The position numbers and the translations under genes were made by a program. The notes beneath the pieces were generated by a model, which was given only the letters and a program-made list of their open reading frames with translations, did no database searches and was not told where the DNA came from. DNA of 64,000 nt, taken from Halorubrum sp. GN11_10-6_MGM (lineage in GTDB: Archaea; Halobacteriota; Halobacteria; Halobacteriales; Haloferacaceae). Positions 1-64,000 of the stretch are shown in pieces (within the stretch, counting starts at the first letter, position 1; every line of letters starts with the position of its first letter). The stretch spans positions 1 to 64,000 of the forward strand of contig NZ_SGUC01000014.1 of NCBI RefSeq assembly GCF_005435165.1, read 5' to 3'.

Positions 1-110
1 CCATCCGAGACGGAAGAGCCTCTGTTCAGTTCTCCGATCACGCTTCATCAGCGATTTGACTCAACACCGTCTTGCTCAACTATCCGCACAAACACCGCCT
101 CGACGCGCCG

Positions 111-554
111 CTAAACTACAACGGATGGTCCGTACACTGTCGCCGATTCCGAGCAGTTGCCGGTTGCGTTCTCCTCAGCGGCGGTTTCGTCCAGTTGCGA
201 CTTGATCCGGCGGATCTCGCCGTCAACGAATAGCCGTCGGATCAGGGGATTCGACCGTACCTCTCCAAATGTTGTCCGTAAGATTGCCTCCGCCTCTTCA
301 CGTGGTGTCGCCGCCTCGGCTACCGCCGACTCAAGCGTTTCGAACATGTGCTCACGCTCATTGAGCAACACTGCGAGGTACAGTTCCTCCTTCGAATTAA
401 AAAACTGGTAGAACGTACTCGTCCCGATCCCCACCACGTCCGTCACGTCACTCACGCGGGTGCGATCGAATCCGAAGCGCGCAAAACAATCATGACCCGC
501 TTCGACCAAATCTCCCCGTATACGCTCACGATCCTCATTGGAAAATCGCGTCAT
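111..554 (-). CDS. TetR/AcrR-family transcriptional regulator, short
   Basis: An N-terminal TetR helix-turn-helix is clear: residues about 10-55 include the recognition region VVGIGTSTFYQFFNSKEELY. The protein is about 147 residues from the internal Met at 554, shorter than the usual 190-200, so the ligand-binding domain is probably truncated at the C-terminus. I chose MTRF over the Met five codons upstream because it gives the normal TetR N-terminus. It diverges from the surface protein/RND exporter pair that starts at 755, so it is probably the local repressor of that operon. The family and orientation are seen in the sequence; the target is inferred. Confidence 0.85.
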   Translation of the reverse strand: MTRFSNEDRERIRGDLVEAGHDCFARFGFDRTRVSDVTDVVGIGTSTFYQFFNSKEELYLAVLLNEREHMFETLESAVAEAATPREEAEAILRTTFGEVRSNPLIRRLFVDGEIRRIKSQLDETAAEENATGNCSESATVYGPSVVV

Positions 555-653
555 GATAACCACCAACACAGCGACCCTTCGAGATCGCTACTGCCGCAAT
601 CGATCTGTGTCATGTACGGTTCTTCGATTCCAAGAAAGAAACGTTTATTGATT

Positions 654-665
654 CTTGAGCTCAAG
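654..665. promoter_or_regulatory. Perfect 12-bp palindrome in the TetR/exporter divergent region
   Basis: CTTGAGCTCAAG is a perfect palindrome directly downstream of the TATA-like TTTATTGA (643-650), between the divergent tetR and exporter genes. This is a plausible operator for the TetR repressor. No second copy was found. Confidence 0.4.
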
Positions 666-754
666 GTTTGCGTGTGCAACGACTTAGACACCTATCAATG
701 TCTCATCATTCTACAGTTTATCAGTCGACAACAGCCTCGGAGGTACAGTAAGCG

Positions 755-2392
755 ATGCAGACTCGAACCCTTTCAGTTCTGTTCGTAAGCATCCTGCTTG
801 TCACAAGCGGGGTCGGCGTTGGAGCCGCCGGCGCGAGCATGGCTGGCAGTGACGCGACGGAGTCGCTTACCAGCAGCACAGTCGGAACGGTACCGGCGCA
901 GACCTCGAACATCGGTGGTTCACCTGACCTTGACGTGTACGCGCCGAACCCGAACCTCGTTCCGGGTCAAACAAACGAGATCCGGCTACAGATCACAAAT
1001 GACGGAGATTTACGGTTCGGAAATGCCGCTAACAGTGAAATTGTTACCACAGCGCGAAACGTCCGCGCTGACGTCGAGGCGAGCGGCCCGCTCTCCGTCG
1101 AATCCGGCGAACAATCGATCGGCAGTGTGACCACGAGCAGCTTCGGAGAACTTCCGGTGAGCCTCAACGTTCCCGAAGGAGTCGAGCAGGGGACATACAC
1201 GCTCAATCTCGATCTCACGTACAGCTACATTTCCTCCGGAGAAAGCCGAACCGTCACTGTTTCGCGCGACGTGGATGTTCGCGTCCGCGATGATGCCCGA
1301 TTCCGGGTTGTCAGCGTTGAGAGCGACGCACAGGTCGGCGACAGTGGCACTCTCGAGACGACGATCGAGAACGTCGGATCGGAGACGGCTCGCAACGCGG
1401 ACATCTCCTTCGGAAGCGAGAGTATCACGGTGAACGGTGGCGAGTCCGGAAGCGTCCGTGTCGAAGAGATAGCTCCGGGTGAAACGGCCACTGTGGCCTA
1501 CGACGTGGAAGTCGACGGCGACCTTCCTGTTCAGCAGTATATGCTCTCAGGAGGCGTGCGATTCGACGATCCCGACGGAATCTCCCGCACCGACGGGGAG
1601 CTCTCACTCGGCATCCTCCCGCTCGGCGAACAGGAGTTCGCGATCACAAACATAGACTCTGGCCTCCGCGTTGGTGAGGACGGTGATCTGATCGGGACGG
1701 TCCGCAACGACGGCCCCGTTCCGGCCCGCAACGTCGTGGTACAGTACGCCGGTGAGGATCAGAGCGTACTCCCGACCGAACGCTCGACTGCTGTCGGTAC
1801 TCTCGATCCTGACGAGCGTACAAACTTCTCACTCCCCATTTCAATTAGCAGCGAAGCCGAAGCCGGTCTCCGATCGCTCGACATGGCAGTACAGTACCGC
1901 AACGACGAGGGTGAAATTCGCACTGACGAGAGCCTTGTAGTGACCGCCGAGGTTGCCTCTGAGCGCGACCGCTTCGGTGTTGAAGTCCAGAACCGATCTA
2001 TTTCGGCTGGTGGCACTCGCACCGTCGATGTCGCTGTGACAAACAACCTGAACGAGACCACAAGCGATGTTGAGGCCAGACTGTTTGCCAACGACCCGCT
2101 CGACACTGGTGACACCGACACAGGGTACGTCCAATCGCTCGACCCAGGCGAAACCACGACGATGACTCTCGAGCTGACCACTACCGGCTCCGCAACCCCC
2201 GGAAGCACCTACCCCATCTCGCTTGATTTCCGGTACGATGACGCTGACGGCGACAGCCAACTAACCGATACCTACCGTATCCCGATTGATGTGACCGAAA
2301 GCGAAGATGGCGGACTACCGCTTCCGCTTATTATCGTTGCGCTCCTCGTTGCCGGGACGGGCGCACTCGTCATCTACCGGAGGCGGCAGTAG
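755..2392 (+). CDS. Secreted, membrane-anchored COG1361-like surface protein linked to the RND exporter
   Basis: The 545-residue protein has a signal peptide (residues 1-25), repeated CARDB/S-layer-type beta-sandwich segments (for example near residues 60-150, 180-260 and 300-390), and one C-terminal transmembrane helix followed by RRRQ. It should sit outside the membrane. The RND-family gene begins 3 bases after its stop, so the two are translationally linked. COG1361-type proteins paired with MMPL/RND exporters are a common archaeal arrangement and probably form a trans-envelope complex; the substrate is unknown. The divergent TetR gene is the likely regulator. Confidence 0.8.
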   Translation: MQTRTLSVLFVSILLVTSGVGVGAAGASMAGSDATESLTSSTVGTVPAQTSNIGGSPDLDVYAPNPNLVPGQTNEIRLQITNDGDLRFGNAANSEIVTTARNVRADVEASGPLSVESGEQSIGSVTTSSFGELPVSLNVPEGVEQGTYTLNLDLTYSYISSGESRTVTVSRDVDVRVRDDARFRVVSVESDAQVGDSGTLETTIENVGSETARNADISFGSESITVNGGESGSVRVEEIAPGETATVAYDVEVDGDLPVQQYMLSGGVRFDDPDGISRTDGELSLGILPLGEQEFAITNIDSGLRVGEDGDLIGTVRNDGPVPARNVVVQYAGEDQSVLPTERSTAVGTLDPDERTNFSLPISISSEAEAGLRSLDMAVQYRNDEGEIRTDESLVVTAEVASERDRFGVEVQNRSISAGGTRTVDVAVTNNLNETTSDVEARLFANDPLDTGDTDTGYVQSLDPGETTTMTLELTTTGSATPGSTYPISLDFRYDDADGDSQLTDTYRIPIDVTESEDGGLPLPLIIVALLVAGTGALVIYRRRQ

Positions 2393-2395
2393 CCA

Positions 2396-4867
2396 ATGTC
2401 GCTCGGCGAGCAGATCGAGGTGTGGACGCGGCGGCTCAACGATACCATCGTCGACCGCCCACGACGTGTTATCGTCGTATTTCTCGTCCTCACGGTGGTG
2501 TTCGCCGGTGGGATGGCTCTCGTCAGCACAGATACTGAAGCCACCGACTCGTTCACCGAGGGCCTCGACGAACAGGAGGCGCTTGACGCCGTCAACGAGG
2601 AATTCGAAGACCCGTTCGAACCAGATGGTGAATCGACACAGCTCATTCACTCGGGGAGTAATGTTCTGACGAAGGAGGCGCTTGTTAGAGACCTCCGTAT
2701 CCTCGAGGAAGTGGAATCGCGAGACGATCTACGCGTCGCCTCAGCGAACGGCCCAGCGACCGTCATCGCGCAGCGGATCGACCCGTCGGCGACCACCGCA
2801 GTCGAACAGCGACGCGTAATCCAATCGATGAGCGCGACTCAGGTCCGCCAGACCGTCCGTGAGCTGTCGGAAAATCCGCGGTTCACTGGGACACTCGCGA
2901 CCGACTTCAACCCGACGAGTGCGAGTGCATCGGCGTCCATCACAGTGGTTTCTCATGACGTGCCCGCTGGCTTCTCTTCAAGTGACCTTCAAGAGGTTCA
3001 GACGACGATCCGGTCGATCGCAGCCGACCAGCCTGGTGATATCACGGCCTTCGGGACTGGAGTCACGAACGCAGAGACGGCGAATGTAATTGGCGACTCA
3101 CTCACCATCGTTATGCCCGTCGTCGTATTGTTGTTGCTGTTGTTCCTCGTTGTCGCGTATCGCGACCCGATCGACCTCTCTCTCGGACTGTTATCGCTTT
3201 TAATGACTGTTGTCTGGACGTTCGGCTTCCTCGGCTTCTCTGGGATCCCGTTCAATCAGCAGATGATCTCGGTGCCAGTGTTGCTGCTCGCGGTTGGCGT
3301 CGACTTCGGGATCCACATTATCAATCGCTACCGCGAGGAGACAGTTGCTGGGTTTGAGGCGACGGAGGCGATGCGGGAGGCGAACAACCAACTAATAATC
3401 GCCTTCATTATCGTCACTGTCACCACTGTCTTCGGGTTCGGCGCAAACGCAATCTCGGATCTCACACCGATCCGGAACATGGGAATCGCGTCCGGGGTTG
3501 GAATCATCTTTACGTTCTTAATCTTCGGACTGTTCCTCCCCGCTGCGAAACTGGAGGTCGACAAGCTTCGCGAGCGCTACGGCGTCCCTGAGTTCAACTC
3601 CGCACCGATTTCCTCAGAGGAGTCGACGTTAGGAAAGCTACTGACGTTCCCAGCGCAAATCAGCAAGTACGCGCCGGCTGCATTTATTATCGTGTTGCTC
3701 GTGACCGGCGGAATGGCTGCGGCGTACGGCAGCGGTGTCGACACCTCTTTCGAGACGGAGGATTTCCTTCCACCAGAGGAACAGCCGGAGTACGTCACCG
3801 AACTGCCAGAGCCGTTCGCACCGAGTGAGTACACTGTTACAGAGACAATCAACCTCCTCGAAGATCGCTTCTCGACCAACCAAGATCAATCGGTAACATT
3901 GTACGTCGAGGGGAATTTTGAGGAGGATCACGCATTGGAGGCGCTCGCTGACCCGAACAACGACGCCCCAGGAGCACTGGCAGTCGGCGACGGTGGGTCC
4001 GCACAGCCGACAAGTATTGTGACTGTGATTCAGTCACAGGCAGATTCGAATCCGGAGTTTGGCAGGTTAGTTGCCCGCAACGATATCGACAGTGACGGAA
4101 TCCCCGACCGTAACCTTGCTCTGATCTATGACGAGTTGTTCGCTTCGTCGGCCGGCGATCGCGCTGAGCAGTACCTCACACCGGATCGGCGGAGCGCCCA
4201 AGTCGACTATGCGATCGATTCCGGCGCCTCACAGGCTGAATCTGCAGCGGATTCTCGTGAGTTCGCAGACAAGTTCCGATACGAGACGACCGCAACTGGC
4301 CAGCTCGTCGTCTTTGACGCCGTGACAGACATCATCTTCGACTCAGCGATACAGGGGCTAATCCTCGCGATGGGGTTGACCGGAGTATTCCTCATTGTCT
4401 CCTATGCTGTCTTGGAGAGCAAGCCGCTGCTTGGGATCGTCAATCTCTTCCCGATCCTGATCGCGGTCGCGTTCCTGCTCGGAACGATGAGATTCCTCGA
4501 CATGTCGCTGAACGCCCTGACGGCTACGATTCTTTCCATCTCTATCGGGCTCGGGATCGCGTATTCCGTTCACGCGACCCATCGATTCATCGACGAGTTC
4601 AACGCGGGTGCTGACGCTCAAGAATCGATGATAATCACACTCTCCGGGACCGGTGGTGCCCTACTCGGTAGTATGCTCACCACCTCACTCGGGACAGGCG
4701 CGCTCGCCCTCGCAATTACACCAGTTCTTGGTGACTTTGGCCTGCTGATGGCGATTAGTGTGGTGTATTCGTTCGTGTTTACCATCATCGCATTACCTCC
4801 CGCAGTGCTGTTGTGGGAGCGCTATCACAGCATGTTGCTCCGGCTTCCAAGATCCACACTTGGGTGA
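2396..4867 (+). CDS. RND/MMPL-family membrane transporter
   Basis: The 823-residue protein has the duplicated RND layout. TM1 is at about 25-45, followed by a large external loop. Helices at about 235-395 include the conserved VPVLLLAVGVDFGIHIINRY region, with the Asp of the proton relay. A second loop follows, then helices at about 650-815. It presumably exports lipids or hydrophobic compounds by proton antiport. It directly follows the surface protein at 755-2392 and is probably controlled by the divergent TetR protein. The family assignment is firm; the substrate cannot be read from the sequence. Confidence 0.88.
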   Translation: MSLGEQIEVWTRRLNDTIVDRPRRVIVVFLVLTVVFAGGMALVSTDTEATDSFTEGLDEQEALDAVNEEFEDPFEPDGESTQLIHSGSNVLTKEALVRDLRILEEVESRDDLRVASANGPATVIAQRIDPSATTAVEQRRVIQSMSATQVRQTVRELSENPRFTGTLATDFNPTSASASASITVVSHDVPAGFSSSDLQEVQTTIRSIAADQPGDITAFGTGVTNAETANVIGDSLTIVMPVVVLLLLLFLVVAYRDPIDLSLGLLSLLMTVVWTFGFLGFSGIPFNQQMISVPVLLLAVGVDFGIHIINRYREETVAGFEATEAMREANNQLIIAFIIVTVTTVFGFGANAISDLTPIRNMGIASGVGIIFTFLIFGLFLPAAKLEVDKLRERYGVPEFNSAPISSEESTLGKLLTFPAQISKYAPAAFIIVLLVTGGMAAAYGSGVDTSFETEDFLPPEEQPEYVTELPEPFAPSEYTVTETINLLEDRFSTNQDQSVTLYVEGNFEEDHALEALADPNNDAPGALAVGDGGSAQPTSIVTVIQSQADSNPEFGRLVARNDIDSDGIPDRNLALIYDELFASSAGDRAEQYLTPDRRSAQVDYAIDSGASQAESAADSREFADKFRYETTATGQLVVFDAVTDIIFDSAIQGLILAMGLTGVFLIVSYAVLESKPLLGIVNLFPILIAVAFLLGTMRFLDMSLNALTATILSISIGLGIAYSVHATHRFIDEFNAGADAQESMIITLSGTGGALLGSMLTTSLGTGALALAITPVLGDFGLLMAISVVYSFVFTIIALPPAVLLWERYHSMLLRLPRSTLG

Positions 4868-4918
4868 AATACAGGGCCAACAAGACATTTTATGTTGCCC
4901 CTGAATCAGTGTAGGAGT

Positions 4919-5089
4919 ATGAAGTCGACACGAAAAGGCCTTCGTGAGAGTGATCTGTTCAAAGATACATATGACCGGCTGAACTGCTCACACTGTGAGA
5001 TGGTTCTAAAAAAAGAGAATGACACCGAGGAGGTGTTTGCTGTGCGTACTTGTCCAGAATGTGGTGCTGAGTTCAAAGAGCTACCCTGA
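4919..5089 (+). CDS. Small HVO_0758-type zinc-finger protein
   Basis: The 56-residue protein has two CxxC pairs, CSHC and CPEC, spaced as in a zinc ribbon, and begins MKSTRKGLRESDLFKDTY. It closely resembles, from memory, the small haloarchaeal HVO_0758 zinc-finger family. I prefer the Met at 4919 over an in-frame Met nine codons upstream because this family starts at MKSTRKGL. The protein lies alone between the exporter operon and a secreted protein gene. Its function is unknown; zinc binding is inferred from the cysteines. Confidence 0.8.
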   Translation: MKSTRKGLRESDLFKDTYDRLNCSHCEMVLKKENDTEEVFAVRTCPECGAEFKELP

Positions 5090-5233
5090 ATACAGACGTT
5101 AAGCTCCCTCCCTCAACGTTCTACCAAGACAGCATTCTCAGCGAGGAGAAGTATCAAACATGAGATTTCGGACGGTACGGTCATATAGGGAGACAAGAAT
5201 GTGAGAGTACGTATACACCCCACGTGTTAGATT

Positions 5234-6829
5234 ATGACATCAGATATTATTCAACTAGTTCCAAGGTTAATACCCGGTCGGTGGATCGGTGTGTTGTGTG
5301 GTGTGTGTGTCTTACTCTTATTTTTACATGTTGGGGCCGGACCTGCGGCCGCACAGGGAACGGCGATCAATATGAGCATGAACGGTGAACAGGCCGTACA
5401 TGGAGATGAGATCGTTGTGTTAGAGGATCCAAACGCAAATATTACAATCTCAGCAGAAACGCGAATCGATCTGATTGAACTCCGTGTTAATGGAGATACG
5501 TACCGCTCATATAGTCCAAACTCAACGAATTTCGATCGATCACTCCCGCTTGAACTTGATCCAAATGATAATACAGTAGAGATTATCGCCAAGGCCGATG
5601 GAGTAACGACGCTCCAAACGGCCGTAACAAAGTATACAGCTGCACCGAGTGTACGATACACCTCTCCGTTTTCCACAACGGTCAGTGGCGGCCCAAATAG
5701 CACAATAAATGTTACTAGTGGACAGATTACGCTAGCCGGTGATCTTCATACGCTGTTAGATGTTAAACGGATTCGGATTGAACGAACGACGAATTATGGT
5801 CCGGACAACAGTAATTCAACAACAGATCGGCGATTCCATCGTATCTCAAACCCAGGTGAATCCTTTTCGCAGGATCTACTGCTCGCTAACGGAAAAAATG
5901 AGATCGTGGCTGAGTACACAGACTCTCAAGGACGTACCAATACAGACCGGTTCACGCTGATCGTCGATGATAAGACGGACCCCGTCATTGAATTTGACGT
6001 CGTTAATGAGACTTATACCGATACAGTAAGAATTAGTGGGACTGTTCAGGATCAGACCAAATTGAAACGTGTCGAAATAAACCGCACGTCAAATAATGGG
6101 TCACAAGTGTTGATGTTGAGTGGCAACGCAAAGCCCAATCCGGACAGGCTCAGCTATGAATTTGATACAACCGTTGAGTTGTATAACGACAACGATGATA
6201 ATGTGTTTCAGATTACGGCTGAGGATACAGCGGGCAATATCCGTAACCGAACACTCTCAATCACATATGATCCGGAGCCAGAGATTCAAATTACAGACGC
6301 GACAACCGACGTAGATACAGAGACAGTTCGTGTTACCGGGAAAATCTCAGAAGCAGAGATTAGTCGAGTTACCGTTGAGACAGTCAATTCAGCGACCGGA
6401 GACCGGCTTGATATCGTTAGAGTGTACGACGCAGGGGGATTTACTGACGAAGTGAGCCTTGATCAAAAGCTTACAGCTTCCCGTCAGGGCACAATAGTGA
6501 ATGTACTAGTAGTCTACCGCTCTGGGCAGTACTCAACAAGTATTACAGCCGAAGTCCCAGACACAAATGAGAGCATAGAAACAAATAACACTGCTCCGTC
6601 CGGCAATGTGAGTTCAGTCCAATCTAGCGAAAGTGCGAATACAACTCAGGATACGACGGAAGATAGCTCAAGCAACAAGACTACTAACGAATCAGATTCT
6701 TCTGGCGAAAAAGAGAAACAAACAGATAAGGAATCAGCGTCGCCGACGTTGCTCCCCATTCGGACACGTGAAGCCTTCGGTGGAATCGTTATTGTAGGAG
6801 GGGTCTATCTGTTTGGACACTGGGTGTGA
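5234..6829 (+). CDS. Secreted, C-terminally membrane-anchored protein of unknown function
   Basis: The 531-residue protein starts with a hydrophobic signal segment (about residues 15-40, ending AGPAAAQG). The body is beta-rich, and repeated segments (for example [20 protein letters not shown]) suggest Ig-like modules. A Ser/Thr/Asn-rich stretch (about 440-500) is typical of glycosylated linkers, and a final hydrophobic helix may anchor it. The last codons overlap a degraded TnpB remnant on the other strand, so an insertion may have altered the C-terminus. No named family was recognised. Codon use is more A+T-rich than in the RND operon. Confidence 0.7.
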
Positions 6830-6957
6830 CACTCTCTTGGCTGTAAGTCGATGTTCTTCGTAGCGTTATAGTCAGCATCGTTCTCGTATCCGCACTGCTG
6901 ACAGCTGAACGTCTCATCCGACCGATTGTCCGGGTAGGCATTCGTCTTTGATTAATA
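6805..6957 (-). pseudogene. Remnant of an IS1341-type TnpB C-terminus
   Basis: One minus-strand frame reads a TnpB zinc-ribbon tail, [18 protein letters not shown], followed by [12 protein letters not shown] and a stop at 6805. The CxxC and the ADYNATKNI stretch are the hallmark of the C-terminal RuvC-III/zinc-ribbon region. Nothing upstream in that frame continues the protein, so only the tail survives. It overlaps the 3' end of the secreted-protein gene on the opposite strand. Confidence 0.8.
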
Positions 6958-7409
6958 CCCTCAGTAATATCCGATAGCCGTGGTTTTCGCTCAAATACGG
7001 CCGATCCACACCAGCTACGGCAAGGAACCGCCATTTGTGGTAGTTGCTTATCGGACAATGTCGTCAGCACTGGTGTCTCATCTGTGGTTTCTCTCGTCTC
7101 TAATACAGACAAGCATACTTTGAGAGAGCTTTTATTCTCAAATATAACTAGAGACGAATACCACGCCGAGTTTCTCCGTGTACTCTTTGAGAAACTCAGA
7201 GCGAAACAGTGTATAGAGCTGACGAAGAAATCTAAATGAAGATTCGTTGTCATACACAGACTCGGCTTCCTCATTCCTTCCGAAAGATGCCTCGATAAGC
7301 CGCCGCTATCACGCTGTTTCTCGCTTAACTAAAGGCGGATGTCAACGGTATAGTGCCGTGGGGAGCCTCGCCGGTTACCGCGAGGAGGCGGTCACGCGCA
7401 ACTAGCGCA
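6958..7409. other. Degraded intergenic region with broken reading frames
   Basis: No intact gene was found. A minus-strand stretch of about 55 codons around 7137-7306 is free of stops and encodes a charged segment containing FRFLRQLYTLFRSEFLKEYT. It has no clear start and is cut off by stops, so it may be the tail of a lost gene. Together with the neighbouring TnpB tail, it marks an old insertion or decay site. Confidence 0.4.
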
Positions 7410-9680
7410 CTATTCTCGTGTCGACAGATAGCCAAAAGCAAGAATTACAACCACGGTTGCGACGATCCCGAATCCAGGAACTTCAGACTCTGTCCCCTCA
7501 TCAGTTGTATTGGAAGGTCCACCATCTTGCTGTGTCTCTTGATTAGCAATATCATTGGATGTCCCAGTCTCATCAGTCTCTTCGCTAGAGGTCCCATTGG
7601 TGTCCCCAGAGGTCGAATTCTCTTCACTAGGTGTATCGGTGGCCGTTTGATTTTCGTCTACAGCTGTTCTATTTGTATTCACAGCCGTTTCATTCTCATC
7701 TATTGCCGTTTCATTCTCATCTATTGCCGTTTCATTCTCATCTATTGCCGTTTCATTCTCATCTATTGCCGGTTCGTCTTGCTCGGATTCTCCATTCTCA
7801 TCATCCTCGTCACTGCCTGAGCCACCGGATCCATCAGTTCCACTTTTTTCGTCTCTGTCATTCTCTAATTGAAGTTCTTCAACGCCGTTTGCGAGCGTTG
7901 TTGTTGATTCGATAACACTACGAGGCGCAGGCTGGTTGAGATAATTATTGTTCAACACGACGTAATTATTGTTTTCACCCGCGTTTGTGCTAGCATACGG
8001 CTGCCGCTCAAGGATCGACGCTTCAGAGTCTGTTACAATTATCAATCCAGGGTTGGCTTGAAGGATGACCTCATCCGAGAGCTGTGGATATCCATCTGCC
8101 TCTGACGCAGCAACGTTGCTTGTGCCGCCGATCTGCATAATTTCGTTTATAAAGGTATTGTCAGCAGCAACGAACCCCCCTCCAAGCGGATACAGTGCAC
8201 TGAGACGATCAAGGTCAGCAGTCTGATTTTCTACATTTTCCACAGTTTGGTTCATCTCAGTATTCACCTCCGCTGCTGCTTCGCAGTTTCCGACAAGACG
8301 GCCTGTGCGCTCTGTTTTGGTCGCAATATCTCCGACATCCGTAGCGGCCGGGAAGTGGTAGACCGTAAGATTCTGTCTACGAAGGTCGGCGACTTGGCCA
8401 GCTGATGCGTTAGGTGCTAATACAAGATCGGGATCAGTCGCAACAACTGTCTCGACGCTGACGCCAAATTCTGCGGAGACATTCGTTCTGCTGGCAGTCC
8501 CGTTCAAGTACCCCGCAAATTCGGTTACACCGACAACCCGGTCTTGTACACCTAACTCCCAGAGGGTCTGGGCGGCTGATGGGTTTGTTGTCGTGATCCG
8601 ATCCGGTTGTTCATCAAGCGTGATCTCTTCCCCTGTCGCGTCTGTTACAGTAAGCGGGAACCCACACGTACCAGTACTATTAGCCGTCTCTTCTGTCTTG
8701 TCGGCTTGGAGACGCTCAACAGCAGCCGCGAGAGTTTTTGTCGACTCAATTACGCTCCTGGGCGCCGGCTGATTTAGATAATTCGTATTCATGACTACAT
8801 AATTACCCTCAGCCCCAGCGGTTGTGCTGGCGTAGGGTTCCTCATCAAGAATTGCGCCCTCTGTATTGGTTACGAGTATGACCTCAGGATCTGTTTTGAG
8901 AATAACCTCATCTGAGAGTTGTGGGTACCCATCTGCCTCTGACGCGGCAACGTTGGTAGTCCCACCAATCTCCATGAGTTCGTTGATGAAGGTATTGTCA
9001 GCGGCGACGAATCCTCCTCCAAGCGGATACAGTGCACTGAGACGATCAAGGTCAGCAGTCTGATTTTCTACATTTTCCACAGTTTGGTTCATCTCAGTAT
9101 TCACCTCTGCTGCTGCTTCGCAGTTTCCGACAAGACGGCCTGTGCGCTCTGTTTTCGCCGCAATATCATCGACATCTGTAGCGGCCGGGAAGTGGTAGAC
9201 TGTAAGGTTCTGCGCGCGGAGGTCTGCGACTTGGCCAGCTGATGCGTTAGGTGCCAATACGAGATCAGGATTGGTCGCAACAACCTTTTCAACACTCACT
9301 CCGAATCCTGCTGAAACGTTCGCTTTGCTGTCAGTTTTGTTTAGATATTCAGCAAATTCGGTCACCCCGACAACCCGGTCTTGGGCGCCGATCTCCCAGA
9401 GTGTCTGGGCTGCTGACGGGTTCGTTGTCGTGATTCGGTCCGGTTGTTCCTCAAGCGTGATTTCTGTCCCTGTCGCATCTGTCAGATTGAGCGGAAACTG
9501 ACACGTATTATTCACTCCTGTATTCATCGGGTCCTGACCGGTGTGTTTGACGGACAGGCTTTCACCTTCTGCGTGTTCGAACTCTACCCCCGCCGGTTGT
9601 GCTCCAGCAGCGGTTCCTGAGGCTCCAACAGCTGTTGTCACCACAACCACCGCCAGTAGAACCACTCGCAAGTTCTTCAC
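7410..9680 (-). CDS. PGF-CTERM-anchored ABC-type substrate-binding protein with tandem BtuF-like domains
   Basis: The 756-residue protein has a signal peptide and then two homologous BtuF/TroA-like periplasmic-binding domains (about residues 70-335 and 340-620). Each starts with the same block, DEQPDRITTTNPSAAQTLWE or a close variant. A linker with repeated DENETAI units follows, then a PGF-CTERM sorting tail (PGFGIVATVVVILAFGYLS). PGF-CTERM proteins are processed and lipid-anchored by archaeosortase A. This fold binds cobalamin, haem or siderophores; the ligand is unknown. No permease or ATPase gene is adjacent. The two copies are nearly identical in DNA over long stretches, so the duplication is recent or homogenised. 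Confidence 0.87.
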   Translation of the reverse strand: MKNLRVVLLAVVVVTTAVGASGTAAGAQPAGVEFEHAEGESLSVKHTGQDPMNTGVNNTCQFPLNLTDATGTEITLEEQPDRITTTNPSAAQTLWEIGAQDRVVGVTEFAEYLNKTDSKANVSAGFGVSVEKVVATNPDLVLAPNASAGQVADLRAQNLTVYHFPAATDVDDIAAKTERTGRLVGNCEAAAEVNTEMNQTVENVENQTADLDRLSALYPLGGGFVAADNTFINELMEIGGTTNVAASEADGYPQLSDEVILKTDPEVILVTNTEGAILDEEPYASTTAGAEGNYVVMNTNYLNQPAPRSVIESTKTLAAAVERLQADKTEETANSTGTCGFPLTVTDATGEEITLDEQPDRITTTNPSAAQTLWELGVQDRVVGVTEFAGYLNGTASRTNVSAEFGVSVETVVATDPDLVLAPNASAGQVADLRRQNLTVYHFPAATDVGDIATKTERTGRLVGNCEAAAEVNTEMNQTVENVENQTADLDRLSALYPLGGGFVAADNTFINEIMQIGGTSNVAASEADGYPQLSDEVILQANPGLIIVTDSEASILERQPYASTNAGENNNYVVLNNNYLNQPAPRSVIESTTTLANGVEELQLENDRDEKSGTDGSGGSGSDEDDENGESEQDEPAIDENETAIDENETAIDENETAIDENETAVNTNRTAVDENQTATDTPSEENSTSGDTNGTSSEETDETGTSNDIANQETQQDGGPSNTTDEGTESEVPGFGIVATVVVILAFGYLSTRE

Positions 9681-9889
9681 AATTAGTGACCTAGCTTATG
9701 AAATATAATTTTTGTTATTTCAACCTTACTTGCTTTGGGAGCTATCGGCCTCCCGTCTGACACAGATTAATACGTCGTGAACTCCACGTGCCAGTATTCA
9801 ATGTCTCGTCACATAGCACCAGACACGGCGTGCGATGAGGTCCATCCGCAACCAGCACACTTTCATACGGCACAGCGGAGAAACAACCA

Positions 9890-11062
9890 ATGAAACTTGC
9901 AACGATCGGGGTCGGTAACGCAGGCAGCAAGCTTATCGACCAGATGATTGAGTTTGAGTTTGAGACTGGTCGTAATCTGTGTCGTCACGCGCTCGTTATC
10001 AATACGGCTCGGACAGACCTCGCTAAACCACAACATCTCGATGAAGATCGCCGAGTACTGATCGGCGATACCCATCAGAAAGCTCGTGGGCACGGCGTTG
10101 GTGGCGATGCTGAAATCGGCGCTGAGGTGGCCAAAACGGATATTGATGAGATCCGACGTGTCTTCGACGATGTCGAAATCCACGAGGTTGATGCCGTCTT
10201 AGTCGCAGCCGGGCTCGGTGGTGGAACGGGTAGTGGCGCCGCCCCTGTTGTCATCGACGAACTACAGAAAATGTACGATGAGCCAGTGTATGGACTTGGA
10301 GTGTTACCTGGCACGTACGAGGGCGGCCGGCCGGCACTCAACGCTGCCCGGTCGCTTCAGTCATTCGTCAATAAGGTCGACAACTTCATCGCGTTCGACA
10401 ACGACGCGTGGCGTTCTCGCGGGCAAACAATTGAGCAGGGTTACGAAGAGATGAACGAAGAGCTTGCAACACGGATTGTCACCCTGCTTGCCGCCGGTGA
10501 AGTCGATGAGTCAGAGGTTGGTGAAAACGCAATGGACTCGAGTGACATTATGCGAACACTCGATACCGGCGGAGTCTCCTCAATCGGCTACGCCTCTACT
10601 GATGTCACGCCCGCAAAAGAAGGACTGCTCGCCAATTTCAAGGAAACTGAGGAACCACAAAGTGAGTCGACAGATGCCGCAAAAATCAAAGGACTGGTTC
10701 GACGCGCCACGAATTCTCGGCTCACTGTTCCGTGTGATGTCTCGAGTGCTGACCGTGCGTTGATCGTGTTTGCTGGGCCGCCAGAGGTGATTTCTCGGAA
10801 AGGTGTTGAATCTGCACGCGAATGGCTTGAACACGAGGCTGATACTGTTGATGTCCTCGCTGGTGACGACCCCCGGCCTGACTCTTCTACGCTTGCGGCT
10901 GTCGTGTTACTGTCAAATGTGACTGATACGCCACGAATCAGTGAGATCCAAGACCAGGCTGTTGACGCACAAAATAAAATTCAAGAACAGGACGCAGTTC
11001 GTGAAGAAGAGATTCAGTCGTTGATTACCGATGACGACAATGATCTGGACCCCATCGTCTGA
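9890..11062 (+). CDS. cetZ: CetZ-family tubulin-like GTPase, copy 1
   Basis: The 390-residue protein starts MKLATIGVGNAGSKLIDQ and has the tubulin/FtsZ nucleotide signature GLGGGTGSG at about residues 108-116. A CetZ C-terminal domain follows (ISRKGVESAREWLE region), then a short acidic tail. Length and start match the archaeal CetZ family, cytoskeletal GTPases of cell shape and motility. A second cetZ and a TetR gene follow on the same strand, so all three are probably co-expressed. Which CetZ subgroup it belongs to needs a tree. Confidence 0.9.
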   Translation: MKLATIGVGNAGSKLIDQMIEFEFETGRNLCRHALVINTARTDLAKPQHLDEDRRVLIGDTHQKARGHGVGGDAEIGAEVAKTDIDEIRRVFDDVEIHEVDAVLVAAGLGGGTGSGAAPVVIDELQKMYDEPVYGLGVLPGTYEGGRPALNAARSLQSFVNKVDNFIAFDNDAWRSRGQTIEQGYEEMNEELATRIVTLLAAGEVDESEVGENAMDSSDIMRTLDTGGVSSIGYASTDVTPAKEGLLANFKETEEPQSESTDAAKIKGLVRRATNSRLTVPCDVSSADRALIVFAGPPEVISRKGVESAREWLEHEADTVDVLAGDDPRPDSSTLAAVVLLSNVTDTPRISEIQDQAVDAQNKIQEQDAVREEEIQSLITDDDNDLDPIV

Positions 11063-11140
11063 GCCTCTGCGTGGCCAGTCCCCTACCCCACAGACGGGCC
11101 ACCAGTCTGTTGGCCACCATCACTGCTTGCTGGTGAACAA

Positions 11141-12544
11141 ATGAAGATCGCACTTCTTGGAGTTGGTGGGTGTGGAACCCGGATCGTTGATCAGTTCGTT
11201 CGTGCCGAACGCCGCACAGGCCGGTCGGTGACCGGTGGAAACGTCCTCGCATTCCACACTGAATCAGAACCACTCACCCAGACAACAGCGCTCAGTACTG
11301 ACCGGCGCGTTCTTCTTGGTGATACACATCCGGCAGTGCTTCGACGAGACACGACCTCATCTCCCACACACACCGATCGTCCAAACGCTTCTGACAACCC
11401 ACAACACCCATCTGGAAAATCCGCAACTTCAAATCACCAAGACGGTGGTTCCAGCCGTTCGCAGACACCTGTATTTGACGTCAACGAGTATGGCGTCGGT
11501 GGCGACCCAGACGTCGGCGCCCAAGTCGCCAAGGCGGACCGGCCAGAAATCCGCCGTGCTCTCGATAAAATCGATGAGACAGAAGCTGCAGCAACGTTAC
11601 TTGTTTGTGGCCTCGGTGGCGGCACTGGATCTGGTGTTGGCAGTGTGTTACTTGAGGAACTCACCGACATCTATGAGACGTCAGTCTACACACTCGGTGT
11701 TCTCCCTGCTTCCACTGAATCGAACCAGCGAGCGGTGACTGCTGCGCGTGGTCTTCGAACACTCGTTCCGCGGGCTGACTCGACAGTGCTTGTCGATAAT
11801 GATACCTGGCGTGACGATAGAGATGCCATTGCTGATTGCTATCAGTCGATTAATTCAATGACCGTCGAGCGGCTGTTGGCGGTCTTTGGCGCCGGCGAAG
11901 CCAGCACCTCATTTGAGTCTGAACTTCGGATCGATCCCGCCGATATCTCACGAACGCTTGCCGTCGGTGGTGTGACGACTATCGGTCGTGCTACTATCGA
12001 GACGAACACTGAATCCCACGGACTGCTCGCCCGAATCCTTCGGCTACTTGGCCGATCGCCAACATCTGGCTCCACGTCTGTTTCAGCCTCAAAAATAAAG
12101 AAACTAATCAGTCGCGCAGTCACATCAAAGCTGACACTCCCGTGTGATATTACCTCTGCAGACCGAGTGCTACTCATCCTTTCCGGGCCACCGGACACAA
12201 TTTCTCGGAAAGGGTTTGAAACAGGCCGGTATCTCCTCGAAGAAGAGACAGAGACCGTTGAGGTGCTTGCCGGGGATGAACCGATCCAAAACACGACAGA
12301 GCTCACGGCGACTGTCGTTCTCGCAAACGTGACCTCTGTTCCGCAGATCGATCAGCTTCAGCGCCGCGCAGTTTCGACGCAGGATACCGCGTCGACACCA
12401 CATTCTACAGAACAGACTGAGACAACAGATCATGTACAGATACAGTCTGTCGAGTCGCCACCAGATGGCGATACAACGCCTGCTGAGTTTGATTTCGATG
12501 ATGTTGACACTGCCTCTGAGACGACAGACTCTAGCGAGCAATGA
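11141..12544 (+). CDS. cetZ: CetZ-family tubulin-like GTPase, copy 2, with N-terminal insertion
   Basis: The 467-residue paralogue of the preceding gene keeps the start MKIALLGVGGCGTRIVDQ and the GTPase signature CGLGGGTGSGVGS near residue 155. It has an extra Ser/Thr/His-rich insertion of about 45 residues at about 70-115, before the conserved GVGGDPDVGAQVAKAD block. The acidic Thr-rich C-terminal tail is longer. It lies 78 bases after the first cetZ, and its stop overlaps the start of a TetR gene. The insertion falls in a region that is short in copy 1, suggesting a specialised partner or polymer surface. Confidence 0.88.
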   Translation: MKIALLGVGGCGTRIVDQFVRAERRTGRSVTGGNVLAFHTESEPLTQTTALSTDRRVLLGDTHPAVLRRDTTSSPTHTDRPNASDNPQHPSGKSATSNHQDGGSSRSQTPVFDVNEYGVGGDPDVGAQVAKADRPEIRRALDKIDETEAAATLLVCGLGGGTGSGVGSVLLEELTDIYETSVYTLGVLPASTESNQRAVTAARGLRTLVPRADSTVLVDNDTWRDDRDAIADCYQSINSMTVERLLAVFGAGEASTSFESELRIDPADISRTLAVGGVTTIGRATIETNTESHGLLARILRLLGRSPTSGSTSVSASKIKKLISRAVTSKLTLPCDITSADRVLLILSGPPDTISRKGFETGRYLLEEETETVEVLAGDEPIQNTTELTATVVLANVTSVPQIDQLQRRAVSTQDTASTPHSTEQTETTDHVQIQSVESPPDGDTTPAEFDFDDVDTASETTDSSEQ

Positions 12545-13152
12545 CAAACGACGCATCGGATTCGACGTGGAGTGCCCCAGAAGAAGAGATTATGGAAGCA
12601 ACATACACGGCACTGCTCAAACACGGGTACGCTGACCTTTCGATTGCTCGTATCGGCGACGAACTCGACCGATCAAAAGCGTCTATTTACCATTATTATG
12701 ATTCAAAAGATGACTTGCTCGTCGCACTACTTGAGTTCACTGTCGATGAATTTGAAGCGTCCCTTGCCACCGACTCACACCAGAACCCGGCTGAAGATCT
12801 CAAACGACTAATTGCCACGTTGCTTTCGCCCCAGCCAGTTGCGGATGACTACGAATACCAAGCTGTCCTTGTTGGGTTCCGCTCACAAGCTATCACGGAC
12901 ACCCGCATCCGCGCACAGTTCACTCAGGCTCATGATCGTCTGGCGAACACGATTCAAGAACTGATTGAGCGTGGTATTGCTGAAGGCGTCTTCGATGAGG
13001 TTAATCCCTCACAGGTTACAGAGTACATTCTCGCAACAATCACTGGTGTAATGTCTGGTCGGGTCACCACAGATCGAGAGGATGCTGTCGCGGCGGCACA
13101 TACGTCACTTCTCCATTATATTGACTCGGAACTCACCCAAGATGGCTGCTAA
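12541..13152 (+). CDS. TetR/AcrR-family transcriptional regulator
   Basis: The 203-residue protein has a full TetR layout. The N-terminal HTH includes LSIARIGDELDRSKASIYHY, and the C-terminal ligand domain is of normal length. Its ATG overlaps the stop of the second cetZ by four bases (ATGA), so the two are translationally coupled. It may regulate the cetZ pair, though the sequence shows no operator. Its 3' end overlaps the convergent gene at 13133 by 20 bases. Confidence 0.88.
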   Translation: MTNDASDSTWSAPEEEIMEATYTALLKHGYADLSIARIGDELDRSKASIYHYYDSKDDLLVALLEFTVDEFEASLATDSHQNPAEDLKRLIATLLSPQPVADDYEYQAVLVGFRSQAITDTRIRAQFTQAHDRLANTIQELIERGIAEGVFDEVNPSQVTEYILATITGVMSGRVTTDREDAVAAAHTSLLHYIDSELTQDGC

Positions 13153-13939
13153 CCTGTTTTTTGTCCCTTCGGAGCGCCGTTCCAAGGTCACCAATCGCTG
13201 ACAAAACCGGATACTGTGGCGCGTCACTCTCTGAATACAAGTACGTGTAAAAATCAACCTTTTCAACAGACGTGTTCCCACTTGGCGACTCAGCGACCGG
13301 TGGATCACGGAGATCAGTTTGGCGTTGCTTGACTATCTCATCAAGTTCTGATTCAAGTTCTTGAAGTCCACACCAGATATCAAACGCGGCCTCACTACGA
13401 CGCGTCTGTACGGCGTCAAGATGTGTACAGAGGTTCTGCTGTCGAGTTTCGATAGTTGAGAGTTTTGTCTGGTAGTCCCCGAGTAGATCAATTTCGTCTG
13501 TAATCCCACCAATAAGATCAGTGCGTACATCAATTGCATTTTGACTTCGATCAACGATCGCTTGTTGGATCGCAGAAGTGAGACGCTTGTTTGTTGCTAA
13601 TGAGGTCACAATATCTTCTCCAAGTTCCGCAGTGAGGTTTTCAGCAAGTGTCTCTTCATACCCGGAACGGTAGTGTGGAACCGACAAAATCGTCTCCTTG
13701 TATGCGGACAAGACAGATCTCAGGGCTATGTCGCCAGAATTTGCTGGAGAATCTATCGCTTGTGACCGATCAGTTGTATTTGTCGGGGATGTCTCAGATG
13801 GATCGAATCGCGCTGGTTCAATTTGTTGAACACGCGTCAGAAACTGTTGAAATGCGTCTCGCTCTACAACCACACATTCTCGCTCAGCCCGGCATGCCTC
13901 GATGGCTGTTTGGAGTTCACCCACCACAGGACCCAGCAT
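13133..13939 (-). CDS. DUF7260-like coiled-coil protein
   Basis: The 268-residue protein is soluble and mostly helical, with an N-terminal segment (TAIEACRAERECVVVERDAF) that resembles, from memory, the haloarchaeal DUF7260 family. The middle and C-terminal parts contain heptad-like stretches. No catalytic motif, signal peptide or membrane segment was seen. It is convergent with the TetR gene and overlaps it slightly. Its function is unknown. Confidence 0.6.
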   Translation of the reverse strand: MLGPVVGELQTAIEACRAERECVVVERDAFQQFLTRVQQIEPARFDPSETSPTNTTDRSQAIDSPANSGDIALRSVLSAYKETILSVPHYRSGYEETLAENLTAELGEDIVTSLATNKRLTSAIQQAIVDRSQNAIDVRTDLIGGITDEIDLLGDYQTKLSTIETRQQNLCTHLDAVQTRRSEAAFDIWCGLQELESELDEIVKQRQTDLRDPPVAESPSGNTSVEKVDFYTYLYSESDAPQYPVLSAIGDLGTALRRDKKQVSSHLG

Positions 13940-14032
13940 TGTCCGGGCACTAACTATTATCTTTCTTCGAGGCGGGAATCCCTCCCCCGTCTACCTCCGA
14001 TATTTAAGTCCCACCCTTACTGATCGAGAGAT

Positions 14033-15280
14033 ATGTCTCGAAGACGACGTACCGTGCTTGCTGGTCTCGGCACTGCCGTCGGCCTTGCTGGCTGTTTGAG
14101 TGTGGATGGTGTGAGATATCCAGATGAGATAGAAACTACAGACGGGTCGAATTCCACCACAGATTCGAACACAGACAACCAACCTACTAGCAACTCAACT
14201 GACGAAGACGGAGTGCCTACTGGCCCCAGGCGGCTGATCGCTGAACAGACGCGGGCGATTGTTTCTGATGTGGTTTGGTTTGCTGTGTCGTATCAAAACG
14301 CAATTTCGTCATACAACGCTGCTATCGACGGTGTACTCGAGACAGTGGCCACGGTCCGTGCCACGATCCATCAACCGACAATGCCGACAACAACCATGGT
14401 TGATCGTCTCGAAACCGTGGCATACAATGCTGCGGATCGCACAGCAGAAATACTTGAGCCGCACTTTTCTCCTCGCAACCTCCTCCGATCGCGGACAGAG
14501 CAGCATATTCCAGCCTTAACCCGTGCGGCTCGCCGCAACGATGCTGATCGGTTTGTTGAGGAACTAGACCGGATGCGTCTGTCGTTTTTCCAAATACAAA
14601 CACCGGTGTACATCGGCAGACGCTTTTCACGAGATCCAATACATAATCGGTTACTTGACCGAATTGTCCCGCTCGCTACTAGCGATGTACTCGTCGAACT
14701 CGCGATTCCGACTCGCCGTGAATTCACTACACTCGCCCATGAACCGTACGATACAGAGGGAAGCTACCCGCCAACGTTTACTGAGTCCCCGCTTCCGAAA
14801 CCTCGCCGAGAAGCCCTACAACAACGGCTTGGTCCGGTTGTTCAGACGTCGGGTCGAACTGAAGAGCTGTTCATGACGTTTTCGCGCCGCCCCGACCCTG
14901 CCGATCGCGAGCGCAACGCGTTTCGTGGCTCGCCCGGTGATTTAGACGGTACGCCACTATACATTCAACAGTACAGGGATCGCGCGACCGCACGCGAGCA
15001 ACTCACGGCAATTCTCGAAGCTGGTGCTACAGAAGGAACGACGACAATTTCCCCCCGTTCAGCGGGGACAACAGATCAGCCAGAATGGCACCGCTACTAC
15101 CACCGTGAGGCGGGCAGTGATCGGACTAACCTTGATGACTTCCCGGGTGTTCAGTACGGATATCTGCTTCAGGCTGGTGCGTTCGTTTTTGCTACTGGGT
15201 TTTCTGGTGATGCGTGGGAAGAACGACCCCGCTGGCAGGGCCAACTGACTGAGAGTTGGCTCCTCCAACGCTCAGGTTGA
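14033..15280 (+). CDS. Tat-type lipoprotein of unknown function
   Basis: The 415-residue protein begins MSRRRRTVLAGLGTAVGLAG and then Cys-Leu. A poly-Arg n-region plus lipobox marks a haloarchaeal Tat lipoprotein with the lipidated Cys at about residue 21. A Thr/Ser/Asn/Asp linker follows to about residue 60, then a helical domain (about 65-235) and a C-terminal alpha/beta part. No known catalytic motif was recognised. A second lipoprotein gene lies 45 bases downstream on the same strand. Confidence 0.7.
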   Translation: MSRRRRTVLAGLGTAVGLAGCLSVDGVRYPDEIETTDGSNSTTDSNTDNQPTSNSTDEDGVPTGPRRLIAEQTRAIVSDVVWFAVSYQNAISSYNAAIDGVLETVATVRATIHQPTMPTTTMVDRLETVAYNAADRTAEILEPHFSPRNLLRSRTEQHIPALTRAARRNDADRFVEELDRMRLSFFQIQTPVYIGRRFSRDPIHNRLLDRIVPLATSDVLVELAIPTRREFTTLAHEPYDTEGSYPPTFTESPLPKPRREALQQRLGPVVQTSGRTEELFMTFSRRPDPADRERNAFRGSPGDLDGTPLYIQQYRDRATAREQLTAILEAGATEGTTTISPRSAGTTDQPEWHRYYHREAGSDRTNLDDFPGVQYGYLLQAGAFVFATGFSGDAWEERPRWQGQLTESWLLQRSG

Positions 15281-15325
15281 GCTCGTTTGGCGAGGATTTA
15301 ATTCGTGTGCCACCAATTCTCATGT

Positions 15326-15898
15326 ATGAACCTCCCTTGTCCTCGGCGGCAACTTCTCGCTGCTGTTGGCTCTTTATCGCTTGCCGGTTGTCTCGTTGAA
15401 AGTGATACACCCGTGGCTGATAGTTCTGAGGAGACAGCTCCATCTCATACTCAATCAACTACAGCTTCCACGTCGGAATCAACTGAGTCCGCACAGCCAG
15501 ACAACACGTCAGCAGGGAATACGACCTCGCTTGAGACCGTCGGTATCGCTGTTGAGACAATTCGCATTACCCGTATTATCGAATCCCCGAATCAATCACA
15601 GCTCATCGCCGACATTGTCATCGCTAACCCAGGAACGACAGAGTACGGGACACTTGAACTACGCGCCGACGCCTACTATGAGCCGCCAGCCGACGACCGA
15701 ACGTATCATCCACCACGAGTCTCTGAGCGTACCGCTGTGGGCCGGACCTATATTGAGCAGACGTACGACTCGTTTGATTCGGGCACACGCACGCTCCGTG
15801 GTGTGGTCATTCAGTACGACGATGACGACGCAAACGGCTCAACTGATCCCGACGAATTCGACATCGAAATCGCTGTTCGCCGCGCCGAGCCAGTGTGA
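15326..15898 (+). CDS. Lipoprotein with a FxLYD-like domain
   Basis: The 190-residue protein starts at MNLPCPRRQLLAAVGSLSLA, followed by the lipobox GCLVE. I chose this Met over an in-frame Met seven codons upstream because it gives a normal signal peptide. A Ser/Thr linker leads into a single beta-sandwich domain (VIANPGTTEYGTLELRADAY), similar in style to FxLYD-type domains. It lies directly after another lipoprotein gene. Its function is unknown. Confidence 0.68.
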   Translation: MNLPCPRRQLLAAVGSLSLAGCLVESDTPVADSSEETAPSHTQSTTASTSESTESAQPDNTSAGNTTSLETVGIAVETIRITRIIESPNQSQLIADIVIANPGTTEYGTLELRADAYYEPPADDRTYHPPRVSERTAVGRTYIEQTYDSFDSGTRTLRGVVIQYDDDDANGSTDPDEFDIEIAVRRAEPV

Positions 15899-15918
15899 AG
15901 CGTGTTGGGACCCAGCCC

Positions 15919-15962
15919 TGATTGACATCCTCCCCGCGCTGAAGCGCGAGACTTTCTCCTTG
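15919..15962 (-). mobile_element. Isolated right-end remnant of an IS1341-type element
   Basis: On the minus strand this reads as the 3' end typical of haloarchaeal tnpB elements: a CGCGCTTCAGCGCG hairpin followed by GGGGAGGATGTCAAT. The same end bounds the TnpB element at 54123-55616. No matching tnpB gene is attached, so this is a decayed copy or a solo guide-RNA scaffold. Confidence 0.65.
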
Positions 15963-16131
15963 GTTCTCCGTAAGTTCCGACTCATAAAGACGGCGTCCCT
16001 CGTGTGTATGTAGTTTTCCAGTCACAGTGGCCACACCAAGTCCGGTCGGATCCGTTGGGGGTGTGCTCAGCTAGCCTTTAGCGGAAGGTAGGGTAGTCTT
16101 TCGTGTACATTCGTTTGTGAACTACCCTACC

Positions 16132-17373
16132 CTACTCGCTCACGGCTGACGCCGTTCGCTCTGTGAGGGTAGGGCTTCCTGCTTCCACGACGCGCTTTGC
16201 AGACACAGGTGTATCCACAGGGAGCGCAGTCTCCACAGGCGTTGATTCGGAGTATCCCACTCCTACGTCTTCAAGGCCGCGAGAAAGAATGTTCCACGCC
16301 GCATTCGCGTCCCTGTCCGCCTCAAACCCACAGGCAGGACAGGAATGTTCACGGACCCACAACGGTTTGTCCGTCGAGACGCCGCACGACGCGCACTCCT
16401 TGGTCGTCCCTCTCGGGTTGACCGCGACGAAGTGCGTTCCCTCTCGCTTGCACTTGTATTCGAGCAACGAGAGGAACGTCCGCCACGCGGCAGAGGCAGT
16501 GTTGCGGCTGTTCGACGGCGACTCCATCATTCCCTTCACGTTCAGGTCTTCGACTGCTACGAGGTCGTACTCCCGTGCGTAGTACGCTGAGAGTTTGTGC
16601 AAGAAGTCGCCGCGCTTCCGACGGAGGTCGGCGTGACACTCCGCAACGCGCCGCCGTTGCTTCTCGTAGTTGTTCGACCCGTGTTGCTTCCGCGAGAGTT
16701 TCCGTTGCTCGCGTTCCAAGCGTTCGCGTTCGTCGGAGAGGTCAAGCGACCCAACCGCCGTACCGTCGGTGTCGTGGGCGTACTTGAGAATCCCCACGTC
16801 AATGCCGACGCACTTCTCGGGATTCTCAGGCGGTTCGGGCGGCTCACGGTCCATTTCGACACCGAACGTGGCGAACCACTCGCCCGTCGGTTCCTTCTTG
16901 ACCGTGACCTGTTTGATCTTCGCGTCGTCGGGGATGGCGCGGTGAAGCCGTATCGGGATGTCCGCGAGTTTCGAGAGTGACAGGACAGTCTGACCGCCCT
17001 TCTTGTCGAGCTTGAAGCCAGACTGACTATATGTGAAACTGCGGAACTCCCGTGGCGGCTTCCACTTGAGTTGACCGACGCCGTAGCCGTTCTCCTTGAG
17101 TTTGGAGAGTCCTTTGAGGTTGTCGAACAGGCGTTCCACGACGGTTTGGAGAACCTTCGAGTACACGTCCGAGAGGCCGTCCCACCACTTCTTGAGGTCG
17201 GGTAGCTCCGACCGCAGCGTGGCCATGGACGGCAGTTCACCGTGTCCGTCTTGGTACTCGTTGAGGCGGTAGAGCGTGTGGATGTACAGTTGCCTACAAA
17301 TGTCACGGTGGCGGTCCAACTCCTCACGGTGGGCGTCGGACGGCTTGAGACGGTACTTGTAGGCGTAGTACAT
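16132..17373 (-). CDS. tnpB: RNA-guided endonuclease TnpB (IS605 type)
   Basis: The 413-residue protein has the RuvC-I Asp in VGIDVGILKYAHD, the RuvC-II Glu in LVAVEDLNVKGM, and the C-terminal zinc ribbon CASCGVS plus CPACGF followed by the RuvC-III Asp (EADRDANAAWNIL). TnpB uses a right-end RNA to cut DNA and helps retain the element. It begins two bases after the tnpA stop and is full length. The 11-bp inverted repeat immediately after its stop could be part of its guide-RNA scaffold. Confidence 0.9.
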   Translation of the reverse strand: MYYAYKYRLKPSDAHREELDRHRDICRQLYIHTLYRLNEYQDGHGELPSMATLRSELPDLKKWWDGLSDVYSKVLQTVVERLFDNLKGLSKLKENGYGVGQLKWKPPREFRSFTYSQSGFKLDKKGGQTVLSLSKLADIPIRLHRAIPDDAKIKQVTVKKEPTGEWFATFGVEMDREPPEPPENPEKCVGIDVGILKYAHDTDGTAVGSLDLSDERERLEREQRKLSRKQHGSNNYEKQRRRVAECHADLRRKRGDFLHKLSAYYAREYDLVAVEDLNVKGMMESPSNSRNTASAAWRTFLSLLEYKCKREGTHFVAVNPRGTTKECASCGVSTDKPLWVREHSCPACGFEADRDANAAWNILSRGLEDVGVGYSESTPVETALPVDTPVSAKRVVEAGSPTLTERTASAVSE

Positions 17374-17374
17374 T

Positions 17375-17779
17375 CTACTCGCGTTGGTTCTCGACGTACT
17401 GTTTCAGCACATCTAGCGACACCTGCCCCGTCGAGATGAGGCAGTACGAGTCGTTCCAGAACGAGTCTCCCCACAGTTCGGTCTTCAGTTCGTCCGCGTA
17501 CTCGTTGCGGATTCGGCGGGCGGTCGCGCCTTTGACCGTGTTGATGAACTTCACGAGGTCTGTGGTTGGTTTCGCTCGGAACAGGATGTGTACGTGGTCG
17601 TCCTCGCCGTCGAGGTTCGTCAGTTCGACGCCGTAGTTGTCCGTGAACCCGCTGATGACCTCGTGAATGAATTGGGTTCGCTCCTCGGTTAGCACTCCGC
17701 GCCGATACTTCGTGGTGAGTATCAGGTGGTAGTGCAGGGAATACATCGAGTGCGCTCCCGAGTCGAGGTCGTACTCCAT
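17375..17779 (-). CDS. tnpA: IS200/IS605-family transposase TnpA
   Basis: The 134-residue HUH-type Y1 transposase has the paired-His motif HVHILF near residue 63 and the catalytic Tyr in SLDVLKQYVENQ near residue 127. It cuts and rejoins single-stranded transposon ends. Length and both catalytic motifs are intact, so it could mobilise this element and, in trans, related tnpB-only elements if their ends are recognised. Confidence 0.92.
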   Translation of the reverse strand: MEYDLDSGAHSMYSLHYHLILTTKYRRGVLTEERTQFIHEVISGFTDNYGVELTNLDGEDDHVHILFRAKPTTDLVKFINTVKGATARRIRNEYADELKTELWGDSFWNDSYCLISTGQVSLDVLKQYVENQRE

Positions 17780-18003
17780 TGGGTTCGGTCGATACTATGC
17801 TACCCTACTGCAACAAACGTTGCGAGTGCGTGGACCTGTGGGCCTGCCACTGAATCGTGTATGAGAACTGTGCGGCGCTGTATCCCCTCCCTGCTCGCGC
17901 CTCCCGTTCGGTCGGCGTTCGCTGAGGAAGGGGGCTTAGCGCCTACTTTCAGCTAATACTCCTATTACCACCAGTTTACTGAAGAGCGAGTTAATTAGAA
18001 ATT

Positions 18004-19638
18004 TCAGTTATATTTCGTCGGACCAGCAATAGTAGACTCACCACGCAGTATAGAAACTTCAATATCGAAATTATCCGCAGAACTGGACAGATCGAATTCG
18101 CACCCAAGAGATCCATCAGACTCAACGGTAGCTACACAGTTGAGTACCTGACTGATACCACCGTTGGGCGCTTCGGCTGTCACGCGAATGATAACCGATC
18201 CACCCGGCGCAAGATTGGTGTCAGCAGTCACAGGAAGCTGTGATGTACCACTCACGGACTGATTCGTGAATTCGACATCTGGTTCGACAATCACGAACGA
18301 CTCGCTAAACGAGACACGTGGGACAGACGGGGGAGCAGCCTCACCGACTGTAACGTCCAGTGTGTACTCACCAGTTGCGAACGCATCAGTGTCCACAGTT
18401 GTAACGAGTCCACCTGCCGCGGGCTCGTATGTTGTGTCAACTGCGGCGAGCGGCGCGGTCGGTACGTCACCAGTTGCCGTCTGCGGGCGAAGGTCTACGC
18501 CGTAACCGAGTGTCCCATTGCCAGCAGGACCGTACAGCACGGTGCCACGTTCGCGGTGCGTTGACCGGTCACCGTGAAGTGTCACACTCACGTCTGCGGC
18601 ACCCCTTGTGTCGGGGTTACGCATCTCGTAGGCTGTAAGGAGCGTATGGTTCTTTGACACGGTAACTGGACGGTCAAAGGTGATTGTCATACGCCCATCC
18701 GTGCTTGTTCGAATATTTTGAATCGCGAATCCGACAGAGCGGTCAACAAAGCCATCACCCGTCTCATCAACACCGAGCACGTCGATGTCGCTTGGGGAAA
18801 ACTGATGGACGCCCCGCGGCGGCACGTTGTCGTCGACGCCGTAATCGATGGTTAATGACCGCATCGAGACAGTCTCGTTCGGGACTGTCTGAACGGTATG
18901 CGTTGTGTCTGCGGTCGGCGCACTATCGGTGGCGTAGACGAGGTTACGCGCGGGCGCTGGCAATTCAGCGAGCCCACCGATCCCACTCACCCCAAACTGT
19001 GTCCGGACGCGATCTCCACGGGCAGCCGACAGGGGTGACCCAGTGGCATCTGTCGAGACCGTTGACTCATCCGCGTCGATCTCACTCGTATTGGTCACCG
19101 GATCGTTTTCCATTCCAATTACAGGTGTGTTGGGAGCGATCACATTGACATGGCTTCCACCTGCCTCTGGCTCGTCGACAGTGAGGACCGCCGCAACGCT
19201 CGTCTTATTAGTAGAGACGATCAGATTGTAACGGCCAGGGTCAAGCGCGGTGACCGTCGAAGTATCAGACATGCCTGACTCGGTCAAGAGATCGACAGTG
19301 TCCGCGTCACTCCCCGCGGTAAAGCGGTCGGCATCATCGATACTTCCTCCCCTGATGGTGTTTGCCCGCACAGAGACAGTTCCATCGCCGTTGCCGTCAC
19401 GGACGCGGAGCGTTGCTCGATACTGCTGGTTGGCCGAGTCGATCTGGAGTGTGGCCTGATCGGTGTTACGCAACTGGAGTTCGATAGTGGCGACATCGCC
19501 CTGGGTGACCGTTGTCTGGGCCTCGCTGAAGCCGACTGCTGACCCAGACTGTGCCGCTGCGGGGGCGGCGATCGGTGCGGCGATCGCCCCGAACCCGACG
19601 AGGAGGACGGCGGCGACGAGGGCGAGACGTGTATCCAT
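18004..19638 (-). CDS. Secreted surface protein, DUF7827/BGTF-like
   Basis: The 544-residue protein has a signal peptide (residues 1-30, ending AAPAAAQSG). Beta-rich repeats follow in the style of haloarchaeal surface proteins: FSEAQTTVTQGDVATIELQL near the start and long Ig-like modules after. There is no PGF-CTERM tail, so it may be released or held by S-layer contacts. It lies downstream of the S-layer glycoprotein gene on the same strand, with a 337-base gap. DUF7827 resemblance is from memory; function is unknown. Confidence 0.65.
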   Translation of the reverse strand: MDTRLALVAAVLLVGFGAIAAPIAAPAAAQSGSAVGFSEAQTTVTQGDVATIELQLRNTDQATLQIDSANQQYRATLRVRDGNGDGTVSVRANTIRGGSIDDADRFTAGSDADTVDLLTESGMSDTSTVTALDPGRYNLIVSTNKTSVAAVLTVDEPEAGGSHVNVIAPNTPVIGMENDPVTNTSEIDADESTVSTDATGSPLSAARGDRVRTQFGVSGIGGLAELPAPARNLVYATDSAPTADTTHTVQTVPNETVSMRSLTIDYGVDDNVPPRGVHQFSPSDIDVLGVDETGDGFVDRSVGFAIQNIRTSTDGRMTITFDRPVTVSKNHTLLTAYEMRNPDTRGAADVSVTLHGDRSTHRERGTVLYGPAGNGTLGYGVDLRPQTATGDVPTAPLAAVDTTYEPAAGGLVTTVDTDAFATGEYTLDVTVGEAAPPSVPRVSFSESFVIVEPDVEFTNQSVSGTSQLPVTADTNLAPGGSVIIRVTAEAPNGGISQVLNCVATVESDGSLGCEFDLSSSADNFDIEVSILRGESTIAGPTKYN

Positions 19639-19975
19639 GGATATAGCATACTATCGTCGTCGCGGGTAAATACTTTCTGTGACCGAGTGTCGTGATCGGA
19701 CGCTTTGAAGGCTCTCCTTGGCGGTCTCACTACATGGCAGACTGGTGAGAACGCGAAAACTAATATCCATCTCTCGCACAACGTGTCACACGAGGCGCGA
19801 CAGTTTACAGAGCGGTCAGGACCACATCCCACTCGCACTCACCCGCCAAGATCTACCACACCACATCGTACAAAGCTACCGAGCTACGGCGCTTACGAGT
19901 GTGAGATGAGTGTGAAAAAATGGAACCGCAAACTGCGTGAGCCGAACGGGTTGTCCGTTCGGTGATTAGTGATCG
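19639..19975. other. Intergenic region between the S-layer gene and the surface-protein gene
   Basis: No gene or RNA was seen. The part just upstream of 19638 presumably holds the surface-protein promoter: a minus-strand AT-rich element lies near 19665-19680 (GTATTTACCC on that strand). The rest shows no clear signal; no T-tract or strong hairpin terminator was found after the S-layer stop. Confidence 0.35.
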
Positions 19976-22459
19976 TTAGTTGTCGCGGCGGGTCGCGAGC
20001 AACGCAGCGGCGATGAGCGCGACGAGCGCGACGAGCGCACCGAAGCCGGGCGTGCCGTCCTCGGTGGAGCCGTCACCGCTGGAGTCGTCGCCACTGGAGT
20101 CGTCACCAGAGGTGTCGTCACCAGAGCTGTCGTCGCCACTGGAGTCGTCACCAGAGGTGTCGTCACCAGAGGAGTCGTCACCAGAGCTGTCGTCGCCACT
20201 GGAGTCGTCTCCGCTAGAGTCGTCACCAGAGCTGTCGTCGCCACTGGAGTCGTCGTCGCCGTCAGACGGATCCTCGCGTTCTTCGACGATCTCAACGTTG
20301 ACACGGTCCGTACTTTCGCCGTCGTCAGCTTCGAGAATGTACGTGCCGGTCTCAACGTCAGACGTGTCGAAGGAAGCGTTCCACTGACCGTCGCTTCCCC
20401 ACTCGTCGGTGGAAGCCGACGCAACAGAGTCGTCTTCCTGCGTCAGGAGTTCGAGCGTGATCGCCGCGTTGTCGGGCTGACGGTTGGTGTCACCGCCGAC
20501 AACGAGCGTCTCGCCGGTCGCAACCGGGTTGATGCCCGAGGCCTCAGCCTGCTCAGGGTAGACGTCGTTGATCGAGAGCGTCGGATCGTTCAGCCGGAAG
20601 TTCTGGTTGACGATCAGGTCGTCGCTCCCGGTGTCGTCGACCGTGTTCGAGAGGATCTGGCTGCGGATCTGGTCGCCGGTACTGCTACCGTCGCCAAAGC
20701 TTTCAATTTCACCCGCAACGGTCTGCGCATCAGATCCGAATTCGTCACCGTACTCACCGTCACGGCCGGGTGAGATCACGTGACCAGAGACCGAACCCTG
20801 GGAGATGTCGTCCAGCGAGATATCTTCTTCTTCGAACGTCTCATCGCTGTCGACAGTTGCGGTCGTGGTAACCGTGTCACCACGCTCACCAACGAATGCG
20901 ATGACCACTTCGTCCTGACCAGCTGCGGTACCTTCAACGTCAATTTCCGCATCGACGCTGTCGATCTGTCCGTTGATCGTGCCGAAGTTCGCGGTCAGGT
21001 CACCGGGCTGGACACTGAGCGTGTACCGCGCACTCGATGCGCTGCTGAACTGCGATGTGGTGAGTTCGCTGGGGTCGTCAACATCTTCACTGCTCAGGTC
21101 GGAGGTATCGACGACACCGATGTCGTACTGACCCTCGAAGGAGAAGATGTTGCTGGCCGACGAGAGACGGACATCTTCCTCTTCGAAGCTGTCGTCCGAG
21201 TCGACGGAGATGTAGTCCTTGTCAACATCGCCAGCGTCGCCGGAGATGTTGAGCAGTTCCCAGTCGCTGTTGTCACGAGCGTATATCGCAACTTCGTCGG
21301 CACTCTGGGCGGTACCATTGATGTCGACTTCAGAACCGACCGTGTAGGTGTCGGTCGGGCTGTTGAGGGAAACCTCTCCCTCCTCGACGTCGAAGCTGAC
21401 ATCATCTGCAGACGTCAGGTTGCTAGTATCGTCAACCGAGCTCTCCTCATAGACATTAACGTCGATCGAGGAGTCATCGAGATATGCCGTCTCGATGGAG
21501 CCGACGCCCTGCGTACCATCAATCTCGACGGTGGCGTACGCGTACTCCATCTCGTTAGGCGTATCAGTCCCATTGTAGACGCCAGTCGCGTTGACGTCCT
21601 GAACGTTACGGAAGATGTCTTCCGCATTGTCGTAGCTGACACCGTCGCGGAAGTCGCCTGCGTCAATGGCAACAACGTGTTCGTCGCCATTCGTTCCGCC
21701 GCTCAGGGTGTACTGGAGGTTGTCACCGCGTGTGACAGAGTCCTCAGCAGTATCGATCGAAAGCTGGTCCTGGGAAGTGGTCTCGATGGTGTACTCCTGG
21801 ACCACGCTGTCGTAGTCAAGGTTGTTGGCACCCTCGAAGGTGACGGTGTACTCACCTGCATCTTCGGTTTGCAGATTGAGGGAAGTATTCTCCCCGGTGT
21901 TGTTGAGCTCCGTGGGACCCTCGACGACCTCACCAGTGATTTCGTCACCGTTCGGATCAGTAACCTCTACTGAAACGTTTTCAGCGTCGTCAAAGTTCCA
22001 CTCCGCGTAGATTTTGAGGTCATCCGCATTCGAAGTGGCAATCTGGCTAATGTCGTCAGTACTACCGTTGTTGCGTACCTCCGCGGTGGTGATCCGAGGC
22101 TGGACGACCGTTACACTGAAGCCACTTCCGTCGGCGTTGTCAGCGTAGGTTCCAGTCTCTTGATCTTCCGGAATCGGCATCTGGAGGGGCGTACCCTCAC
22201 GGTTACCGGAGGTCCCCTCTAAGTCACTGGCCTCGAACTTCTGTCCAGTGTCATCGTAGAAGAAGAGATTCTCTTCGCCCTGGTAAACCGAACTTCCATT
22301 TCCAACTGCGGTACCACCATCAACGTCCATACGATCTCCATCCGTTACATTAACCGCTGCAGCAGGTGCAGCCGCGAATCCAACGGCCACCATGGAGATC
22401 ACCATGAGAGCGCTGAAGAAGACCGCATTGGCCTTCGTGCGTGTATTGTCGTTTGTCAT
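19976..22459 (-). CDS. csg: S-layer glycoprotein with PGF-CTERM tail
   Basis: The 827-residue protein starts at MTNDNTRTKANAVFFSALMV, the typical S-layer glycoprotein signal peptide. I prefer this Met to one ten codons upstream. Mature sequence begins near AVNVTDGDRM. A very acidic body with many N-x-S/T sites follows. The C-terminus has about a dozen SGDD repeats (20070-20260) and the sorting tail TPGFGALVALVALIAAALLA. It should form the cell's surface lattice and be lipid-anchored by archaeosortase A. Oligosaccharyltransferase and sugar-transferase genes lie just beyond. Confidence 0.9.
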   Translation of the reverse strand: MTNDNTRTKANAVFFSALMVISMVAVGFAAAPAAAVNVTDGDRMDVDGGTAVGNGSSVYQGEENLFFYDDTGQKFEASDLEGTSGNREGTPLQMPIPEDQETGTYADNADGSGFSVTVVQPRITTAEVRNNGSTDDISQIATSNADDLKIYAEWNFDDAENVSVEVTDPNGDEITGEVVEGPTELNNTGENTSLNLQTEDAGEYTVTFEGANNLDYDSVVQEYTIETTSQDQLSIDTAEDSVTRGDNLQYTLSGGTNGDEHVVAIDAGDFRDGVSYDNAEDIFRNVQDVNATGVYNGTDTPNEMEYAYATVEIDGTQGVGSIETAYLDDSSIDVNVYEESSVDDTSNLTSADDVSFDVEEGEVSLNSPTDTYTVGSEVDINGTAQSADEVAIYARDNSDWELLNISGDAGDVDKDYISVDSDDSFEEEDVRLSSASNIFSFEGQYDIGVVDTSDLSSEDVDDPSELTTSQFSSASSARYTLSVQPGDLTANFGTINGQIDSVDAEIDVEGTAAGQDEVVIAFVGERGDTVTTTATVDSDETFEEEDISLDDISQGSVSGHVISPGRDGEYGDEFGSDAQTVAGEIESFGDGSSTGDQIRSQILSNTVDDTGSDDLIVNQNFRLNDPTLSINDVYPEQAEASGINPVATGETLVVGGDTNRQPDNAAITLELLTQEDDSVASASTDEWGSDGQWNASFDTSDVETGTYILEADDGESTDRVNVEIVEEREDPSDGDDDSSGDDSSGDDSSGDDSSGDDSSGDDSSGDDTSGDDSSGDDSSGDDTSGDDSSGDDSSGDGSTEDGTPGFGALVALVALIAAALLATRRDN

Positions 22460-22635
22460 TGTATGTTCTTGTGGTCTGCGTCGCGACACCTGTGCTTTGT
22501 CCGTACCTTACTCGCCCGTTCGTCGTCGACCAACATCACATCGAGGGCGCGACCGGACTTGGGTCGGATTACTCGCGGTGTGGCATCGCATTGTCCGCAT
22601 CGGTAGGGGTACTGCGTCTGTAACAATCATCGTCG

Positions 22636-22646
22636 AGTATAAATGC
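22636..22646 (-). promoter_or_regulatory. TATA-box promoter of the S-layer gene
   Basis: On the minus strand CATTTATACT lies about 180 bases before the S-layer start codon. Transcription would begin about 25 bases downstream, near 22613, giving a leader of roughly 150 bases. Long leaders are known for haloarchaeal S-layer genes. Confidence 0.5.
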
Positions 22647-22649
22647 TTT

Positions 22650-23341
22650 GTGTGCCTCTCGGCAGTGTGTGGATGCGACACACAGAAGATAGCGGTCGTC
22701 AGACAGTCGTTTTTAAAATATAGAGAGACAATTACACACTATCGCCACTGTGTGAAAAATCTCATCGGAGCCGCGTACGCCAGTCGACCGGAACATCTAC
22801 CTATACAGGGTTCCTCATGTTAATTGGGGTCGAGCTCTCTCAGGCGACTGGGTGCTGATTTTCAGGGTAGGGGACCTGCCCAGTCGTCTGCGTTCCCAAG
22901 ACGCTGATACTCCAAAGAGCTTCAGCGTTTTCGAGGCGGAGCCTCGGGCCTCAAGGAGCGAGGGGTTCAGACGCTCAGTCGGAAGCGCGACGCGAGTAGG
23001 CCGGAGAGGAGGCCGACACGAGCTTTTGCAATCACTATGTTACACCATATCTTACTGCCAGTTAGTGCTGTGTGTCCACAAGTGGCGCGCAGTACGGGCC
23101 GCAGTAGCCCGGCCCTGAATGGTGGGTTTGTCGACCCCGAAGGGCGTCCGTAGGCGGGGCGCACAAGACGCCCCGTCGCGCCAACCGAGGGCGAAAACCA
23201 CATCAAAGCCCCACCCTCAACGAGCGAACCCCGTAAGGGGTGAGCGAAGTAGGCTGGGATCGGTTACCTATGCGTCTGTGTCCTCGAACGCGGCCGCGAC
23301 AGCCACCTTCCATGATCCGAAGCAACGCTGACAGAAGAGAC
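22650..23341. other. Non-coding stretch resembling a TnpB-element 3' scaffold
   Basis: No gene was found over about 700 bases. Two parts look structured. At 22917-23030, GGCGGAGCCTCGGGCC and related G+C-rich inverted pieces occur. At 23213-23262, AACCCCGTAAGGGGTGAGCG is flanked by CCCACCC and GGCTGGG-type ends. Such sequences are typical of the 3' ends of haloarchaeal tnpB elements (guide-RNA scaffolds). With no tnpB nearby, these are probably solo remnants. Confidence 0.45.
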
Positions 23342-25891
23342 CTAGCCAAGAGAGATCTGCGTCTGGTTGCCTTGGAGTACGGCTTCACCGGTCACGGTGA
23401 CGGTCTGGTTGCCGATGGTGTACTTGCCGGGATGCGCAACGCGAATGGCAGCGGTACCATCTGAGACAGAAGCAGTCCGAGTGTACGTGTACGTCTCCTC
23501 CGCGAGCGTCACTGCTGTCGTCGCCGACACCTGCGCGTCGGTTGGTTCGGCTACTTCGATCACGGCCCCTGACACGACCGCAAACGTCCGGACGCCATCA
23601 TCGGCCGCGAGCAGTTGGTAATGGCCGACCGGATCGGTGTCGTTACGGCCGACACCAAGCCCCTCATGAAGCGCTGCGTACGTGGTGTTCGTTGCCGGCG
23701 CGTTCTCGCGCTCAGTTAGTACGACGTACCCGACCCGATCGCGGAGCCGGTCATATTCGGCGTCGGGGTCCGGAGATGCGAGGAACGAACCGTGGTTGCT
23801 TCGTGCGTAGCCGTAGCTCTGGGCCTCACCACTCACGAAGTAGTTGTACATGCGGTTATCGCCCCACTGACTCAACACGAAGTTGCGGGGATACTCACGC
23901 TCAACCTGCTCTGCGTGGGCGTCGACGGTCTGGGCGGCGTCGAACTGCGCGCGGTCATAGGTGGTCTGTCCGACAAGCGACGGTACAAGGAGGAGGTTGA
24001 ACAAGAGGACGAGCGCAACCGTCGCGACGAGGTACCCGCGCAGGCGAGTCCCCGATGGCAGCGCTAGTGACGTGATCGACTGTTCATCGGCTACTGTGTC
24101 ATCACTTCGATGCCGATTCGGCCGGGAAGTGGTGTTACGCTCGTTGTTCGGCCCAAGAGTCACGACGGGACGCGCGATGTCGATAGCCGACAGGAGATAG
24201 ACAAGCCCAATCCCGGCAAAGGGGGCGATGACGATCGCGAGCTGGCCCGCAAACCGCACCTGAACCGTCGCAAGCAGCGTGTAGTACCACGCGAAACAGA
24301 CGAGGACGAGCCAACCGGGCTCATACCGCCGCGCGACCGCCCACGTCGCGACCCCGAGAACGGCGACGGCGAAGTAGAACCCCACTCCAAGTTGGAGCAG
24401 CGGCCCGAACACGACCGCGAAGTCCGGTGAGAACAGTGATACTGTCTCCGAGATTCCTTCACGGAAGAACAGATCACCGGCGCGCGACTGGAGGCGGGCA
24501 ACATCGTCCGGACGAAGCCGCGCATAGCCGAACAGGCCGGTGAGGGCCACGAGCGCCTCGACCGCGACGAGTCCGAGCGGCGGCAGCGAGAGGCGACGCC
24601 ACAGCTCACCGAGGGCGACGACGACGAACGCGCCGCCGGCGACGAGAAGGGGCGTGCCCGCGGCGATCGACTCGTGCCAGCCGAGCGCAAGGTGTGCGGC
24701 GAGCGCCAGCCCGGCGCCGAGGGCGAGCCCCCCAAGTAGCGGCGCGTTGGCGAGGCCCGGAGCGATGTCGTGGCGCACGTCGAGCGCAACCCGGAGGCCG
24801 ACGACGCCCGCCAAAGGGACGAACGTGAGCGGCGAGCCGCCGTAAGCGTGCGCGGACGCGAACACGGCAACCGCGAGGACGAACGCGGCGGCCCACATCC
24901 TCGCGTCGCGGGCGTGTGCTCGCGCCGCGGCTTGAAGATCGTCTCCGGCGTCCGACCCCGCGTCGTCCGAGCCGCGCCGTGGCCTTCCCGTGACCCGTCC
25001 GGTGACGTCGGTCGCGAGGGCGGTCAGTGCGAGGACGAGCACGCCGATCCACAGGTACTGATGGGCTTGGTGATCGAGAAAGCCGACCGAGGTGTACACG
25101 ACGTTCACCGGGGCGAGCCCGTAGAAGACGACCGCGGCGAGCGCCACGCGGACGTCGCCCGTGAGCGACTTCGCGATCCGGTAGACGACGTAGCCGAGAC
25201 ACACCGAGGCGACGACCGGAAGCCACGCGGCGACTGCGGGCGCGGCGTCGACGCCGCCGAAGAGGACGGTCACCCACCAGTTCATGGCGTGCGCGAGCGG
25301 GCGCGTGCCCGCGGCGCCGCCCATGTCGGCAAACAGGCCGAAATCGAAGACGCCATCCGCGCGGGCGGCCAGCCGCTCTTGCCAGTACCGGAAGAAGTAG
25401 GTGTCGTTGGCCGGAGAGACGACGAACCCGTCGCGGAGGACGGCCGGCGCCGCGACAAGCCGGGCGGCGGCGACGGCGAGCAGCGCGCCGACAAGCGCGA
25501 GGGCAGTACGCCCGTCAGGGAGTGACTCAGCGAGCGAGGGCGGCACCCCGGAGGTGGCAGTGTTCGTCCCGGCGGCCGCCTTCGGAGCGCCGGGCGGGGC
25601 AGTCTCGTCGGCCGAGACAGTTTCATCCGTCGCGTCGGGGTCGGCCGGGCCCGCCTCGATCGCGGCGCGGACCGCCTCCGGGTGGCGGAGCCGATAGCCG
25701 TTCCCGGCGTCGGTCGCGAGGTCGCGGGCGACAAAGTCGCCGAACTGACCGGAATCAAGCGCGATGTCGGCGAACGTCCACGGTTCACCGTCGGCGTCAC
25801 GCTCGGCGAGCGCGGCGAGGGCCTCCTCCGCGTCCGGGTGGGCCGCGAGGAACGCGCGGGCGGCCGCGGTCGTCTCCTCGGGCGAGGGCAT
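23342..25891 (-). CDS. STT3/AglB-family oligosaccharyltransferase, atypical catalytic-region motif
   Basis: The 849-residue protein has an N-terminal cytoplasmic segment, about 12 membrane helices (residues about 130-600) and a C-terminal external domain. It shows STT3 traits: DTYFFRYWQER in the first loop and SVGFLDHQAHQYLW in the fifth. At the place of the usual WWDYG motif it reads SQWGDNRMYN (about residues 674-683). It should transfer lipid-linked glycans to Asn of secreted proteins, with the neighbouring S-layer protein as the obvious substrate. I took the Met at 25891; the upstream extension is Arg-rich and unlikely. It is G+C-rich and divergent from the sugar transferase. Confidence 0.8.
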   Translation of the reverse strand: MPSPEETTAAARAFLAAHPDAEEALAALAERDADGEPWTFADIALDSGQFGDFVARDLATDAGNGYRLRHPEAVRAAIEAGPADPDATDETVSADETAPPGAPKAAAGTNTATSGVPPSLAESLPDGRTALALVGALLAVAAARLVAAPAVLRDGFVVSPANDTYFFRYWQERLAARADGVFDFGLFADMGGAAGTRPLAHAMNWWVTVLFGGVDAAPAVAAWLPVVASVCLGYVVYRIAKSLTGDVRVALAAVVFYGLAPVNVVYTSVGFLDHQAHQYLWIGVLVLALTALATDVTGRVTGRPRRGSDDAGSDAGDDLQAAARAHARDARMWAAAFVLAVAVFASAHAYGGSPLTFVPLAGVVGLRVALDVRHDIAPGLANAPLLGGLALGAGLALAAHLALGWHESIAAGTPLLVAGGAFVVVALGELWRRLSLPPLGLVAVEALVALTGLFGYARLRPDDVARLQSRAGDLFFREGISETVSLFSPDFAVVFGPLLQLGVGFYFAVAVLGVATWAVARRYEPGWLVLVCFAWYYTLLATVQVRFAGQLAIVIAPFAGIGLVYLLSAIDIARPVVTLGPNNERNTTSRPNRHRSDDTVADEQSITSLALPSGTRLRGYLVATVALVLLFNLLLVPSLVGQTTYDRAQFDAAQTVDAHAEQVEREYPRNFVLSQWGDNRMYNYFVSGEAQSYGYARSNHGSFLASPDPDAEYDRLRDRVGYVVLTERENAPATNTTYAALHEGLGVGRNDTDPVGHYQLLAADDGVRTFAVVSGAVIEVAEPTDAQVSATTAVTLAEETYTYTRTASVSDGTAAIRVAHPGKYTIGNQTVTVTGEAVLQGNQTQISLG

Positions 25892-26053
25892 TAGCGTGTC
25901 TGTGTCGGGGGCGCCGATTAGCGGTTTCGGTTGGGCGCGCACCGAAACGCGACTCGCAACGAGACGGCGAGGAACGTGATGGGCAGAGACTACCCCCGGC
26001 CACCACACTGTCCGCGGAAACAGTGTATTTAACAGCGTTCGCCTATCAACCGA

Positions 26054-27514
26054 ATGATAATGGATACCGGCTGGCGCTACCGGATCGCGAGCGTCTGCGG
26101 GGTTGCCGGGCTGGCAGCACTCGCGGTCGTCCTCGTGAACAACGGCGCCGTACAGACGGCCGCCGGATCGCTGCCCGTCCTGGGGCGACTGCCGACCGAC
26201 CCCCCGGCCGGCGCGGAGTTTGCGATCGAGGTCGCGCTAACGGCGGCGGTGATTGCGGGCGCGTTCGTTCCCCTCTATAAGCCACGCCCGCGGCGCATCC
26301 TTGATATCGTTGCGCTCGCGCACAAGCGTACGCTTGTCGCTGTGTTCGCGCTGGCGACGGTCGGCTACTTCGATTACACGTACAAGGTGCCGCGGCTCAC
26401 GCTCGTGTTGATCACGCCGGCACTTTTTATCATATTACCTGCGTGGTTCGTCTGGCTCCGCCGCCCCGAGGTGCGGAGCGAGCGAGCGATCGTCGTCGGC
26501 GACGATCTTGAGCAGATCGCCGCGATCGCGGACCGGGCTGAGCCGGAACTGCTCGGCTATCTCTGTCCCACGTCTGCGGCAACGGCGGACGGCCCATGGG
26601 ACGGGGTGTCAGCAGATCGAGACTGGACAGACGCGCCGGCGGTCTCCGACGGCGGGCGGTCGCTCGTCGACGTGCCGCGGCTGGGGGGGCTCTCGCGGCT
26701 GGAGGATATCCTCGTCGAGCACGACGTCGACACCGTCGTGTTGGCGTTCGGGGAGGCCGACCGCGCGGAGTTCTTCGGCGCGCTCGACGCCTGTTACGAG
26801 CACGGCGTGGCCGCGAAGGTCCACCGCGACCACGCAGACACCGTGTTGACCGCGGACGGCGACCCGGGCGCGTCGCTCGTCGACGTCGAGATCGAACCGT
26901 GGGACGTCCAAGACCACCTGTTCAAGCGCGCGTTCGACGTGGCGTTCGCCGCGGTGGGGCTCATCGCATTGTCGCCCGTAATCGTGCTGATCGCACTCGC
27001 CATTAAGATGGATGACGGCGGTGCGGTGTTGTACCGACAGGAGCGCACCGCGGTGTTCGGCGAGACGTTCGACGTGTTCAAGTTCCGGTCGATGGCGCCG
27101 GAGGGGGAGTCCGCAACACCGGTCGACGACGGGGAGAACGACCGCATCACGCGCGTCGGGCGGGCCATTCGGCCGACGCATCTCGACGAGATCCCGCAGC
27201 TGTGGTCGATCCTGCGCGGCGACATGAGCGTCGTCGGCCCGCGGGCGGTGTGGACCGAGGAGGAACACCTGCTGGAAGATGAGACCGACATGTGGCGCAA
27301 GCGGTGGTTCATCAAGCCGGGGCTGACCGGGCTGGCGCAGATCAACGACGCCAGCAGCGTCGAGCCCGAGACGAAACTGCGGTACGACCTCCGGTACGTG
27401 CGCGAGCAGTCGCTCCCGTACGACCTGAAGATCGTCTCGCGACAGATCTGGAAGGTCGTGACGGACGTGTGGAAGACCGCTCTGGGTCGCGACGGGGAGT
27501 CGGAGTCGGAGTAG
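26054..27514 (+). CDS. Polyprenyl-phosphate sugar-1-phosphate transferase (WcaJ/PglC-like)
   Basis: The 486-residue protein has four or five N-terminal membrane helices, a central CoA-binding-like region, and a C-terminal bacterial sugar-transferase domain from about residue 290. That domain carries the KRAFDV entry helix, FKFRSM, the RPTHLDEIPQLW motif, MSVVGPR and KPGLTGLAQI. It adds the first sugar phosphate to a lipid carrier, starting glycan synthesis. It diverges from the STT3 gene with a 162-base gap, so the two define a glycosylation locus. The start may instead be the Met two codons on (26060). Confidence 0.88.
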   Translation: MIMDTGWRYRIASVCGVAGLAALAVVLVNNGAVQTAAGSLPVLGRLPTDPPAGAEFAIEVALTAAVIAGAFVPLYKPRPRRILDIVALAHKRTLVAVFALATVGYFDYTYKVPRLTLVLITPALFIILPAWFVWLRRPEVRSERAIVVGDDLEQIAAIADRAEPELLGYLCPTSAATADGPWDGVSADRDWTDAPAVSDGGRSLVDVPRLGGLSRLEDILVEHDVDTVVLAFGEADRAEFFGALDACYEHGVAAKVHRDHADTVLTADGDPGASLVDVEIEPWDVQDHLFKRAFDVAFAAVGLIALSPVIVLIALAIKMDDGGAVLYRQERTAVFGETFDVFKFRSMAPEGESATPVDDGENDRITRVGRAIRPTHLDEIPQLWSILRGDMSVVGPRAVWTEEEHLLEDETDMWRKRWFIKPGLTGLAQINDASSVEPETKLRYDLRYVREQSLPYDLKIVSRQIWKVVTDVWKTALGRDGESESE

Positions 27515-27729
27515 TCGGAGGAGTCGAGAGATTCGGAGGAGTCGGAGTCAGAGTAGGCGGTATCGATCGGCTCTCGACGACATCACCCACAGAAAGTACT
27601 TATTCTCCCTCGGATACGATCAGATATGAACGTTCGAGCGACGGTCGGACGACCACGCACCCGGTAGACGGTCCGTGCGACCGCCCCGCCGGGGCCGTAG
27701 CGGGCTGTGTTCCAGTGCGTGGAACCGCC

Positions 27730-27966
27730 ATGAACGACGACGAACTCCTCCGTCAAGAGCTGCGCAGCGCTCGCGAAGAACTCGTCCGCAAACGCACGTC
27801 CGAGGACACGGCCTCCGCGGAGAGCCGGCTCCCGCTAATGCCGGAGCGCGACGAGGCGTTCATCCGGCTCGCCCTGATGAGCGTCGAAGAGCTCGAAACG
27901 CATATCGAACGACTCGAACGCGATCTGGCCGATCTTCAGGAGGGTGTCGAGCGACCGGACGAGTAG
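27730..27966 (+). CDS. Small coiled-coil protein, copy 1 of a duplicated gene
   Basis: The 78-residue protein MNDDELLRQELRSAREELVR is charged and helical and ends LEERLERDLADLQEG-like (actual ETHIERLERDLADLQEG), a probable coiled coil. A near-identical copy lies at 29880-30123, on the other side of the ATPase pseudogene. I chose this ATG because the similarity to the second copy begins right after it. Function is unknown; the gene pair brackets an ATPase gene and may be part of that module. Confidence 0.6.
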   Translation: MNDDELLRQELRSAREELVRKRTSEDTASAESRLPLMPERDEAFIRLALMSVEELETHIERLERDLADLQEGVERPDE

Positions 27967-28438
27967 CTCAAACTCCGAGTGGAATACACCACGCTCGCGA
28001 GTGAACTCTTCGTATACTCGTGTAGGCAGAGAGCAGATGACATCATGAGGATTCCCGAACCGGCCGGTGAGGGTGTAGATTTTGGTGCGGGCGATATCAG
28101 TTTGCTGACTCGATAGCATGGTATGCTCGCGTTGAGATTATAAGATGGCAGATATAGTATATAAACGAGACATGCCAGGAGACAATGGTAAATCAGATCT
28201 AGTTATAGTGAATGGAGAAGTATAAAATGAAGAATACCAGATAGTAATAGACTATTTAACACACTATAGAGATAGACAGTAAATACGTTACTGGCGGCTA
28301 GACATGCGTTTTCTGAATCAAAATGGTCACAGCAAGATCACGTAGCGAAGTAGTATCCGAAACGCCAGCGCGGCGAACATGAACTCTCGAAGGATTTGCC
28401 TCGTGCCTGTCGGCCCAGGCAAGTCACAATAAGGAAGC
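27967..28438. other. AT-rich intergenic region
   Basis: No gene or RNA was recognised. The segment 28120-28320 is much richer in A+T than its flanks (AAGATTATAAGATGG, ATAGTATATAAACGAG), with several TATA-like stretches but no reading frame behind them. Base composition changes abruptly here from the G+C-rich glycosylation block, marking the start of accessory DNA. Confidence 0.4.
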
Positions 28439-29820
28439 CTACTGAGCAGAGTTGAACAAAGCAGCGAGTTCGTCCAGTCCGTAGAGAGATGTATCGGGAC
28501 GGTCGTCAACTGCTTCACGCAACTCGTCGGTAAATCCGGACCGAGAGAAAAGCGCATAGCGCACGTCCCGATCAGCTCCCTGCCACCGGACCTCCGACTC
28601 CAGTGCGGTGAGGTCATCGAACACCGCACGGCCAACGGGCGTTGCGGTCCATTTACACTCACCGAGTAGCAGCGTGTTCGTGTCTCGGTTGATTCCGACG
28701 ATATCGATCTCATCACCGCCGTACCACCAGCGGCCGACCCGCGAGCAGGAGACGGGGAACCCAGTCGTGCGAACCGCCTGTTGACACACGGTTTCGAAGG
28801 TCCGACTCGTGTGTGTCGGGAGCGTCTCGGCGAGCGCCGCTCGGACCGGCGCCGTCTGTCCCTGTTCGAGGGCCCCCGATTCGGTGCCACGTAGCGAAAC
28901 CAGAACCGAAGGAAGTCGTCTGTGAGTCGATAGAGTCCACGCCCGTCCGGGTCCGTGACTGGATGCTCCCGGTCGAGGATCGCCAACTGGGTTAGATTCT
29001 GGAGATATCGGGAGAGGCTGCTGGCATCGCGTCCGATCTCGTTGGCGATCTCGGTAACACGGGTCGCTCCAGCGGCGATCGCTTCCAAGATAGCCAGATA
29101 CGTGGCGGGCTCGCGGAGTTCCTGCCGTAACAGAAACTCCGGCTCCTCGTAGAGGAACGCACCCTTCGAGAGGATCGCCTGCTCGATGTTCTCGAAGAGA
29201 GATTGCTCCGGGTCGAACTGTTCGAGATACGCGGGAACGCCTCCCAGAACGCTGTACAGCTGGATCTGCGTCTCCAGATCGGTCTGCGGGAAAAACGCGC
29301 GGACATCCGCGAACGAGAGCGGCGCGAGTTCCCATTGTCCCGTCCGTCGCCCGTACAAGGGGCTCTCGTAGCTCAACACACCGTCTTCCATCATCGAAAT
29401 CGATGACCCCAACAGTACGAGTGAGATATGCGTCCCGTCTAGCACATCGTCGACGATCGTCTGAAAGACGGACGGGATCGTCTCATCGCCGTCCACGAGA
29501 TACGAAAACTCGTCGAGTGCCACCACGCATGGATCGTCGACGCGAGCGGTGAGATATCGAAACGCCTCCACGAAGTCGTCGACATCGGGTGTGATGTCAT
29601 CAAACGCATCAGCACACTGCGACGCAAATCGTCGGGCGTTGTGTTTTGACCCCCGCTCGTCACAGAGATAGTAGATCGACGTCCGCTTTACTTCTTCAAG
29701 TGCGGTCGTTACGAGAGTCGTCTTGCCGACGCGTCGTCTCCCGTAGACGACGAGTAGCTGTCGCTCCTCTTGAGAGAGGTGTGACGTGAGCCACTCGAGT
29801 TCTCGCTTCCGGTTTATCAT
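28439..29820 (-). pseudogene. ATPase-DUF234 protein, copy 1, broken by a one-base deletion
   Basis: The N-terminal frame starts MINRKRELEWLTSHLSQEER and has Walker A GRRRVGKTTLV and the Walker-B-type VVALDEFSYL, as in archaeal ATPases of the SSO1545/ATPase_2 family. The C-terminal DUF234 part, with nuclease-like DEIDIVGINRD...GECKW, continues in another frame. Compared with the intact copy at 48038-49411, one base is missing near 28871-28878, inside a G/C run. The ATPase part alone would end with a wrong tail. It is flanked by two copies of a small gene. Confidence 0.85.
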
Positions 29821-29879
29821 TATGTGTACGATAATATTATCGCCTTCATAATAGCTGTTCGGATCGATCGGGATCGCGG

Positions 29880-30123
29880 CTATACCCACGACGAACTCCT
29901 CCATCAGGAACTGCGCAGCGCTCGCGAAGAACTCGTCCGCAAACGGGCGCGACGATCTGAGAGTCCGGCCCCCTCGGAGAGCCGGCTCCCGTTGATGCCG
30001 GAGCACGACGAGGGGTTCATCCGGCTCGCCCTGATGAGCGTCGAAGAACTGGAAACGCATATCGAACGAATCGAACGGGATCTGGCCGATCTTCAGGAGG
30101 GCGTCGAACGACCGGACGAGTAG
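29880..30123 (+). pseudogene. Small coiled-coil protein, copy 2, lacking the native start
   Basis: From DELLHQELRSAREELVRK to the end EGVERPDE it matches the gene at 27730-27966 at about 85-90 per cent. The first codons are replaced by sequence from the divergent ATPase promoter region. An in-frame ATG at 29824 exists, but it reads through promoter-like DNA and is unlikely to be used. It is best seen as a 5'-truncated duplicate. Confidence 0.6.
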
Positions 30124-30180
30124 ACGGGATGTAACCAATTAGATAAGCAACTACTACTGATCGATTCCCTCTGAGACCGG

Positions 30181-30269
30181 GACACACCCCGTACCGAGTG
30201 TACACTAGTCTGGTACGGTCGCGTCGAATGAGAGTGACGGTCGGGCAGAGACACCCCTCGTACCGAGTG
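30181..30269 (+). repeat. Two origin-type repeats downstream of orc1/cdc6
   Basis: GACACACCCCGTACCGAGTG (30181-30200) and GACACCCCTCGTACCGAGTG (30250-30269) share a CACCCC...TACCGAGTG core. The same motif occurs on the other side of the initiator gene at 31559-31797. They resemble haloarchaeal origin recognition boxes. Confidence 0.7.
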
Positions 30270-30319
30270 AGTCCGACCAGTCGGAGCTGGAGATGAGTTA
30301 CCAGTTACTAGATCACCTG

Positions 30320-31516
30320 CTACTGGCCGTCAAGTCCTTTCGTAACGATCTCCGGCGATCGAAGCAGGCGGTGGACTCGATAGCTCCCGCCGCGGTGGCC
30401 ACCACCCGTGTGTTTGCTCTCGGTGACACCGAGAAACGCCTGCTCTTTGAGGAGGCGTTGGACGCGGTCGTAGCTCAGCGGCGTCGTACCGGCCTGCTCG
30501 GCGATCTTCTGATAGGCATCATAGACTTCTGCCGTGCGAAACGTCCGTGTATCGGCCTGTTCGGTGAGGAGTGCGAGCGCCCGGAGGATGTGTTTCACAT
30601 GCGGCGTCTGTCCGCTCACGAGTTTCTGGAATCGGTTTATTTCCGCACGGTCGACAGCGTCATCAACGTGAACTTCCGTGACGTGATCAGCCTGTTCCTG
30701 TTCGGCCAGCCGCCCCGCTTCGTACAGCATATCGATCGCCTTCCGGGCGTCACCGTGTTCACGGGCGGCGAGCGCTGCGGTCTTCGGAATGACACCGTCG
30801 TCGAGTACGCCATCCGCGAAGGCGTCCCGGCGACGGGAGAGGATCGCCTCGATCTGTGTGGCGTCGTAAGGATCGAAGACGAGCTCGTTGTCCTGGAGCG
30901 AGGAATCGACGCGCTCGCCGAGTCGTTCGCGGTACTCGATCTTGTTGCTGATACAGATCGCGCCGACGAACGTGTCCGCCTTTCCGCTTTCCTGTGCGCG
31001 CGAGAGGCTCCGCAAGAGCGCGTCGCCGTCGAGTTTGTCGATCTCGTCTAAGACGACCACGAACGCGTCGACGTCGCCTTCGGTGAGTAGCTCCCAAGTG
31101 ATGTCGCGGTAGTCCGCGGCCCCGATACCGCGCCGGGGAATCGAGCGATCGTCGACGGCGTCCCCGAGCCGTTCGTGAAGTTCACGCGCCATCTGCCGAC
31201 TCGCCTGCGCTTCGGTCCCGTAATCCGAGCAGTCGATGTAGGCGTACGCGAACGTGTTTCCGTTCGCCGTTGCGCGACGTCTGGCCTCCCTGGTGACACA
31301 CCTCGTAACGAGTGATTTTCCGGTCCCGGTCTTTCCGTAGACGATCGTCGTCTCGGGCGGGCCGCCGCGTATCGCGGGAGCGAGCGCGCTCCCCATCGAC
31401 TCGATCTCTCCGTCGCGGCCGACGACACGGTCGAGATCGGGGACGTGGCCGACGCGAACCAGCTCTCGCTCCCTGAAGATCTCTCCCGTCTCGAAGATGT
31501 CACCGCGTTCCGTCAT
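30320..31516 (-). CDS. orc: Orc1/Cdc6-family replication initiator
   Basis: The 398-residue AAA+ protein has Walker A YGKTGTGKS, Walker B VVVLDEIDKLDG, an ISNKIEYRERL sensor region and a C-terminal winged-helix domain (about 300-390). It binds origin repeats and starts replication. The repeats flank it on both sides, with an AT-rich stretch upstream, so it probably serves its own origin. Such an initiator among toxin-antitoxin genes suggests a plasmid or integrated replicon rather than the main chromosomal origin. Confidence 0.92.
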   Translation of the reverse strand: MTERGDIFETGEIFRERELVRVGHVPDLDRVVGRDGEIESMGSALAPAIRGGPPETTIVYGKTGTGKSLVTRCVTREARRRATANGNTFAYAYIDCSDYGTEAQASRQMARELHERLGDAVDDRSIPRRGIGAADYRDITWELLTEGDVDAFVVVLDEIDKLDGDALLRSLSRAQESGKADTFVGAICISNKIEYRERLGERVDSSLQDNELVFDPYDATQIEAILSRRRDAFADGVLDDGVIPKTAALAAREHGDARKAIDMLYEAGRLAEQEQADHVTEVHVDDAVDRAEINRFQKLVSGQTPHVKHILRALALLTEQADTRTFRTAEVYDAYQKIAEQAGTTPLSYDRVQRLLKEQAFLGVTESKHTGGGHRGGSYRVHRLLRSPEIVTKGLDGQ

Positions 31517-31558
31517 ACTCGTGTGTCAACGTCATCTGGGATATATCCATCGACCTCA

Positions 31559-31797
31559 TACCGAGTGAGATTCATTAAAATAGTTTTAGAAGATTACAAA
31601 GTACTATTCAGTTCTTTTTAAATATGTTATATCCATACACTACACACCCCAATCCGAGTGACATTCGCCACAGTCGGCCACCGACGAACCATGTATCTCG
31701 TGGACCGATCTCACTCGGTATCGGGTGTGGGTGTCGATAACAGCGAATCGGTCACATCGACCCTCCGATCCCGTCTTCACTCGGTACTGGGTGTGTC
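31559..31797. repeat. Putative replication origin: inverted ORB-like repeats around an AT-rich stretch
   Basis: Four copies of the CACCCC...CCGAGTG motif lie upstream of orc1/cdc6. A partial one is at 31559-31569 and a direct one at 31641-31660 (TACACACCCCAATCCGAGTG). Two are inverted, at 31712-31731 (CACTCGGTATCGGGTGTGGG) and 31778-31797 (CACTCGGTACTGGGTGTGTC). Bases 31570-31640 are very A+T-rich and could unwind. The arrangement fits an archaeal origin. Confidence 0.75.
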
Positions 31798-31866
31798 CCA
31801 TCGATACGTCTCCGTTGAAATACTGTCTACCTAGAGTCTATTAGCTATCGTACCCTAGGGTACGGT

Positions 31867-32160
31867 ATGGAATCAGCCGGGGGTATCTCGACTCGGCTCG
31901 CACAGCTCAAGCCGCGGCTCGAGCAGGAGTATCCGATCAGCGAGTTGGGTATCTTCGGGTCGTATGCCCGCGGTGAACAACAGTCAGACAGCGACTTCGA
32001 CGTCCTCGTCGGGTTCGAGCAGCCAGTGACGTTGTTCGATCTCGTGCGATTAGAAAACGAGCTGACGGATCAGCTCGGCGTCGAAGTCGACCTCGTGACG
32101 AAGGATTCGTTGAAACCACGGATCGAATCCCGAGTTGCCGACGATCTCGTCTTTGTATGA
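31867..32160 (+). CDS. mntA: MntA-type nucleotidyltransferase antitoxin
   Basis: The 97-residue minimal nucleotidyltransferase has the signature GIFGSYARGEQQSDSDFDVL (GSxARGE...SDxD) that coordinates metal and ATP. In MntA-HepT pairs the enzyme adds AMP to the HEPN toxin and blocks it. It is closely related to the gene at 58059-58349. The partner toxin gene, overlapping by ATGA, is cut short here, so the antitoxin is an orphan. Confidence 0.85.
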   Translation: MESAGGISTRLAQLKPRLEQEYPISELGIFGSYARGEQQSDSDFDVLVGFEQPVTLFDLVRLENELTDQLGVEVDLVTKDSLKPRIESRVADDLVFV

Positions 32161-32312
32161 CAGAAGTTCTCGACTACCTTGATGACATTCTCGAAAGCGT
32201 CGAGAAGATCTGGCGATTCACTCGACGCTATCGAGTGAGCCATACAGTTCTTCGTTCTGAAGATGCGTACAGAACTGTGCACAAAGTCGACAGCAGTCCT
32301 CCGCATCAGTGA
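32157..32312 (+). pseudogene. hepT: Truncated HepT/HEPN toxin gene
   Basis: The first 23 residues (MTEVLDYLDDILESVEKIWR and three more) match the intact HepT at 58346-58684. After that the reading frame runs into the opposite-strand gene at 32218 and ends without the RxxxxH catalytic motif. The toxin is therefore inactive. Confidence 0.8.
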
Positions 32313-32886
32313 ACGTCCGGAGGCTCGCGTCCCAGCGTGCGTGGACGGCTCCGAGCATCGCACTGCGAACTGATGGTTCGGTCGCGACCAGCACCCGTCG
32401 TGCGCGTTCCGGTGGTGTCGCGTCACTTGCCGGCCCTCGCATGTCATCCGTCGACAGGAGATCCTCGAGGACGCTCCCGATCTCGATCCCGACGCCGAGG
32501 TTGTCGCCGACCTGCGGGGCGATGAAGATCGTCGCGTTACTCGCCTCTGCGAAGGCGATACTCTGAGTGGCGGCGTCCATCTCGTCGAGTGAGATCCCGA
32601 CATCGATCGCGAGGAACGCGTTGAAGCCGCGGTCACGGAGACAGTCTCGTGTCTCCTGAAGGAGACGTAAGACCGCGTCCTCGGCGTACTCGCCGGTGGT
32701 GTCGTCCCACGTCGCAAACGACGGGACATCGTTTTCGACGTCGGCGTCCGTCGGGAGCAGCGCGTCGACGTCGAACGTTCGATACGGCCCCATTAGATAG
32801 ACGAGAAACCGTTCTCGCCGGACCGGAGCAAGCGCATCCGAGTCACCGGCGGCACGGGGAAGGTTGTCGATGATCCGTTGCCGCAT
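32218..32886 (-). CDS. DUF7509-like protein
   Basis: The 222-residue protein starts MRQRIIDNLPRAAGDSDALA; I chose this Met over an upstream one in the intergenic region. The core FLVYLMGPYRTFDVDALLP and later FAEASNATIFIAPQVG resemble a haloarchaeal family I recall as DUF7509, with a nucleoside 2-deoxyribosyltransferase/TIR-like look. It is divergent from a winged-helix regulator gene 111 bases away, a pairing seen elsewhere in haloarchaea. Its biochemical role is not known. Confidence 0.6.
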   Translation of the reverse strand: MRQRIIDNLPRAAGDSDALAPVRRERFLVYLMGPYRTFDVDALLPTDADVENDVPSFATWDDTTGEYAEDAVLRLLQETRDCLRDRGFNAFLAIDVGISLDEMDAATQSIAFAEASNATIFIAPQVGDNLGVGIEIGSVLEDLLSTDDMRGPASDATPPERARRVLVATEPSVRSAMLGAVHARWDASLRTFTDAEDCCRLCAQFCTHLQNEELYGSLDSVE

Positions 32887-32997
32887 TCGAGTCGGTGATT
32901 CAAAGTGATAGTATATAAATATCGGGATTCTCAAAGATATTCTAGTCGAGAACACCTAAGTACAGCGCGTGCTATCGTTCAAGCAGAGGCACTCCAG

Positions 32998-33390
32998 ATG
33001 TCCGAAACCGATCGCCAGCAACCGGAGGAGATTCGGCAGCCGGACCCGCTGCTTCCCGACGAGAGCGGGCTGACGCTCGCAGAATACCTCTCGATGCAAC
33101 AGGCGATCGGCCATCCGACGCGGTTTCGGATCCTGCGAACGCTCGTCGCCAACGACGAACTGAGTGCCGCAGATCTCAAGGCCGCAGTCGACGTCGAGTC
33201 TCACAACTTCCACTACCACCTCGACGAACTGGTTGCCGTCGGACTCGTCGACAAGCGCCAGCGACGGACCGCGGATAGCCAGGGTTTCTACACGTACTAT
33301 CGACCGACAGGGATGGGTCGCGGGATTCTCGATCACGGTGTCGAAGAGCTCATGCGTCGTGAACGCGAGTTCAACGACGCGTATTCGTGA
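32998..33390 (+). CDS. ArsR-like winged-helix transcriptional regulator
   Basis: The 130-residue protein (start MSETDRQQPEEIRQ) has a compact winged helix: SMQQAIGHPTRFRILRTLVA, then the recognition helix VESHNFHYHLDELVAVGLV and a wing. It is divergent from the DUF7509-like gene and probably regulates it. I chose the Met at 32998 because the upstream in-frame extension lies in AT-rich promoter sequence. Confidence 0.82.
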   Translation: MSETDRQQPEEIRQPDPLLPDESGLTLAEYLSMQQAIGHPTRFRILRTLVANDELSAADLKAAVDVESHNFHYHLDELVAVGLVDKRQRRTADSQGFYTYYRPTGMGRGILDHGVEELMRREREFNDAYS

Positions 33391-33739
33391 ACGCTATACG
33401 TTTTTAGTCGTTGAGCCAGTCGAGACTGTTCCTGTCCGCGATCGCTTCGCGTATTCGAGTCACGATCGCCCGCGTGCTCACGAGTGGACGCGTGGCTGAC
33501 CTGAGAAACGACGGCTCTGCCTGCCCGGCGTCCAGTAGTGGATCGTCGGCAACGTTGCTTTCGAGGGATCTGGAGAACATAGTCTCCGAGAAACCATTGC
33601 CCGCAGTGCCGACCTTCGCGGGAATGAACTGTGATATACTGTGAGTGTGGTCATCACACTCTAACTAAGTTTAATATAATTGCCACGATAACAAATATTG
33701 ACGTCCGAAACAACCCCGATAAACGGAGAAGTCCCCAAC
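33391..33739. other. Intergenic region with a promoter that may drive the tRNA array
   Basis: No gene was seen. TTTAATATAA at 33670-33679 is a good archaeal TATA box facing right. It would start transcripts near 33705, upstream of the small gene at 33740 and, with no clear terminator seen, possibly the tRNA array and TROVE gene. Confidence 0.4.
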
Positions 33740-33922
33740 ATGGTCGACACTCGCCTCAAATCGCGGCGTGCTCGTTCTCGCTTAGCCGCGAGTCGCGTGT
33801 TTGGCGAGTCCCTACAAGACCAGCGTCCGGAGAAACCGAACGAGAATCACCGGGTCTGCGTCGCCATCGAATACGAGAGTGCGACGCACTCCGGCGATCT
33901 CCGGACACTCTCACCCGCATAA
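33740..33922 (+). CDS. Possible small basic protein at the head of the tRNA array
   Basis: The 60-residue frame MVDTRLKSRRARSRLAASRV has a ribosome-binding-like GGAG about ten bases before the ATG and a TATA box at 33670. The N-terminus is strongly basic and could bind nucleic acid. No homologue is recognised. It lies about 230 bases before the first tRNA. Confidence 0.4.
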   Translation: MVDTRLKSRRARSRLAASRVFGESLQDQRPEKPNENHRVCVAIEYESATHSGDLRTLSPA

Positions 33923-34152
33923 CCCGGCTCCCACGCGGACTACCCGTCAGGGGCTGGGGAACACGGGATTGCCGCCTGCGTTCGTCTAGTACTCGCTTGG
34001 CTCACAGCCACAGACGAGTACGACGATTGAGGCTCGCGGCAGTTTGGTCTGCGTTCGTTCCTGACTGTGGGACGAACGAGCGATGCTGTGCGTGCTGAAC
34101 GCACCAAGAGTCGCTGGTACGCGTTCCCGCAGCGATAGCTGCGGCTACGACA
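33923..34152. other. Intergenic stretch before the tRNA array
   Basis: No T-loop (GTTCGA/GTTCAA) or acceptor-stem pairing was found, and no gene. Several short inverted repeats exist, for example GCGATAGCTGCGGC near 34133-34145. Confidence 0.3.
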
Positions 34153-34228
34153 AGCCCCGGAGTCTCCGCTGGCGAGAGACGCCGGACTTTGAATCCGGAG
34201 GTCGCCGGTTCGATTCCGGCCGGGGCGA
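34153..34228 (+). tRNA. tRNA-Gln(TTG)
   Basis: D-stem GTCT/AGAC, anticodon stem CCGGA/TCCGG with loop CTTTGAA (anticodon 34189-34191) and T-stem GCCGG/CCGGC all pair. The acceptor AGCCCCG/CGGGGCG pairs except position 1-72. No CCA is encoded. It shares its D-arm with the tRNA-Glu at 35829. Confidence 0.8.
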
Positions 34229-34231
34229 CAT

Positions 34232-34304
34232 GCCGACGTAGTGTAATCGGCGATCATACGGTCCTGTCACGGCCGTGATCCGGGTTCAACTCCCGGCGTC
34301 GGCG
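34232..34304 (+). tRNA. tRNA-Asp(GTC)
   Basis: Acceptor GCCGACG/CGTCGGC is perfect, anticodon stem CGGTC/GGCCG has loop CTGTCAC, and the T-arm is CCGGG/CCCGG. It starts three bases after the tRNA-Gln, implying joint transcription and processing. Confidence 0.85.
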
Positions 34305-34554
34305 TGGTGCGTGGTGTTGCCACGTGGGGATACCCATCGAGGTAGGCAGCCCGTTGGTGCGATCATCCGGATCGTTCTCGCGGTGCTGGGCCCAGCAGGG
34401 TCTGTGACCTATCTGAGCCGGTGTGGTATTCCCGGGATCACCCGAAGTACGCCCCCGCGATGAGAAACGCAATCACGACTACTCGGTCGGGGTTGCGCAG
34501 TTGGAAACAGTCGTACAGAGAGAGAATCAACTGCCGAACGCTCGGCAGTTCCGT
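34305..34554. other. Gap in the tRNA array with strong inverted repeats
   Basis: No tRNA T-arm or gene was found. Two perfect inverted repeats stand out: TGCTGGGCCCAGCA (34384-34397) and the hairpin AACTGCCGA/TCGGCAGTT (34529-34537 and 34542-34550, loop ACGC). The hairpin ends five bases before the next tRNA and may be a processing or folding element of the polycistronic transcript. Confidence 0.45.
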
Positions 34555-34625
34555 GAGCCGAAGTCCAGCGGACGACATCTGTGCCTTGGACGCACAGGAC
34601 CGAGGTTCGACTCCTCGTCGACTCA
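34555..34625 (+). tRNA. tRNA-Pro(TGG)-like
   Basis: Anticodon stem TGTGC/GCACA with loop CTTGGAC and T-stem CGAGG/CCTCG are perfect. Acceptor GAGCCGA/TCGACTC has one C-A mismatch, and the D-stem is only three pairs (GTC/GAC). Confidence 0.7.
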
Positions 34626-34629
34626 GTGT

Positions 34630-34716
34630 GCCGCGACTGGGTATCAGGGAACCCAGCGGCCTGCTACGCCGTGGCCGTCTGCTATCGGTCTCCCGGTTCG
34701 AATCCGGGTCGTGGCG
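34630..34716 (+). tRNA. tRNA-Ser(GCT)
   Basis: Class II tRNA. Acceptor GCCGCGA/TCGTGGC has one G-U pair, D-stem is GGGT/ACCC, anticodon loop is CTGCTAC, the long variable arm is GGCCG/CGGTC, and T-stem is CCCGG/CCGGG. All arms fold. Confidence 0.85.
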
Positions 34717-34718
34717 TC

Positions 34719-34859
34719 ATGACAACGAATGTCTGTCCTGCCTGTGAGGAGGAAGCGTTCCGTCACGTCCAGCTCGGTGAAACAACGTCGATCGACACGA
34801 TTGGAAGCGTGAAAATCTGCGTCACCGATGACGGCACGTACTTCCACGGAACGAGGTGA
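34719..34859 (+). CDS. 46-residue zinc-binding-type protein inside the tRNA array
   Basis: The frame reads MTTNVCPACEEEAFRHVQLG, then continues to VKICVTDDGTYFHGTR. A CPAC knuckle plus one later Cys suggests metal binding, as in many haloarchaeal microproteins. It starts two bases after the tRNA-Ser(GCT) and is the only clear protein gene within the array. Function is unknown; it might be an RNA-binding accessory. Confidence 0.6.
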   Translation: MTTNVCPACEEEAFRHVQLGETTSIDTIGSVKICVTDDGTYFHGTR

Positions 34860-34988
34860 TTGCCATTTGTCCCTGTCCTGACTGGGTGCTGGTGAGCGCA
34901 TTCGCCTGGACAGTGATCAAAAGCTGAGCAATGGGCATCTTCCGGCGTCCTGTGAGTAACGCGAAGCGTGCTCATCGGAGTTTGTGCT

Positions 34989-35070
34989 GGTGAGGCATGC
35001 CGGTAAGCGACCGCGCTCGGTTAGAAACCGAGGGTCGCGAGGCTTCGGAGTTCGACTCTCCGTCTCACCG
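34989..35070 (+). tRNA. tRNA-Ser-like with anticodon AGA
   Basis: Acceptor GGTGAGG/TCTCACC (one G-U), anticodon stem CTCGG/CCGAG with loop TTAGAAA, and T-stem CGGAG/CTCCG pair well. The D-arm is degenerate and the variable region is 13 nt. An A34 anticodon is very unusual in archaea, so decoding function is doubtful. Confidence 0.6.
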
Positions 35071-35072
35071 TT

Positions 35073-35158
35073 GGCGGAGTTTCCCTAGCTTGGTCAAGGG
35101 ACTGCGTTGGAACCGCAGCGTCCGCGAGGACACGAGTGTTCAAATCGCTCTCCCGCCG
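35073..35158 (+). tRNA. tRNA-Ser(GGA)
   Basis: Class II: D-stem TCCC/GGGA, anticodon stem CTGCG/CGCAG with loop TTGGAAC, variable hairpin GTCC/GGAC, T-stem GAGTG/CGCTC. Acceptor GGCGGAG/TCCCGCC has one A-C mismatch. It begins two bases after the preceding tRNA-like gene. Confidence 0.78.
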
Positions 35159-35205
35159 CTGCGTGCCAACGTGATTCGCAGAGCCGTTGGTGATTTTCGA
35201 AGGAC

Positions 35206-35287
35206 GCCGCCATGCCAGAGTGGTCAAACGGACACGGTCGAGGACCGTGTGGGTAGTCCTTCCCAGGTTCGAATCCTGGTGGCGGCA
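35206..35287 (+). tRNA. tRNA-Leu(GAG)
   Basis: Acceptor GCCGCCA/TGGCGGC is perfect, anticodon stem CACGG/CCGTG has loop TCGAGGA, and the T-arm is CCAGG/CCTGG. It is class II with a 13-nt variable region. Position 33 is C instead of the near-universal T. Confidence 0.75.
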
Positions 35288-35329
35288 TCCAGCCATTATG
35301 TCGGGAGACAGTTCCCGATCAAACGTTGC

Positions 35330-35412
35330 GTCGCCATACCCAAGCGGTCAACGGGAAGCGGTTCAGACCCGCTGGCGTAGGTCCTTCCGAGGTTCGAATC
35401 CTCGCGGCGACA
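35330..35412 (+). tRNA. tRNA-Leu(CAG)
   Basis: Anticodon stem AGCGG/CCGCT with loop TTCAGAC, D-stem CCC/GGG, T-stem CGAGG/CCTCG and a class II variable region. Acceptor GTCGCCA/CGGCGAC pairs except the innermost A-C. Confidence 0.78.
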
Positions 35413-35415
35413 TTT

Positions 35416-35487
35416 CTCTCTGTGGTCTAGCGGCTACGATGCCTCCCTGTAGAGGAGGAGACGCACGTTCGAGTCGTGTCGGGGAGA
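35416..35487 (+). tRNA. tRNA-Tyr(GTA)-like
   Basis: Acceptor CTCTCTG/CGGGGAG pairs with three wobbles, anticodon stem CCTCC/GGAGG has loop CTGTAGA, and the T-stem is GCACG/CGTGT. The D-arm is weak. It starts four bases after tRNA-Leu(CAG). Confidence 0.68.
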
Positions 35488-35549
35488 CTGCGGGACGATG
35501 GAAGAGCCTGGTATTCACACTCTCGCCGAGTTTTCACCGGGGATCCGGT

Positions 35550-35616
35550 GCGACGGGGAGAGCTCCTTCATCTCACTTGTAATGGGAACACGCAGGTTCG
35601 AATCCTGCCCGTCCCA
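35550..35616 (+). tRNA. tRNA-Thr(TGT)-like, reduced D-arm
   Basis: Anticodon stem TCTCA/TGGGA with loop CTTGTAA and T-stem GCAGG/CCTGC are good. Acceptor GCGACGG/CCGTCCC has one mismatch, but only 12 nt remain for the D-arm. A second candidate 5' strand, GGGACGA at 35492, would add an insert that includes the hairpin CACCGG/CCGGTG (35535-35550). Confidence 0.55.
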
Positions 35617-35651
35617 CTGGCTGATGACCTCTTCGCAGGCGAGGCCAATTC

Positions 35652-35724
35652 GCTCCAGTGGAGTAGTGGCCAAACTCACGGCCCTCTCACGGCCGACCCC
35701 CCGGTTCGAATCCGGGCTGGAGCA
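35652..35724 (+). tRNA. tRNA-Glu(CTC)
   Basis: All arms are perfect: acceptor GCTCCAG/CTGGAGC, D-stem GAGT/ACTC, anticodon stem CGGCC/GGCCG with loop CTCTCAC, T-stem CCCGG/CCGGG. This is the cleanest tRNA in the array. Confidence 0.9.
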
Positions 35725-35736
35725 TGCGGATCCAGA

Positions 35737-35798
35737 GCCTATGCGGACAGGCAAGCGGCTTTAACCCTGATTGTGGGACGTTCGAGTCCTTCCCAGGC
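35737..35798 (+). tRNA. Degenerate tRNA-like sequence (anticodon unclear)
   Basis: It has a T-loop (GTTCGAGTCC) and partial acceptor pairing GCCTATG/CCCAGGC (five of seven). The anticodon region CGGCTTTAACCCTG pairs poorly; read literally the anticodon would be TTA, complementary to a stop codon. Probably a decayed or non-decoding tRNA-like RNA. Confidence 0.4.
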
Positions 35799-35828
35799 GC
35801 TTGGAACCACGAGTCCCATAGCGTTCAT

Positions 35829-35904
35829 GCTCCCGGAGTCTCCGTTGGCGAGAGACGCCAGCCCTTCAAGCTGGAGGCCAGGGGTTCGATCCCCCTCGGG
35901 AGCA
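35829..35904 (+). tRNA. tRNA-Glu(TTC)
   Basis: Acceptor GCTCCCG/CGGGAGC, D-stem GTCT/AGAC, anticodon stem CCAGC/GCTGG and T-stem AGGGG/CCCCT all pair. The loop is CCTTCAA, so position 33 is C. It is followed four bases later by a long hairpin. Confidence 0.82.
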
Positions 35905-35907
35905 CTC

Positions 35908-36002
35908 GGGGCTGACAGTGACAAACTCTCGTGTGACTATTGACTAGCTTGCAGGCAATAAGATGGAAACACGGGTCAGCGACGCTGTCACTGTCAGTCC
36001 CC
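35908..36002 (+). ncRNA. Long-stem hairpin RNA candidate next to the Y-like hairpin
   Basis: GGGGCTGACAGTGACA (35908-35923) pairs with TGTCACTGTCAGTCCCC (35986-36002), a 16-bp stem with one bulged base, closing a 62-nt interior. It fits exactly between tRNA-Glu(TTC) and the next hairpin. Its loop contains TTGCAGGC (35949-35956), complementary to GCCTGCAA (36038-36045) in the neighbouring hairpin loop. Confidence 0.5.
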
Positions 36003-36006
36003 CATG

Positions 36007-36098
36007 CGTGTGGTCGTCGAGGTGGTGCGTTCCTTCAGCCTGCAAAGCATCACACCGGGAGTCATAGCCCGTTGCACCATCCGTTTCACGACCACACG
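36007..36098 (+). ncRNA. Candidate Y-RNA-like hairpin upstream of the TROVE gene
   Basis: Outer stem CGTGTGGTCG/CGACCACACG has ten perfect pairs. Then come an internal loop TCGA/GTTTCA, an inner stem GGTGGTGC/GCACCA-T-CC with one bulged T, and a 45-nt loop. Stem, CGA-containing internal loop and bulged second stem follow the layout of the Ro-binding helix of animal Y RNAs. It lies 500 bases before a Ro60-family gene. The pairing is seen in the sequence; Y-RNA identity is inferred. Confidence 0.42.
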
Positions 36099-36164
36099 TG
36101 GCGACCGTCGAGTCGGGGCGCTGCTTCGCCCAGGAACACGCAGGTTCAAATCCTGTCGGTGGTA
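36091..36164 (+). tRNA. tRNA-like 3' domain abutting the Y-like hairpin
   Basis: The T-arm GCAGG/CCTGT with loop TTCAAAT is good, and a GGGCG/CGCCC hairpin stands in the anticodon place, but with a six-base loop. Acceptor ACCACAC/CGGTGGT pairs in only five positions, and its 5' strand is also needed by the Y-like stem. It may be a tRNA-mimic module rather than a tRNA. Confidence 0.4.
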
Positions 36165-36284
36165 CTATCCATCGAAAACATCCCGGACAAAGAGCGCACG
36201 AGGGTGCTCTCGACACCGGGTCCCGCTCCGACAGTTTTCCGGTCGCCATCACTCATCTCGTGGCCGTCGAGTTGGAGTCATCCG

Positions 36285-36329
36285 TCGCCTCAGGAGCCGG
36301 AAGTCCGGGTTCGAATCCCGGCGGTGGAA
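36285..36329 (+). tRNA. Isolated tRNA 3' half (T-arm and acceptor)
   Basis: T-stem CCGGG/CCCGG with loop TTCGAAT is followed by the acceptor strand CGGTGGA (36322-36328). No matching 5' strand was found upstream, but TCCACCG, an exact complement, starts about 20 bases downstream. See the 5' half at 36348. Confidence 0.5.
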
Positions 36330-36347
36330 TCCCACTGGTCCACCGTG

Positions 36348-36385
36348 GTGTAACCAGGTAGCACGCCGCTCTGGCTCCAGTAGTT
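36348..36385 (+). tRNA. tRNA 5' half, Trp(CCA)-like, downstream of its matching 3' half
   Basis: TCCACCG is followed by TG, a D-arm-like stretch (GTGTAACCAGGTAGCAC) and TCTGG-CTCCA, which reads as an anticodon stem and CCA anticodon. TCTGG can pair with CCGGA in the 3' half upstream. No T-arm follows in the right place. Confidence 0.35.
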
Positions 36386-36401
36386 TTCCGGCCACGTCCG
36401 T

Positions 36402-36532
36402 GTCTCCGTAGCTCAGGCAGGACAGAGCACCGTCAGAGCTTGCTCTGACGAGCCCTCGTTCGGGTCTTCGACCCTCATGAGGACACCGGCCTTCGAAGCC
36501 GGGTGTCGCACGTTCGAATCGTGTCGGAGACG
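36402..36532 (+). tRNA. tRNA-Arg(TCG) with a 56-nt structured insertion
   Basis: Acceptor GTCTCCG/CGGAGAC, D-stem GCTC/GAGC, anticodon stem CCGGC/GCCGG with loop CTTCGAA, and T-stem GCACG/CGTGT pair. Between position 26 and the anticodon stem lie bases 36430-36485, which fold into two hairpins: CGTCAGAGC/GCTCTGACG (loop TT) and GGGTC/GACCC (loop TTC). This could be an unusual intron or a duplicated arm. Confidence 0.65.
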
Positions 36533-36600
36533 TTCGCTGCTTACACTCCATGTGAGCAGCATCGGTATCGGAGTCGCCTGTTGCGGCTCCGGGTGATAGT

Positions 36601-38130
36601 ATGGAATTCAACAAGCCACAGCAAACGGTCGCGGAAGCGACGCGAACCACTAACTACGAGGGTGGGGAAGCGTTCGAGCCTGCCGACCCTCGACTCGCAC
36701 TGTACAAGCGCACGATCAACCAACTGCTGGAAGGCTCGTTCTACGAAAGCGATGATGAACAACTCGCGGCAGTCGTACAGCGCTTCGACGCTGCGGCAGA
36801 CGAGGATCCAGAATTCGTCTTGAAGCTCGCCGCGTACGCACGGCAAGAACTCTACCTGCGGGACATTCCACAGGTGTTGCTCGTACTGGCAGCCAACGAC
36901 GAGCGGTTCAAGGACGACTCTCCGGAGTCGCTTATCCGCGAATGGGCGCCGGCGATCATCCAGCGGATGGACGAAACGGCGACGGCGCTTGCCGTCCACG
37001 ACCAGTTGTTCGGCGGCACGGCCCCGTGGCCACTCCGCCGGGGGATCGAGGACGCGCTCGTGGCCATGGCTGACGCCTACACGCTCGGCAAGTACGAGCT
37101 GTCGCGCCGCGAGGTGACGCTCCACGACGTGTTCAACCGGGTCCACCCAGCACCCGTGGACGACGAGCAGGAGGCCCTGTTCGAGCGGTTCATGCGCGGC
37201 GACCTCGACGACTACCCCGACGTCGATCCGGTGGCCTCGCCAAACACGTGGGAGACGGTCATTTCCGAGCGCGGCAACACCCGAGACGCGTGGGAGACGC
37301 TCATCGAGGACGATGCGTACACGCTCCCGATCTTCGCGTCGATCCGGAACCTTCGGAACATGCTCGAGGCTGGCGTCGACGAGGACACTATCGTCGACCA
37401 CCTCGATCTGGAGGCGGTGCGACACGCGCCGTTGTACCCGTTCGGGTACTACCAAGCGTACACCGCGCTACAGGAAGCGGACATCCACGCACCCGCCGTC
37501 GAACAGTGGCTGGAATCCGCTATCGACGTCGCAGTCGAGACTGTCCCTGCCGGCTTCGGCGACACGTTCGTTGCCGTGGACCTGTCGGGATCGATGGACC
37601 ACCCGCTGTCCACGAACAGCACGCTGCGACTCAAAGAGATTGGCGCGCTGTTCGGTGCGATTCTGGCCGACCAAGGTGCCCAAGTCGGCGGGTTCGGAGA
37701 CGACTTCCAGACCGTTCCGATGCACGTCGACACGCCAGTCCTCCAGCGTCAAGACGCAGTGCTGGCCATCGACGAGGGTGTCGGCAATTCGACGAACGGC
37801 TGGAAGGCAATCGATCACCTCCGCGAGCGAGGTGAGCCCGTTGAGCGCATCGTCGTCTTTACCGACATGCAGATCTGGGACAGCACGCCGTTCATGGCGC
37901 GCGATTCCCAGACCGTCAAGTCGGCGTTCGATGCCTACCAAGCGGAGGTCGCTACAGACACGGCGTTGTATCTCGTCGACCTTGCCGCCTACGGCGATCT
38001 GGTAACACCGGAAGGCTACGAGAACGTCTACAATATCTCTGGCTGGACGGAAAACGTGCTCACGTTCATCAAGCACGCTGAGAAGCCGTCACAGGTTCTC
38101 GACGACATCGACGCAGTCGAGCCTGAATAA
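36601..38130 (+). CDS. TROVE/vWA-domain Ro60-family RNA-binding protein
   Basis: The 509-residue protein has an N-terminal helical-repeat TROVE domain (about 10-320), then a von Willebrand A domain with the MIDAS motif DLSGSM (327-332) and FTDMQIW (about 420-426). This is the Ro60/Rsr architecture. The ring binds Y RNAs and misfolded small RNAs, and helps RNA quality control by exonucleases. Length and both domains are complete. It starts 70 bases after the last upstream tRNA, and another tRNA follows 25 bases downstream, so it is embedded in the array. RtcB was not seen nearby. Confidence 0.9.
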   Translation: MEFNKPQQTVAEATRTTNYEGGEAFEPADPRLALYKRTINQLLEGSFYESDDEQLAAVVQRFDAAADEDPEFVLKLAAYARQELYLRDIPQVLLVLAANDERFKDDSPESLIREWAPAIIQRMDETATALAVHDQLFGGTAPWPLRRGIEDALVAMADAYTLGKYELSRREVTLHDVFNRVHPAPVDDEQEALFERFMRGDLDDYPDVDPVASPNTWETVISERGNTRDAWETLIEDDAYTLPIFASIRNLRNMLEAGVDEDTIVDHLDLEAVRHAPLYPFGYYQAYTALQEADIHAPAVEQWLESAIDVAVETVPAGFGDTFVAVDLSGSMDHPLSTNSTLRLKEIGALFGAILADQGAQVGGFGDDFQTVPMHVDTPVLQRQDAVLAIDEGVGNSTNGWKAIDHLRERGEPVERIVVFTDMQIWDSTPFMARDSQTVKSAFDAYQAEVATDTALYLVDLAAYGDLVTPEGYENVYNISGWTENVLTFIKHAEKPSQVLDDIDAVEPE

Positions 38131-38154
38131 TCTGGTTCTCTCATTTTTTACCAG

Positions 38155-38227
38155 GCGCGAGTGGTGGCGTTCGGTACCACGCGGTCCTGCCACGACCGAG
38201 ACGGGCGTTCGAATCGTCTCTCGCGCA
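38155..38227 (+). tRNA. tRNA-Gly(GCC)
   Basis: Acceptor GCGCGAG/CTCGCGC, D-stem GTGG/CCAC, anticodon stem CGGTC/GACCG with loop CTGCCAC and T-stem GGGCG/CGTCT (two wobbles) all pair. It lies just after the TROVE gene, with a T-rich run (ATTTTTTA, 38143-38150) between them. Confidence 0.88.
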
Positions 38228-38286
38228 CTCGGAGCACAGTTCTGGACTAATCAGCCCATGCGGTACTCCTCCACGGAGATGGTAGA

Positions 38287-38580
38287 ATGGCTGTAATCAA
38301 TCCCAACGTCTCAGCTTCGACGACAACTGCTATCATGACGATCCGTATCCCTTGTGGCGCAGACGGTAATCTCGTCACCGACGCCGAAGACCGTCTCTCG
38401 CAGACAGCAGCTGTCGATGACGTACTAATTGACGAACTCCACAGCATTGAGCCGAAACTGTCGGCAACGGTCATTACCGTTGAAGTCGCGCTTCGTTGGA
38501 CGACGACAATGACTCAAGGAGAGATCAGAGACCGACTTGCCGAGGTTCCGGGCCTTGAGTCGATCCAACGAATCGGATAA
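38287..38580 (+). CDS. Small protein of unknown function after the TROVE gene
   Basis: The 97-residue protein is one alpha/beta domain with no recognised motif (TIRIPCGADGNLVTDAEDRL to GLESIQRIG). GGAGATGG upstream could serve as ribosome-binding site. A second in-frame Met at 38335 would give 81 residues and a more compact start. Its position after TROVE and tRNA-Gly suggests it belongs to the same unit. Confidence 0.5.
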   Translation: MAVINPNVSASTTTAIMTIRIPCGADGNLVTDAEDRLSQTAAVDDVLIDELHSIEPKLSATVITVEVALRWTTTMTQGEIRDRLAEVPGLESIQRIG

Positions 38581-38654
38581 GATCGGGGTCTGCCTTGATG
38601 ACGCAGGCTACCACATCGTTCTTGAGGGGAGGGTTACGGAAGTACAAGGAGAAT

Positions 38655-38707
38655 GCCTCGCGCTTCAGCGCAGGGAGGATGTCAATGCGGGCGGGGAGGA
38701 TGTCAAT
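38655..38707 (+). mobile_element. Solo right end of an IS1341-type element, terminal part duplicated
   Basis: CTCGCGCTTCAGCGCAGGGA plus GGATGTCAAT matches the 3' end of the TnpB element at 54123-55616. The last 13-14 bases are repeated at 38693-38707. No tnpB is attached. The stop codon of the adjacent hepT gene lies inside this end sequence. Confidence 0.6.
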
Positions 38708-39131
38708 CTCCGGATTTGACCCACGTTGCGATCTGGCGGCTGTATGTATCGTACACGCCGAGTCCGGTTTGGAGTGTTTCATACACCTTGTCACCATCAA
38801 CATGCCCGTACTCGTGGGCGAGGACGTTCCTGAACCCGATCGCTGCGACGAGCGTCGTCGCGGTCGCCTCGTCGATGACTCCCTCGCGATGTAACACACG
38901 AACCGCCTCCTTCGTCGTCCTTCCGTCATATCCAAAATCCCGCGTCGCGATGTGTTGGGCGAGATCCGAACACGCTTGAATCGCGTTCTCGAACATTCGC
39001 TCGACGGCGCGCTGTTCGGTCGTACTCTGGTGAAACTCGTCACGAGAGAGTGTTTCCCGCTTCTCGACTAGTTCACCGTAGTACTGCTCGATCTGCTCAA
39101 GTTTGATCGCGACGACTCGCTCATCAGCCAC
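38703..39131 (-). CDS. hepT: HepT/HEPN-family toxin
   Basis: The 142-residue helical HEPN protein has the ribonuclease motif RNVLAHEY (R-x4-H) at about residues 100-107. HepT toxins cleave RNA and are held inactive by AMP added by MntA. It overlaps the upstream mntA gene by eight bases, the normal order for this pair here. Its C-terminus borders an IS right-end remnant, so the last residues may be altered. Confidence 0.88.
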   Translation of the reverse strand: MADERVVAIKLEQIEQYYGELVEKRETLSRDEFHQSTTEQRAVERMFENAIQACSDLAQHIATRDFGYDGRTTKEAVRVLHREGVIDEATATTLVAAIGFRNVLAHEYGHVDGDKVYETLQTGLGVYDTYSRQIATWVKSGD

Positions 39132-39555
39132 GGAGGCCGTCCTCCGCGATTCGGTCGATCACGGCATGCTGCCGGCGGCGAAGGTCGTCACGTTGATCAC
39201 CGAACCGCGCTTCGATCTCCGTTTTGAACCGGTCGAAAGCGTCCGCATCGCCGCAGACGAACGTCCCCTTCACGGCATCATGGGCCACGGCAAGGGGAAG
39301 CGACTCGATATCGGACAGGTCAACGAACGGTAGATCGTCTTGCTGAAGATCTCCAGACAAAAAACATTGCTTCTCGAACCGTTCGGCTTCGGAGAGATCG
39401 TCGGAAAACTTCACAGCGAGATCGAGATCGGATGCCTGAGTCGACTCACCGGTGATTCGTGATCCAAACACCACCGCGAACTCAACGTCGTCGACGGCAC
39501 ACACCGACGCTTCGAGGACGGTCAACGGCTCCGTACTTCCGTCATCGGCGGTCAT
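39124..39555 (-). CDS. mntA: MntA-type nucleotidyltransferase antitoxin
   Basis: The 143-residue nucleotidyltransferase has the active-site motif VVFGSRITGESTQASDLDLA (GSxxTGE...SDLD). It presumably adds AMP to the adjacent HEPN toxin. It overlaps hepT. The C-terminal helical part, to about residue 140, is of usual length. Confidence 0.88.
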   Translation of the reverse strand: MTADDGSTEPLTVLEASVCAVDDVEFAVVFGSRITGESTQASDLDLAVKFSDDLSEAERFEKQCFLSGDLQQDDLPFVDLSDIESLPLAVAHDAVKGTFVCGDADAFDRFKTEIEARFGDQRDDLRRRQHAVIDRIAEDGLRG

Positions 39556-39639
39556 ATCCGAGCAGACGGCGTATCGTCACAAAAGAATTCCGCCCAGCCG
39601 AACTGGCTGTAATCTGCCCTCCAGCGTGAGTACAGGGGA

Positions 39640-39790
39640 TACGCAAGCCGTGGACAGTCCGAAGCGAACAGATTTCGAAGATGTGCTCCACCTGTCTCTC
39701 TCCTCCGAGGAACGACTTACCACGGACAGACTCGAGAGATACGGCACGTAACTCGAAGTCGAGGACTACGATGTATCAGCGGACAAGCGT
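39640..39790 (+). pseudogene. Fragment of a nucleotidyltransferase gene like the one at 53986
   Basis: One frame reads KRTDFEDVLHLSLSSEERLT, then TDRLERYGT, stop, LEVEDYD. This matches the C-terminal KDFEDALHLYLTFEERFNME...LGVEDYYDE of the split gene at 53986-56091. The rest of the gene is missing and the frame holds a stop, so it is a decayed paralogue. Confidence 0.7.
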
Positions 39791-39834
39791 GCTAGTAGAT
39801 AGGCGGCCGTTGTGATCATCACCTGTACTGTCGC

Positions 39835-40269
39835 TCAGTGATCGAGAGACGTTCGGACTTCACGACAGAAGACCGGAAACCACTGGAGGTCGTGTTGAAG
39901 ATGGGCATACACCTGTTCATCGTCCAGATCACCTCCGTAGTTGTGTGCGAGCACATTACGAAATCCGGCCGCTGCTCCCATTCGAGCCGCCGTCTCCTCA
40001 GAGAGCACGTCCTGTTGTTCGAGCTGATCGAACTTTTCGGCGTTGGTGGGAGGCATTTCTTCAGTCGAATCCCGAATGAGCAGCTCGGCGATGTCGATAC
40101 AAGCTTCGATGGCAACCTGGAATTCTCGTTCAACGATCGCCTGCTGTTCTCGATCGGCGAGATACTCCTCGCGTTCGAGTGACCGTTTTTGAGCGAGTAG
40201 CTTCGTTGCTTCCGTCACAAACTCGACTTTGTCGACAATTCGGTCGATCGTCTCTCCGTTATGCGCCAA
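39835..40269 (-). CDS. hepT: HepT/HEPN-family toxin
   Basis: The 144-residue HEPN protein has the catalytic motif RNVLAHNYG near residue 103. It overlaps the mntA gene upstream by 11 bases. Second complete MNT/HEPN pair in a row on this strand. Confidence 0.88.
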   Translation of the reverse strand: MAHNGETIDRIVDKVEFVTEATKLLAQKRSLEREEYLADREQQAIVEREFQVAIEACIDIAELLIRDSTEEMPPTNAEKFDQLEQQDVLSEETAARMGAAAGFRNVLAHNYGGDLDDEQVYAHLQHDLQWFPVFCREVRTSLDH

Positions 40270-40699
40270 CCGTATCCTCCATCTCCGTTAACAGATCGTC
40301 AAACCGGGCGAGCTGGTCGTCTCGGGTATCTTCCGGTGTTCGGTCACTGAAACGCTGTTGTAGCTGATCGGCTCGCCGGGAGTTCCCGACGAGAAGGACG
40401 CCACCTTGGAGGGCCGCCACTCCGATCTCTGGTCGCACTCCATCGAGATCGATCACGTCGACATCATTTGTCCCGAGTTCACGTGTCAGATCCGCGATCA
40501 CGTTGAGGCGAGCGCGGCGTCTATGCTCCGGCGAAAGTTCCTCATCGAACTCGACGGCGACATCTACATCGCTTTCAGCATGCGTCTTCCCAGTCACCTG
40601 CGAGCCGAAGAGGATACCGAGTCGAATCGGATACCGCTGGAGGACGCCACGGACCGCCTCGTCGTCGATCGCGTCTCCATCAGCGGCATCAGAAGCCAT
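40259..40699 (-). CDS. mntA: MntA-type nucleotidyltransferase antitoxin
   Basis: The 146-residue nucleotidyltransferase has LGILFGSQVTGKTHAESDVD, the GSxxTG...SDxD active site. The downstream overlapping hepT is the partner. The protein is only distantly similar to the neighbouring mntA, so the pairs are not recent tandem duplicates. Confidence 0.88.
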   Translation of the reverse strand: MASDAADGDAIDDEAVRGVLQRYPIRLGILFGSQVTGKTHAESDVDVAVEFDEELSPEHRRRARLNVIADLTRELGTNDVDVIDLDGVRPEIGVAALQGGVLLVGNSRRADQLQQRFSDRTPEDTRDDQLARFDDLLTEMEDTVGA

Positions 40700-40798
40700 G
40701 CGGGTTGGTAGACCTTCTGTTCGTTTGAATGTTACCGTCCTAGGAAAACTACTTGTTACTATCTTATTTTGAATATTTGATATATTTTCTTCTTGTTC

Positions 40799-41197
40799 CT
40801 ATCTATCGGACGGCGAGCGTGCCAGCGAATGCCCAGCTGTTGTGAGCGTGTGGAGAGCACTCGCGAACGCCGGACCAGGGACGAGGACGTCCGCCTGGTC
40901 GCCGTCCCAAGCAATAACGCCAGTTCGGATGAGCGGTGGGAGATGCGACCGCTTGAGGTTCGTTCTGACTGTCCGCACTTGTGCGGTCGAGAGAGTCGGA
41001 TGTTCGGCATCTGCTTCCAAGAGCGTAAGCATCTCTGCGAGTTGTCGGAGGTGGACGCGACTCCAGGGCGCTGCGGCGAGCGTGAGCACGACGGCGCGCT
41101 TGCGGTGGTGGCTCAGCAGGTAGAACAGGTCCGTCTCGCGATACAGCGGGAGGTCTTCGGCCTCGCCCGGCCCATCGTACGGATTGTCACCGCTCAT
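40799..41197 (-). CDS. Winged-helix DNA-binding protein (DUF7344-like)
   Basis: The 132-residue protein has a probable winged helix: DLFYLLSHHRKRAVVLTLAA, SRVHLRQLAEML, TVRTNLKRSHLPPLIRTGVI. This resembles haloarchaeal DUF7344-type regulators from memory. It overlaps the upstream gene at 41187 by 11 bases, so the two form an operon. Target unknown. Confidence 0.65.
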   Translation of the reverse strand: MSGDNPYDGPGEAEDLPLYRETDLFYLLSHHRKRAVVLTLAAAPWSRVHLRQLAEMLTLLEADAEHPTLSTAQVRTVRTNLKRSHLPPLIRTGVIAWDGDQADVLVPGPAFASALHTLTTAGHSLARSPSDR

Positions 41198-41486
41198 GGG
41201 GACCTCCCTGATCGGCTAGTGTGACTCGAAGATCAACGTGATCAACGACTTCACGGCCGACTGGCCGCCAGCGACAGCCGGTCCACTCGTCTTCGAAGCG
41301 CCACCAACCAGGCCCGCTCTGTCTCGGCTCGAACCGGAAGCGACGTCGTGGCCCACGCTGGATCGTGAACCGAACCTCGAACCCGAAAACGTACTCAGGG
41401 TATTCCGCGTCCGGTCGAGTTGGATACGTACGGTACAGCTTGTCGAGATCCACACTCGTTGTGGATGTCTCTCGTCGTCTCATCAT
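41187..41486 (-). CDS. Small protein of unknown function, operonic with the winged-helix gene
   Basis: The 99-residue basic protein is rich in Arg, Trp and Phe (GFEVRFTIQRGPRRRFRFEP, GPGWWRFEDEWTG). No known domain was recognised. Its stop overlaps the start region of the winged-helix gene. Confidence 0.55.
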   Translation of the reverse strand: MMRRRETSTTSVDLDKLYRTYPTRPDAEYPEYVFGFEVRFTIQRGPRRRFRFEPRQSGPGWWRFEDEWTGCRWRPVGREVVDHVDLRVTLADQGGPHER

Positions 41487-41688
41487 ATTTTACAGGAGCT
41501 TGAACTACCAACTCCCGCATCCCTATCGGGAGATACAAACTGAACTGGAGCACCGAATCCGACAGCTCTGCAGAGGGTACAACAAAGTGGTATGCCCTCG
41601 TTAGGTCCTCTGTATCGCTTCGACAATTTCGCATCGTAGTGTGTAGGTTGAATGTGGACCCGACCGCTAGGTTCTCGGAAGTGTACCA

Positions 41689-42090
41689 ATGGGACTATTC
41701 GATCGATTGACGTTCGAAGACGGTCTGGATGTAGCATTCCCAAATATCGGTGCCGATCCATTTGAGATCACGTGGCAGACGAAATCGCTCACACGTCACC
41801 AGCCAATGTTAGAGAACTACAAGGTAACGTCAGCGGGACGGTTGTTGAAGGAAGACGCCGAGTATGAGCACGCCCCTGAGGAAGACCGCCCCGGGTACAA
41901 CGAGGAGACAGATGGATTTGACACCGAGATCGAACGGGCCCGGGGAAGTATGCGGAAGATCCACCACGGGTGGTCGGATACGGCATATCACGGCACATTC
42001 GAATTCCACAGGACCATCGATGGTGACTACGTTAGTCTCGACGCGAAATTCACTGACGGCCAGCTCGTCGAGATCTCACGCAACAAGTAG
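41689..42090 (+). CDS. Small phage-type protein of unknown function
   Basis: The 133-residue protein starts MGLFDRLTFEDGLDVAFPNI and continues WQTKSLTRHQPMLENYKVTS. The pattern of a GLFD start, QTK and a later YKVT..GRLL recalls small phage and plasmid proteins that carry the same order of motifs. No enzymatic motif is visible. It is followed on the same strand by the 314-residue gene. Confidence 0.5.
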   Translation: MGLFDRLTFEDGLDVAFPNIGADPFEITWQTKSLTRHQPMLENYKVTSAGRLLKEDAEYEHAPEEDRPGYNEETDGFDTEIERARGSMRKIHHGWSDTAYHGTFEFHRTIDGDYVSLDAKFTDGQLVEISRNK

Positions 42091-42183
42091 ACCGAGCGTA
42101 TGCTACCTGGCTGGGGAACGAGAACAGCTGCGAATCACTGAACCCGTGTTAGTTTACAATTCCCGCGAACAAGGCCCACAATA

Positions 42184-43128
42184 ATGACATACAATACCCC
42201 TGAACCGGCTGAATTACCCCCATTAAATGAGGACACGCCCGCACCGGATGATCCTGTAGCCGTTGAGTGGTGGCACAGGTACGATGACGATGGATCTCCC
42301 GAGTTGGACACGTTCCATGGGTTCCACAATGCCACCCAGACCGCAGATGGAGACCCGCCAGCCGTAGAGACGGGCGAACTCGTCACCGAGTCCGGGACAC
42401 AAGTGACGACAGCACAGCAATCCGACATCTCGACGGAGTCACGGTACCTCTATCTGACCCACGAGGAAGCACTTGAACGGGACCTGTCTCCGTGTACCGA
42501 CTGTTTCCCAGTGTACGCAACAGAGATGCGCCTGTCGAAAGAACGGGGAGACGGTGGACTGTTGACCGAATCCGGTGTCGAAGGTGCGGTGTTTCTCGTC
42601 CAGATACGGCGCGATATGAGCGCGCCTTGGAGCGTTGATTCCGTCCACGAGACGTACACGTCGATGCTGTATCGGGCACGCGCTATTCGTCAACAGGTCG
42701 GGTCTGCGGCGGATCGTCTTCGGCTCTCGTATATGCCCGTGCGGCGGTGTGACTACGGATCGTTCGATGACGCGATGGGTTTCGAGCCTGCGATGGACCA
42801 CGTCTCGGAGCTTCGTGAAATTCAGCCCGAGGAGCTACCAGCCGTACGTGAGTCTGTTGGTGAAGAAATCCTTTCGACACCGGTGGAGATCGACAGCCAG
42901 TATACTGCGGCACAGAAGTCAGAACCGTCGATCGTTCACCGAGCGGAAAATCCCCTCTGTGGCTACGAACGTGAGTTGGGACTCGATATGTTCGATGAGA
43001 CCGACGAGGATCTGCGAGACCAATTACAGCGCGATGCCCAGACCGCCTCAGACGTGATCGAGCGCGGGATCGTGGTCGAATACTGCTCCGAGTGTTTTCC
43101 CGAACTCGCCAATTGGGACGCCGAATAG
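42184..43128 (+). CDS. Protein of unknown function with two CxxC motifs
   Basis: The 314-residue acidic protein has no recognised family. LSPCTDCFPVYATEM (about residue 115) and VVEYCSECFPELANW (C-terminus) are similar CxxCF segments, each possibly half of a zinc site. It lies between accessory genes and may be of viral or plasmid origin. Confidence 0.55.
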   Translation: MTYNTPEPAELPPLNEDTPAPDDPVAVEWWHRYDDDGSPELDTFHGFHNATQTADGDPPAVETGELVTESGTQVTTAQQSDISTESRYLYLTHEEALERDLSPCTDCFPVYATEMRLSKERGDGGLLTESGVEGAVFLVQIRRDMSAPWSVDSVHETYTSMLYRARAIRQQVGSAADRLRLSYMPVRRCDYGSFDDAMGFEPAMDHVSELREIQPEELPAVRESVGEEILSTPVEIDSQYTAAQKSEPSIVHRAENPLCGYERELGLDMFDETDEDLRDQLQRDAQTASDVIERGIVVEYCSECFPELANWDAE

Positions 43129-43136
43129 CTCATCAA

Positions 43137-43580
43137 CTACAGCGCATCGATCTCGTTGAGATACGAACGTACGTCGTGTAGGAAGTCCCGGTAGCGTTCG
43201 AGGTCTTGTAGTGCGGCGTATACATCGTCGTGATCAATAGCGTCACCGTAGGTGTGGGCGAGGACGTTCCGAAAACGAGCGGCCTGGACCATCTCTGCTG
43301 TCGTCGCCCTGTCAAAAACTCCTGCGGCGTCTAGTTTCACCATCGCTGCTGGATTACTTTCCGGCGGTGCCCCCCGTTCAAAAGCAACGAGTGTCTTCGC
43401 GATGTCGAGCGTTGCTTCAGTCAGTTTGACGAAGCGGCGTTCAACCACGTCGCGTTGCTCTCGATCGGACCGATACGTCTCACGGGAGAGCGACTGCTTC
43501 GCCACAAGGACCGAGAGACTCTCCTCTATCGTCTCGACGGCACTCACGATCCGTTCGAGATCGTCTTCCGACAGCGTCAT
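43137..43580 (-). CDS. hepT: HepT/HEPN-family toxin
   Basis: The 147-residue HEPN protein has the RFRNVLAHTYGDAI catalytic motif near residue 107. It overlaps mntA by four bases (ATGA), so they are translationally coupled. Confidence 0.88.
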   Translation of the reverse strand: MTLSEDDLERIVSAVETIEESLSVLVAKQSLSRETYRSDREQRDVVERRFVKLTEATLDIAKTLVAFERGAPPESNPAAMVKLDAAGVFDRATTAEMVQAARFRNVLAHTYGDAIDHDDVYAALQDLERYRDFLHDVRSYLNEIDAL

Positions 43581-44011
43581 GCGAGGTGGTCGTCGATGGC
43601 CGAGAGTGCGTCATCAAACCGCTTGGCCGGTGAACGCGGATCCTCGTCCGTGTCAGCGAGCAACTCATCACGAAGTCGACGTGCGTCGAGATCGCCACCA
43701 ACGAGACGGTCACCGTCGCGGAAAACTGCGCGGATGAGCGATGATGGCGCTGACCGAAGGTCCACTAAGTCAACGTCGTCGGTCTGAAGCGCGAGTGCGA
43801 GGTCACTCCCGAGTGCCAGACGTTTGTCCATATGGTTTGGGTCACCGGGGGCAGTGTCTTCAAAGACGACGGCCACGTCGACGTCACTTTTGTCGTGGAA
43901 ATCGCCACGTGCCTGTGAGCCGAACAGGAATCCGACGCAAACGGGATGCTCCGCCAGCGTGGCGGCCACCCTGTCTCGGAGCGTCGTATCATCGCTGTCC
44001 GGCGAAGTCAT
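43577..44011 (-). CDS. mntA: MntA-type nucleotidyltransferase antitoxin
   Basis: The 144-residue nucleotidyltransferase has VGFLFGSQARGDFHDKSDVD, the GSxARG...SDxD active site. I chose the Met of MTSPDSDD at 44011; the upstream extension lies in the promoter. The pair sits 50 bases from an IS6 element. Confidence 0.86.
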   Translation of the reverse strand: MTSPDSDDTTLRDRVAATLAEHPVCVGFLFGSQARGDFHDKSDVDVAVVFEDTAPGDPNHMDKRLALGSDLALALQTDDVDLVDLRSAPSSLIRAVFRDGDRLVGGDLDARRLRDELLADTDEDPRSPAKRFDDALSAIDDHLA

Positions 44012-44060
44012 ACACGTTTGTAAACCAATCTTAGATAAAAGCGTTCGGTGGGGACGCACG

Positions 44061-44752
44061 GGCGATGTTAAGTTAAGAACGAGGCGGTCGGTGTTTCGAA
44101 TGGTCTATGTCCGAATCCAACCGCCTCGGCGGCTCTACCGATTGGATTGACTTGGAGTTTGTGGAGCGTGAGCGGACACCCCACGAGATCATTGAAACCG
44201 GTATTCAACTCCACCTTGCCGGACTATCACTTTCGAATACCAAACAGTATCTTGAAAGCTTGGGTGTCGATCGGAGTCGAACAGCAATTCACAACTGGAT
44301 TCAAAAGGCTGATCTACAGCCAGCTGACGATGTGAGCCCGAATCGCGTTGCGGTCGATGAGACTGCGATTCAGATCGATTCGGACAGATTCTGGCTGTAT
44401 GCTGCCGTAGATCCTCGGACAAACGAATTCCTTCACGTTGACGTATTTCCCGTCCAAAACCAACAATTTACGCTGGTGTTTCTCCGCGATCTCAGAGAGA
44501 AACACCACGTTGACGATGCGCTGTTTCTCGTTGATGCTGGCGGACATCTCACAGCTGCGCTCTCACGAACATCGCTCCGATTTCAAATCACTCGTCATGG
44601 AAATCGGAATGCTGTCGAACGTGTCTTTCGAGAAGTAAAACGACGAACCTCCTCGTTTTCAAATACGTTCCGAAATGCGGAGCCGACAGCAGTAGAATCA
44701 TGGCTCCGAGCCTTCGCCGTCTGCTGGAACCGATGCTTAAGTTAACACGACC
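44061..44752 (+). mobile_element. IS6-family insertion sequence with target-site duplication
   Basis: Terminal inverted repeats are TGTTAAGTTAAG (44066-44077) and CTTAAGTTAACA (44736-44747), one mismatch, with outer bases GGCGA/CGACC. GGACGCACG stands on both sides (44052-44060 and 44753-44761), an 8-9-bp target duplication. The element looks complete. Confidence 0.82.
44107..44745 (+). CDS. IS6-family DDE transposase
   Basis: The 212-residue transposase has an N-terminal HTH (LSLSNTKQYLESLGVDRSRT) and the DDE triad in RVAVDETAIQ, LFLVDAGGHL and NAVERVFREVK. Length is normal for the short haloarchaeal IS6 group. Intact ends and target duplication suggest a recent insertion. Confidence 0.92.
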   Translation: MSESNRLGGSTDWIDLEFVERERTPHEIIETGIQLHLAGLSLSNTKQYLESLGVDRSRTAIHNWIQKADLQPADDVSPNRVAVDETAIQIDSDRFWLYAAVDPRTNEFLHVDVFPVQNQQFTLVFLRDLREKHHVDDALFLVDAGGHLTAALSRTSLRFQITRHGNRNAVERVFREVKRRTSSFSNTFRNAEPTAVESWLRAFAVCWNRCLS

Positions 44753-44862
44753 GGACGCACGTCTGTTCGGTTCACTGTCAAGGCGATCTACAAGGACGAT
44801 TCGTCCAGTCGGCGTCGACGACCAGAAAGCATACTTTCCTACGGCATTCCATCCTGATTGAT

Positions 44863-45240
44863 ATGGCGGCCCCTAAAGAAGCCCTTCGCCGCAGTGATCT
44901 CCTCGAGATAACACCAGAGACGGATACTTACACGATCCTCGGCTTCCTTTGTGCCCACCGTGAATCGACAGTACCGCCGACAGCAATTGCCGATCAAACC
45001 GGCTGTCCAGAGGCAGCCGTCGTGACAGTAATAGATCGGCTCGAAGCTCTCGGAGCTATCGAACGGCTCGGGGATGGGATACAGATCGAGACGGCTGCGG
45101 CTGAAACGATTGCACGGCGGCTGAAGTCGCTTGATCAAGTTATACAGCTGTTTGACGCCGCACCTGACGATGAGTACGCCAGCGTTGATTGGGTATCTCA
45201 GGTCGGAACCATCGAGTGTGTGGACGAAGACGAGGAGTAG
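44863..45240 (+). CDS. MarR-like winged-helix regulator
   Basis: The 125-residue protein has a winged helix (YTILGFLCAHRESTVPPTAI, then AAVVTVIDRLEALGAIERLG) and an acidic C-terminal tail. In haloarchaea such proteins often act as antitoxins for a toxin gene downstream. Here a TnpB element follows instead, so a partner may have been lost. Confidence 0.7.
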   Translation: MAAPKEALRRSDLLEITPETDTYTILGFLCAHRESTVPPTAIADQTGCPEAAVVTVIDRLEALGAIERLGDGIQIETAAAETIARRLKSLDQVIQLFDAAPDDEYASVDWVSQVGTIECVDEDEE

Positions 45241-45344
45241 AGTCTCAAATGGGGCGAGGGCGTTGGGAGTGGGTATATCAAGTGGCGTGTCTTGACGGGT
45301 GAGTAGTGTATTTTCTCCTGTACAGTACACTAACTGGCAAGATA

Positions 45345-46730
45345 TTGACCTCCTCCTCCGCGTGAACGCGGAGGAATCCCACCACGGGATTTCAGGCCAA
45401 GCGAAGCGGCCTGTTGGTTTCAAGACGCATACGTTCCAAGCGTCGTCTGCTGGTTTTCAGCATCGGCTTGACTGTCTTGTGGCCCGGTCAAAGAGGCCCC
45501 ATCCGTAGCCGAGTCATCGTCACCGGCCTTCTGCCGGGAAGCCCGGTCGCTTCGGCGGTGACTCTCTCCACTACAGTAGCGGTCTGTAATGTTTATCGCC
45601 CCGTTCACATCGGCTTGATACTCACCGACCCAACAGTCGTCGTTCGAGCAGCTGAACGTTGCCTGTCGTGGTCGGGAGCCGTGTTCACCGCAAGCGTGGC
45701 ACGCTTTCGACGTGTTGCGGGGATTCACCGTTGCGATGGGAATCCCCTTCTCAGCGGCTTTGTACCGAATCTGTGCGTGGAGTTTGGCAAAGCCCCACCC
45801 GTGCAACCGCCGGTTCATGTATTCGCTGTAGTCCATGTTCTCGCGGATGTACGTCAAGTCTTCCAGCACCAGTACCGGGTTCTCGACAGACTCGGCATAC
45901 TCCACGACCTCGCGTGTCACACGGTGAAACACATCGTCAATCTGGTCCCACAGTGCGTCACCGTAAGACTCTGCGATTCGCTCACTGCCGCGCTTCTGAA
46001 GGCGTCTCTTGGCGGTGAAGTGGGTTTTGCGGAGCCGACGAACGGCTTTGCCGTCGTCGGCCCACAGGCGGGGGCGAACCGGAGAATCGCACTCGTCGCG
46101 GTGACACACCGTGACGAGACTCGCTTCTCCGATGTCCACACCTATCGGTGTCCGCTCATCGGCGGACGCTGCAGATTTGTCCTCCACGTCGCGGGTGGCG
46201 GTGACGTGGAGATACCACGTCCCATCGCGCTCGAACAGCCGACTTTCACCCATCTTGGCGTCGTCTGCGTACAACGCTTCGAGCCAATCCCGTTGGTCGG
46301 GATTGGCGCGTGCCGGAATCCAGAGGTGGTAATCCTCGTGGTGCGGGATTTTGACGTACCATTCGATTGCGTTCTGTGGCTGGTGGTCGAGTTGCAGTCC
46401 CTCGTTGGTGAACCGCACCGGGTGGTCGTCGTGAAGCTCGTCGGCGTCGTAGCTGTTGTGGAGTTGTGGGACGTACTGCTTGAGGGCGTTTTTCGCGTAG
46501 CCGCTCAGGTCGTACTCGACAACCACGTCGTTGGCTCGGGACTGTGTGTCACAGCCAGCGGCGAACGCGGCCTGAAGCGCCTGCTGGTAGGTATCTTGTG
46601 TCTCACGAAGCTTCTGTCGCTTGTGGGCGTTGGGGTCCACAAGTTTCAGTTCGAGCGTCTTCGTGAGTTTTCCCATCGTTGCCGTGCACTATCGGTCGGT
46701 TGTGATCGGCATATAATTCAGCCATCCGGA
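45345..46730 (-). mobile_element. IS1341-type element with tnpB only
   Basis: The tnpB gene is followed at its 3' end by a CTCCGCG/CGCGGAG hairpin (45360-45377) and the end sequence AGGTCAATATC on the minus strand. This is the usual guide-RNA scaffold. No tnpA is present. The left end near 46730 is approximate. Confidence 0.65.
45420..46676 (-). CDS. tnpB: TnpB-family RNA-guided endonuclease
   Basis: The 418-residue protein has RuvC-I PIGVDIGEASLVTVC, RuvC-II LVLEDLTYIRENM and a zinc ribbon CHACGEHG plus CSNDDC, with the final Asp in YQADVNGAINI. All three acidic residues are present. It belongs to a different haloarchaeal TnpB group from the one at 16132. Confidence 0.88.
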   Translation of the reverse strand: MGKLTKTLELKLVDPNAHKRQKLRETQDTYQQALQAAFAAGCDTQSRANDVVVEYDLSGYAKNALKQYVPQLHNSYDADELHDDHPVRFTNEGLQLDHQPQNAIEWYVKIPHHEDYHLWIPARANPDQRDWLEALYADDAKMGESRLFERDGTWYLHVTATRDVEDKSAASADERTPIGVDIGEASLVTVCHRDECDSPVRPRLWADDGKAVRRLRKTHFTAKRRLQKRGSERIAESYGDALWDQIDDVFHRVTREVVEYAESVENPVLVLEDLTYIRENMDYSEYMNRRLHGWGFAKLHAQIRYKAAEKGIPIATVNPRNTSKACHACGEHGSRPRQATFSCSNDDCWVGEYQADVNGAINITDRYCSGESHRRSDRASRQKAGDDDSATDGASLTGPQDSQADAENQQTTLGTYAS

Positions 46731-46889
46731 GTGGAAGTGAAACAGTGGGAAATCCGGCACTGCAATAGAACGGTGGATTGTTAACACACTGCTGTCCGCT
46801 CGACCCCCGCCTGTTCGCTCCTCGGTTCCGACAGAGTGTCGGAACACTCGTCACTCACGGGAAGGCGGGGGTATGCGCGCGTATCTCTA

Positions 46890-47207
46890 TCAGACCCAGT
46901 CATGGTTCTCCCAGCCCTCGTAGTGCTTTAAACGGCTCTTTATCTCAAACGGCTCCCACTCGCATTCGTGATAGAGAATATCAGCCAGCTGGCCGAAGTC
47001 GCTGTTGTCGAGTTCGATCCCTCGATTCCCGCAGTTGGTGATATAGGGCTCAGAACGCAGATCGTCGAAGACATCGCTGGCGGTAGGATAGTCACTCGTC
47101 GCAATGGCCGCAACAGAGAGGAGATTCTCTTCGACAATGGGCGATCCCCAACGATGCTCGGCAACCATCGCTGCGAGGAGGGCACATTTCACTGACGGCT
47201 TGCGCAT
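46890..47207 (-). CDS. Small conserved-type protein, divergent from a winged-helix regulator
   Basis: The 105-residue protein (MRKPSVKCALLAAMVAEHRW to KHYEGWENHDWV) has no recognised family. It is divergent from the winged-helix gene at 47302, a two-gene layout typical of toxin-antitoxin or regulator-target pairs. Confidence 0.6.
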   Translation of the reverse strand: MRKPSVKCALLAAMVAEHRWGSPIVEENLLSVAAIATSDYPTASDVFDDLRSEPYITNCGNRGIELDNSDFGQLADILYHECEWEPFEIKSRLKHYEGWENHDWV

Positions 47208-47301
47208 ATCGCTCTCTTTTCGTGCCCGTCTGATAAGCGTGCGTTAACGCGCATTTACGTCTAGGGAAACCACTTTGTATGTTGACCGGTAAACCAGTAG
47301 C

Positions 47302-47646
47302 ATGAGCGAGTCGCCGTCGAAGCACCCAGCAGTGGAGAAAGACACCAAAGAGGCCCGCTTAGAGAATCCGAGCGGCGTCCTCTATCTCTTCCAGCACGAG
47401 AGCGTCCCGATCCTCATCGACGCCATCCTCACCCTTCCACCGGGGCGAGAATTCACCAAGACGGAACTCGCGGATCACGCTGGCGTGACCCGGCAGACGG
47501 TAAGCAAGTATACCGACCTCCTACTGGAAACCGATATTGTCGAAGAGATCCCGAACTCGTCTCCACGCCGGTACCGAGTCGCCAAAACCAACGTCGTACA
47601 GGAACTTTTCGAGTTGAATAGTGCGCTGAACGCCAGCGGCGAGTGA
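47302..47646 (+). CDS. Winged-helix transcriptional regulator
   Basis: The 114-residue protein has a clear winged helix: TKTELADHAGVTRQTVSKYT as helix-turn-helix, then IVEEIPNSSPRRYRVAKTN as wing. It probably controls the divergent small gene and itself. Confidence 0.78.
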   Translation: MSESPSKHPAVEKDTKEARLENPSGVLYLFQHESVPILIDAILTLPPGREFTKTELADHAGVTRQTVSKYTDLLLETDIVEEIPNSSPRRYRVAKTNVVQELFELNSALNASGE

Positions 47647-47684
47647 ACGGGTCTGATCTGTAAGCCGGTCGCAATCACTTCAGG

Positions 47685-47996
47685 GTGGCTCATCTAGGCA
47701 GGCTTGCTCCTCACGGTGTAGGCACCGACGATGAATGTCCACAGTGTGGCTCTCACGAGATTGCGGCCTACGACCTCGAGTTATCGCTGTATAGCTCACA
47801 GTTTGTAGGGAGGATTCAGGGCCTTATGTATCATTCTGCTCTGTTGAATCCGCAGAAAGCGTCGGGATCGGGTCACTCTGTAGTTGGTTCAGGAGCACTG
47901 CCGAAGGGATACAAAAATGGAATCTTGGCAGAGAAAGAGAGGATCGAGATTACTGGGTGGGCTGATCCAACTCTTCGACAGCAAAGAGCGAAATAA
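47685..47996 (+). CDS. Doubtful small frame with a CxxC motif, possibly a gene remnant
   Basis: The 103-codon frame contains DECPQCGSHEIAAYDLELSL, which looks like a true zinc knuckle. The C-terminal half has unusual composition and runs toward the ATPase gene. No start with good context was found. It may be the head of a truncated gene. Confidence 0.3.
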   Translation: MAHLGRLAPHGVGTDDECPQCGSHEIAAYDLELSLYSSQFVGRIQGLMYHSALLNPQKASGSGHSVVGSGALPKGYKNGILAEKERIEITGWADPTLRQQRAK

Positions 47997-48037
47997 TCAC
48001 GCCTTCAGCGATCGTGATCCCCATGCCGTCATCGGAT

Positions 48038-49411
48038 TCAACAGAGCAGAGTGGTGAGTTCGTCCAAGCCGTAGAGAGCCGTATCGGACCGGTCGCCAGC
48101 GGCCCCACGCAACTCATCGGTGAACCCAGACCGAGAGAAAAGCGCATACCGCACGTCCCGATCAGCTCCCTGCCATCGGACCTCCGGCTCCAGCGCGGTG
48201 AGATCATCAAATACCGTGCGGCCAACGGGTGTTGCGGTCCACTTACACTCACCGAGGAGCAGCGTGTTCGTATCTCGGTTGATCCCGACGATATCGATCT
48301 CATCACCACCGTACCACCAGCGGCCGACCCGCGAGCAAGAGACGGGGAACGCAGGCGTGCGAACTGCCTGTTGACACACGGTTTCGAAGGTCCGACTGGT
48401 GTGTGTCGGGAGCGTCTCGGCGATCGCCGCGCGAACCGGTGCGGTCTGTCCCTGTTCGAGCGTGCCCCGATTTGGTGCCACGTACCGGAACCAAAATCGA
48501 AGGAAGTCATCCGTGAGCCGATAGAGTCCACGCCCGTCCGGGTCCGTGACTGGGTGCTCTCGCTCGAGGATCGCCAGCTGGGTCAAATTCTGGAGATACC
48601 GGGAGAGGCTGCTGGCATCGCGTCCGACCTCGTTGGCGATCTCGGTGACGCGAGTCGCTCCAGCGGCGATCGCTTCCAAGATAGCCAGATACGTGGCGGG
48701 TTCGCGGAGTTCCTGTCGCAACAGAAACTCCGGCTCCTCATAGAGGAACGCACCCTTCGAGAGGATCGCCCGCTCGATGTTCTCAAAGAGAGATTGCTCC
48801 GGATCGAACTGTTCGAGATACGCGGGGACGCCTCCGAGAACGCTGTACAGCTGGATTTGAGTCTCCAGATCAGTGTTCGGGAAGAACTCACGGGCATCCG
48901 CGAACGAGAGCGGCGCGAGTTCCCATTGTCCCGTCCGTCGACCGTACAGAGGGCTCTCGTAGCTCAACACACCATCTTCCATCATCGAAATGGATGACCC
49001 CAACAGTACGAGTGAGATATTCGTCCCGTCCAGCACATTGTCAACGATTGTCTGAAAGACGGACGGAATCGTCTCATCGTCATCCACGAGATACGAGAAT
49101 TCGTCGAGTGCCACCACGCACGGACCGTCAACGCGGGCGGTGAGATATCGAAACGCCTCCACGAAGTCATCGACATCGGGTGTGATATCATCGAACGCGT
49201 CAGCACATTGCGACGCAAATCGTCGGGCGTTATGGGTTGATCCCCGCTCGTCACAGAGGTAATAGATTGATGTGAGCTCTAGCTCTTCAATCGCGGTCGT
49301 TACGAGAGTTGTCTTGCCGACGCGTCGTCTTCCGTAAACGACGAGCAGCTGTCGCTCTTCTTGAGAGAGGTGTGACGTGAGCCACTCGAGTTCTCTCTTT
49401 CGGTTTATCAT
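48038..49411 (-). CDS. ATPase-DUF234 protein, copy 2, intact
   Basis: The 457-residue protein starts MINRKRELEWLTSHLSQEER. It has Walker A VYGRRRVGKTTLV, a Walker-B-type VVALDEFSYLVD, a winged-helix region (VTEIANEVGRDASSLSRYL) and a C-terminal DUF234 domain with PD-(D/E)XK-like DEIDIVGINRD...GECKW. This archaeal SSO1545-type family is abundant in mobile DNA; function is unproven. It is about 90 per cent identical to the broken copy at 28439-29820. I chose the start conserved in both copies. Confidence 0.85.
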   Translation of the reverse strand: MINRKRELEWLTSHLSQEERQLLVVYGRRRVGKTTLVTTAIEELELTSIYYLCDERGSTHNARRFASQCADAFDDITPDVDDFVEAFRYLTARVDGPCVVALDEFSYLVDDDETIPSVFQTIVDNVLDGTNISLVLLGSSISMMEDGVLSYESPLYGRRTGQWELAPLSFADAREFFPNTDLETQIQLYSVLGGVPAYLEQFDPEQSLFENIERAILSKGAFLYEEPEFLLRQELREPATYLAILEAIAAGATRVTEIANEVGRDASSLSRYLQNLTQLAILEREHPVTDPDGRGLYRLTDDFLRFWFRYVAPNRGTLEQGQTAPVRAAIAETLPTHTSRTFETVCQQAVRTPAFPVSCSRVGRWWYGGDEIDIVGINRDTNTLLLGECKWTATPVGRTVFDDLTALEPEVRWQGADRDVRYALFSRSGFTDELRGAAGDRSDTALYGLDELTTLLC

Positions 49412-49750
49412 TATGTGTTCGATCATATTATCTTGTTCATAATAGCTGTTGGGCTTGGCTGGTTCATCAAACTGAAGCAGTCTGGAAGAGGACCGCCGAG
49501 ACTAGAGGCACCGATTGGGATTTCTGTCGTCACCACGCGCCGTCGACAGAACGTCGATCAGCCGACGTTTTATCGTGGCCATAGTGGAATAGCAGTTCGC
49601 TCGTGGATCCGTTTGTACCCCTCGCCCCAATGAAGTGAGAGGGATTCGGAAGTGAGAATGACCCGTACCAGTTCTCACTCAGGACTATACAGCAACTAGG
49701 GTATCTACCGGATGTGGCCACCACCGACACGACCGGCTCACTGTTCATCA
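49412..49750. other. Intergenic region upstream of the ATPase gene
   Basis: The first 35 bases match the region upstream of the other ATPase copy (to ATAATAGCTGTT), so the promoter was copied with the gene. The rest shows no gene or RNA. Confidence 0.4.
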
Positions 49751-51175
<1,425 letters not shown>

Positions 51176-51247
51176 GTCGTATGAGCCTACAAATTGAATG
51201 ACCATGCCACCGACATCTATATCAGTATGAAAAAAGTATGAATCGAT

Positions 51248-51517
51248 ATGCCCGAACACAAACGAAAAGTTGGAGATCGGGGCCAGGTGACGATTCCGAA
51301 GGAACTGCGGGATCGTCGTGGCATCGAAGGTGGTGACGAAGTTGAATTCGTTGAAGTGAATGACGAGATCATACTCAAACCGCCGACAGATGAGGAACGG
51401 CTTGCTGAAGGATATCGAAAGAGAGCCGAACGGTCCCGTGAGTTGGCTGAAGAAATGGAAGAAGCATCCGCAGAAACAACCGAGCATCTCGGTGACGCGC
51501 CCGGTTGGAGCGAGTGA
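51248..51517 (+). CDS. mazE: AbrB/MazE-family antitoxin
   Basis: The 89-residue protein has the swapped-hairpin AbrB fold at the N-terminus (RKVGDRGQVTIPKELRDRRG) and an acidic C-terminal helix that would thread into the toxin. It is followed 15 bases later by a MazF-type toxin gene. Confidence 0.88.
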   Translation: MPEHKRKVGDRGQVTIPKELRDRRGIEGGDEVEFVEVNDEIILKPPTDEERLAEGYRKRAERSRELAEEMEEASAETTEHLGDAPGWSE

Positions 51518-51532
51518 ATTCTGGAGTCAAGT

Positions 51533-51883
51533 GTGCAGGTACGCCGCGGCGACATTGTCATTGTTGAACTGAATCCCACGAAAGGGAGCGAGCAGCAAGG
51601 AACGAACCGGCCCTGTATTGTCATCCAGAACGATATTGGGAATCAGTACTCTCCAACAACAATCATCGCTCCAGTCACAAAGCAGTACACGTCCGGAGAC
51701 ACGTATCCGTTTGAGGTGGAAGTGCTGGCTTCGGATACTGCCCTCGATCACGATTCAGTGGCAGATCTCAGTCAAATCCGGGTTGTCGACATCGACGAAC
51801 GTGTGAAAAAGAACATTGGATCTGTCCCGTCATCAGATATGGCGAAAATCGACTCGGCAATCAAAGACAGCCTCGGCATTTGA
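51533..51883 (+). CDS. mazF: MazF/PemK-family toxin
   Basis: The 116-residue protein starts at GTG (51533): MQVRRGDIVIVELNPTKGSE. It has the MazF landmarks RRGDIV, GTNRPCIVIQND and SQIRVVDIDERV. MazF toxins are sequence-specific ribonucleases neutralised by MazE. The pair is complete and in the usual order. Confidence 0.9.
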   Translation: MQVRRGDIVIVELNPTKGSEQQGTNRPCIVIQNDIGNQYSPTTIIAPVTKQYTSGDTYPFEVEVLASDTALDHDSVADLSQIRVVDIDERVKKNIGSVPSSDMAKIDSAIKDSLGI

Positions 51884-51938
51884 GCGAAAATTTTCATCAG
51901 TGTGTAGTTCAGGCTACACTATTGGCAACTATTCACCC

Positions 51939-52235
51939 GAAGTCGTAGTCGCTGTCGTACGCACTGACGTACGCATCGTTCCCCGTCCTATCGGATACGT
52001 AACACGGCCCTCGCCCAGCACCGATGAACACCGGCGACTCGATGTCGAGGCCACTCAGTCGGTACAACAGATCCGGCATCCCGTCTCGAAGCTCGCTCAC
52101 GCGTGGTTCTCTACGGGTGTGTAGGGTTCCGGTGGGCGGCCGGTGTTCGGTCAGGGGTGGAAGCGATCCCTTAGTGAGGTCACCGATAGTGAGGATGCGT
52201 ACGTCGTCATCGATGCTCAGTAAATAGTGCATCCG
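51939..52235 (-). pseudogene. Diverged C-terminal fragment of the restriction-endonuclease gene
   Basis: The minus-strand frame ends PCYVSDRTGNDAYVSAYDSD-YDFG and contains RPPTGTLHTRREP and LDIESPVF. It matches the C-terminus of the endonuclease at 58750-59403 but has no N-terminal catalytic part. This is the most diverged of four copies of this region. Confidence 0.7.
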
Positions 52236-52354
52236 GCAGTTCGTCAGGCTCGAGCCGTCATCGACAACGAATCACTAATGTCGTCACTATCGCGAAACAG
52301 TCCGAATCACCGTGGCAAACGTTTATGGTTTCTAGTTTCGTAAATCTATACAAG

Positions 52355-52978
52355 ATGAGCTACGATACAGAACACGTGCGAAACGCGGGAGAGACTCCGG
52401 GGATGATCACCGGAATCCCCACATTCACAGAATTACTTGAGAACCCGTCTCTCGCGAGTCTCTATACTTCGATTAGCCAGTCGGGAACTGCCACGGGTCC
52501 TGAACTCGTTGAAACAGCGACCGTCTCGAAAAAGACCGTATACGACTATCTCCATAAACTGGAGCAGGCGGGCCTGATCAGCACGGTTAATGACGGTGTC
52601 GGGACCGCCCGATACACTGCTGAAGAGTTCGAACTGACGCTGACGGTCCGCGAGACGGAAGTCTCGATCACTCCCGAACTTATCGCGGTGATTGCACAGA
52701 AAAACGAGTATCCAGCGATCGGGCGGGTTCTCGAGGACCACGGAATCGTCACGTTCGCACTCGCATACGATCTCGTAACAGCACACAGCGAGGGGGAAGT
52801 CACAATTCGACAGATAGCGAGTCTCACGGATCTATCGTCAGGAACTGCGTATGATCTCGTCGAAGCACTCTACTCGATTCTTGATCTCGGAGACGACGAC
52901 TCAAGTCCAACGACGTACACACCAGCTGATTTCGATGATGACGAGAGCAATCTTCTCGAAGAATTCACCGACAGCTAG
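52355..52978 (+). CDS. Winged-helix antitoxin-type regulator (DUF7437-like)
   Basis: The 207-residue protein (start MSYDTEHVRNAGETPGMITG) has a winged helix at about 30-90 (GPELVETATVSKKTVYDYLH) and a second HTH-like segment at about 150-185 (TIRQIASLTDLSSGTAYDLV). It is 14 bases upstream of a PIN-type toxin gene, the normal order for a haloarchaeal antitoxin of this kind. Confidence 0.72.
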   Translation: MSYDTEHVRNAGETPGMITGIPTFTELLENPSLASLYTSISQSGTATGPELVETATVSKKTVYDYLHKLEQAGLISTVNDGVGTARYTAEEFELTLTVRETEVSITPELIAVIAQKNEYPAIGRVLEDHGIVTFALAYDLVTAHSEGEVTIRQIASLTDLSSGTAYDLVEALYSILDLGDDDSSPTTYTPADFDDDESNLLEEFTDS

Positions 52979-52992
52979 ACCGCATTACGAGG

Positions 52993-53551
52993 ATGTATAC
53001 TGCGAATATTGCGGACACGGTGATGTTTCGGAATTTGGGGAAGTATCCCAATCCACGCATACAGTCGCTCAAACGTGCCGTTGAGGAAGCCGAAACTAAA
53101 ATTTGGGTGCCAACAGCGGTCTATCACGAGCTGGCGGATACTGGGAGGTACCGGTTCGCCGACGAACCCGTACCTCGATACGGCTATCGAAGAGGGCTGG
53201 CTTCGGGTAGCCACACCGCTGCCGGGTGATCGCACGAAGGGGTTCGGTAGTAGCGCTGGACCGGTTGAGAAAGCGCGGTTTGTTACAGATGAGTTTCTCA
53301 ACCAGCAGAGCAAGTATCCAGAGACGAACAACTGGCAGGATGCAGCGGTAGTCGCGTTGGCAGTTCGATTGTTCGATACAAATGCCCGAATTCGTGTGAT
53401 CACCCACACAGCGGACGAAAATCTGGCAGCGGCGTGTGTACGTATTCCTCCTGAATTCGGGTACTATGATATCAAGTCCCGATACTACAACCCGCCCCAG
53501 ACAGCGAAAGCTGAGTTTCCAACCGTTGACCGACTTACGTGGGAAGGGTGA
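52993..53551 (+). pseudogene. PIN-like (VapC-type) toxin gene with a frameshift
   Basis: The first frame gives MYTANIADTVMFRNLGKYPN to PTAVYHELADTGRYRFADEP. The second frame continues PYLDTAIEEGWLRVATPLPG to the end, with the late acidic residues QDAAVVALAVRL and HTADENLAAA. The switch is near 53150-53170. Without it the protein would be about 185 residues. One indel has broken it, unless frameshifting is programmed. Confidence 0.7.
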
Positions 53552-53631
53552 TTTAAACGATCTCACTTCTCTGCTCAACCAAAGTTATAGGATATACTAT
53601 TATATTTTCAACTATAATAAATTAGACACTA

Positions 53632-53978
53632 TTATTTGAAGTCATAGTCGCTGTCGTACGCGTTGACGTACGTCGTGTTCACTTCGCGATCAGGGACGTA
53701 ACACGGACCATTGCCGGCGGTGTGGAACACGGGAGCCTCAATGTCGAGGCGCGTTTTCCGGTGGAGCAAGAGTGGTAACCGGTCGCGCAGATCTTGGATG
53801 AACGGTTCCTGCCGTGCGTAGAGGGTCCCGCGTGGGGGCCGGCGCTTGGTCAGCGGTCGGAGGCTATCCTCCCAAAGATCCTGTTCCGTGAGGATTCGGA
53901 CGTCAAGTTGTTGGGCCAACTCCCACACACCTGCGGTCACGTGGCGGGCAATAGCGAGGAGGGACATCGCTCTTGGGA
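53632..53978 (-). pseudogene. C-terminal half of the restriction-endonuclease gene
   Basis: From ARHVTAGVWELAQQLDVRIL to the end TTYVNAYDSDYDFK it is about 85 per cent identical to the C-terminal half of the endonuclease at 58750-59403. Homology stops abruptly at 53978, eight bases before the nucleotidyltransferase start codon. The catalytic N-terminal half is missing. Confidence 0.82.
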
Positions 53979-54122
53979 GGAACTGATGGAACTCACCGAG
54001 AATACGCTCACAGTTTCTCGAGCGCTTTCAGAACTCGACAAAGACGTAATCAAGTTCACACAGATTCTCAAGGATTGTAACGTTGAGTACGTCATCGTCA
54101 GCGGATACATTGCAATCCTTAC

Positions 54123-55616
54123 TGAGAATGAGGAGAAAGCCTCGCGCTTTAGCGCGGGGATGAATCCGACACCACCCTTCGTAGTCCACCGTTCGGTGAT
54201 ACGGTTGGATATTCCTCGCTCCTCGAATCCAAGCCTTCAAGTTAGTTTGTTTATATAGGTTACGTATGGCGAAAAAGGTCGTCACCCGCACCTACTCTGC
54301 TTCCATACGGAACCAGTCTCGGGTGCGAGATGATCTCGATTCGCTCGGGTTTGCCGCCTCGAAACTCTGGAACGTCGGACGGTGGACGTGTGGTCGGATC
54401 TGGGATGAGATCGATCACATCCCCAACCACAACGAACTCACCACGTACCTCAAAACCCACGAACGCTACGATGACCTGCATTCGCAGTCAAGTCAGCGAG
54501 TCATTCAAGAACTTGCTGAAGCGTTCAACGGTTGGTACGGTAAACGACGCAATGGGGACACGAAAGCGAACCCGCCCGGCTACCGCAAACACGGTGACGA
54601 ACACCCACGAAGCACGGTGACGTTCAAAGCCGCTGGCTTCAAACTCGACACTCAGTACAACCGTGTTCGGCTCTCAAAAGGGTCAAATCTCAAAGAATAT
54701 TGGTCGGACTTCATCCTCTGTGAGTACCAGACTCGCCCCGACGTTGATCTCTCGACCGTCGAGAACGTCCAACAGGTTCGGACAGTTTGGACGGGTGAGG
54801 AATGGGAACTACACTTCGTCTGTAAGGTCGAACTCGACGTGGCTGAAGCCCCCGGTGAGAAGACCGTTGGTGTTGACCTCGGGATCAACAACTTCGCCGC
54901 GCTTGCCTATGAAGACGGCCACAGCGCGCTGTATCCGCTGAACTGTCTGAAGCAGGACGACTACTACTTCAGCAGGCAGATCGCCCAGTGCGATGACTCC
55001 AACTCCGAGCAGGCTAGCCGGCTGAATCAAAAGAAGTCGGCTCGTCGCACCCACTATTTCCATACGCTCTCGAAACATATTGTTGAACGGTGTGTTGAGG
55101 AAGGCGTTGGAACGATCGTAGTGGGAGATCTCTCGGGGATCCGCGAAGACCATAACACTAACGAGTCGAAAAACTGGGGAAGACACGGCAACCTCGACTT
55201 GCACTCGTGGGCATTCGACCGGTTTACCGACCTCCTCGAATACAAGGCGGAGATGGACGGAATCACCGTCGAAGAAGCCTCCGAGGAGAACACGTCGAAG
55301 TCGTGTTCGTGTTGCGGTCGCAAGCGTGATGCGAACCGTGTTGAACGCGGGTTGTACGTCTGTGACGAGTGCGGAACGACGGCAAACGCAGACGTGAACG
55401 GAGCCGAGAACATTCGACAGAAAGTATCTCCGAGTTCACCGAGTTTGTCGGTGAATAGGAGTAACGGCTGGTTGGCACAGCCATCGACGTTCCTGTTTGA
55501 CAAGGAAACTGGCGCATTCGCGCCTCAAGAACAGGTAACATCGTAAACCACAATATCCCAACCCAGCGGCGCGGTGCCGTGGGAATCCTCGCGCTTCAGC
55601 GCGGGGAGGATGTCAA
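54123..55616 (+). mobile_element. IS1341-type element (tnpB only) inserted after TTAC
   Basis: Both ends are fixed by the interrupted gene. The left flank ends in TTAC (54119-54122) and the element starts TGAGAATGAGGAG. The right end is the CGCGCTTCAGCGCG hairpin plus GGGGAGGATGTCAA. A similar hairpin, CGCGCTTTAGCGCG, lies near the left end. TTAC is the known target of IS608-type elements. No target duplication, as expected. Confidence 0.88.
54266..55546 (+). CDS. tnpB: TnpB-family protein lacking the usual RuvC-II glutamate
   Basis: The 426-residue protein has RuvC-I VGVDLGINNFAALAYEDG and the zinc ribbon CSCCGRKR and CDECGTTANADVNGAENI, with the final Asp. The RuvC-II segment is TIVVGDLSGIRED: Gly stands where other TnpB proteins here have the catalytic Glu (VEDL or FEQL). 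The protein may be inactive, or use a shifted Glu such as that in GIRED. The gene is otherwise full length. Confidence 0.85.
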   Translation: MAKKVVTRTYSASIRNQSRVRDDLDSLGFAASKLWNVGRWTCGRIWDEIDHIPNHNELTTYLKTHERYDDLHSQSSQRVIQELAEAFNGWYGKRRNGDTKANPPGYRKHGDEHPRSTVTFKAAGFKLDTQYNRVRLSKGSNLKEYWSDFILCEYQTRPDVDLSTVENVQQVRTVWTGEEWELHFVCKVELDVAEAPGEKTVGVDLGINNFAALAYEDGHSALYPLNCLKQDDYYFSRQIAQCDDSNSEQASRLNQKKSARRTHYFHTLSKHIVERCVEEGVGTIVVGDLSGIREDHNTNESKNWGRHGNLDLHSWAFDRFTDLLEYKAEMDGITVEEASEENTSKSCSCCGRKRDANRVERGLYVCDECGTTANADVNGAENIRQKVSPSSPSLSVNRSNGWLAQPSTFLFDKETGAFAPQEQVTS

Positions 55617-56068
55617 TGGTCGCTCCCGATCAACAGAGGATATCGACATCATTCTCGAGGCCCTTTCTGAAACGGAGACTGAACAGCTGGTCACCGAAGT
55701 TGAAGACCGAGGATACTGGGGAATGGCGATGCCACTTGCTGAAATGTATTCGATGTTGCGTGATGGAGATCGGATCCGGATTGCAGAGGAAGGGGAGATG
55801 TACCCGAACTTCGAGACGTGGTTCGTCTCAAACGACGTTGAGCGTGAGGCACTTTCGAACCAACTTACCGTCGAATTCGATGACAGTCAGATCGAGATTA
55901 GCCCACTCGAACTCCAGATCGCATACAAACTTCGACTCGCACAAACGGCGAACAGTCTCAGCGGGAAGGATTTCGAGGATGCGCTCCACCTATATCTCAC
56001 CTTCGAGGAACGATTTAATATGGAAGCACTCGAACAATACGTTACAGAACTTGGAGTTGAGGACTACT

Positions 56069-56299
56069 ATGATGAACTCAGACAAGTTTGAGGACGCCTA
56101 CCGTCAGAACAGGGAGCAACGGCGGGCGATGATCAAGCGCTGGGCCGAGTACGTCCGTAGCCACGATGATGAAGAGTGGTCACGTCAACAGAATCTGCTG
56201 ATTAACTCTCAACTCCAGTCGGCAAATGAGCTGGCCGCAGCGGGCGAAACAGGTCCTGTTCGCTTCACAGCTGTCCGGGATCGACTCCGCGATCAGTGA
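56069..56299 (+). CDS. Small partner protein of the split nucleotidyltransferase gene
   Basis: The 76-residue helical, charged protein MMNSDKFEDAYRQNREQRRA overlaps the 3' end of the nucleotidyltransferase gene by 23 bases. It ends GETGPVRFTAVRDRLRDQ. Overlap and size fit the second member of a two-gene toxin-antitoxin unit. Family not recognised. A second start lies one codon later (56072). Confidence 0.6.
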   Translation: MMNSDKFEDAYRQNREQRRAMIKRWAEYVRSHDDEEWSRQQNLLINSQLQSANELAAAGETGPVRFTAVRDRLRDQ

Positions 56300-56459
56300 C
56301 GGGAACGCCGAAGCATATGTCTCGCTCTTTCGAGCAGTGCTGTGACGAACACGAGTAGAAGTGTTTGTCACTACAGAAACAAACCGCACTAGACAGTGTG
56401 TAGCGGGACAAGCGCTTCTGACGCGAGCGTTCGTTTCGTCTCCTCACGGTTGCGACGAA

Positions 56460-56920
56460 GCGTGCACATTTCTGAGGAGTGTTCGTGGTAGTACGCGAGC
56501 GCGGTGGAAAGCCGTACTTCTTCGCGCCGACGCTCGTCTACGACAAGCGGTGTGCGACGTTCAACAATGACCACGCGACACTCCCAACCGTTGAACGGCG
56601 CATCACCGCCGAGTACGTCTTCCCCGACGGGAACCGCGAGACGCCCCACTCAGAGTATCTGTGTACTGACGACTACGAAGGGACGGGCGCAGAATTCCAC
56701 TACCGCGACGGCGAGTGCTACCTTCACGTCCGAACAAAGGCGGACGTGGAATTCGAGACTGCCGACGAAGGCAACGGCGGACACAGCACAGTCCTCAGCG
56801 TTGACCCCGGATCGAAAATGCCGCCGTCACGTCAACAGGCACCTTCTGGAACGGATTGGAGTTGAATCACTGGCACCACGAGTTCGAGAAGCGACACGGG
56901 TCGCTCTAACAGCGTGAAAC
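56460..56920 (+). pseudogene. tnpB: Broken TnpB gene fragment
   Basis: One frame gives YDKRCATFNNDHATLPTVER to HSTVLSVDPG, matching the middle of the TnpB at 49802-51040. The next frame continues IENAAVTSTGTFWNGLELNH and ends at a stop after KRHGSL. It lacks both the N-terminus and the catalytic C-terminus and has a frameshift near 56815. Confidence 0.8.
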
Positions 56921-57004
56921 GCGGGCTACCCACCAAACCATCCAGTCGGTCGGACGTACCGAGACGAGACGCTACGACCACTTCTTACGGACTCTCTAGA
57001 ACCC

Positions 57005-57172
57005 TACTCTCTGAAGTCGTACCCGCTCTCGCGGGCGTTGACGTACGTCGTGTTGCCCTCTCGATCAGGGACGTAACACGGGCCATTGCCGCCGGTGTGG
57101 AACACTGGAGCCTCAATGTCGAGGCGTGTTTTCCGGTGGAGCAAAAGTGGCAACCGGTCTCGTAAGTGTTGA
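57005..57172 (-). pseudogene. Short C-terminal fragment of the restriction-endonuclease gene
   Basis: The minus strand reads HLRDRLPLLLHRKTRLDIEA-like sequence through PCYVPDREGNTTYVNARESG. It covers only the last 55 codons of the gene at 58750-59403 and is over 85 per cent identical. It lies directly before the toxin-antitoxin genes at 57274. Confidence 0.8.
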
Positions 57173-57273
57173 ATCGATTTTATTTTTGTCTGTGTGGAGT
57201 TACTGAAAATTCTGCGTAGCTAACTCAAAAGCCTACCCGAAAAGTTTTCACATTGTACAAATAATTGCGTATC

Positions 57274-57954
57274 ATGAAAAGAACAGGAGTGATTTTGGAC
57301 TTCCCATTTCCCGAAGAGCGGGTTTTCCGCTATCAGGCAATGCAGGATATTCTTCATCACCTCGTGAACAATCCATTCGAGGAGTTTACACAGCAAGAAC
57401 TCGCATCGATTACAGGGTCGGATGTCTCATCGGTTTCCCGGTCAGTCACGCTCCTTGAGAAGCTCGGTGTAATCGCTGTGAGTGATCAACGACCTGCTCA
57501 GATCACAGTTGATGCCGATCATCTTCAGCGATCAGATCCTGTTTTTTCGATACCACAGCCGAAGTTCCGGACGCCAATCCGGTCCTATCTTGATGATCTC
57601 GAGAGCCGCATTCAAGACGATGAGGAGATTGATGAACTCCTCGGGACCATTCTCTTCGGGAGTGTCGCTCGCGGAACAGCAGACCGCCGAAGTGATATTG
57701 ACCTGCTTGTCATCGTTGATGGGGATCTCACCTACGGACGGCGCATCTGTACATCGCTCGCGCGTGAGATTGAAGACAAATCATTTGACGGTCATCGCTA
57801 CGAGTTTGAGGTTCTCGTTGAAACGCCGGAAACAGCGATCTCACACGGAGCTGAACTTTCAGAGCTCTTCGATGAGGGATTGGTACTCACCACGTCGCCC
57901 CAACTACAGGAGCTGCGGCAAGACATCTATGCTCAGTCTCAAGGAGGGGTATAG
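57274..57954 (+). CDS. HTH-nucleotidyltransferase fusion protein
   Basis: The 226-residue protein joins an N-terminal winged helix (FTQQELASITGSDVSSVSRS) to a nucleotidyltransferase domain with TILFGSVARGTADRRSDIDL (about residues 125-145). The GSxARG...SDID active site is intact. Such fusions act as self-regulating antitoxins. The following small frame at 57957 starts like a partner (MPPDHNDIEPRYNN) but is cut short, so the toxin seems lost. Confidence 0.8.
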   Translation: MKRTGVILDFPFPEERVFRYQAMQDILHHLVNNPFEEFTQQELASITGSDVSSVSRSVTLLEKLGVIAVSDQRPAQITVDADHLQRSDPVFSIPQPKFRTPIRSYLDDLESRIQDDEEIDELLGTILFGSVARGTADRRSDIDLLVIVDGDLTYGRRICTSLAREIEDKSFDGHRYEFEVLVETPETAISHGAELSELFDEGLVLTTSPQLQELRQDIYAQSQGGV

Positions 57955-58058
57955 AGATGCCACCGGACCACAACGACATCGAACCCCGATATAATAACGT
58001 GAGCCTGAAGTGTCACTTGTCGCCCAAAGTAATTAACCAGCACAATCGTAGATGTCCC

Positions 58059-58349
58059 ATGGCAACCGAAGACATCTCCGCCCGACTCGGACAGCTTAAG
58101 CCGAAACTTGAGCAGGAGTATCCGATCAGCGAGTTAGGTATCTTTGGGTCGTACGCGCGTGGAGAACAACAGCCTGACAGCGATCTCGATATACTCGTCG
58201 CCTTCGAGCAACCAGTAACGTTGTTCGATCTCGTTCGGTTGGAAAACGAATTGACAGACAAGCTTGGTATCGAGGTCGATCTTGTGACAAAAGATTCGTT
58301 GAAGCCACAGGTTGAGACTCGCGTGAGTGACGATCTCGTCTTGGTATGA
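58059..58349 (+). CDS. mntA: MntA-type nucleotidyltransferase antitoxin
   Basis: The 96-residue protein has LGIFGSYARGEQQPDSDLDI, the GSxARGE...SDLD active site. It is a close paralogue of the orphan at 31867-32160. I chose the Met of MATEDISARL; the in-frame upstream stretch belongs to another remnant. It overlaps hepT by ATGA. Confidence 0.88.
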   Translation: MATEDISARLGQLKPKLEQEYPISELGIFGSYARGEQQPDSDLDILVAFEQPVTLFDLVRLENELTDKLGIEVDLVTKDSLKPQVETRVSDDLVLV

Positions 58350-58684
58350 CTGAGGTTCTGGATTATCTCGATGATATTCTTGACAGCGTCAAGAAGATCA
58401 AGCGATATACACGAGGGATGACCTACGAAGAGTTCACCGAGGATCAAAAGACAGTCGACGCGGTACTCCGAAATTTTGAGGTGATCGGCGAAGCAGCGAA
58501 GAACGTTCCTGATAATATCCGTCAAGAGTATGATGATGTGCCATGGTCAGAAATGGCTGGGATGCGCGACAAGCTGATCCACGGATACGCAACCGTCGAA
58601 CTACAGATCGTCTGGGCAACCATCCAAGAAGAGATTCCGAACTTGACCACACAGATCGAGTCCGCTCGAGACGAATTTGAGTGA
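58346..58684 (+). CDS. hepT: HepT/DUF86-family HEPN toxin
   Basis: The 112-residue protein has the catalytic motif MRDKLIHGY (R-x4-H-x-Y; the Tyr is the AMP acceptor in MntA-HepT pairs). It is full length and coupled to mntA by ATGA. The truncated copy at 32157 shares its first 20 residues. Confidence 0.9.
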   Translation: MTEVLDYLDDILDSVKKIKRYTRGMTYEEFTEDQKTVDAVLRNFEVIGEAAKNVPDNIRQEYDDVPWSEMAGMRDKLIHGYATVELQIVWATIQEEIPNLTTQIESARDEFE

Positions 58685-58689
58685 CGGAT

Positions 58690-58735
58690 TGTCGCTTGGA
58701 CCCACACCTAAAGCGGTGGGTTAGCTTACACCCTC
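58690..58735 (+). mobile_element. Solo TnpB-type scaffold hairpin
   Basis: CCCACACCTAAAGCGGTGGG (58700-58719) followed by TTAGCTTAC resembles the 3' scaffold hairpins of the tnpB-only elements here. No tnpB gene is attached. Confidence 0.4.
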
Positions 58736-58749
58736 GTTGTGACTCTACC

Positions 58750-59403
58750 CTATCTGAAGTCGTACTCACTCTCGCGGGCATTAACGTACGTCGTGTTCCC
58801 CTCGCGATCTGGGACATAACACGGGCCGTCGCCGGCGGTGTAGAACACTGGAGCCTCAATGTCGAGCCGCGTTTTCCGGTGGAGCAAGAGTGGTAACCGA
58901 TCACGTAAATCTTGGATAAGCGGTTCCCGCCGTGCGTAGAGGGTCCCGCGTGGGGGCCGGCGCTTGGTCAGCGGTCGGAGACGGTCGTTCCAGAGATCCT
59001 GTTCGGTGAGGATTCGCACATCAAGTTGCTGGGCCAACTCCCACGCACCGGCGGTCACGTAGCAGGCGATCGCGAGCACGGGCATCGCTCTCGCGAGGGC
59101 GGCCCGGAGGGCGATCGCTTCGACAGCGTCACGCTGGACGGGGGTGGTGTGCCAGTCTTTACACTCGACGACGAGGAAATCTGTGGGCTCACCACGGAAC
59201 TCGTCGCGGCGCGCGATCACGTCGGTTTCGAGCCCGAAGAGCTGCTCGTTGCGGGCCGTGGTGTACCCCCACTCCTCGAGCGTGTCGGCGACTTCCTCTT
59301 CGAACCAGCGCCCGTTTGTCGGGTCGTGATCCGGATCGCTGGTATCGTCGGGCGTGCCGACAGTGTCGATTCTGTCTGTCAGATCGCGAGTGTTGTCACT
59401 CAT
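58750..59403 (-). CDS. PD-(D/E)XK restriction-endonuclease-like protein, last gene of the RAMP operon
   Basis: The 217-residue protein starts MSDNTRDLTDRIDTVGTPDD. Its catalytic core is E in FEEEVADTLEEWGY, then LETDVIARRDEF and FLVVECKDW: an Mrr-like D...ExK site. The C-terminal half ends PCYVPDREGNTTYVNARESE and is the source of three truncated copies at 51939, 53632 and 57005. It overlaps the 81-residue gene upstream by eight bases, so it is the last gene of the operon. It should cut DNA; its specificity is unknown. Confidence 0.82.
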   Translation of the reverse strand: MSDNTRDLTDRIDTVGTPDDTSDPDHDPTNGRWFEEEVADTLEEWGYTTARNEQLFGLETDVIARRDEFRGEPTDFLVVECKDWHTTPVQRDAVEAIALRAALARAMPVLAIACYVTAGAWELAQQLDVRILTEQDLWNDRLRPLTKRRPPRGTLYARREPLIQDLRDRLPLLLHRKTRLDIEAPVFYTAGDGPCYVPDREGNTTYVNARESEYDFR

Positions 59404-59641
59404 CAGTTTGTTCCTCCACAGTGGCAGCTGCTTCAGCGTCGACGGCTGTCTCTTTGAGAGCGGTGGCGATCGTCTTGGCTTCTGTTGGGGACAGCACTGC
59501 GTAGATGATATCACGGTCGTCGCCGAAACTGAGCGTCACCCGCGTGTCGTCGGCGACTGTATCGACTTGGATGCTGCCGAGCACCTCTGGCGGGCGGTCA
59601 CGTCTGATGACCGTCTCCAGATCGAGGGCTGGTTCGCTCAT
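59396..59641 (-). CDS. Small acidic protein of the RAMP operon
   Basis: The 81-residue protein MSEPALDLETVIRRDRPPEV has an alpha/beta appearance (VTLSFGDDRDIIYAVLSPTE) and an acidic tail. Its start overlaps the stop of the winged-helix gene (ATGA) and its end overlaps the endonuclease start. Such tight coupling supports a joint function; it could be a small subunit. Not recognised. Confidence 0.65.
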   Translation of the reverse strand: MSEPALDLETVIRRDRPPEVLGSIQVDTVADDTRVTLSFGDDRDIIYAVLSPTEAKTIATALKETAVDAEAAATVEEQTDE

Positions 59642-60774
59642 TGGTGGGAGCCTCCGTCACGTTGGGGTGGTTGTGGTGGTGTAGCTGCTGTCGTGGGGGT
59701 GATAGTTGGTGACATTGGGTGGGTCTGGTGGCGTTGCTGGTGGCTGTGCGGCTGTCGGCTGTCGGTGGGTGTGTTTATTGGACACATGGTGTCGCTGGGA
59801 TTGGTGGCGAGTGAGATGGGTGGGCGTCTGTCCCACTCGGCGTGAGAGTGCCATCGGGTGTGGCCACTGGCTGGAGTCGTCGGTCCAGTAGCGGTGGCTG
59901 GGTGTCGGTTCGTCGACGACGATGGTGTGGGCTGGTCGCTGTGGTCCGAGAGCCACGCCGTTACCGGTGGTGTCCTTATGTCTGGGTGGACTGACTCCGT
60001 CGTCGTCCACCGGCGGTGGCCGTTCACCTGGACGGCGTGAACACGGTCGAGCGCGCGGACATCTTCGAGTCGACGATCGTAGCTACTCGCAGAAATGTCG
60101 GCTCGTTCGAGTATTTCGGTACGGCCCAGCGGGTTGTCGGCTCTGAGTAGTGTGGCGTACAGCTTGGTCGCTGTCGGCGTGAGATCCGGCCGGAAGCGTG
60201 TCGCTTTGAGGGTTGCTGCGGCGCGTTCGACGTCGGCTGGGGTTGGCGTTCGGGATTCGGCTCGCGCCCGCAAGAGGCTTCCCACGACGTCGTAGGGACA
60301 CGCTTGTTGTGGCGTGTCCGACGGGCCGAACGACCTGAGACACAGCCGGACGAGCCGGTGTTTTTGCTTGGGAGTCCACTGGACGTCGTGGGCCGTCGCG
60401 ATCTCGTCGATCACCCGTCGGATGGCCGGGTAGGTGGTACCGTCGACGACGGGGATCTCGAGTGTGGGTGCGGCTTCGGTTCCGTCGGCGATTGCGTTGC
60501 GGACGGTAGCGAGTTCCTCGCTCAGCGCCGTGGTGATCTCATCGCGGAGTGTCGTCGCCGTCGGGCCGGCGATGACCCACGACATCGTGAGATCGAGTTG
60601 TGTGTCGGACTCGACCTCGTAGGGGAGTCGCCGGCACAGCTTAGCGGGCCGGTCTTCGAACAACATGCGGTACCCCGAGTGGATTCCGTAGACGGACTGT
60701 TTCCTTGTTGTTACAATGTGATCTACTTTATATGAATTGACCGAACGAGACACTTCAGAGCCCTTGCCGGTCAT
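59638..60774 (-). CDS. Winged-helix protein with low-complexity tail, RAMP operon
   Basis: The 378-residue protein has an N-terminal alpha/beta part, a predicted winged helix at about 215-275 (LGRTEILERADISASSYDRR) and a Pro/Thr/His/Gln-rich tail from about 285 to the end. The tail is probably disordered. It starts 10 bases after the RAMP gene upstream. It could be a DNA-binding subunit or a local regulator. No family recognised. Confidence 0.6.
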   Translation of the reverse strand: MTGKGSEVSRSVNSYKVDHIVTTRKQSVYGIHSGYRMLFEDRPAKLCRRLPYEVESDTQLDLTMSWVIAGPTATTLRDEITTALSEELATVRNAIADGTEAAPTLEIPVVDGTTYPAIRRVIDEIATAHDVQWTPKQKHRLVRLCLRSFGPSDTPQQACPYDVVGSLLRARAESRTPTPADVERAAATLKATRFRPDLTPTATKLYATLLRADNPLGRTEILERADISASSYDRRLEDVRALDRVHAVQVNGHRRWTTTESVHPDIRTPPVTAWLSDHSDQPTPSSSTNRHPATATGPTTPASGHTRWHSHAEWDRRPPISLATNPSDTMCPINTPTDSRQPHSHQQRHQTHPMSPTITPTTAATPPQPPQRDGGSHQ

Positions 60775-60784
60775 TGTTCTGTTG

Positions 60785-61720
60785 TCAGTACTCCGATGTC
60801 GGCTTTGCTAGGCGTTTCTTAGCGTTCGTTTCATCCGGAGTGACTGGTGTCACTCGAAGCTCTCCGAAGCCGTACTTCGAGTGGGTCCCGACGCGGGTGA
60901 CCCCGGAGATCGCGGTCTCCACCGGACGATCACCGCCATAGCCGACGACGACGCCGTGATCGACCGTCTCCAACTCGTAGACATCGTCACCCTCGATGAC
61001 CTTCTCCAGTCGGTGGCGCAGGTGTGCTTCGTCATCTACGCTCCACCACCAAGGCACGTTCACGTTGTTCGCATTCGGGTACTCCGACCGAAGGACGAAT
61101 GGCGTCACGAGTTCAAGGATGAGCGCCTCACTGTCTTCGAGACGCGAGTAGTCCAAAGCCTCCAGGTCAACGACCTGCGTATCTTTCAGCGTGGTCGTCC
61201 CGTAGCCGTAGTTCCGTTTGCCGCCGAACTGGAGGCCCTCTAGCACGTCCTCACCGAGGGGCAGAACGTCCGGATCATCGGCGTGCAAGTAGGCATTCAC
61301 GTACCAGCGTGTGGTCTGTTGTTGTTTCCGAGCGTCAGCGGGCTGGCCCATGACTGTCTCGTGAGCTAGCGCCGGCATTCCGCTCTGGAACCGGATGTCA
61401 TGAGCGTTCAGCCCGTCACGGGGACGCGTATCGAGTAGCCACGGATGGTCGGGGTGTCGGAAGAGGAATAAGTCGTCGTAGCTCTCCACGTCGGGAAGCG
61501 ACGATCCCATGTACGGGCGCGTTCCGCTCGTTGAGTGTTCCTCAGGAAACCTCCCGAACTGGCCGGGGACGAACATCCCGTGGCTGGCGCTGATGTGCTG
61601 GTGGATGTCGTGTTCTAAGTACATCCCAAGCGCGTGGGAGATTGCGTTCCCCGAGACGTAGTAGGGATGCCCGAGGTAGTCCATATCGAGTTCCCAATGA
61701 ACCTGCTGGATGCGGGTCAC
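60785..61720 (-). CDS. RAMP-superfamily protein (Cas5/Csm4/Csf3-like)
   Basis: The protein is about 311 residues from a GTG at 61720, which overlaps the stop of the preceding gene (GTGA) and so is preferred over an upstream ATG. It has two glycine-rich loops of the RAMP type: GLQFGGKRNYGYGTTTL (about 190) and GTHSKYGFGELRVTP (about 285). It also has the early YYVSGNAISHALG helix. RAMP proteins with two such folds cap crRNA in CRISPR effectors. Specific subtype cannot be decided by eye. Confidence 0.65.
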   Translation of the reverse strand: MTRIQQVHWELDMDYLGHPYYVSGNAISHALGMYLEHDIHQHISASHGMFVPGQFGRFPEEHSTSGTRPYMGSSLPDVESYDDLFLFRHPDHPWLLDTRPRDGLNAHDIRFQSGMPALAHETVMGQPADARKQQQTTRWYVNAYLHADDPDVLPLGEDVLEGLQFGGKRNYGYGTTTLKDTQVVDLEALDYSRLEDSEALILELVTPFVLRSEYPNANNVNVPWWWSVDDEAHLRHRLEKVIEGDDVYELETVDHGVVVGYGGDRPVETAISGVTRVGTHSKYGFGELRVTPVTPDETNAKKRLAKPTSEY

Positions 61721-62499
61721 GCATTCGCCCTCCGAGTTTCGAGATCTTCGAGATACTGGAGCGCCGTGCTCCAACTCCAAATTCGCCGGAGGTTCGCATC
61801 GAGCATCATGTCATGCTTGTCGTGGTTGACGTCGAGCGGGTGTGCGGTGAGACGCTTCCATGCCGACGCCCACGACCGCCACGGACGGCTTCCAAGGCGG
61901 GCCCACGGTTGCCCGTTCGTGTTCTCGTCAATCCGGAGCGCGAAGCGGTCGCCTGCGTAGACCGTCCGGTGGGACACGATCTCCTCGGCGTCGTCCACGA
62001 CTAAGAGGAGATCGGCGAACTCGTGACCGGCGCGGTAGTTGTACAAGAGCGCTGCCACGAGCAGCGTGTGGTACTTCAGACTCGTGTAGGGGTAGTAGAT
62101 ACTCTCGTTGAAGCCGCTCGCTACGTCTGACATGAGCCACGCCCGATGCATCGTTTCAGGATCGGAGCCCGTCAACAGATCGGTGATGGCCTCAGAGAGG
62201 CGTGGGCGGGAGAATTTCTTGGAGTGGTAATAGGACTCGCCCGTCAGCAGCGAGAGTCGGTGGTGCGTCTCATGGGTGTCCACCGTCTGCTCGGGCTTCC
62301 CAGTGGGTCGTGAGAGCGCCGCCGCGTTGCCGTCCGCGCCGTGCGGGACAGTCTGGTTCACTGAGATACCGTGGAAGGTGTCTGGTGCCGCGTCATGCGT
62401 CTTGCCGTTCAGCTTGTGGGCATCATGTCGATAGGCCGCGACCATCACGTCCTGACTGCCGTCGCCTTGGAAGTTGCTGGGAGTGGCGTTCTTGCCCAT
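61717..62499 (-). CDS. Protein of unknown function between two RAMP genes
   Basis: The 260-residue protein (MGKNATPSNFQGDGSQDVMV) has a helical region SEAITDLLTGSDPETMHRAW and an N-terminal half rich in His and Asp. It begins directly after the stop of the Cas7-like gene and overlaps the next start by four bases. It might be a large- or small-subunit equivalent. No motif recognised. Confidence 0.6.
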   Translation of the reverse strand: MGKNATPSNFQGDGSQDVMVAAYRHDAHKLNGKTHDAAPDTFHGISVNQTVPHGADGNAAALSRPTGKPEQTVDTHETHHRLSLLTGESYYHSKKFSRPRLSEAITDLLTGSDPETMHRAWLMSDVASGFNESIYYPYTSLKYHTLLVAALLYNYRAGHEFADLLLVVDDAEEIVSHRTVYAGDRFALRIDENTNGQPWARLGSRPWRSWASAWKRLTAHPLDVNHDKHDMMLDANLRRIWSWSTALQYLEDLETRRANA

Positions 62500-63363
62500 C
62501 TACGGTCCCTCCTCGATGCGTTCTTCCAGTGCCTCCACAAACGTCGGGCGGTACGTTGCGGCCCACTGGTTGTCCTTTTCGTCCATCGCGTTTGTGTTGC
62601 CCTTCCCGCGGTCGAAGACGCGCTTCAGTTCGCGTTCCTCGTAGAGCGGATTGATGAGATAGCAATCGACGATTCCCGCGCCGAAGTTCCGCGCGCCGCC
62701 CAGCTGGTGCATGAAGTCCGTCTTGTGTCCATCGAGGAAGTCAATCCCTTCTGCGAGCAGGCCGATGAACTCCGGTTTCACCTCCCGGAAGGAGAGGTGC
62801 CAGCAGCCGTCAAGATTGGCGACAGCGTCCACCTCGGCGTTCCGGAGCGGTTCGCGGTTGTCTTCCCGATTGCGGGAGACGATATTCCGGTTGAGTCGCC
62901 GGTAGTGGCCTTCGGCCTGTCCGCGAGTGTAGTCCACGCTGGAGCGGACGGGGTTGAACTTGATCGGCCGACGCATCACTTTCCCTGGCTGGTTGTCGAA
63001 GCCGCCGAAGAGGTCGAAGACCACGCAGCCGTGGTCGTCCTCCGGATCGTCAATGCATGCGCCCTTCTCGTGGTAGCCATCTTCGAGATCGCGCTCGTAG
63101 ACATCGTCCTTCATGAAGTTCGCGTTGGCCTCGCCGGGGTGGCAAGCGGTGCCGTCGTACTCGGTGACGATGCGTTCCATCCCGTGACGGAGCCAGCCCG
63201 AAAGCGGGAACGCAGGGATGATGCCGCCGATCTGGTTCTGTGGGTCGTCGTCGTTATAGTTGCCGTTTGAGGCGTGATGGCGGTCAGTTATGATCGAGTC
63301 ATTGACCACCAACAGGTCAGTCTGGATGCGAACGAACACGTCACGGCTGATGTCGTCAATCAT
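62500..63363 (-). CDS. Cas7/Csm3/Csf2-like RAMP protein
   Basis: The 287-residue protein starts MIDDISRDVFVRIQTDLLVV. Its features match backbone RAMP proteins: IIPAFPLSGWLRHGMERIV (the insert-helix after beta 1), GCVVFDLFGGFDN (like the LFG of Csm3/Cmr4) and the C-terminal glycine-rich loop QLGGARNFGAGIVDCYL. I chose this Met because upstream codons overlap another gene. Such proteins polymerise along crRNA. Strong structural hint, though no search was possible. Confidence 0.7.
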   Translation of the reverse strand: MIDDISRDVFVRIQTDLLVVNDSIITDRHHASNGNYNDDDPQNQIGGIIPAFPLSGWLRHGMERIVTEYDGTACHPGEANANFMKDDVYERDLEDGYHEKGACIDDPEDDHGCVVFDLFGGFDNQPGKVMRRPIKFNPVRSSVDYTRGQAEGHYRRLNRNIVSRNREDNREPLRNAEVDAVANLDGCWHLSFREVKPEFIGLLAEGIDFLDGHKTDFMHQLGGARNFGAGIVDCYLINPLYEERELKRVFDRGKGNTNAMDEKDNQWAATYRPTFVEALEERIEEGP

Positions 63364-63919
63364 CGTGTCGGTGTGTCTGCTGGTAGTCGGCGTCCGATTT
63401 GCTCGCGTTAGGGCGATCCGAGGCGGTGGGCAGTTTTGACACCCACTCAGTCTCGCATGCGGAGTCGTCATCCGGGCGGGCGTGGTGCTGGATAACGGTG
63501 AGCAGCGGTATTGGTTCCCGCTGGTGTTGGTGGGTTGGTAGCCGCTCCGTCGAGGCATTCGGGTGGACGTGTGCGCTTGAGGTTGCCGTGGGGCTGGTGA
63601 CGACGATCGTCGGATCGAGTAAGACGTATGTCGTCGATTGTGCGCGGGTGTCAGCACACGTTCCGATGTGGCCTGTGAGGACGTATTCACGAACGCCACG
63701 TGTGAATACTGTCGGGTGTTCGTGGCTGTCGAAGCCGCACATGATGTAGCCGATCGCGTACGTGGGCTCGCCCGCAGCCCGATAGGCGTAGGCGGTGATA
63801 TCGTCGCCTTCCCGGAAGGGTTGCTTACACACTTGGCAAGCTGGTTGTTCTGTGTTGAGTGAGATGCGTGTGAGTTGCTGAAGATGTGCGACCGATCTGC
63901 TGCTGCGATGTCGCTGCAT
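63356..63919 (-). CDS. Cys4 protein at the head of the visible RAMP operon
   Basis: The protein is about 187 residues from MQRHRSSRSVAHLQQLTRIS. It has CQVCKQPFREGDDITAYAYR, YIMCGFDSHEH and HIGTCADTRAQ, a probable Cys4 zinc site, then VLLDPTIVVTSP and a disordered tail. Similar stand-alone proteins are, from memory, common in haloarchaeal accessory DNA. It overlaps the Cas7-like gene by eight bases. Type IV Csf1 is also a Cys4 protein next to a Cas7, but identity is not shown. Confidence 0.6.
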   Translation of the reverse strand: MQRHRSSRSVAHLQQLTRISLNTEQPACQVCKQPFREGDDITAYAYRAAGEPTYAIGYIMCGFDSHEHPTVFTRGVREYVLTGHIGTCADTRAQSTTYVLLDPTIVVTSPTATSSAHVHPNASTERLPTHQHQREPIPLLTVIQHHARPDDDSACETEWVSKLPTASDRPNASKSDADYQQTHRHDD

Positions 63920-64000
63920 TAGCTGTCGCCTCCGACAGTAGTATCGTCGGAGTGATTGGATTGCCGTACTTGCCACGAAGACAGTGGCCGACGGGCTATT

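Follow-up and report, generated by a model that had tools for sequence, protein, structure and literature searches.

A putative chromosomal replication origin of known haloarchaeal type in Halorubrum and a candidate origin box within the Walker A codons of its orc1 gene

Introduction

Does a cluster of repeats around an orc1/cdc6 gene in a variable part of a Halorubrum chromosome mark a replication origin and, if so, what would hold its initiator in check? Haloarchaea carry many initiator-origin pairs, and the control elements that we found described are those of oriC1 and oriC2 of one species (PMC3936714). The window analysed here (64,000 nucleotides) is the first 64 kb of the 84-kb contig C49 in the 3.32-Mb draft genome of Halorubrum sp. 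GN11_10-6_MGM. A sequence-only reading of this DNA had proposed that six repeats flanking orc1/cdc6 form a probable replication origin, inside an accessory region derived from a replicating element. Judged from its sequence, the locus appears to be an intact-looking chromosomal replication start site of a known haloarchaeal type. Very probably it is a self-contained initiator-origin unit, in which Orc1 would bind the boxes, an AT-rich tract would melt and extra boxes would restrain Orc1.

Anatomy of the origin unit

The features of the locus, in window coordinates, are as follows.

30150 to 31803: origin unit (downstream boxes, orc1, AT-rich tract, upstream boxes), from the blastn block 30153-31805 and edge comparison
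30183 to 30200, + strand: downstream origin box (ORB), CACACCCCGTACCGAGTG, pattern and weight-matrix match
30252 to 30269, + strand: downstream ORB, CACCCCTCGTACCGAGTG, pattern and weight-matrix match
30320 to 31516, - strand: orc1/cdc6 initiator gene, intact, 398 aa, with AAA+, Cdc6 lid and C-terminal winged-helix domains
31297 to 31314, + strand: intragenic ORB, CACACCTCGTAACGAGTG, on the strand opposite the orc1 Walker A codons (GKSLVTRCV)
31536 to 31549, - strand: TATA-like promoter element of orc1, GGATATATCC on the - strand, read from the sequence, adjoining the proximal ORB
31550 to 31567, + strand: promoter-proximal ORB, divergent, TCGACCTCATACCGAGTG, outer arm altered where it abuts the TATA-like box
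31568 to 31640: AT-rich tract, candidate DNA unwinding element, 80% AT in the best 70 bp
31643 to 31660, + strand: upstream ORB, 93 bp from the proximal ORB
31712 to 31729, - strand: upstream ORB, inverted, pattern and weight-matrix match
31778 to 31795, - strand: upstream ORB, inverted, pattern and weight-matrix match

The box consensus, CACACCYCGTACCGAGTG, is represented by seven copies between positions 30183 and 31795, two downstream of orc1, four upstream and one inside the gene. The six repeats described earlier are real boxes with accurate coordinates and do flank orc1, and the count rises to seven with the copy at 31297(+), which had not been placed and which sits within the gene. The inverted order ascribed to the upstream repeats was confirmed (31643(+) versus 31712(-) and 31778(-)), with the inverted pair 31643/31712 enclosing only about 51 bp. 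On the complementary strand the boxes finish with a short G run (GGGGTGTG, GAGGGGTG or CGGGTGTG), as against the long G-string of oriC1.

A strict pattern, CACNCCNNNNNCCGAGTG, had six matches in the 3.32-Mb genome, five of them at the orc1 locus, and the same pattern read backwards as a control had none in the whole genome. With three mismatches allowed genome-wide, six full boxes were recovered (all except the divergent box at 31550); the five best matches were all at the locus, and matches elsewhere were scattered single sites. In a weight-matrix scan of the 64-kb window the seven boxes scored 20-29 and one other site 10.7, the expectation being about 1.7 sites scoring at least 9 per shuffled window. 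GC skew at the locus was uninformative.

The AT-rich stretch of about 70 bases noted earlier between the first two upstream boxes proved to be real, and the boxes that flank it (31550, 31643) share the same orientation. The 70 bp from 31568 (31568-31637) are 80% AT, in the top 0.005% of 70-mers in the window, and are among its least stable DNA. The AT tract of oriC1 is enclosed by inverted boxes, whereas that of the window is not.

Orc1 matched Pfam AAA_16, Cdc6_lid and Cdc6_C above cut-offs, with 2v1u and 2qby_A as the nearest solved chains, and showed 96, 82 and 81% identity only to proteins of Halobellus captivus and two Halorubrum. The comparison with Halobellus captivus gave dN 0.020 and dS 0.287 (dN/dS about 0.07), and the gene is under purifying selection. 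In terms of the criteria of Wu et al. (2012), the locus has an orc/cdc6 gene of more than 300 aa with AAA+ and C-terminal winged-helix domains, at least two ORBs including inverted ones in the intergenic DNA adjoining orc1, and an AT-rich unwinding element among the ORBs, though between boxes of the same orientation. A phage origin was considered and rejected, Orc1 having no match in phage records and a single distant (29%) match in viral contigs. Contig C49 also carries a fragment of another Orc1/Cdc6 a short way beyond the right end of the window (G000:C49:64914-65165).

Association of the box motif with one Orc1 clade

The locus was compared with 80 relatives with 10-kb flanks, together with plasmid relatives and Haloarcula genomes, using a weight matrix built from intergenic boxes. 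Between three and ten boxes were found near orc1 at 15 of 16 loci of the same Orc1 clade, the exception being a truncated locus with one box (L064), whereas no box was seen at 54 of the 60 loci representing other Orc1 families or in 43 of the 45 clade-locus blocks lying at a distance from orc1; since the matrix was trained on clade loci, the comparison with other families and with distant blocks is the informative part. A motif that accompanies one Orc1 clade and hardly ever occurs beside other Orc1 families points to a cognate initiator-origin pair. The layout also recurs in the clade: distal boxes in inverted orientation, then one box at -144 to -180 and another 93-95 bp nearer the gene, by the promoter, with further boxes shortly after the 3' end.

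That the repeats are regulator sites or transposon ends with no tie to replication is highly improbable on this evidence: the long inverted repeat pairs at the ends of the origin unit (27 nt, 89%) do resemble terminal repeats, but the boxes occur in several copies, in mixed orientation and varying number, around the same Orc1 clade only, and there is no transposase within the unit. The reading of the locus as a probable replication origin is well supported by its anatomy, the conserved pairing of boxes with their presumptive cognate initiator and the purifying selection on orc1.

In most clade members the outer arm of the proximal box is changed (TCGACC, CCGACC, GCGACC, CTGACC and others) where it meets the AT-rich TATA-like element, as expected if the box shares bases with the promoter. 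An element resembling TATAWAA...TTTGAAA was also observed between the two proximal boxes in many clade members (upstream regions L053-L056 and L137-L139).

Comparison with known origins

Among described origins, oriC3-cdc6D of Haloarcula (H. hispanica, H. amylolytica and H. argentinensis) belongs to the same Orc1 clade and shares with the window the box motif, the 93-bp promoter spacing, the downstream box and the intragenic box. The copy in L141, which we take to be H. hispanica by its fit to the published description, is without the distal inverted boxes that the window unit keeps. Orc1 of the window is 68% identical to the Haloarcula proteins, below the Orc/Cdc6 identity of at least 80% by which Wu et al. 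delimit the oriC3-cdc6D family; the two have the same ORB sequence, one weight matrix finding the boxes of both. Like the window unit, oriC3-cdc6D lies in chromosomal variable regions (PMC4441112), and that of H. hispanica, the nearest tested relative, had no autonomous replication activity (PMC3528665).

The oriC2-cdc6E origin of Haloarcula hispanica has ORBs on both sides of the initiator gene, as in the window, where two ORBs lie downstream compared with 11 in the 722 bp of oriC2D. The origin of Haloterrigena turkmenica pHTUR04 (HTUR_RS24735) has a 70-71% identical Orc1 and the same box motif, with seven boxes upstream and four downstream; it differs in being plasmid-borne and in lacking an intragenic box. 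The Halorubrum plasmids pR1SE and pHLAC01 encode a 55% identical Orc1, with no boxes of this motif nearby.

Chromosomal setting and history

The left 28 kb of the window aligns, with rearrangement, to the main chromosome of another Halorubrum (G019), which indicates that the contig is chromosomal. This part carries genes for an RND transporter, CetZ, an S-layer glycoprotein (the only full one in the genome), an STT3-like transferase and a sugar transferase. From about 28 kb the content is accessory, with archaeal ATPase, nucleotidyltransferase and HEPN-like genes, a tRNA array, Ro60 and several TnpB genes. The origin is thus sited in a variable region beside S-layer and glycosylation genes, the same setting as that of the novel haloarchaeal origins which Wu et al. 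placed in divergent parts of chromosomes with many polysaccharide and transposase genes (PMC3528665).

Most of the stretch from 27 to 53.5 kb has a counterpart of about 90% identity, collinear in blocks, on the chromosome of Halorubrum G021. There the remnant of the origin (L155 11960-12417) consists of two downstream boxes and one upstream box with the middle deleted, and retains the C-terminal end of orc1 in frame (the last ~80 codons). The origin is deleted in G021, as read from its sequence, and since that chromosome lives with the deleted version, the origin is dispensable in a relative. The wreck in G021 and the intact unit in the window, lying in matching chromosomal regions, offer a natural comparison for the gain and loss of an extra chromosomal origin.

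The origin unit is common to Halobellus captivus (88.8% DNA identity over 30153-31805), where its neighbours are different. As the neighbours of the 1.65-kb unit differ among the window, G021 and Halobellus captivus, the unit travels separately from the surrounding genes. Its left edge near 30150 is common to the three contexts, and no duplication was seen at the edges of the unit. A precise mobile cassette with fixed ends was rejected: beyond the last box, G021 and Halobellus captivus have right-flank sequence in common that is absent from the window, so the right edge in the window reflects local rearrangement. In Halobellus captivus a HEPN-like gene (L046 11374-11646) immediately adjoins the origin unit; its 89.7% identical counterpart in the window, at 39835-40269, is separated from the unit by 8 kb.

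The earlier suggestion that the accessory region derives from a replicating element does not follow from the origin alone, the contig being chromosomal; part of the region may plausibly descend from a plasmid, given that the tRNA array-Ro60 block at 33.6-38.6 kb is found on plasmids of other haloarchaea, several with orc1 nearby. It is quite unlikely, however, that the accessory region as a whole is a single plasmid, integrated recently, of which this is the origin. Carriage of a relative of the window Orc1 by pHTUR04 would fit such an event, as would the plasmid tRNA-Ro60 blocks, but these blocks accompany a different Orc1 family (~53% identity), most of the region is collinear with chromosomal DNA of a different species (G021), and the origin unit has other neighbours in both Halobellus captivus and G021. 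Nor does the region show an extrachromosomal backbone in one block with attachment-site duplication: the synteny with G019 and G021 is chromosomal, and the edges of the unit carry no visible duplication.

The intragenic box

The copy within orc1 lies in the Walker A codons TCA CTC GTT ACG AGG TGT GTC, the complement of which reads CACACCTCGTAACGAGTG at 31297-31314. Some form of this box is present in 15 clade orc1 genes (14 intact and one frameshifted), whose Walker A loop is GKSLV[TA]RCV. Box carriers are spread over several branches of the clade tree, so the site is either old with losses or has arisen repeatedly. In a scan of coding sequence against its own flanking repeats at 85 orc1 loci, the Walker A site was found in this clade only; one locus (L104) gave a weak count elsewhere.

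The match could be no binding site, its codons being conserved for protein, mRNA or chance reasons, and the Walker A loop is indeed invariant in the protein, while three of the 66 genes from other Orc1 families have TCA CTC GTT too. The constraint, however, is synonymous: these three codons are invariant in 15 of 15 carriers, whereas four other triplets take their place among the six clade members without the box. When synonymous codings were sampled by local codon usage, the box was reproduced with P no higher than 3.5e-4 in nine of ten carrier genes, the tenth (L053) having a P_syn of 2e-3. In ten non-redundant genes (proteins 62-85% identical) the box site was the most synonymously conserved stretch of the gene, with a synonymous excess of 0.32-0.35 versus at most 0.20 elsewhere and z of 5.2 (4.7-5.2 overall), where z assumes comparable neighbouring windows and is uncorrected for shared descent; L063, read as frameshifted, was left out of the final statistic. 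The mean same-codon rate elsewhere in the gene was 0.43, a synonymous divergence which argues that descent alone does not explain the conservation of the box. Because the genes were picked for having the box, the argument rests on the whole-gene ranking and P_syn and not on membership of the group. The peak was gone in four members of the clade that lack the box. The intragenic box scored 28.1, within the range of the intergenic boxes (20.0-29.0). A non-binding explanation is accordingly unlikely.

The intragenic box thus appears to be under selection at the level of DNA sequence, and we infer a role in initiator titration or autoregulation. Tentatively, the stretch may be dual-coded DNA, the codons of the initiator's ATP-binding loop doubling as a binding site for that same protein, such that bound Orc1 would block orc1 transcription or be titrated, tying initiator supply to origin occupancy; the site would then have persisted in several haloarchaeal families and disappeared from some lineages. 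This reading is a little less likely than not. The origin itself is of an already known kind, while a synonymously constrained box in initiator Walker A codons appears to be new in the literature searched, which covered few subscription journals and contained no report of intragenic ORBs. The published origin survey was confined to intergenic regions (PMC3528665), and an intragenic box was therefore out of its reach.

Proposed working of the origin

In the mechanism that we favour, Orc1/Cdc6 encoded at 30320-31516 would bind the CACACCYCGTACCGAGTG boxes, and the upstream boxes would load it beside the AT-rich tract, which would melt so that replication starts. Orc1 at the promoter-proximal box, which abuts the TATA element, would probably repress orc1. 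The downstream boxes probably sequester the protein, like the ORB-rich region downstream of cdc6E at Haloarcula hispanica oriC2, where these ORBs restrain the origin, likely by titration (PMC3936714). The intragenic box, kept by apparent selection on DNA, would most likely add a titration or transcription-roadblock site, and all of these elements (two downstream boxes, promoter box and intragenic box) would lower free Orc1. The unit most likely works as described for the H. hispanica origins, for each of which dependence on its own cdc6 has been established experimentally (PMC3936714).

Present-day firing is the least certain step of this mechanism: the H. hispanica oriC3-cdc6D is inactive, though it has lost the distal inverted boxes that the window unit retains. 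A dormant or relic origin, intact but carried as a silent passenger in a chromosomal variable region, is an appreciable though somewhat doubtful possibility. H. hispanica oriC4 and oriC5 look complete and have no ARS activity (PMC3528665), origins in variable regions have been repeatedly gained and disrupted (PMC4441112), and G021 has the wreck of the same origin in the matching region. The intact orc1 with its low dN/dS (~0.07) and the retention of all box classes, their spacing and the synonymous constraint speak instead for the self-contained unit proposed above.

Other features around the origin

Right of the origin unit, a gene pair encoding DUF7509 and helix-turn-helix proteins (window 32231-33388; L127-L129) occurs at 80-85% identity and in differing surroundings on many haloarchaeal plasmids. 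It is followed at 34153-38228 by 11 tRNA genes and a tRNA-Gly arrayed beside a gene for a Ro60 (TROVE) homologue. Eleven haloarchaeal plasmids encode a Ro60 of 75-90% identity, and several of them have a different Orc1 close by; chromosomes of other Halorubrum carry the tRNA-Ro60 block as well, and no paper on it was found in the literature searched. The tRNA-Ser at 34988-35071 carries an AGA anticodon, in contrast to the TGA of its counterparts in G021 and pNVE500; a serine tRNA with A34 would be unusual for an archaeon. To the left of the unit, two similar copies of a small gene (EELVRKR...VERPDE; 27700-27966 and 29824-30123) bracket an archaeal ATPase_2/DUF234 gene, a second copy of which lies at 48038-49426.

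Follow-up and report, generated by a model that had tools for sequence, protein, structure and literature searches.

The locus described here raises the question of why a gene for a Ro60-family protein lies inside a tightly packed tRNA array in a haloarchaeon, and what the odd, tRNA-like members of that array are. Work on Ro60-Y RNA particles has dealt with animals and a handful of bacteria, and there is no agreement on what the particles originally did. The array belongs to a 64,000-nucleotide stretch of Halorubrum sp. GN11_10-6_MGM (contig NZ_SGUC01000014.1, positions 1 to 64,000; the window), and its features are collected in Table 1. The locus is probably a mobile haloarchaeal cassette with tRNAs of its own, a gene for a Ro60 protein and several Y RNAs to go with that protein.

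Table 1. Features of the array and its flanks (window coordinates)
Feature	Position	Strand	Evidence
Structured leader (RNA of no assigned type), upstream of first tRNA	33733..34152	+	conservation, RNAalifold
tRNA-Gln(TTG)	34153..34229	+	ARAGORN, Rfam 42.7 bits
tRNA-Asp(GTC)	34231..34305	+	ARAGORN, Rfam 58.4 bits
Conserved ~250-nt spacer, probably structured RNA	34306..34553	+	found in 44 arrays
tRNA-Pro(TGG)	34554..34626	+	ARAGORN, Rfam
tRNA-Ser(GCT)	34629..34718	+	ARAGORN
46-aa ORF (MTTNVCPACEEEAFRHV..)	34719..34859	+	sequence, Ser-Ser spacer alignment
tRNA-Ser(AGA; most relatives TGA)	34988..35071	+	ARAGORN, array comparison
tRNA-Ser(GGA)	35073..35159	+	ARAGORN
tRNA-Leu(GAG)	35206..35287	+	ARAGORN, Rfam
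tRNA-Leu(CAG)	35330..35412	+	ARAGORN, Rfam
tRNA-Tyr(GTA)	35416..35488	+	ARAGORN, Rfam
tRNA-Thr(TGT)-like element	35492..35616	+	Rfam 30.7 bits
tRNA-Glu(CTC)	35652..35724	+	ARAGORN, Rfam
Decayed tRNA; Lys/Asn at same place in relatives	35735..35801	+	sequence, array comparison
tRNA-Glu(TTC)	35829..35905	+	ARAGORN, Rfam
Y-RNA-like hairpin Y-c	36008..36097	+	model R1 79.2 bits (1 of 21 build sequences); fold z -4.35
Y-RNA-like hairpin Y-b	36099..36248	+	R1 59.4 bits, outside build set; fold z -3.97
Y-RNA-like hairpin Y-a	36258..36397	+	R1 44.1 bits, outside build set; fold z -3.14
tRNA-Arg(TCG); 56-nt insert of two hairpins, 36432-36487	36402..36532	+	Rfam 32.5 bits, 3' part
Ro60-family protein, TROVE + vWA, 509 aa	36601..38130	+	Pfam PF05731 71 bits, PDB profile
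tRNA-Gly(GCC)	38155..38228	+	ARAGORN
97-aa protein, conserved third cassette gene	38287..38580	+	tblastn, AF2

The Ro60-family gene and its tRNA array

The array (34153-38228, plus strand) holds at least 12 tRNAs. ARAGORN placed 12 there, all on the plus strand, and none elsewhere in the 64 kb, while the Rfam tRNA model at its gathering cut-off gave 10, including the Thr-like (35550-35616) and Arg (36464-36532) genes that ARAGORN missed; most of the tRNA folds were not rejected. Gaps between genes go down to 1-3 nt (34229/34231, 35071/35073, 35412/35416), and the density of about 3 per kb (12 ARAGORN tRNAs in 4.08 kb) lies within the definition of a tRNA gene cluster given in PMC6333295 (at least 10 tRNA genes, at least 2 per kb). 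A preliminary description of this DNA had counted about 17 packed tRNAs or tRNA-like sequences; the dense packing stands, whereas three of the odd members are Ro-stem hairpins. Linkage of TROVE genes to such arrays in relatives, set beforehand as a test, was found across haloarchaeal genera. The same tRNA order recurs in some 45 loci of many genera, so the array is far from a chance assembly, and the layout is kept on plasmids as well as chromosomes, with up to 31 tRNA genes in arrays of this kind. The array tRNAs are 52-73% identical to tRNAs of the same anticodon in their own genome (part of the own-genome set compared) and redundant with about 44 other tRNAs of that genome.

The TROVE/vWA gene, described earlier as complete and lying inside the array, is indeed an intact ORF between tRNA-Arg and tRNA-Gly, and the sole one of its kind in the genome. 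Its PF05731 score far exceeds the cut-off of 23 bits, indicating a TROVE (HEAT-repeat ring) domain, and PDB profiles matched 9kop (E 8e-48), 9l5y (phiLo Ro60; 7.9e-48) and 1yvp (4e-6). Foldseek returned 9kop, 9l5y, 1yvp and 2nvo with a predicted model whose TROVE half is of low confidence; the HEAT half is poorly modelled (mean pLDDT 61), and it is the PDB sequence matches that carry weight. The vWA MIDAS residues (DxSxS..T..D; D327, S329, S331, T398 and D422) are invariant in 24 relatives, and Pfam vWA_Ro60 scored 25.2 bits, slightly below its cut-off of 27.7.

That no such archaeal system had been described proved true only in part. Morgado and Vicente (2019; PMC6333295) already list the same clusters (e.g., Haloarcula argentinensis AOLX01000027, Halogranum rubrum FOTC01000006, Halorubrum ezzemoulense NEDJ01000026), record the mobile-element context of haloarchaeal tRNA clusters, and state in one sentence that 20 of 29 archaeal tRNA clusters hold a TROVE gene; in the available text of that survey the link is left uninterpreted, some members appear as tRNA pseudogenes, and Ro60 or Y RNA function, the hairpins and the 97-aa gene do not figure. 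What appears to be new is that the odd tRNA-like members mostly form a distinct conserved RNA family without an Rfam entry, and Y RNAs in archaea seem to be without prior description. Part of what is listed as pseudogenes in haloarchaeal tRNA clusters may be hairpins of this kind.

A hairpin family resembling Y RNAs

The odd members had been taken for degenerate tRNAs, which fits one of them, the decayed tRNA between the two tRNA-Glu genes, but most belong to the hairpin family. Y-a, Y-b and Y-c share a common plan: outer stem, UCGAG, 8-bp inner stem and UUCCUUC, with NRUUUUC on the 3' strand, the internal loop having 5 and 8 nt. Among 83 elements CGAG occurs in 79 and CGAA in four. In 21 short elements, which like all those counted for covariation were preselected for pairing, 98.3% of cells are paired and two-sided changes affect 14 of 20 pairs, with a covariation score of 0.525 against 0.137 in shuffled and at most 0.08 in slid alignments; the 83-row alignment gives the same picture. 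Such covarying stems imply that selection acts on the hairpin RNA. Y-a is arranged as Ro stem, T arm, closed acceptor stem and D arm, which is the topology of bacterial YrlA with its permuted tRNA-like module; covariation extends over its Ro stem, T arm and acceptor (97.1% of cells paired), with two-sided changes in the latter two. Y-b has a T-arm-like hairpin in its interior, and the tRNA-like part is small or absent in many hairpins, among them Y-c and Y-d of the window.

Y RNAs have ends that pair as a long stem with an internal loop around a variable interior, carry a CGA-bearing strand in the Ro site and are encoded beside the Ro60 gene. The first is seen here, the second in a form similar but not identical to known sites, and the third in all 43 genomes with a near-full-length TROVE gene, so that the identity of the hairpins as Y RNAs has good support at the sequence level. 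The Ro-site strand reads GGUCCGAAG in human and GNCGAAN0-1G in bacterial Y RNAs, and GGCGAAUG in an Rfam-called YrlA at one of the loci compared (L116). Rfam itself returned only tRNA and chance matches for the odd array members, with no Y RNA or YrlA match at a useful score, and the YrlA model RF02553 (cut-off 69 bits) did not match Y-a. The vertebrate site, a 7-bp helix with a single bulged C and an opposite 3-nt bulge (PMC4726728), is not matched by loops of 5 and 8 nt; bacterial Y RNAs are likewise described as highly divergent from those of vertebrates.

Lodged between the D and anticodon arms of the tRNA-Thr-like element is a hairpin (35520-35569) that is a Ro stem in circularly permuted form and, judged by sequence, a fourth copy of the Y-RNA-like hairpin. 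The same geometry recurs in about 30 further loci, with one match in the downstream control and none on the reverse strand. The insert in tRNA-Arg is absent from most relatives, where the gene is uninterrupted, and a similar one occurs in several. When checked by eye for bulge-helix-bulge motifs, the Arg insert was two plain hairpins and the Thr insert had the Ro-stem geometry. We tentatively entertain the thought that some tRNA-shaped genes of these arrays are tRNA-Y RNA chimeras: the acceptor end would be open and the body would bear the Ro60-binding stem, as in a circular permutation of YrlA, and particular tRNAs would be physically held by Ro60. If so, the chimeras and the stand-alone Y RNAs would make up an archaeal, virus-borne, tRNA-dedicated Ro60 system, and the permuted form would show the tRNA origin of YrlA-type Y RNAs.

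Co-occurrence with TROVE genes in haloarchaea, viruses and bacteria

Of 391 haloarchaeal genomes, 43 gave matches at E <= 1e-5 to a covariance model (R1) trained on the 21 short elements. These are precisely the genomes that have a near-full-length TROVE gene, and the 348 others gave none (Fisher 2e-58); five TROVE remnants are without an R1 element. A motif scan gave 64 hairpins in the 200 kb that precede TROVE genes; 421 kb of downstream sequence contained one, the reverse strand none, and shuffled sequences 0-1. Hairpins are retained beside TROVE genes of just 49-53% identity (L089-L091). The R1 scan misses a below-threshold copy on an IMG/VR contig (L025), recognised by eye from the motif. 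Joint inheritance as a single cassette could explain part of the co-occurrence. The earlier proposal that the array supplies both tRNAs and Ro ligands gains support at the sequence level from this exact pairing. It is very unlikely that the locus is a plain tRNA supplement, a mobile cluster aiding codon supply with TROVE and hairpins as hitchhikers: tRNA clusters are indeed widespread on mobile elements (PMC6333295, PMC6409571), but the array tRNAs are redundant with the host set, the stems covary, and the RNA-TROVE pairing persists even in two loci (L021, L087) where ARAGORN finds no tRNA.

Nearly all hairpins precede TROVE by no more than about 1 kb, share its strand and are co-directional with the array, as they would if they acted in cis, either in a TROVE mRNA leader through which Ro60 regulates its own synthesis or as processing signals of the array. 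We consider this unlikely, since the diverged copies number as many as five in an array, with one of them inside a tRNA and others 2-5 kb upstream, close to tRNA-Tyr, and the YrlA topology is that of a known Y RNA. Furthermore, halovirus HGTV-1, which has both a TROVE gene and a tRNA array, has its R1 match (45708-45785, E 6.6e-5) between two tRNA-Leu genes of the array, some 20 kb away from TROVE, and in phiLo a weak candidate hairpin lies 3' of the TROVE gene. Copies in HGTV-1 beside TROVE and tRNA-Asp are below the R1 threshold and were recognised from the motif by eye. The tRNA-Asp 'intron' of this virus resembles a permuted Ro stem by eye (GCGAT..GGAAGCG-TTACTTC) but was missed by a relaxed scan and is not counted as one; the tRNA-Ala intron bears no resemblance. 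HGTV-1 is not the close source of the array tRNAs, with best matches of only 52-70%.

R1 had no match in ten bacterial or phage TROVE loci, and the bacterial link is therefore drawn from weak R1 matches and a motif scan, in which five of seven hairpins in 17 bacterial or phage TROVE loci lay close to TROVE (p 2.6e-4). Y-a shares its topology with an Rfam-confirmed YrlA encoded next to TROVE in Rhizobium. In the bacterial systems known from the Deinococcus Rsr/Y RNA/PNPase particle (RYPER) and the rsr-yrlBA-rtcBA operon, a Ro60-family gene likewise neighbours RNAs whose long stem has an internal loop bearing CGA. Compared with the bacterial Ro60-Y RNA particles, the haloarchaeal system has an archaeal host, up to five RNAs per locus and a place inside a tRNA array, while neither PNPase nor rtcBA was seen in the cassette and Rfam models gave no match. 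TROVE genes with nearby tRNAs and candidate hairpins also occur in phiLo, Streptomyces phage Quantum, Rhizobium phage RHph_Y65, crAss-like phages and HGTV-1, although the phages viewed have few tRNAs near TROVE; the phiLo Ro60 (9l5y) ranks among the nearest structures solved. Borg extrachromosomal elements, likewise mobile and archaeal, count TROVE among their core genes and carry 5-23 tRNAs in each genome, and no Y RNAs are reported for them in PMC11208441.

Possible roles and other parts of the cassette

We infer a role for the Y RNAs in tRNA or RNA surveillance, perhaps with counter-defence. Ro60 would grip the conserved internal-loop stem (UCGAG / NRUUUUC) of Y-a, Y-b and Y-c and of the permuted copy in the tRNA-Thr-like element, while their variable ends, tRNA-like in Y-a and partly so in Y-b, might dock an RNA-processing partner such as the exosome, a 3' exonuclease or an enzyme that matures or repairs tRNAs. 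The protein ring would then take misfolded, cut or unprocessed tRNAs of array and host towards decay or repair, and so, as we propose, keep a working tRNA pool for the element, possibly while tRNA-cutting defences deplete those of the host.

Compatible with surveillance rather than opposed to it, though somewhat doubtful, is the notion that tRNA-like RNAs, held and protected by Ro60, serve mainly as bait for, or inhibitors of, tRNA-cutting host nucleases, while diverged tRNAs resist these and sustain translation. The low identity and redundancy of the array tRNAs, the carriage of the cassette by plasmids and a halovirus, and the neighbouring toxin-antitoxin genes favour it; moreover, escape of phage tRNAs from tRNA-cutting defences is documented or proposed (PMC10264068, PMC11555353), and the tRNA-like domain of YrlA has been suggested to inhibit an anticodon nuclease by competition (PMC7790460). 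Against such decoys speak the many hairpins with little or no tRNA-like part, and no tRNA-cutting defence is linked to the cassette.

With the preferred reading of a Ro60 cassette, archaea would have a Ro60 system spread over many genera, in every case with its RNAs and, with few exceptions, within a tRNA array on mobile DNA, and its YrlA-like and permuted tRNA-like forms would tie Ro60 to tRNAs more directly than bacterial operons do. It would offer one new RNA family, dozens of natural variants of a candidate Ro60-binding stem and tractable genetic hosts, e.g., Haloferax via plasmid transfer.

Other parts of the cassette are conserved as well. The leader, with no Rfam family matched, has a mean identity of 78% across 39 arrays, and RNAalifold gave it 63 pairs, 24 with two-sided changes; the spacer has such changes in 12 of 32 consensus pairs. 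The 46-aa ORF, whose ATG adjoins the end of tRNA-Ser, is kept in relatives. The 97-aa protein has no family in Pfam, PHROGs or PADLOC; its predicted model (AF2 pLDDT 78.5) has a ferredoxin-like fold with PDB matches to DUF211 and aEF1B too weak to be of use. By tblastn it occurs at 44 loci (33-100% identity), with few exceptions directly 3' of the cassette. HepT/MNT toxin-antitoxin genes adjoin the array in the window.

The tRNA array, its TROVE gene and their relatives

Twelve tRNAs, all on the + strand, were called by ARAGORN between positions 34153 and 38228 and none in the remainder of the 64-kb window; Rfam supplements these with a Thr-like and an Arg tRNA, confirming the array of the preliminary description. 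At least 44 further tRNAs lie outside it in the same genome, and the array is therefore largely redundant. Its members share only 52-73% identity with own-genome tRNAs of the same anticodon, as judged from a partial own-genome set. The TROVE gene inside the array is indeed complete: the ORF is intact, scores 71 bits against Pfam TROVE, and is the sole copy in the genome. Profile searches match its product to the Ro60 structures 9kop and 9l5y (phiLo Ro60), with E values of 8e-48 and 7.9e-48, and more weakly to 1yvp (4e-6) and Rsr (2nvo; 4.5e-5). Fold comparison likewise leads to Ro60 structures, and the MIDAS residues are invariant.

Relatives of this protein occur across many haloarchaeal genera at 75-95% identity, while others reach about 50% and that of halovirus HGTV-1 43%. 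Nearly all close relatives share one array layout of up to 31 tRNAs, in the order Gln-Asp-Pro-Ser-Ser-Ser-Leu-Leu-Tyr-Glu-Lys-Asn-Glu-Arg, then TROVE, then Gly, on plasmids (Natrinema, Haloplanus, Halobaculum, Halosimplex) and on chromosomes; the TROVE-array linkage, for which a search in relatives had been suggested, is thus conserved. The cassette is real and widespread. The claim that nothing of the kind had been described holds in part. These haloarchaeal tRNA clusters were described by Morgado & Vicente, with TROVE mentioned in 20/29 and given no functional reading in the text examined (PMC6333295). The TROVE-array link was thus previously recorded. Apparently new are the putative Y RNAs with their exact co-occurrence with TROVE, the permuted copy, and the third gene; a non-exhaustive literature search found no papers on archaeal Y RNAs.

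Features of the cassette and its surroundings (fold z relative to shuffles)
Feature	Position	Remarks
HepT-like RNase/nucleotidyltransferase pairs (two) and one lone nucleotidyltransferase	38703-40699, 31867-32160	on array flanks; RNA cleavage is a possible activity of HEPN toxins
Leader before tRNA-Gln	33733-34152	ca. 400 nt; highly conserved (78% in 39 arrays)
tRNA-Asp/tRNA-Pro spacer	34306-34553	ca. 250 nt; in 44 arrays; 12/32 consensus pairs covarying
46-aa Cys-bearing (CPAC) protein	34719-34859	ATG abuts tRNA-Ser(GCT); conserved in relatives
Thr-like element	35492-35616	insert between D arm and anticodon arm
Hairpin Y-c	36008-36097	in tRNA-Glu/tRNA-Arg gap; fold z -4.35
Hairpin Y-b	36099-36248	same gap; fold z -3.97
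Hairpin Y-a	36258-36397	same gap; fold z -3.14
tRNA-Arg(TCG) insert	36432-36487	56 nt, two hairpins, between D arm and anticodon arm
TROVE ORF	36601-38130	
Third gene, 97 aa		downstream of cassette; matches in 44 loci
sot0042 (sense overlapping transcript RNA)	55422-55607	Rfam, 165.8 bits

A family of Y-RNA-like hairpins

The hairpins were first spotted by comparing the 215 nt upstream of TROVE across loci. Their parts recur in a fixed order: an outer stem, then UCGAG and an inner stem, an interior that is tRNA-like or of another kind, and finally the inner strand, NRUUUUC and the outer strand. A strict motif scan counted 64 of them in 200 kb upstream of TROVE; the controls gave one in 421 kb downstream, none for the reverse strand and 0-1 in shuffled sequence. 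Anchoring the scan yielded 118 elements from 53 loci. Their geometry hardly varies (inner stem of 8 bp; internal-loop strands of 5 and 8 nt), and the inner stem is directly followed by a third motif, either UUCCUUC or AUACUUC. Across 21 short elements, bases pair in 98.3% of pair cells and two-sided changes affect 14 of 20 pairs; covariation scores 0.525, compared with 0.137 after shuffling and no more than 0.08 after sliding. Across 83 rows that cover all classes, CGA never varies, CGAG hardly does, and the paired share of cells is 98%. Choosing elements for pairing inflates these figures; it explains neither the slide control to such a degree nor the location bias. Interiors differ by class: many Y-c hairpins hold a T-arm hairpin alone, and the Y-d class has no tRNA-like part.

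R1, a covariance model built from the 21 elements, matched 43 of 391 haloarchaeal genomes at E <= 1e-5, exactly the 43 with near-full-length TROVE (Fisher p 2e-58, inflated by linkage within one cassette). It gave no match in five genomes that have TROVE fragments or match TROVE weakly; five TROVE-less genomes gave marginal matches alone (E 1.8e-4 to 9e-3). More telling than the p value are two loci with TROVE and hairpins in which ARAGORN finds no tRNAs (L021, L087), and three with about 50% TROVE identity and different tRNAs that keep the hairpins (L089-L091). HGTV-1 has a single significant match genome-wide (E 6.6e-5), and it falls exactly between two tRNA-Leu genes of the viral array.

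The ends of Y RNAs pair into a stem whose internal loop is gripped by Ro60, and variable interiors bind effectors (PMC4726728). Beside the TROVE gene of a Rhizobium plasmid Rfam calls YrlA, a bacterial Y RNA with a tRNA-like module, in which we read by eye from the sequence Ro stem (the looped stem), T arm, closed acceptor stem, D arm, and Ro stem. Y-a has the same order of parts; its D arm carries standard tRNA landmarks, and its acceptor and T arm have changed two-sidedly across 12 relatives. From architecture, motif and linkage, we consider it likely that the hairpins are Y RNAs and the cassette of the Ro60-Y RNA kind. They matched neither the Y RNA nor the YrlA models of Rfam, and differ from vertebrate Y RNAs in lacking the exact Ro site of vertebrates. 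Weak R1 matches adjoin the TROVE genes of Thermus phage phiLo and Deinococcus taeanensis, and a motif scan of 17 bacterial and phage TROVE loci placed 5 of 7 matches near TROVE (p 2.6e-4), two of them in tandem before the gene in Deinococcus gobiensis. Because of these matches AUACUUC/UUCCUUC may characterise prokaryotic Y RNAs in general, which we offer as a lead only.

Y-a could adopt either of two folds, since it contains two GGAG(C/U)C copies that are each able to pair with one and the same 3' strand. In its counterpart in locus L023 solely the first copy changed in step with that strand.

The permuted copy and other structured stretches

The Thr-like element does look degenerate, as the preliminary description held of some array members, because its insert separates D arm and anticodon arm. 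This appearance is due to a circularly permuted Ro stem: inner strand, NAGUUUUC, outer strand, a 4-nt loop, then outer strand, GCGAC, inner strand, and UUCCUUC. A dedicated scan found 34 such stems in 33 loci, one downstream and none on the reverse strand; of these 34, the ones in L023 and L083 span adjacent hairpins and are likely to be spurious. Locus L089, whose TROVE identity is 52%, carries two that differ in their stems. The tRNA-Asp of HGTV-1 (L026:7022-7153) has an annotated 'intron' that contains GCGAT..GGAAGCG-TTACTTC and by eye resembles a permuted Ro stem; just before it lies a motif hairpin (L026:6940-7020).

The leader before tRNA-Gln has 24 consensus pairs with two-sided covariation and matched no Rfam family; it is reminiscent, as a further structured RNA, of the large RNAs adjoining phage tRNAs. 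Inserts of the tRNA-Arg type occupy the same site in several arrays (e.g. L059, L079, L010, L085, L024) and are absent from the rest. Many longer arrays (ca. 20 loci) include a gene for a 134-aa protein (e.g. L027:10866-11270) that matched no PHROGs family.

Putative working of the cassette

Cassette, conservation, RNA family and co-occurrence are direct observations; the working is modelled on Ro60 biology. Ro60 would hold the Y RNA stem on the outside of its ring; misfolded RNA would enter the ring with its single-stranded ends, and an enzyme would be brought in by the interior of the Y RNA. In Deinococcus this enzyme is PNPase (PMC4726728); archaea would rely on a different one, for example the exosome, an RNB enzyme or an RNase J enzyme. 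Provided that the hairpins are Y RNAs, our tentative first choice is tRNA surveillance, since a dense, diverged tRNA array is the constant companion. On the same proviso, counter-defence against tRNA cutting comes second, as a rather unlikely reading that is compatible with tRNA surveillance; general stress RNA decay ranks third.

The 97-aa product of the third gene has a predicted ferredoxin-like fold and weakly resembles DUF211 and aEF1B; the gene may belong to the Ro60 system. On the Allomeiothermus silvanus plasmid (L112) a gene for an RNB-domain ribonuclease, a possible Ro60 partner, lies directly 3' of TROVE.
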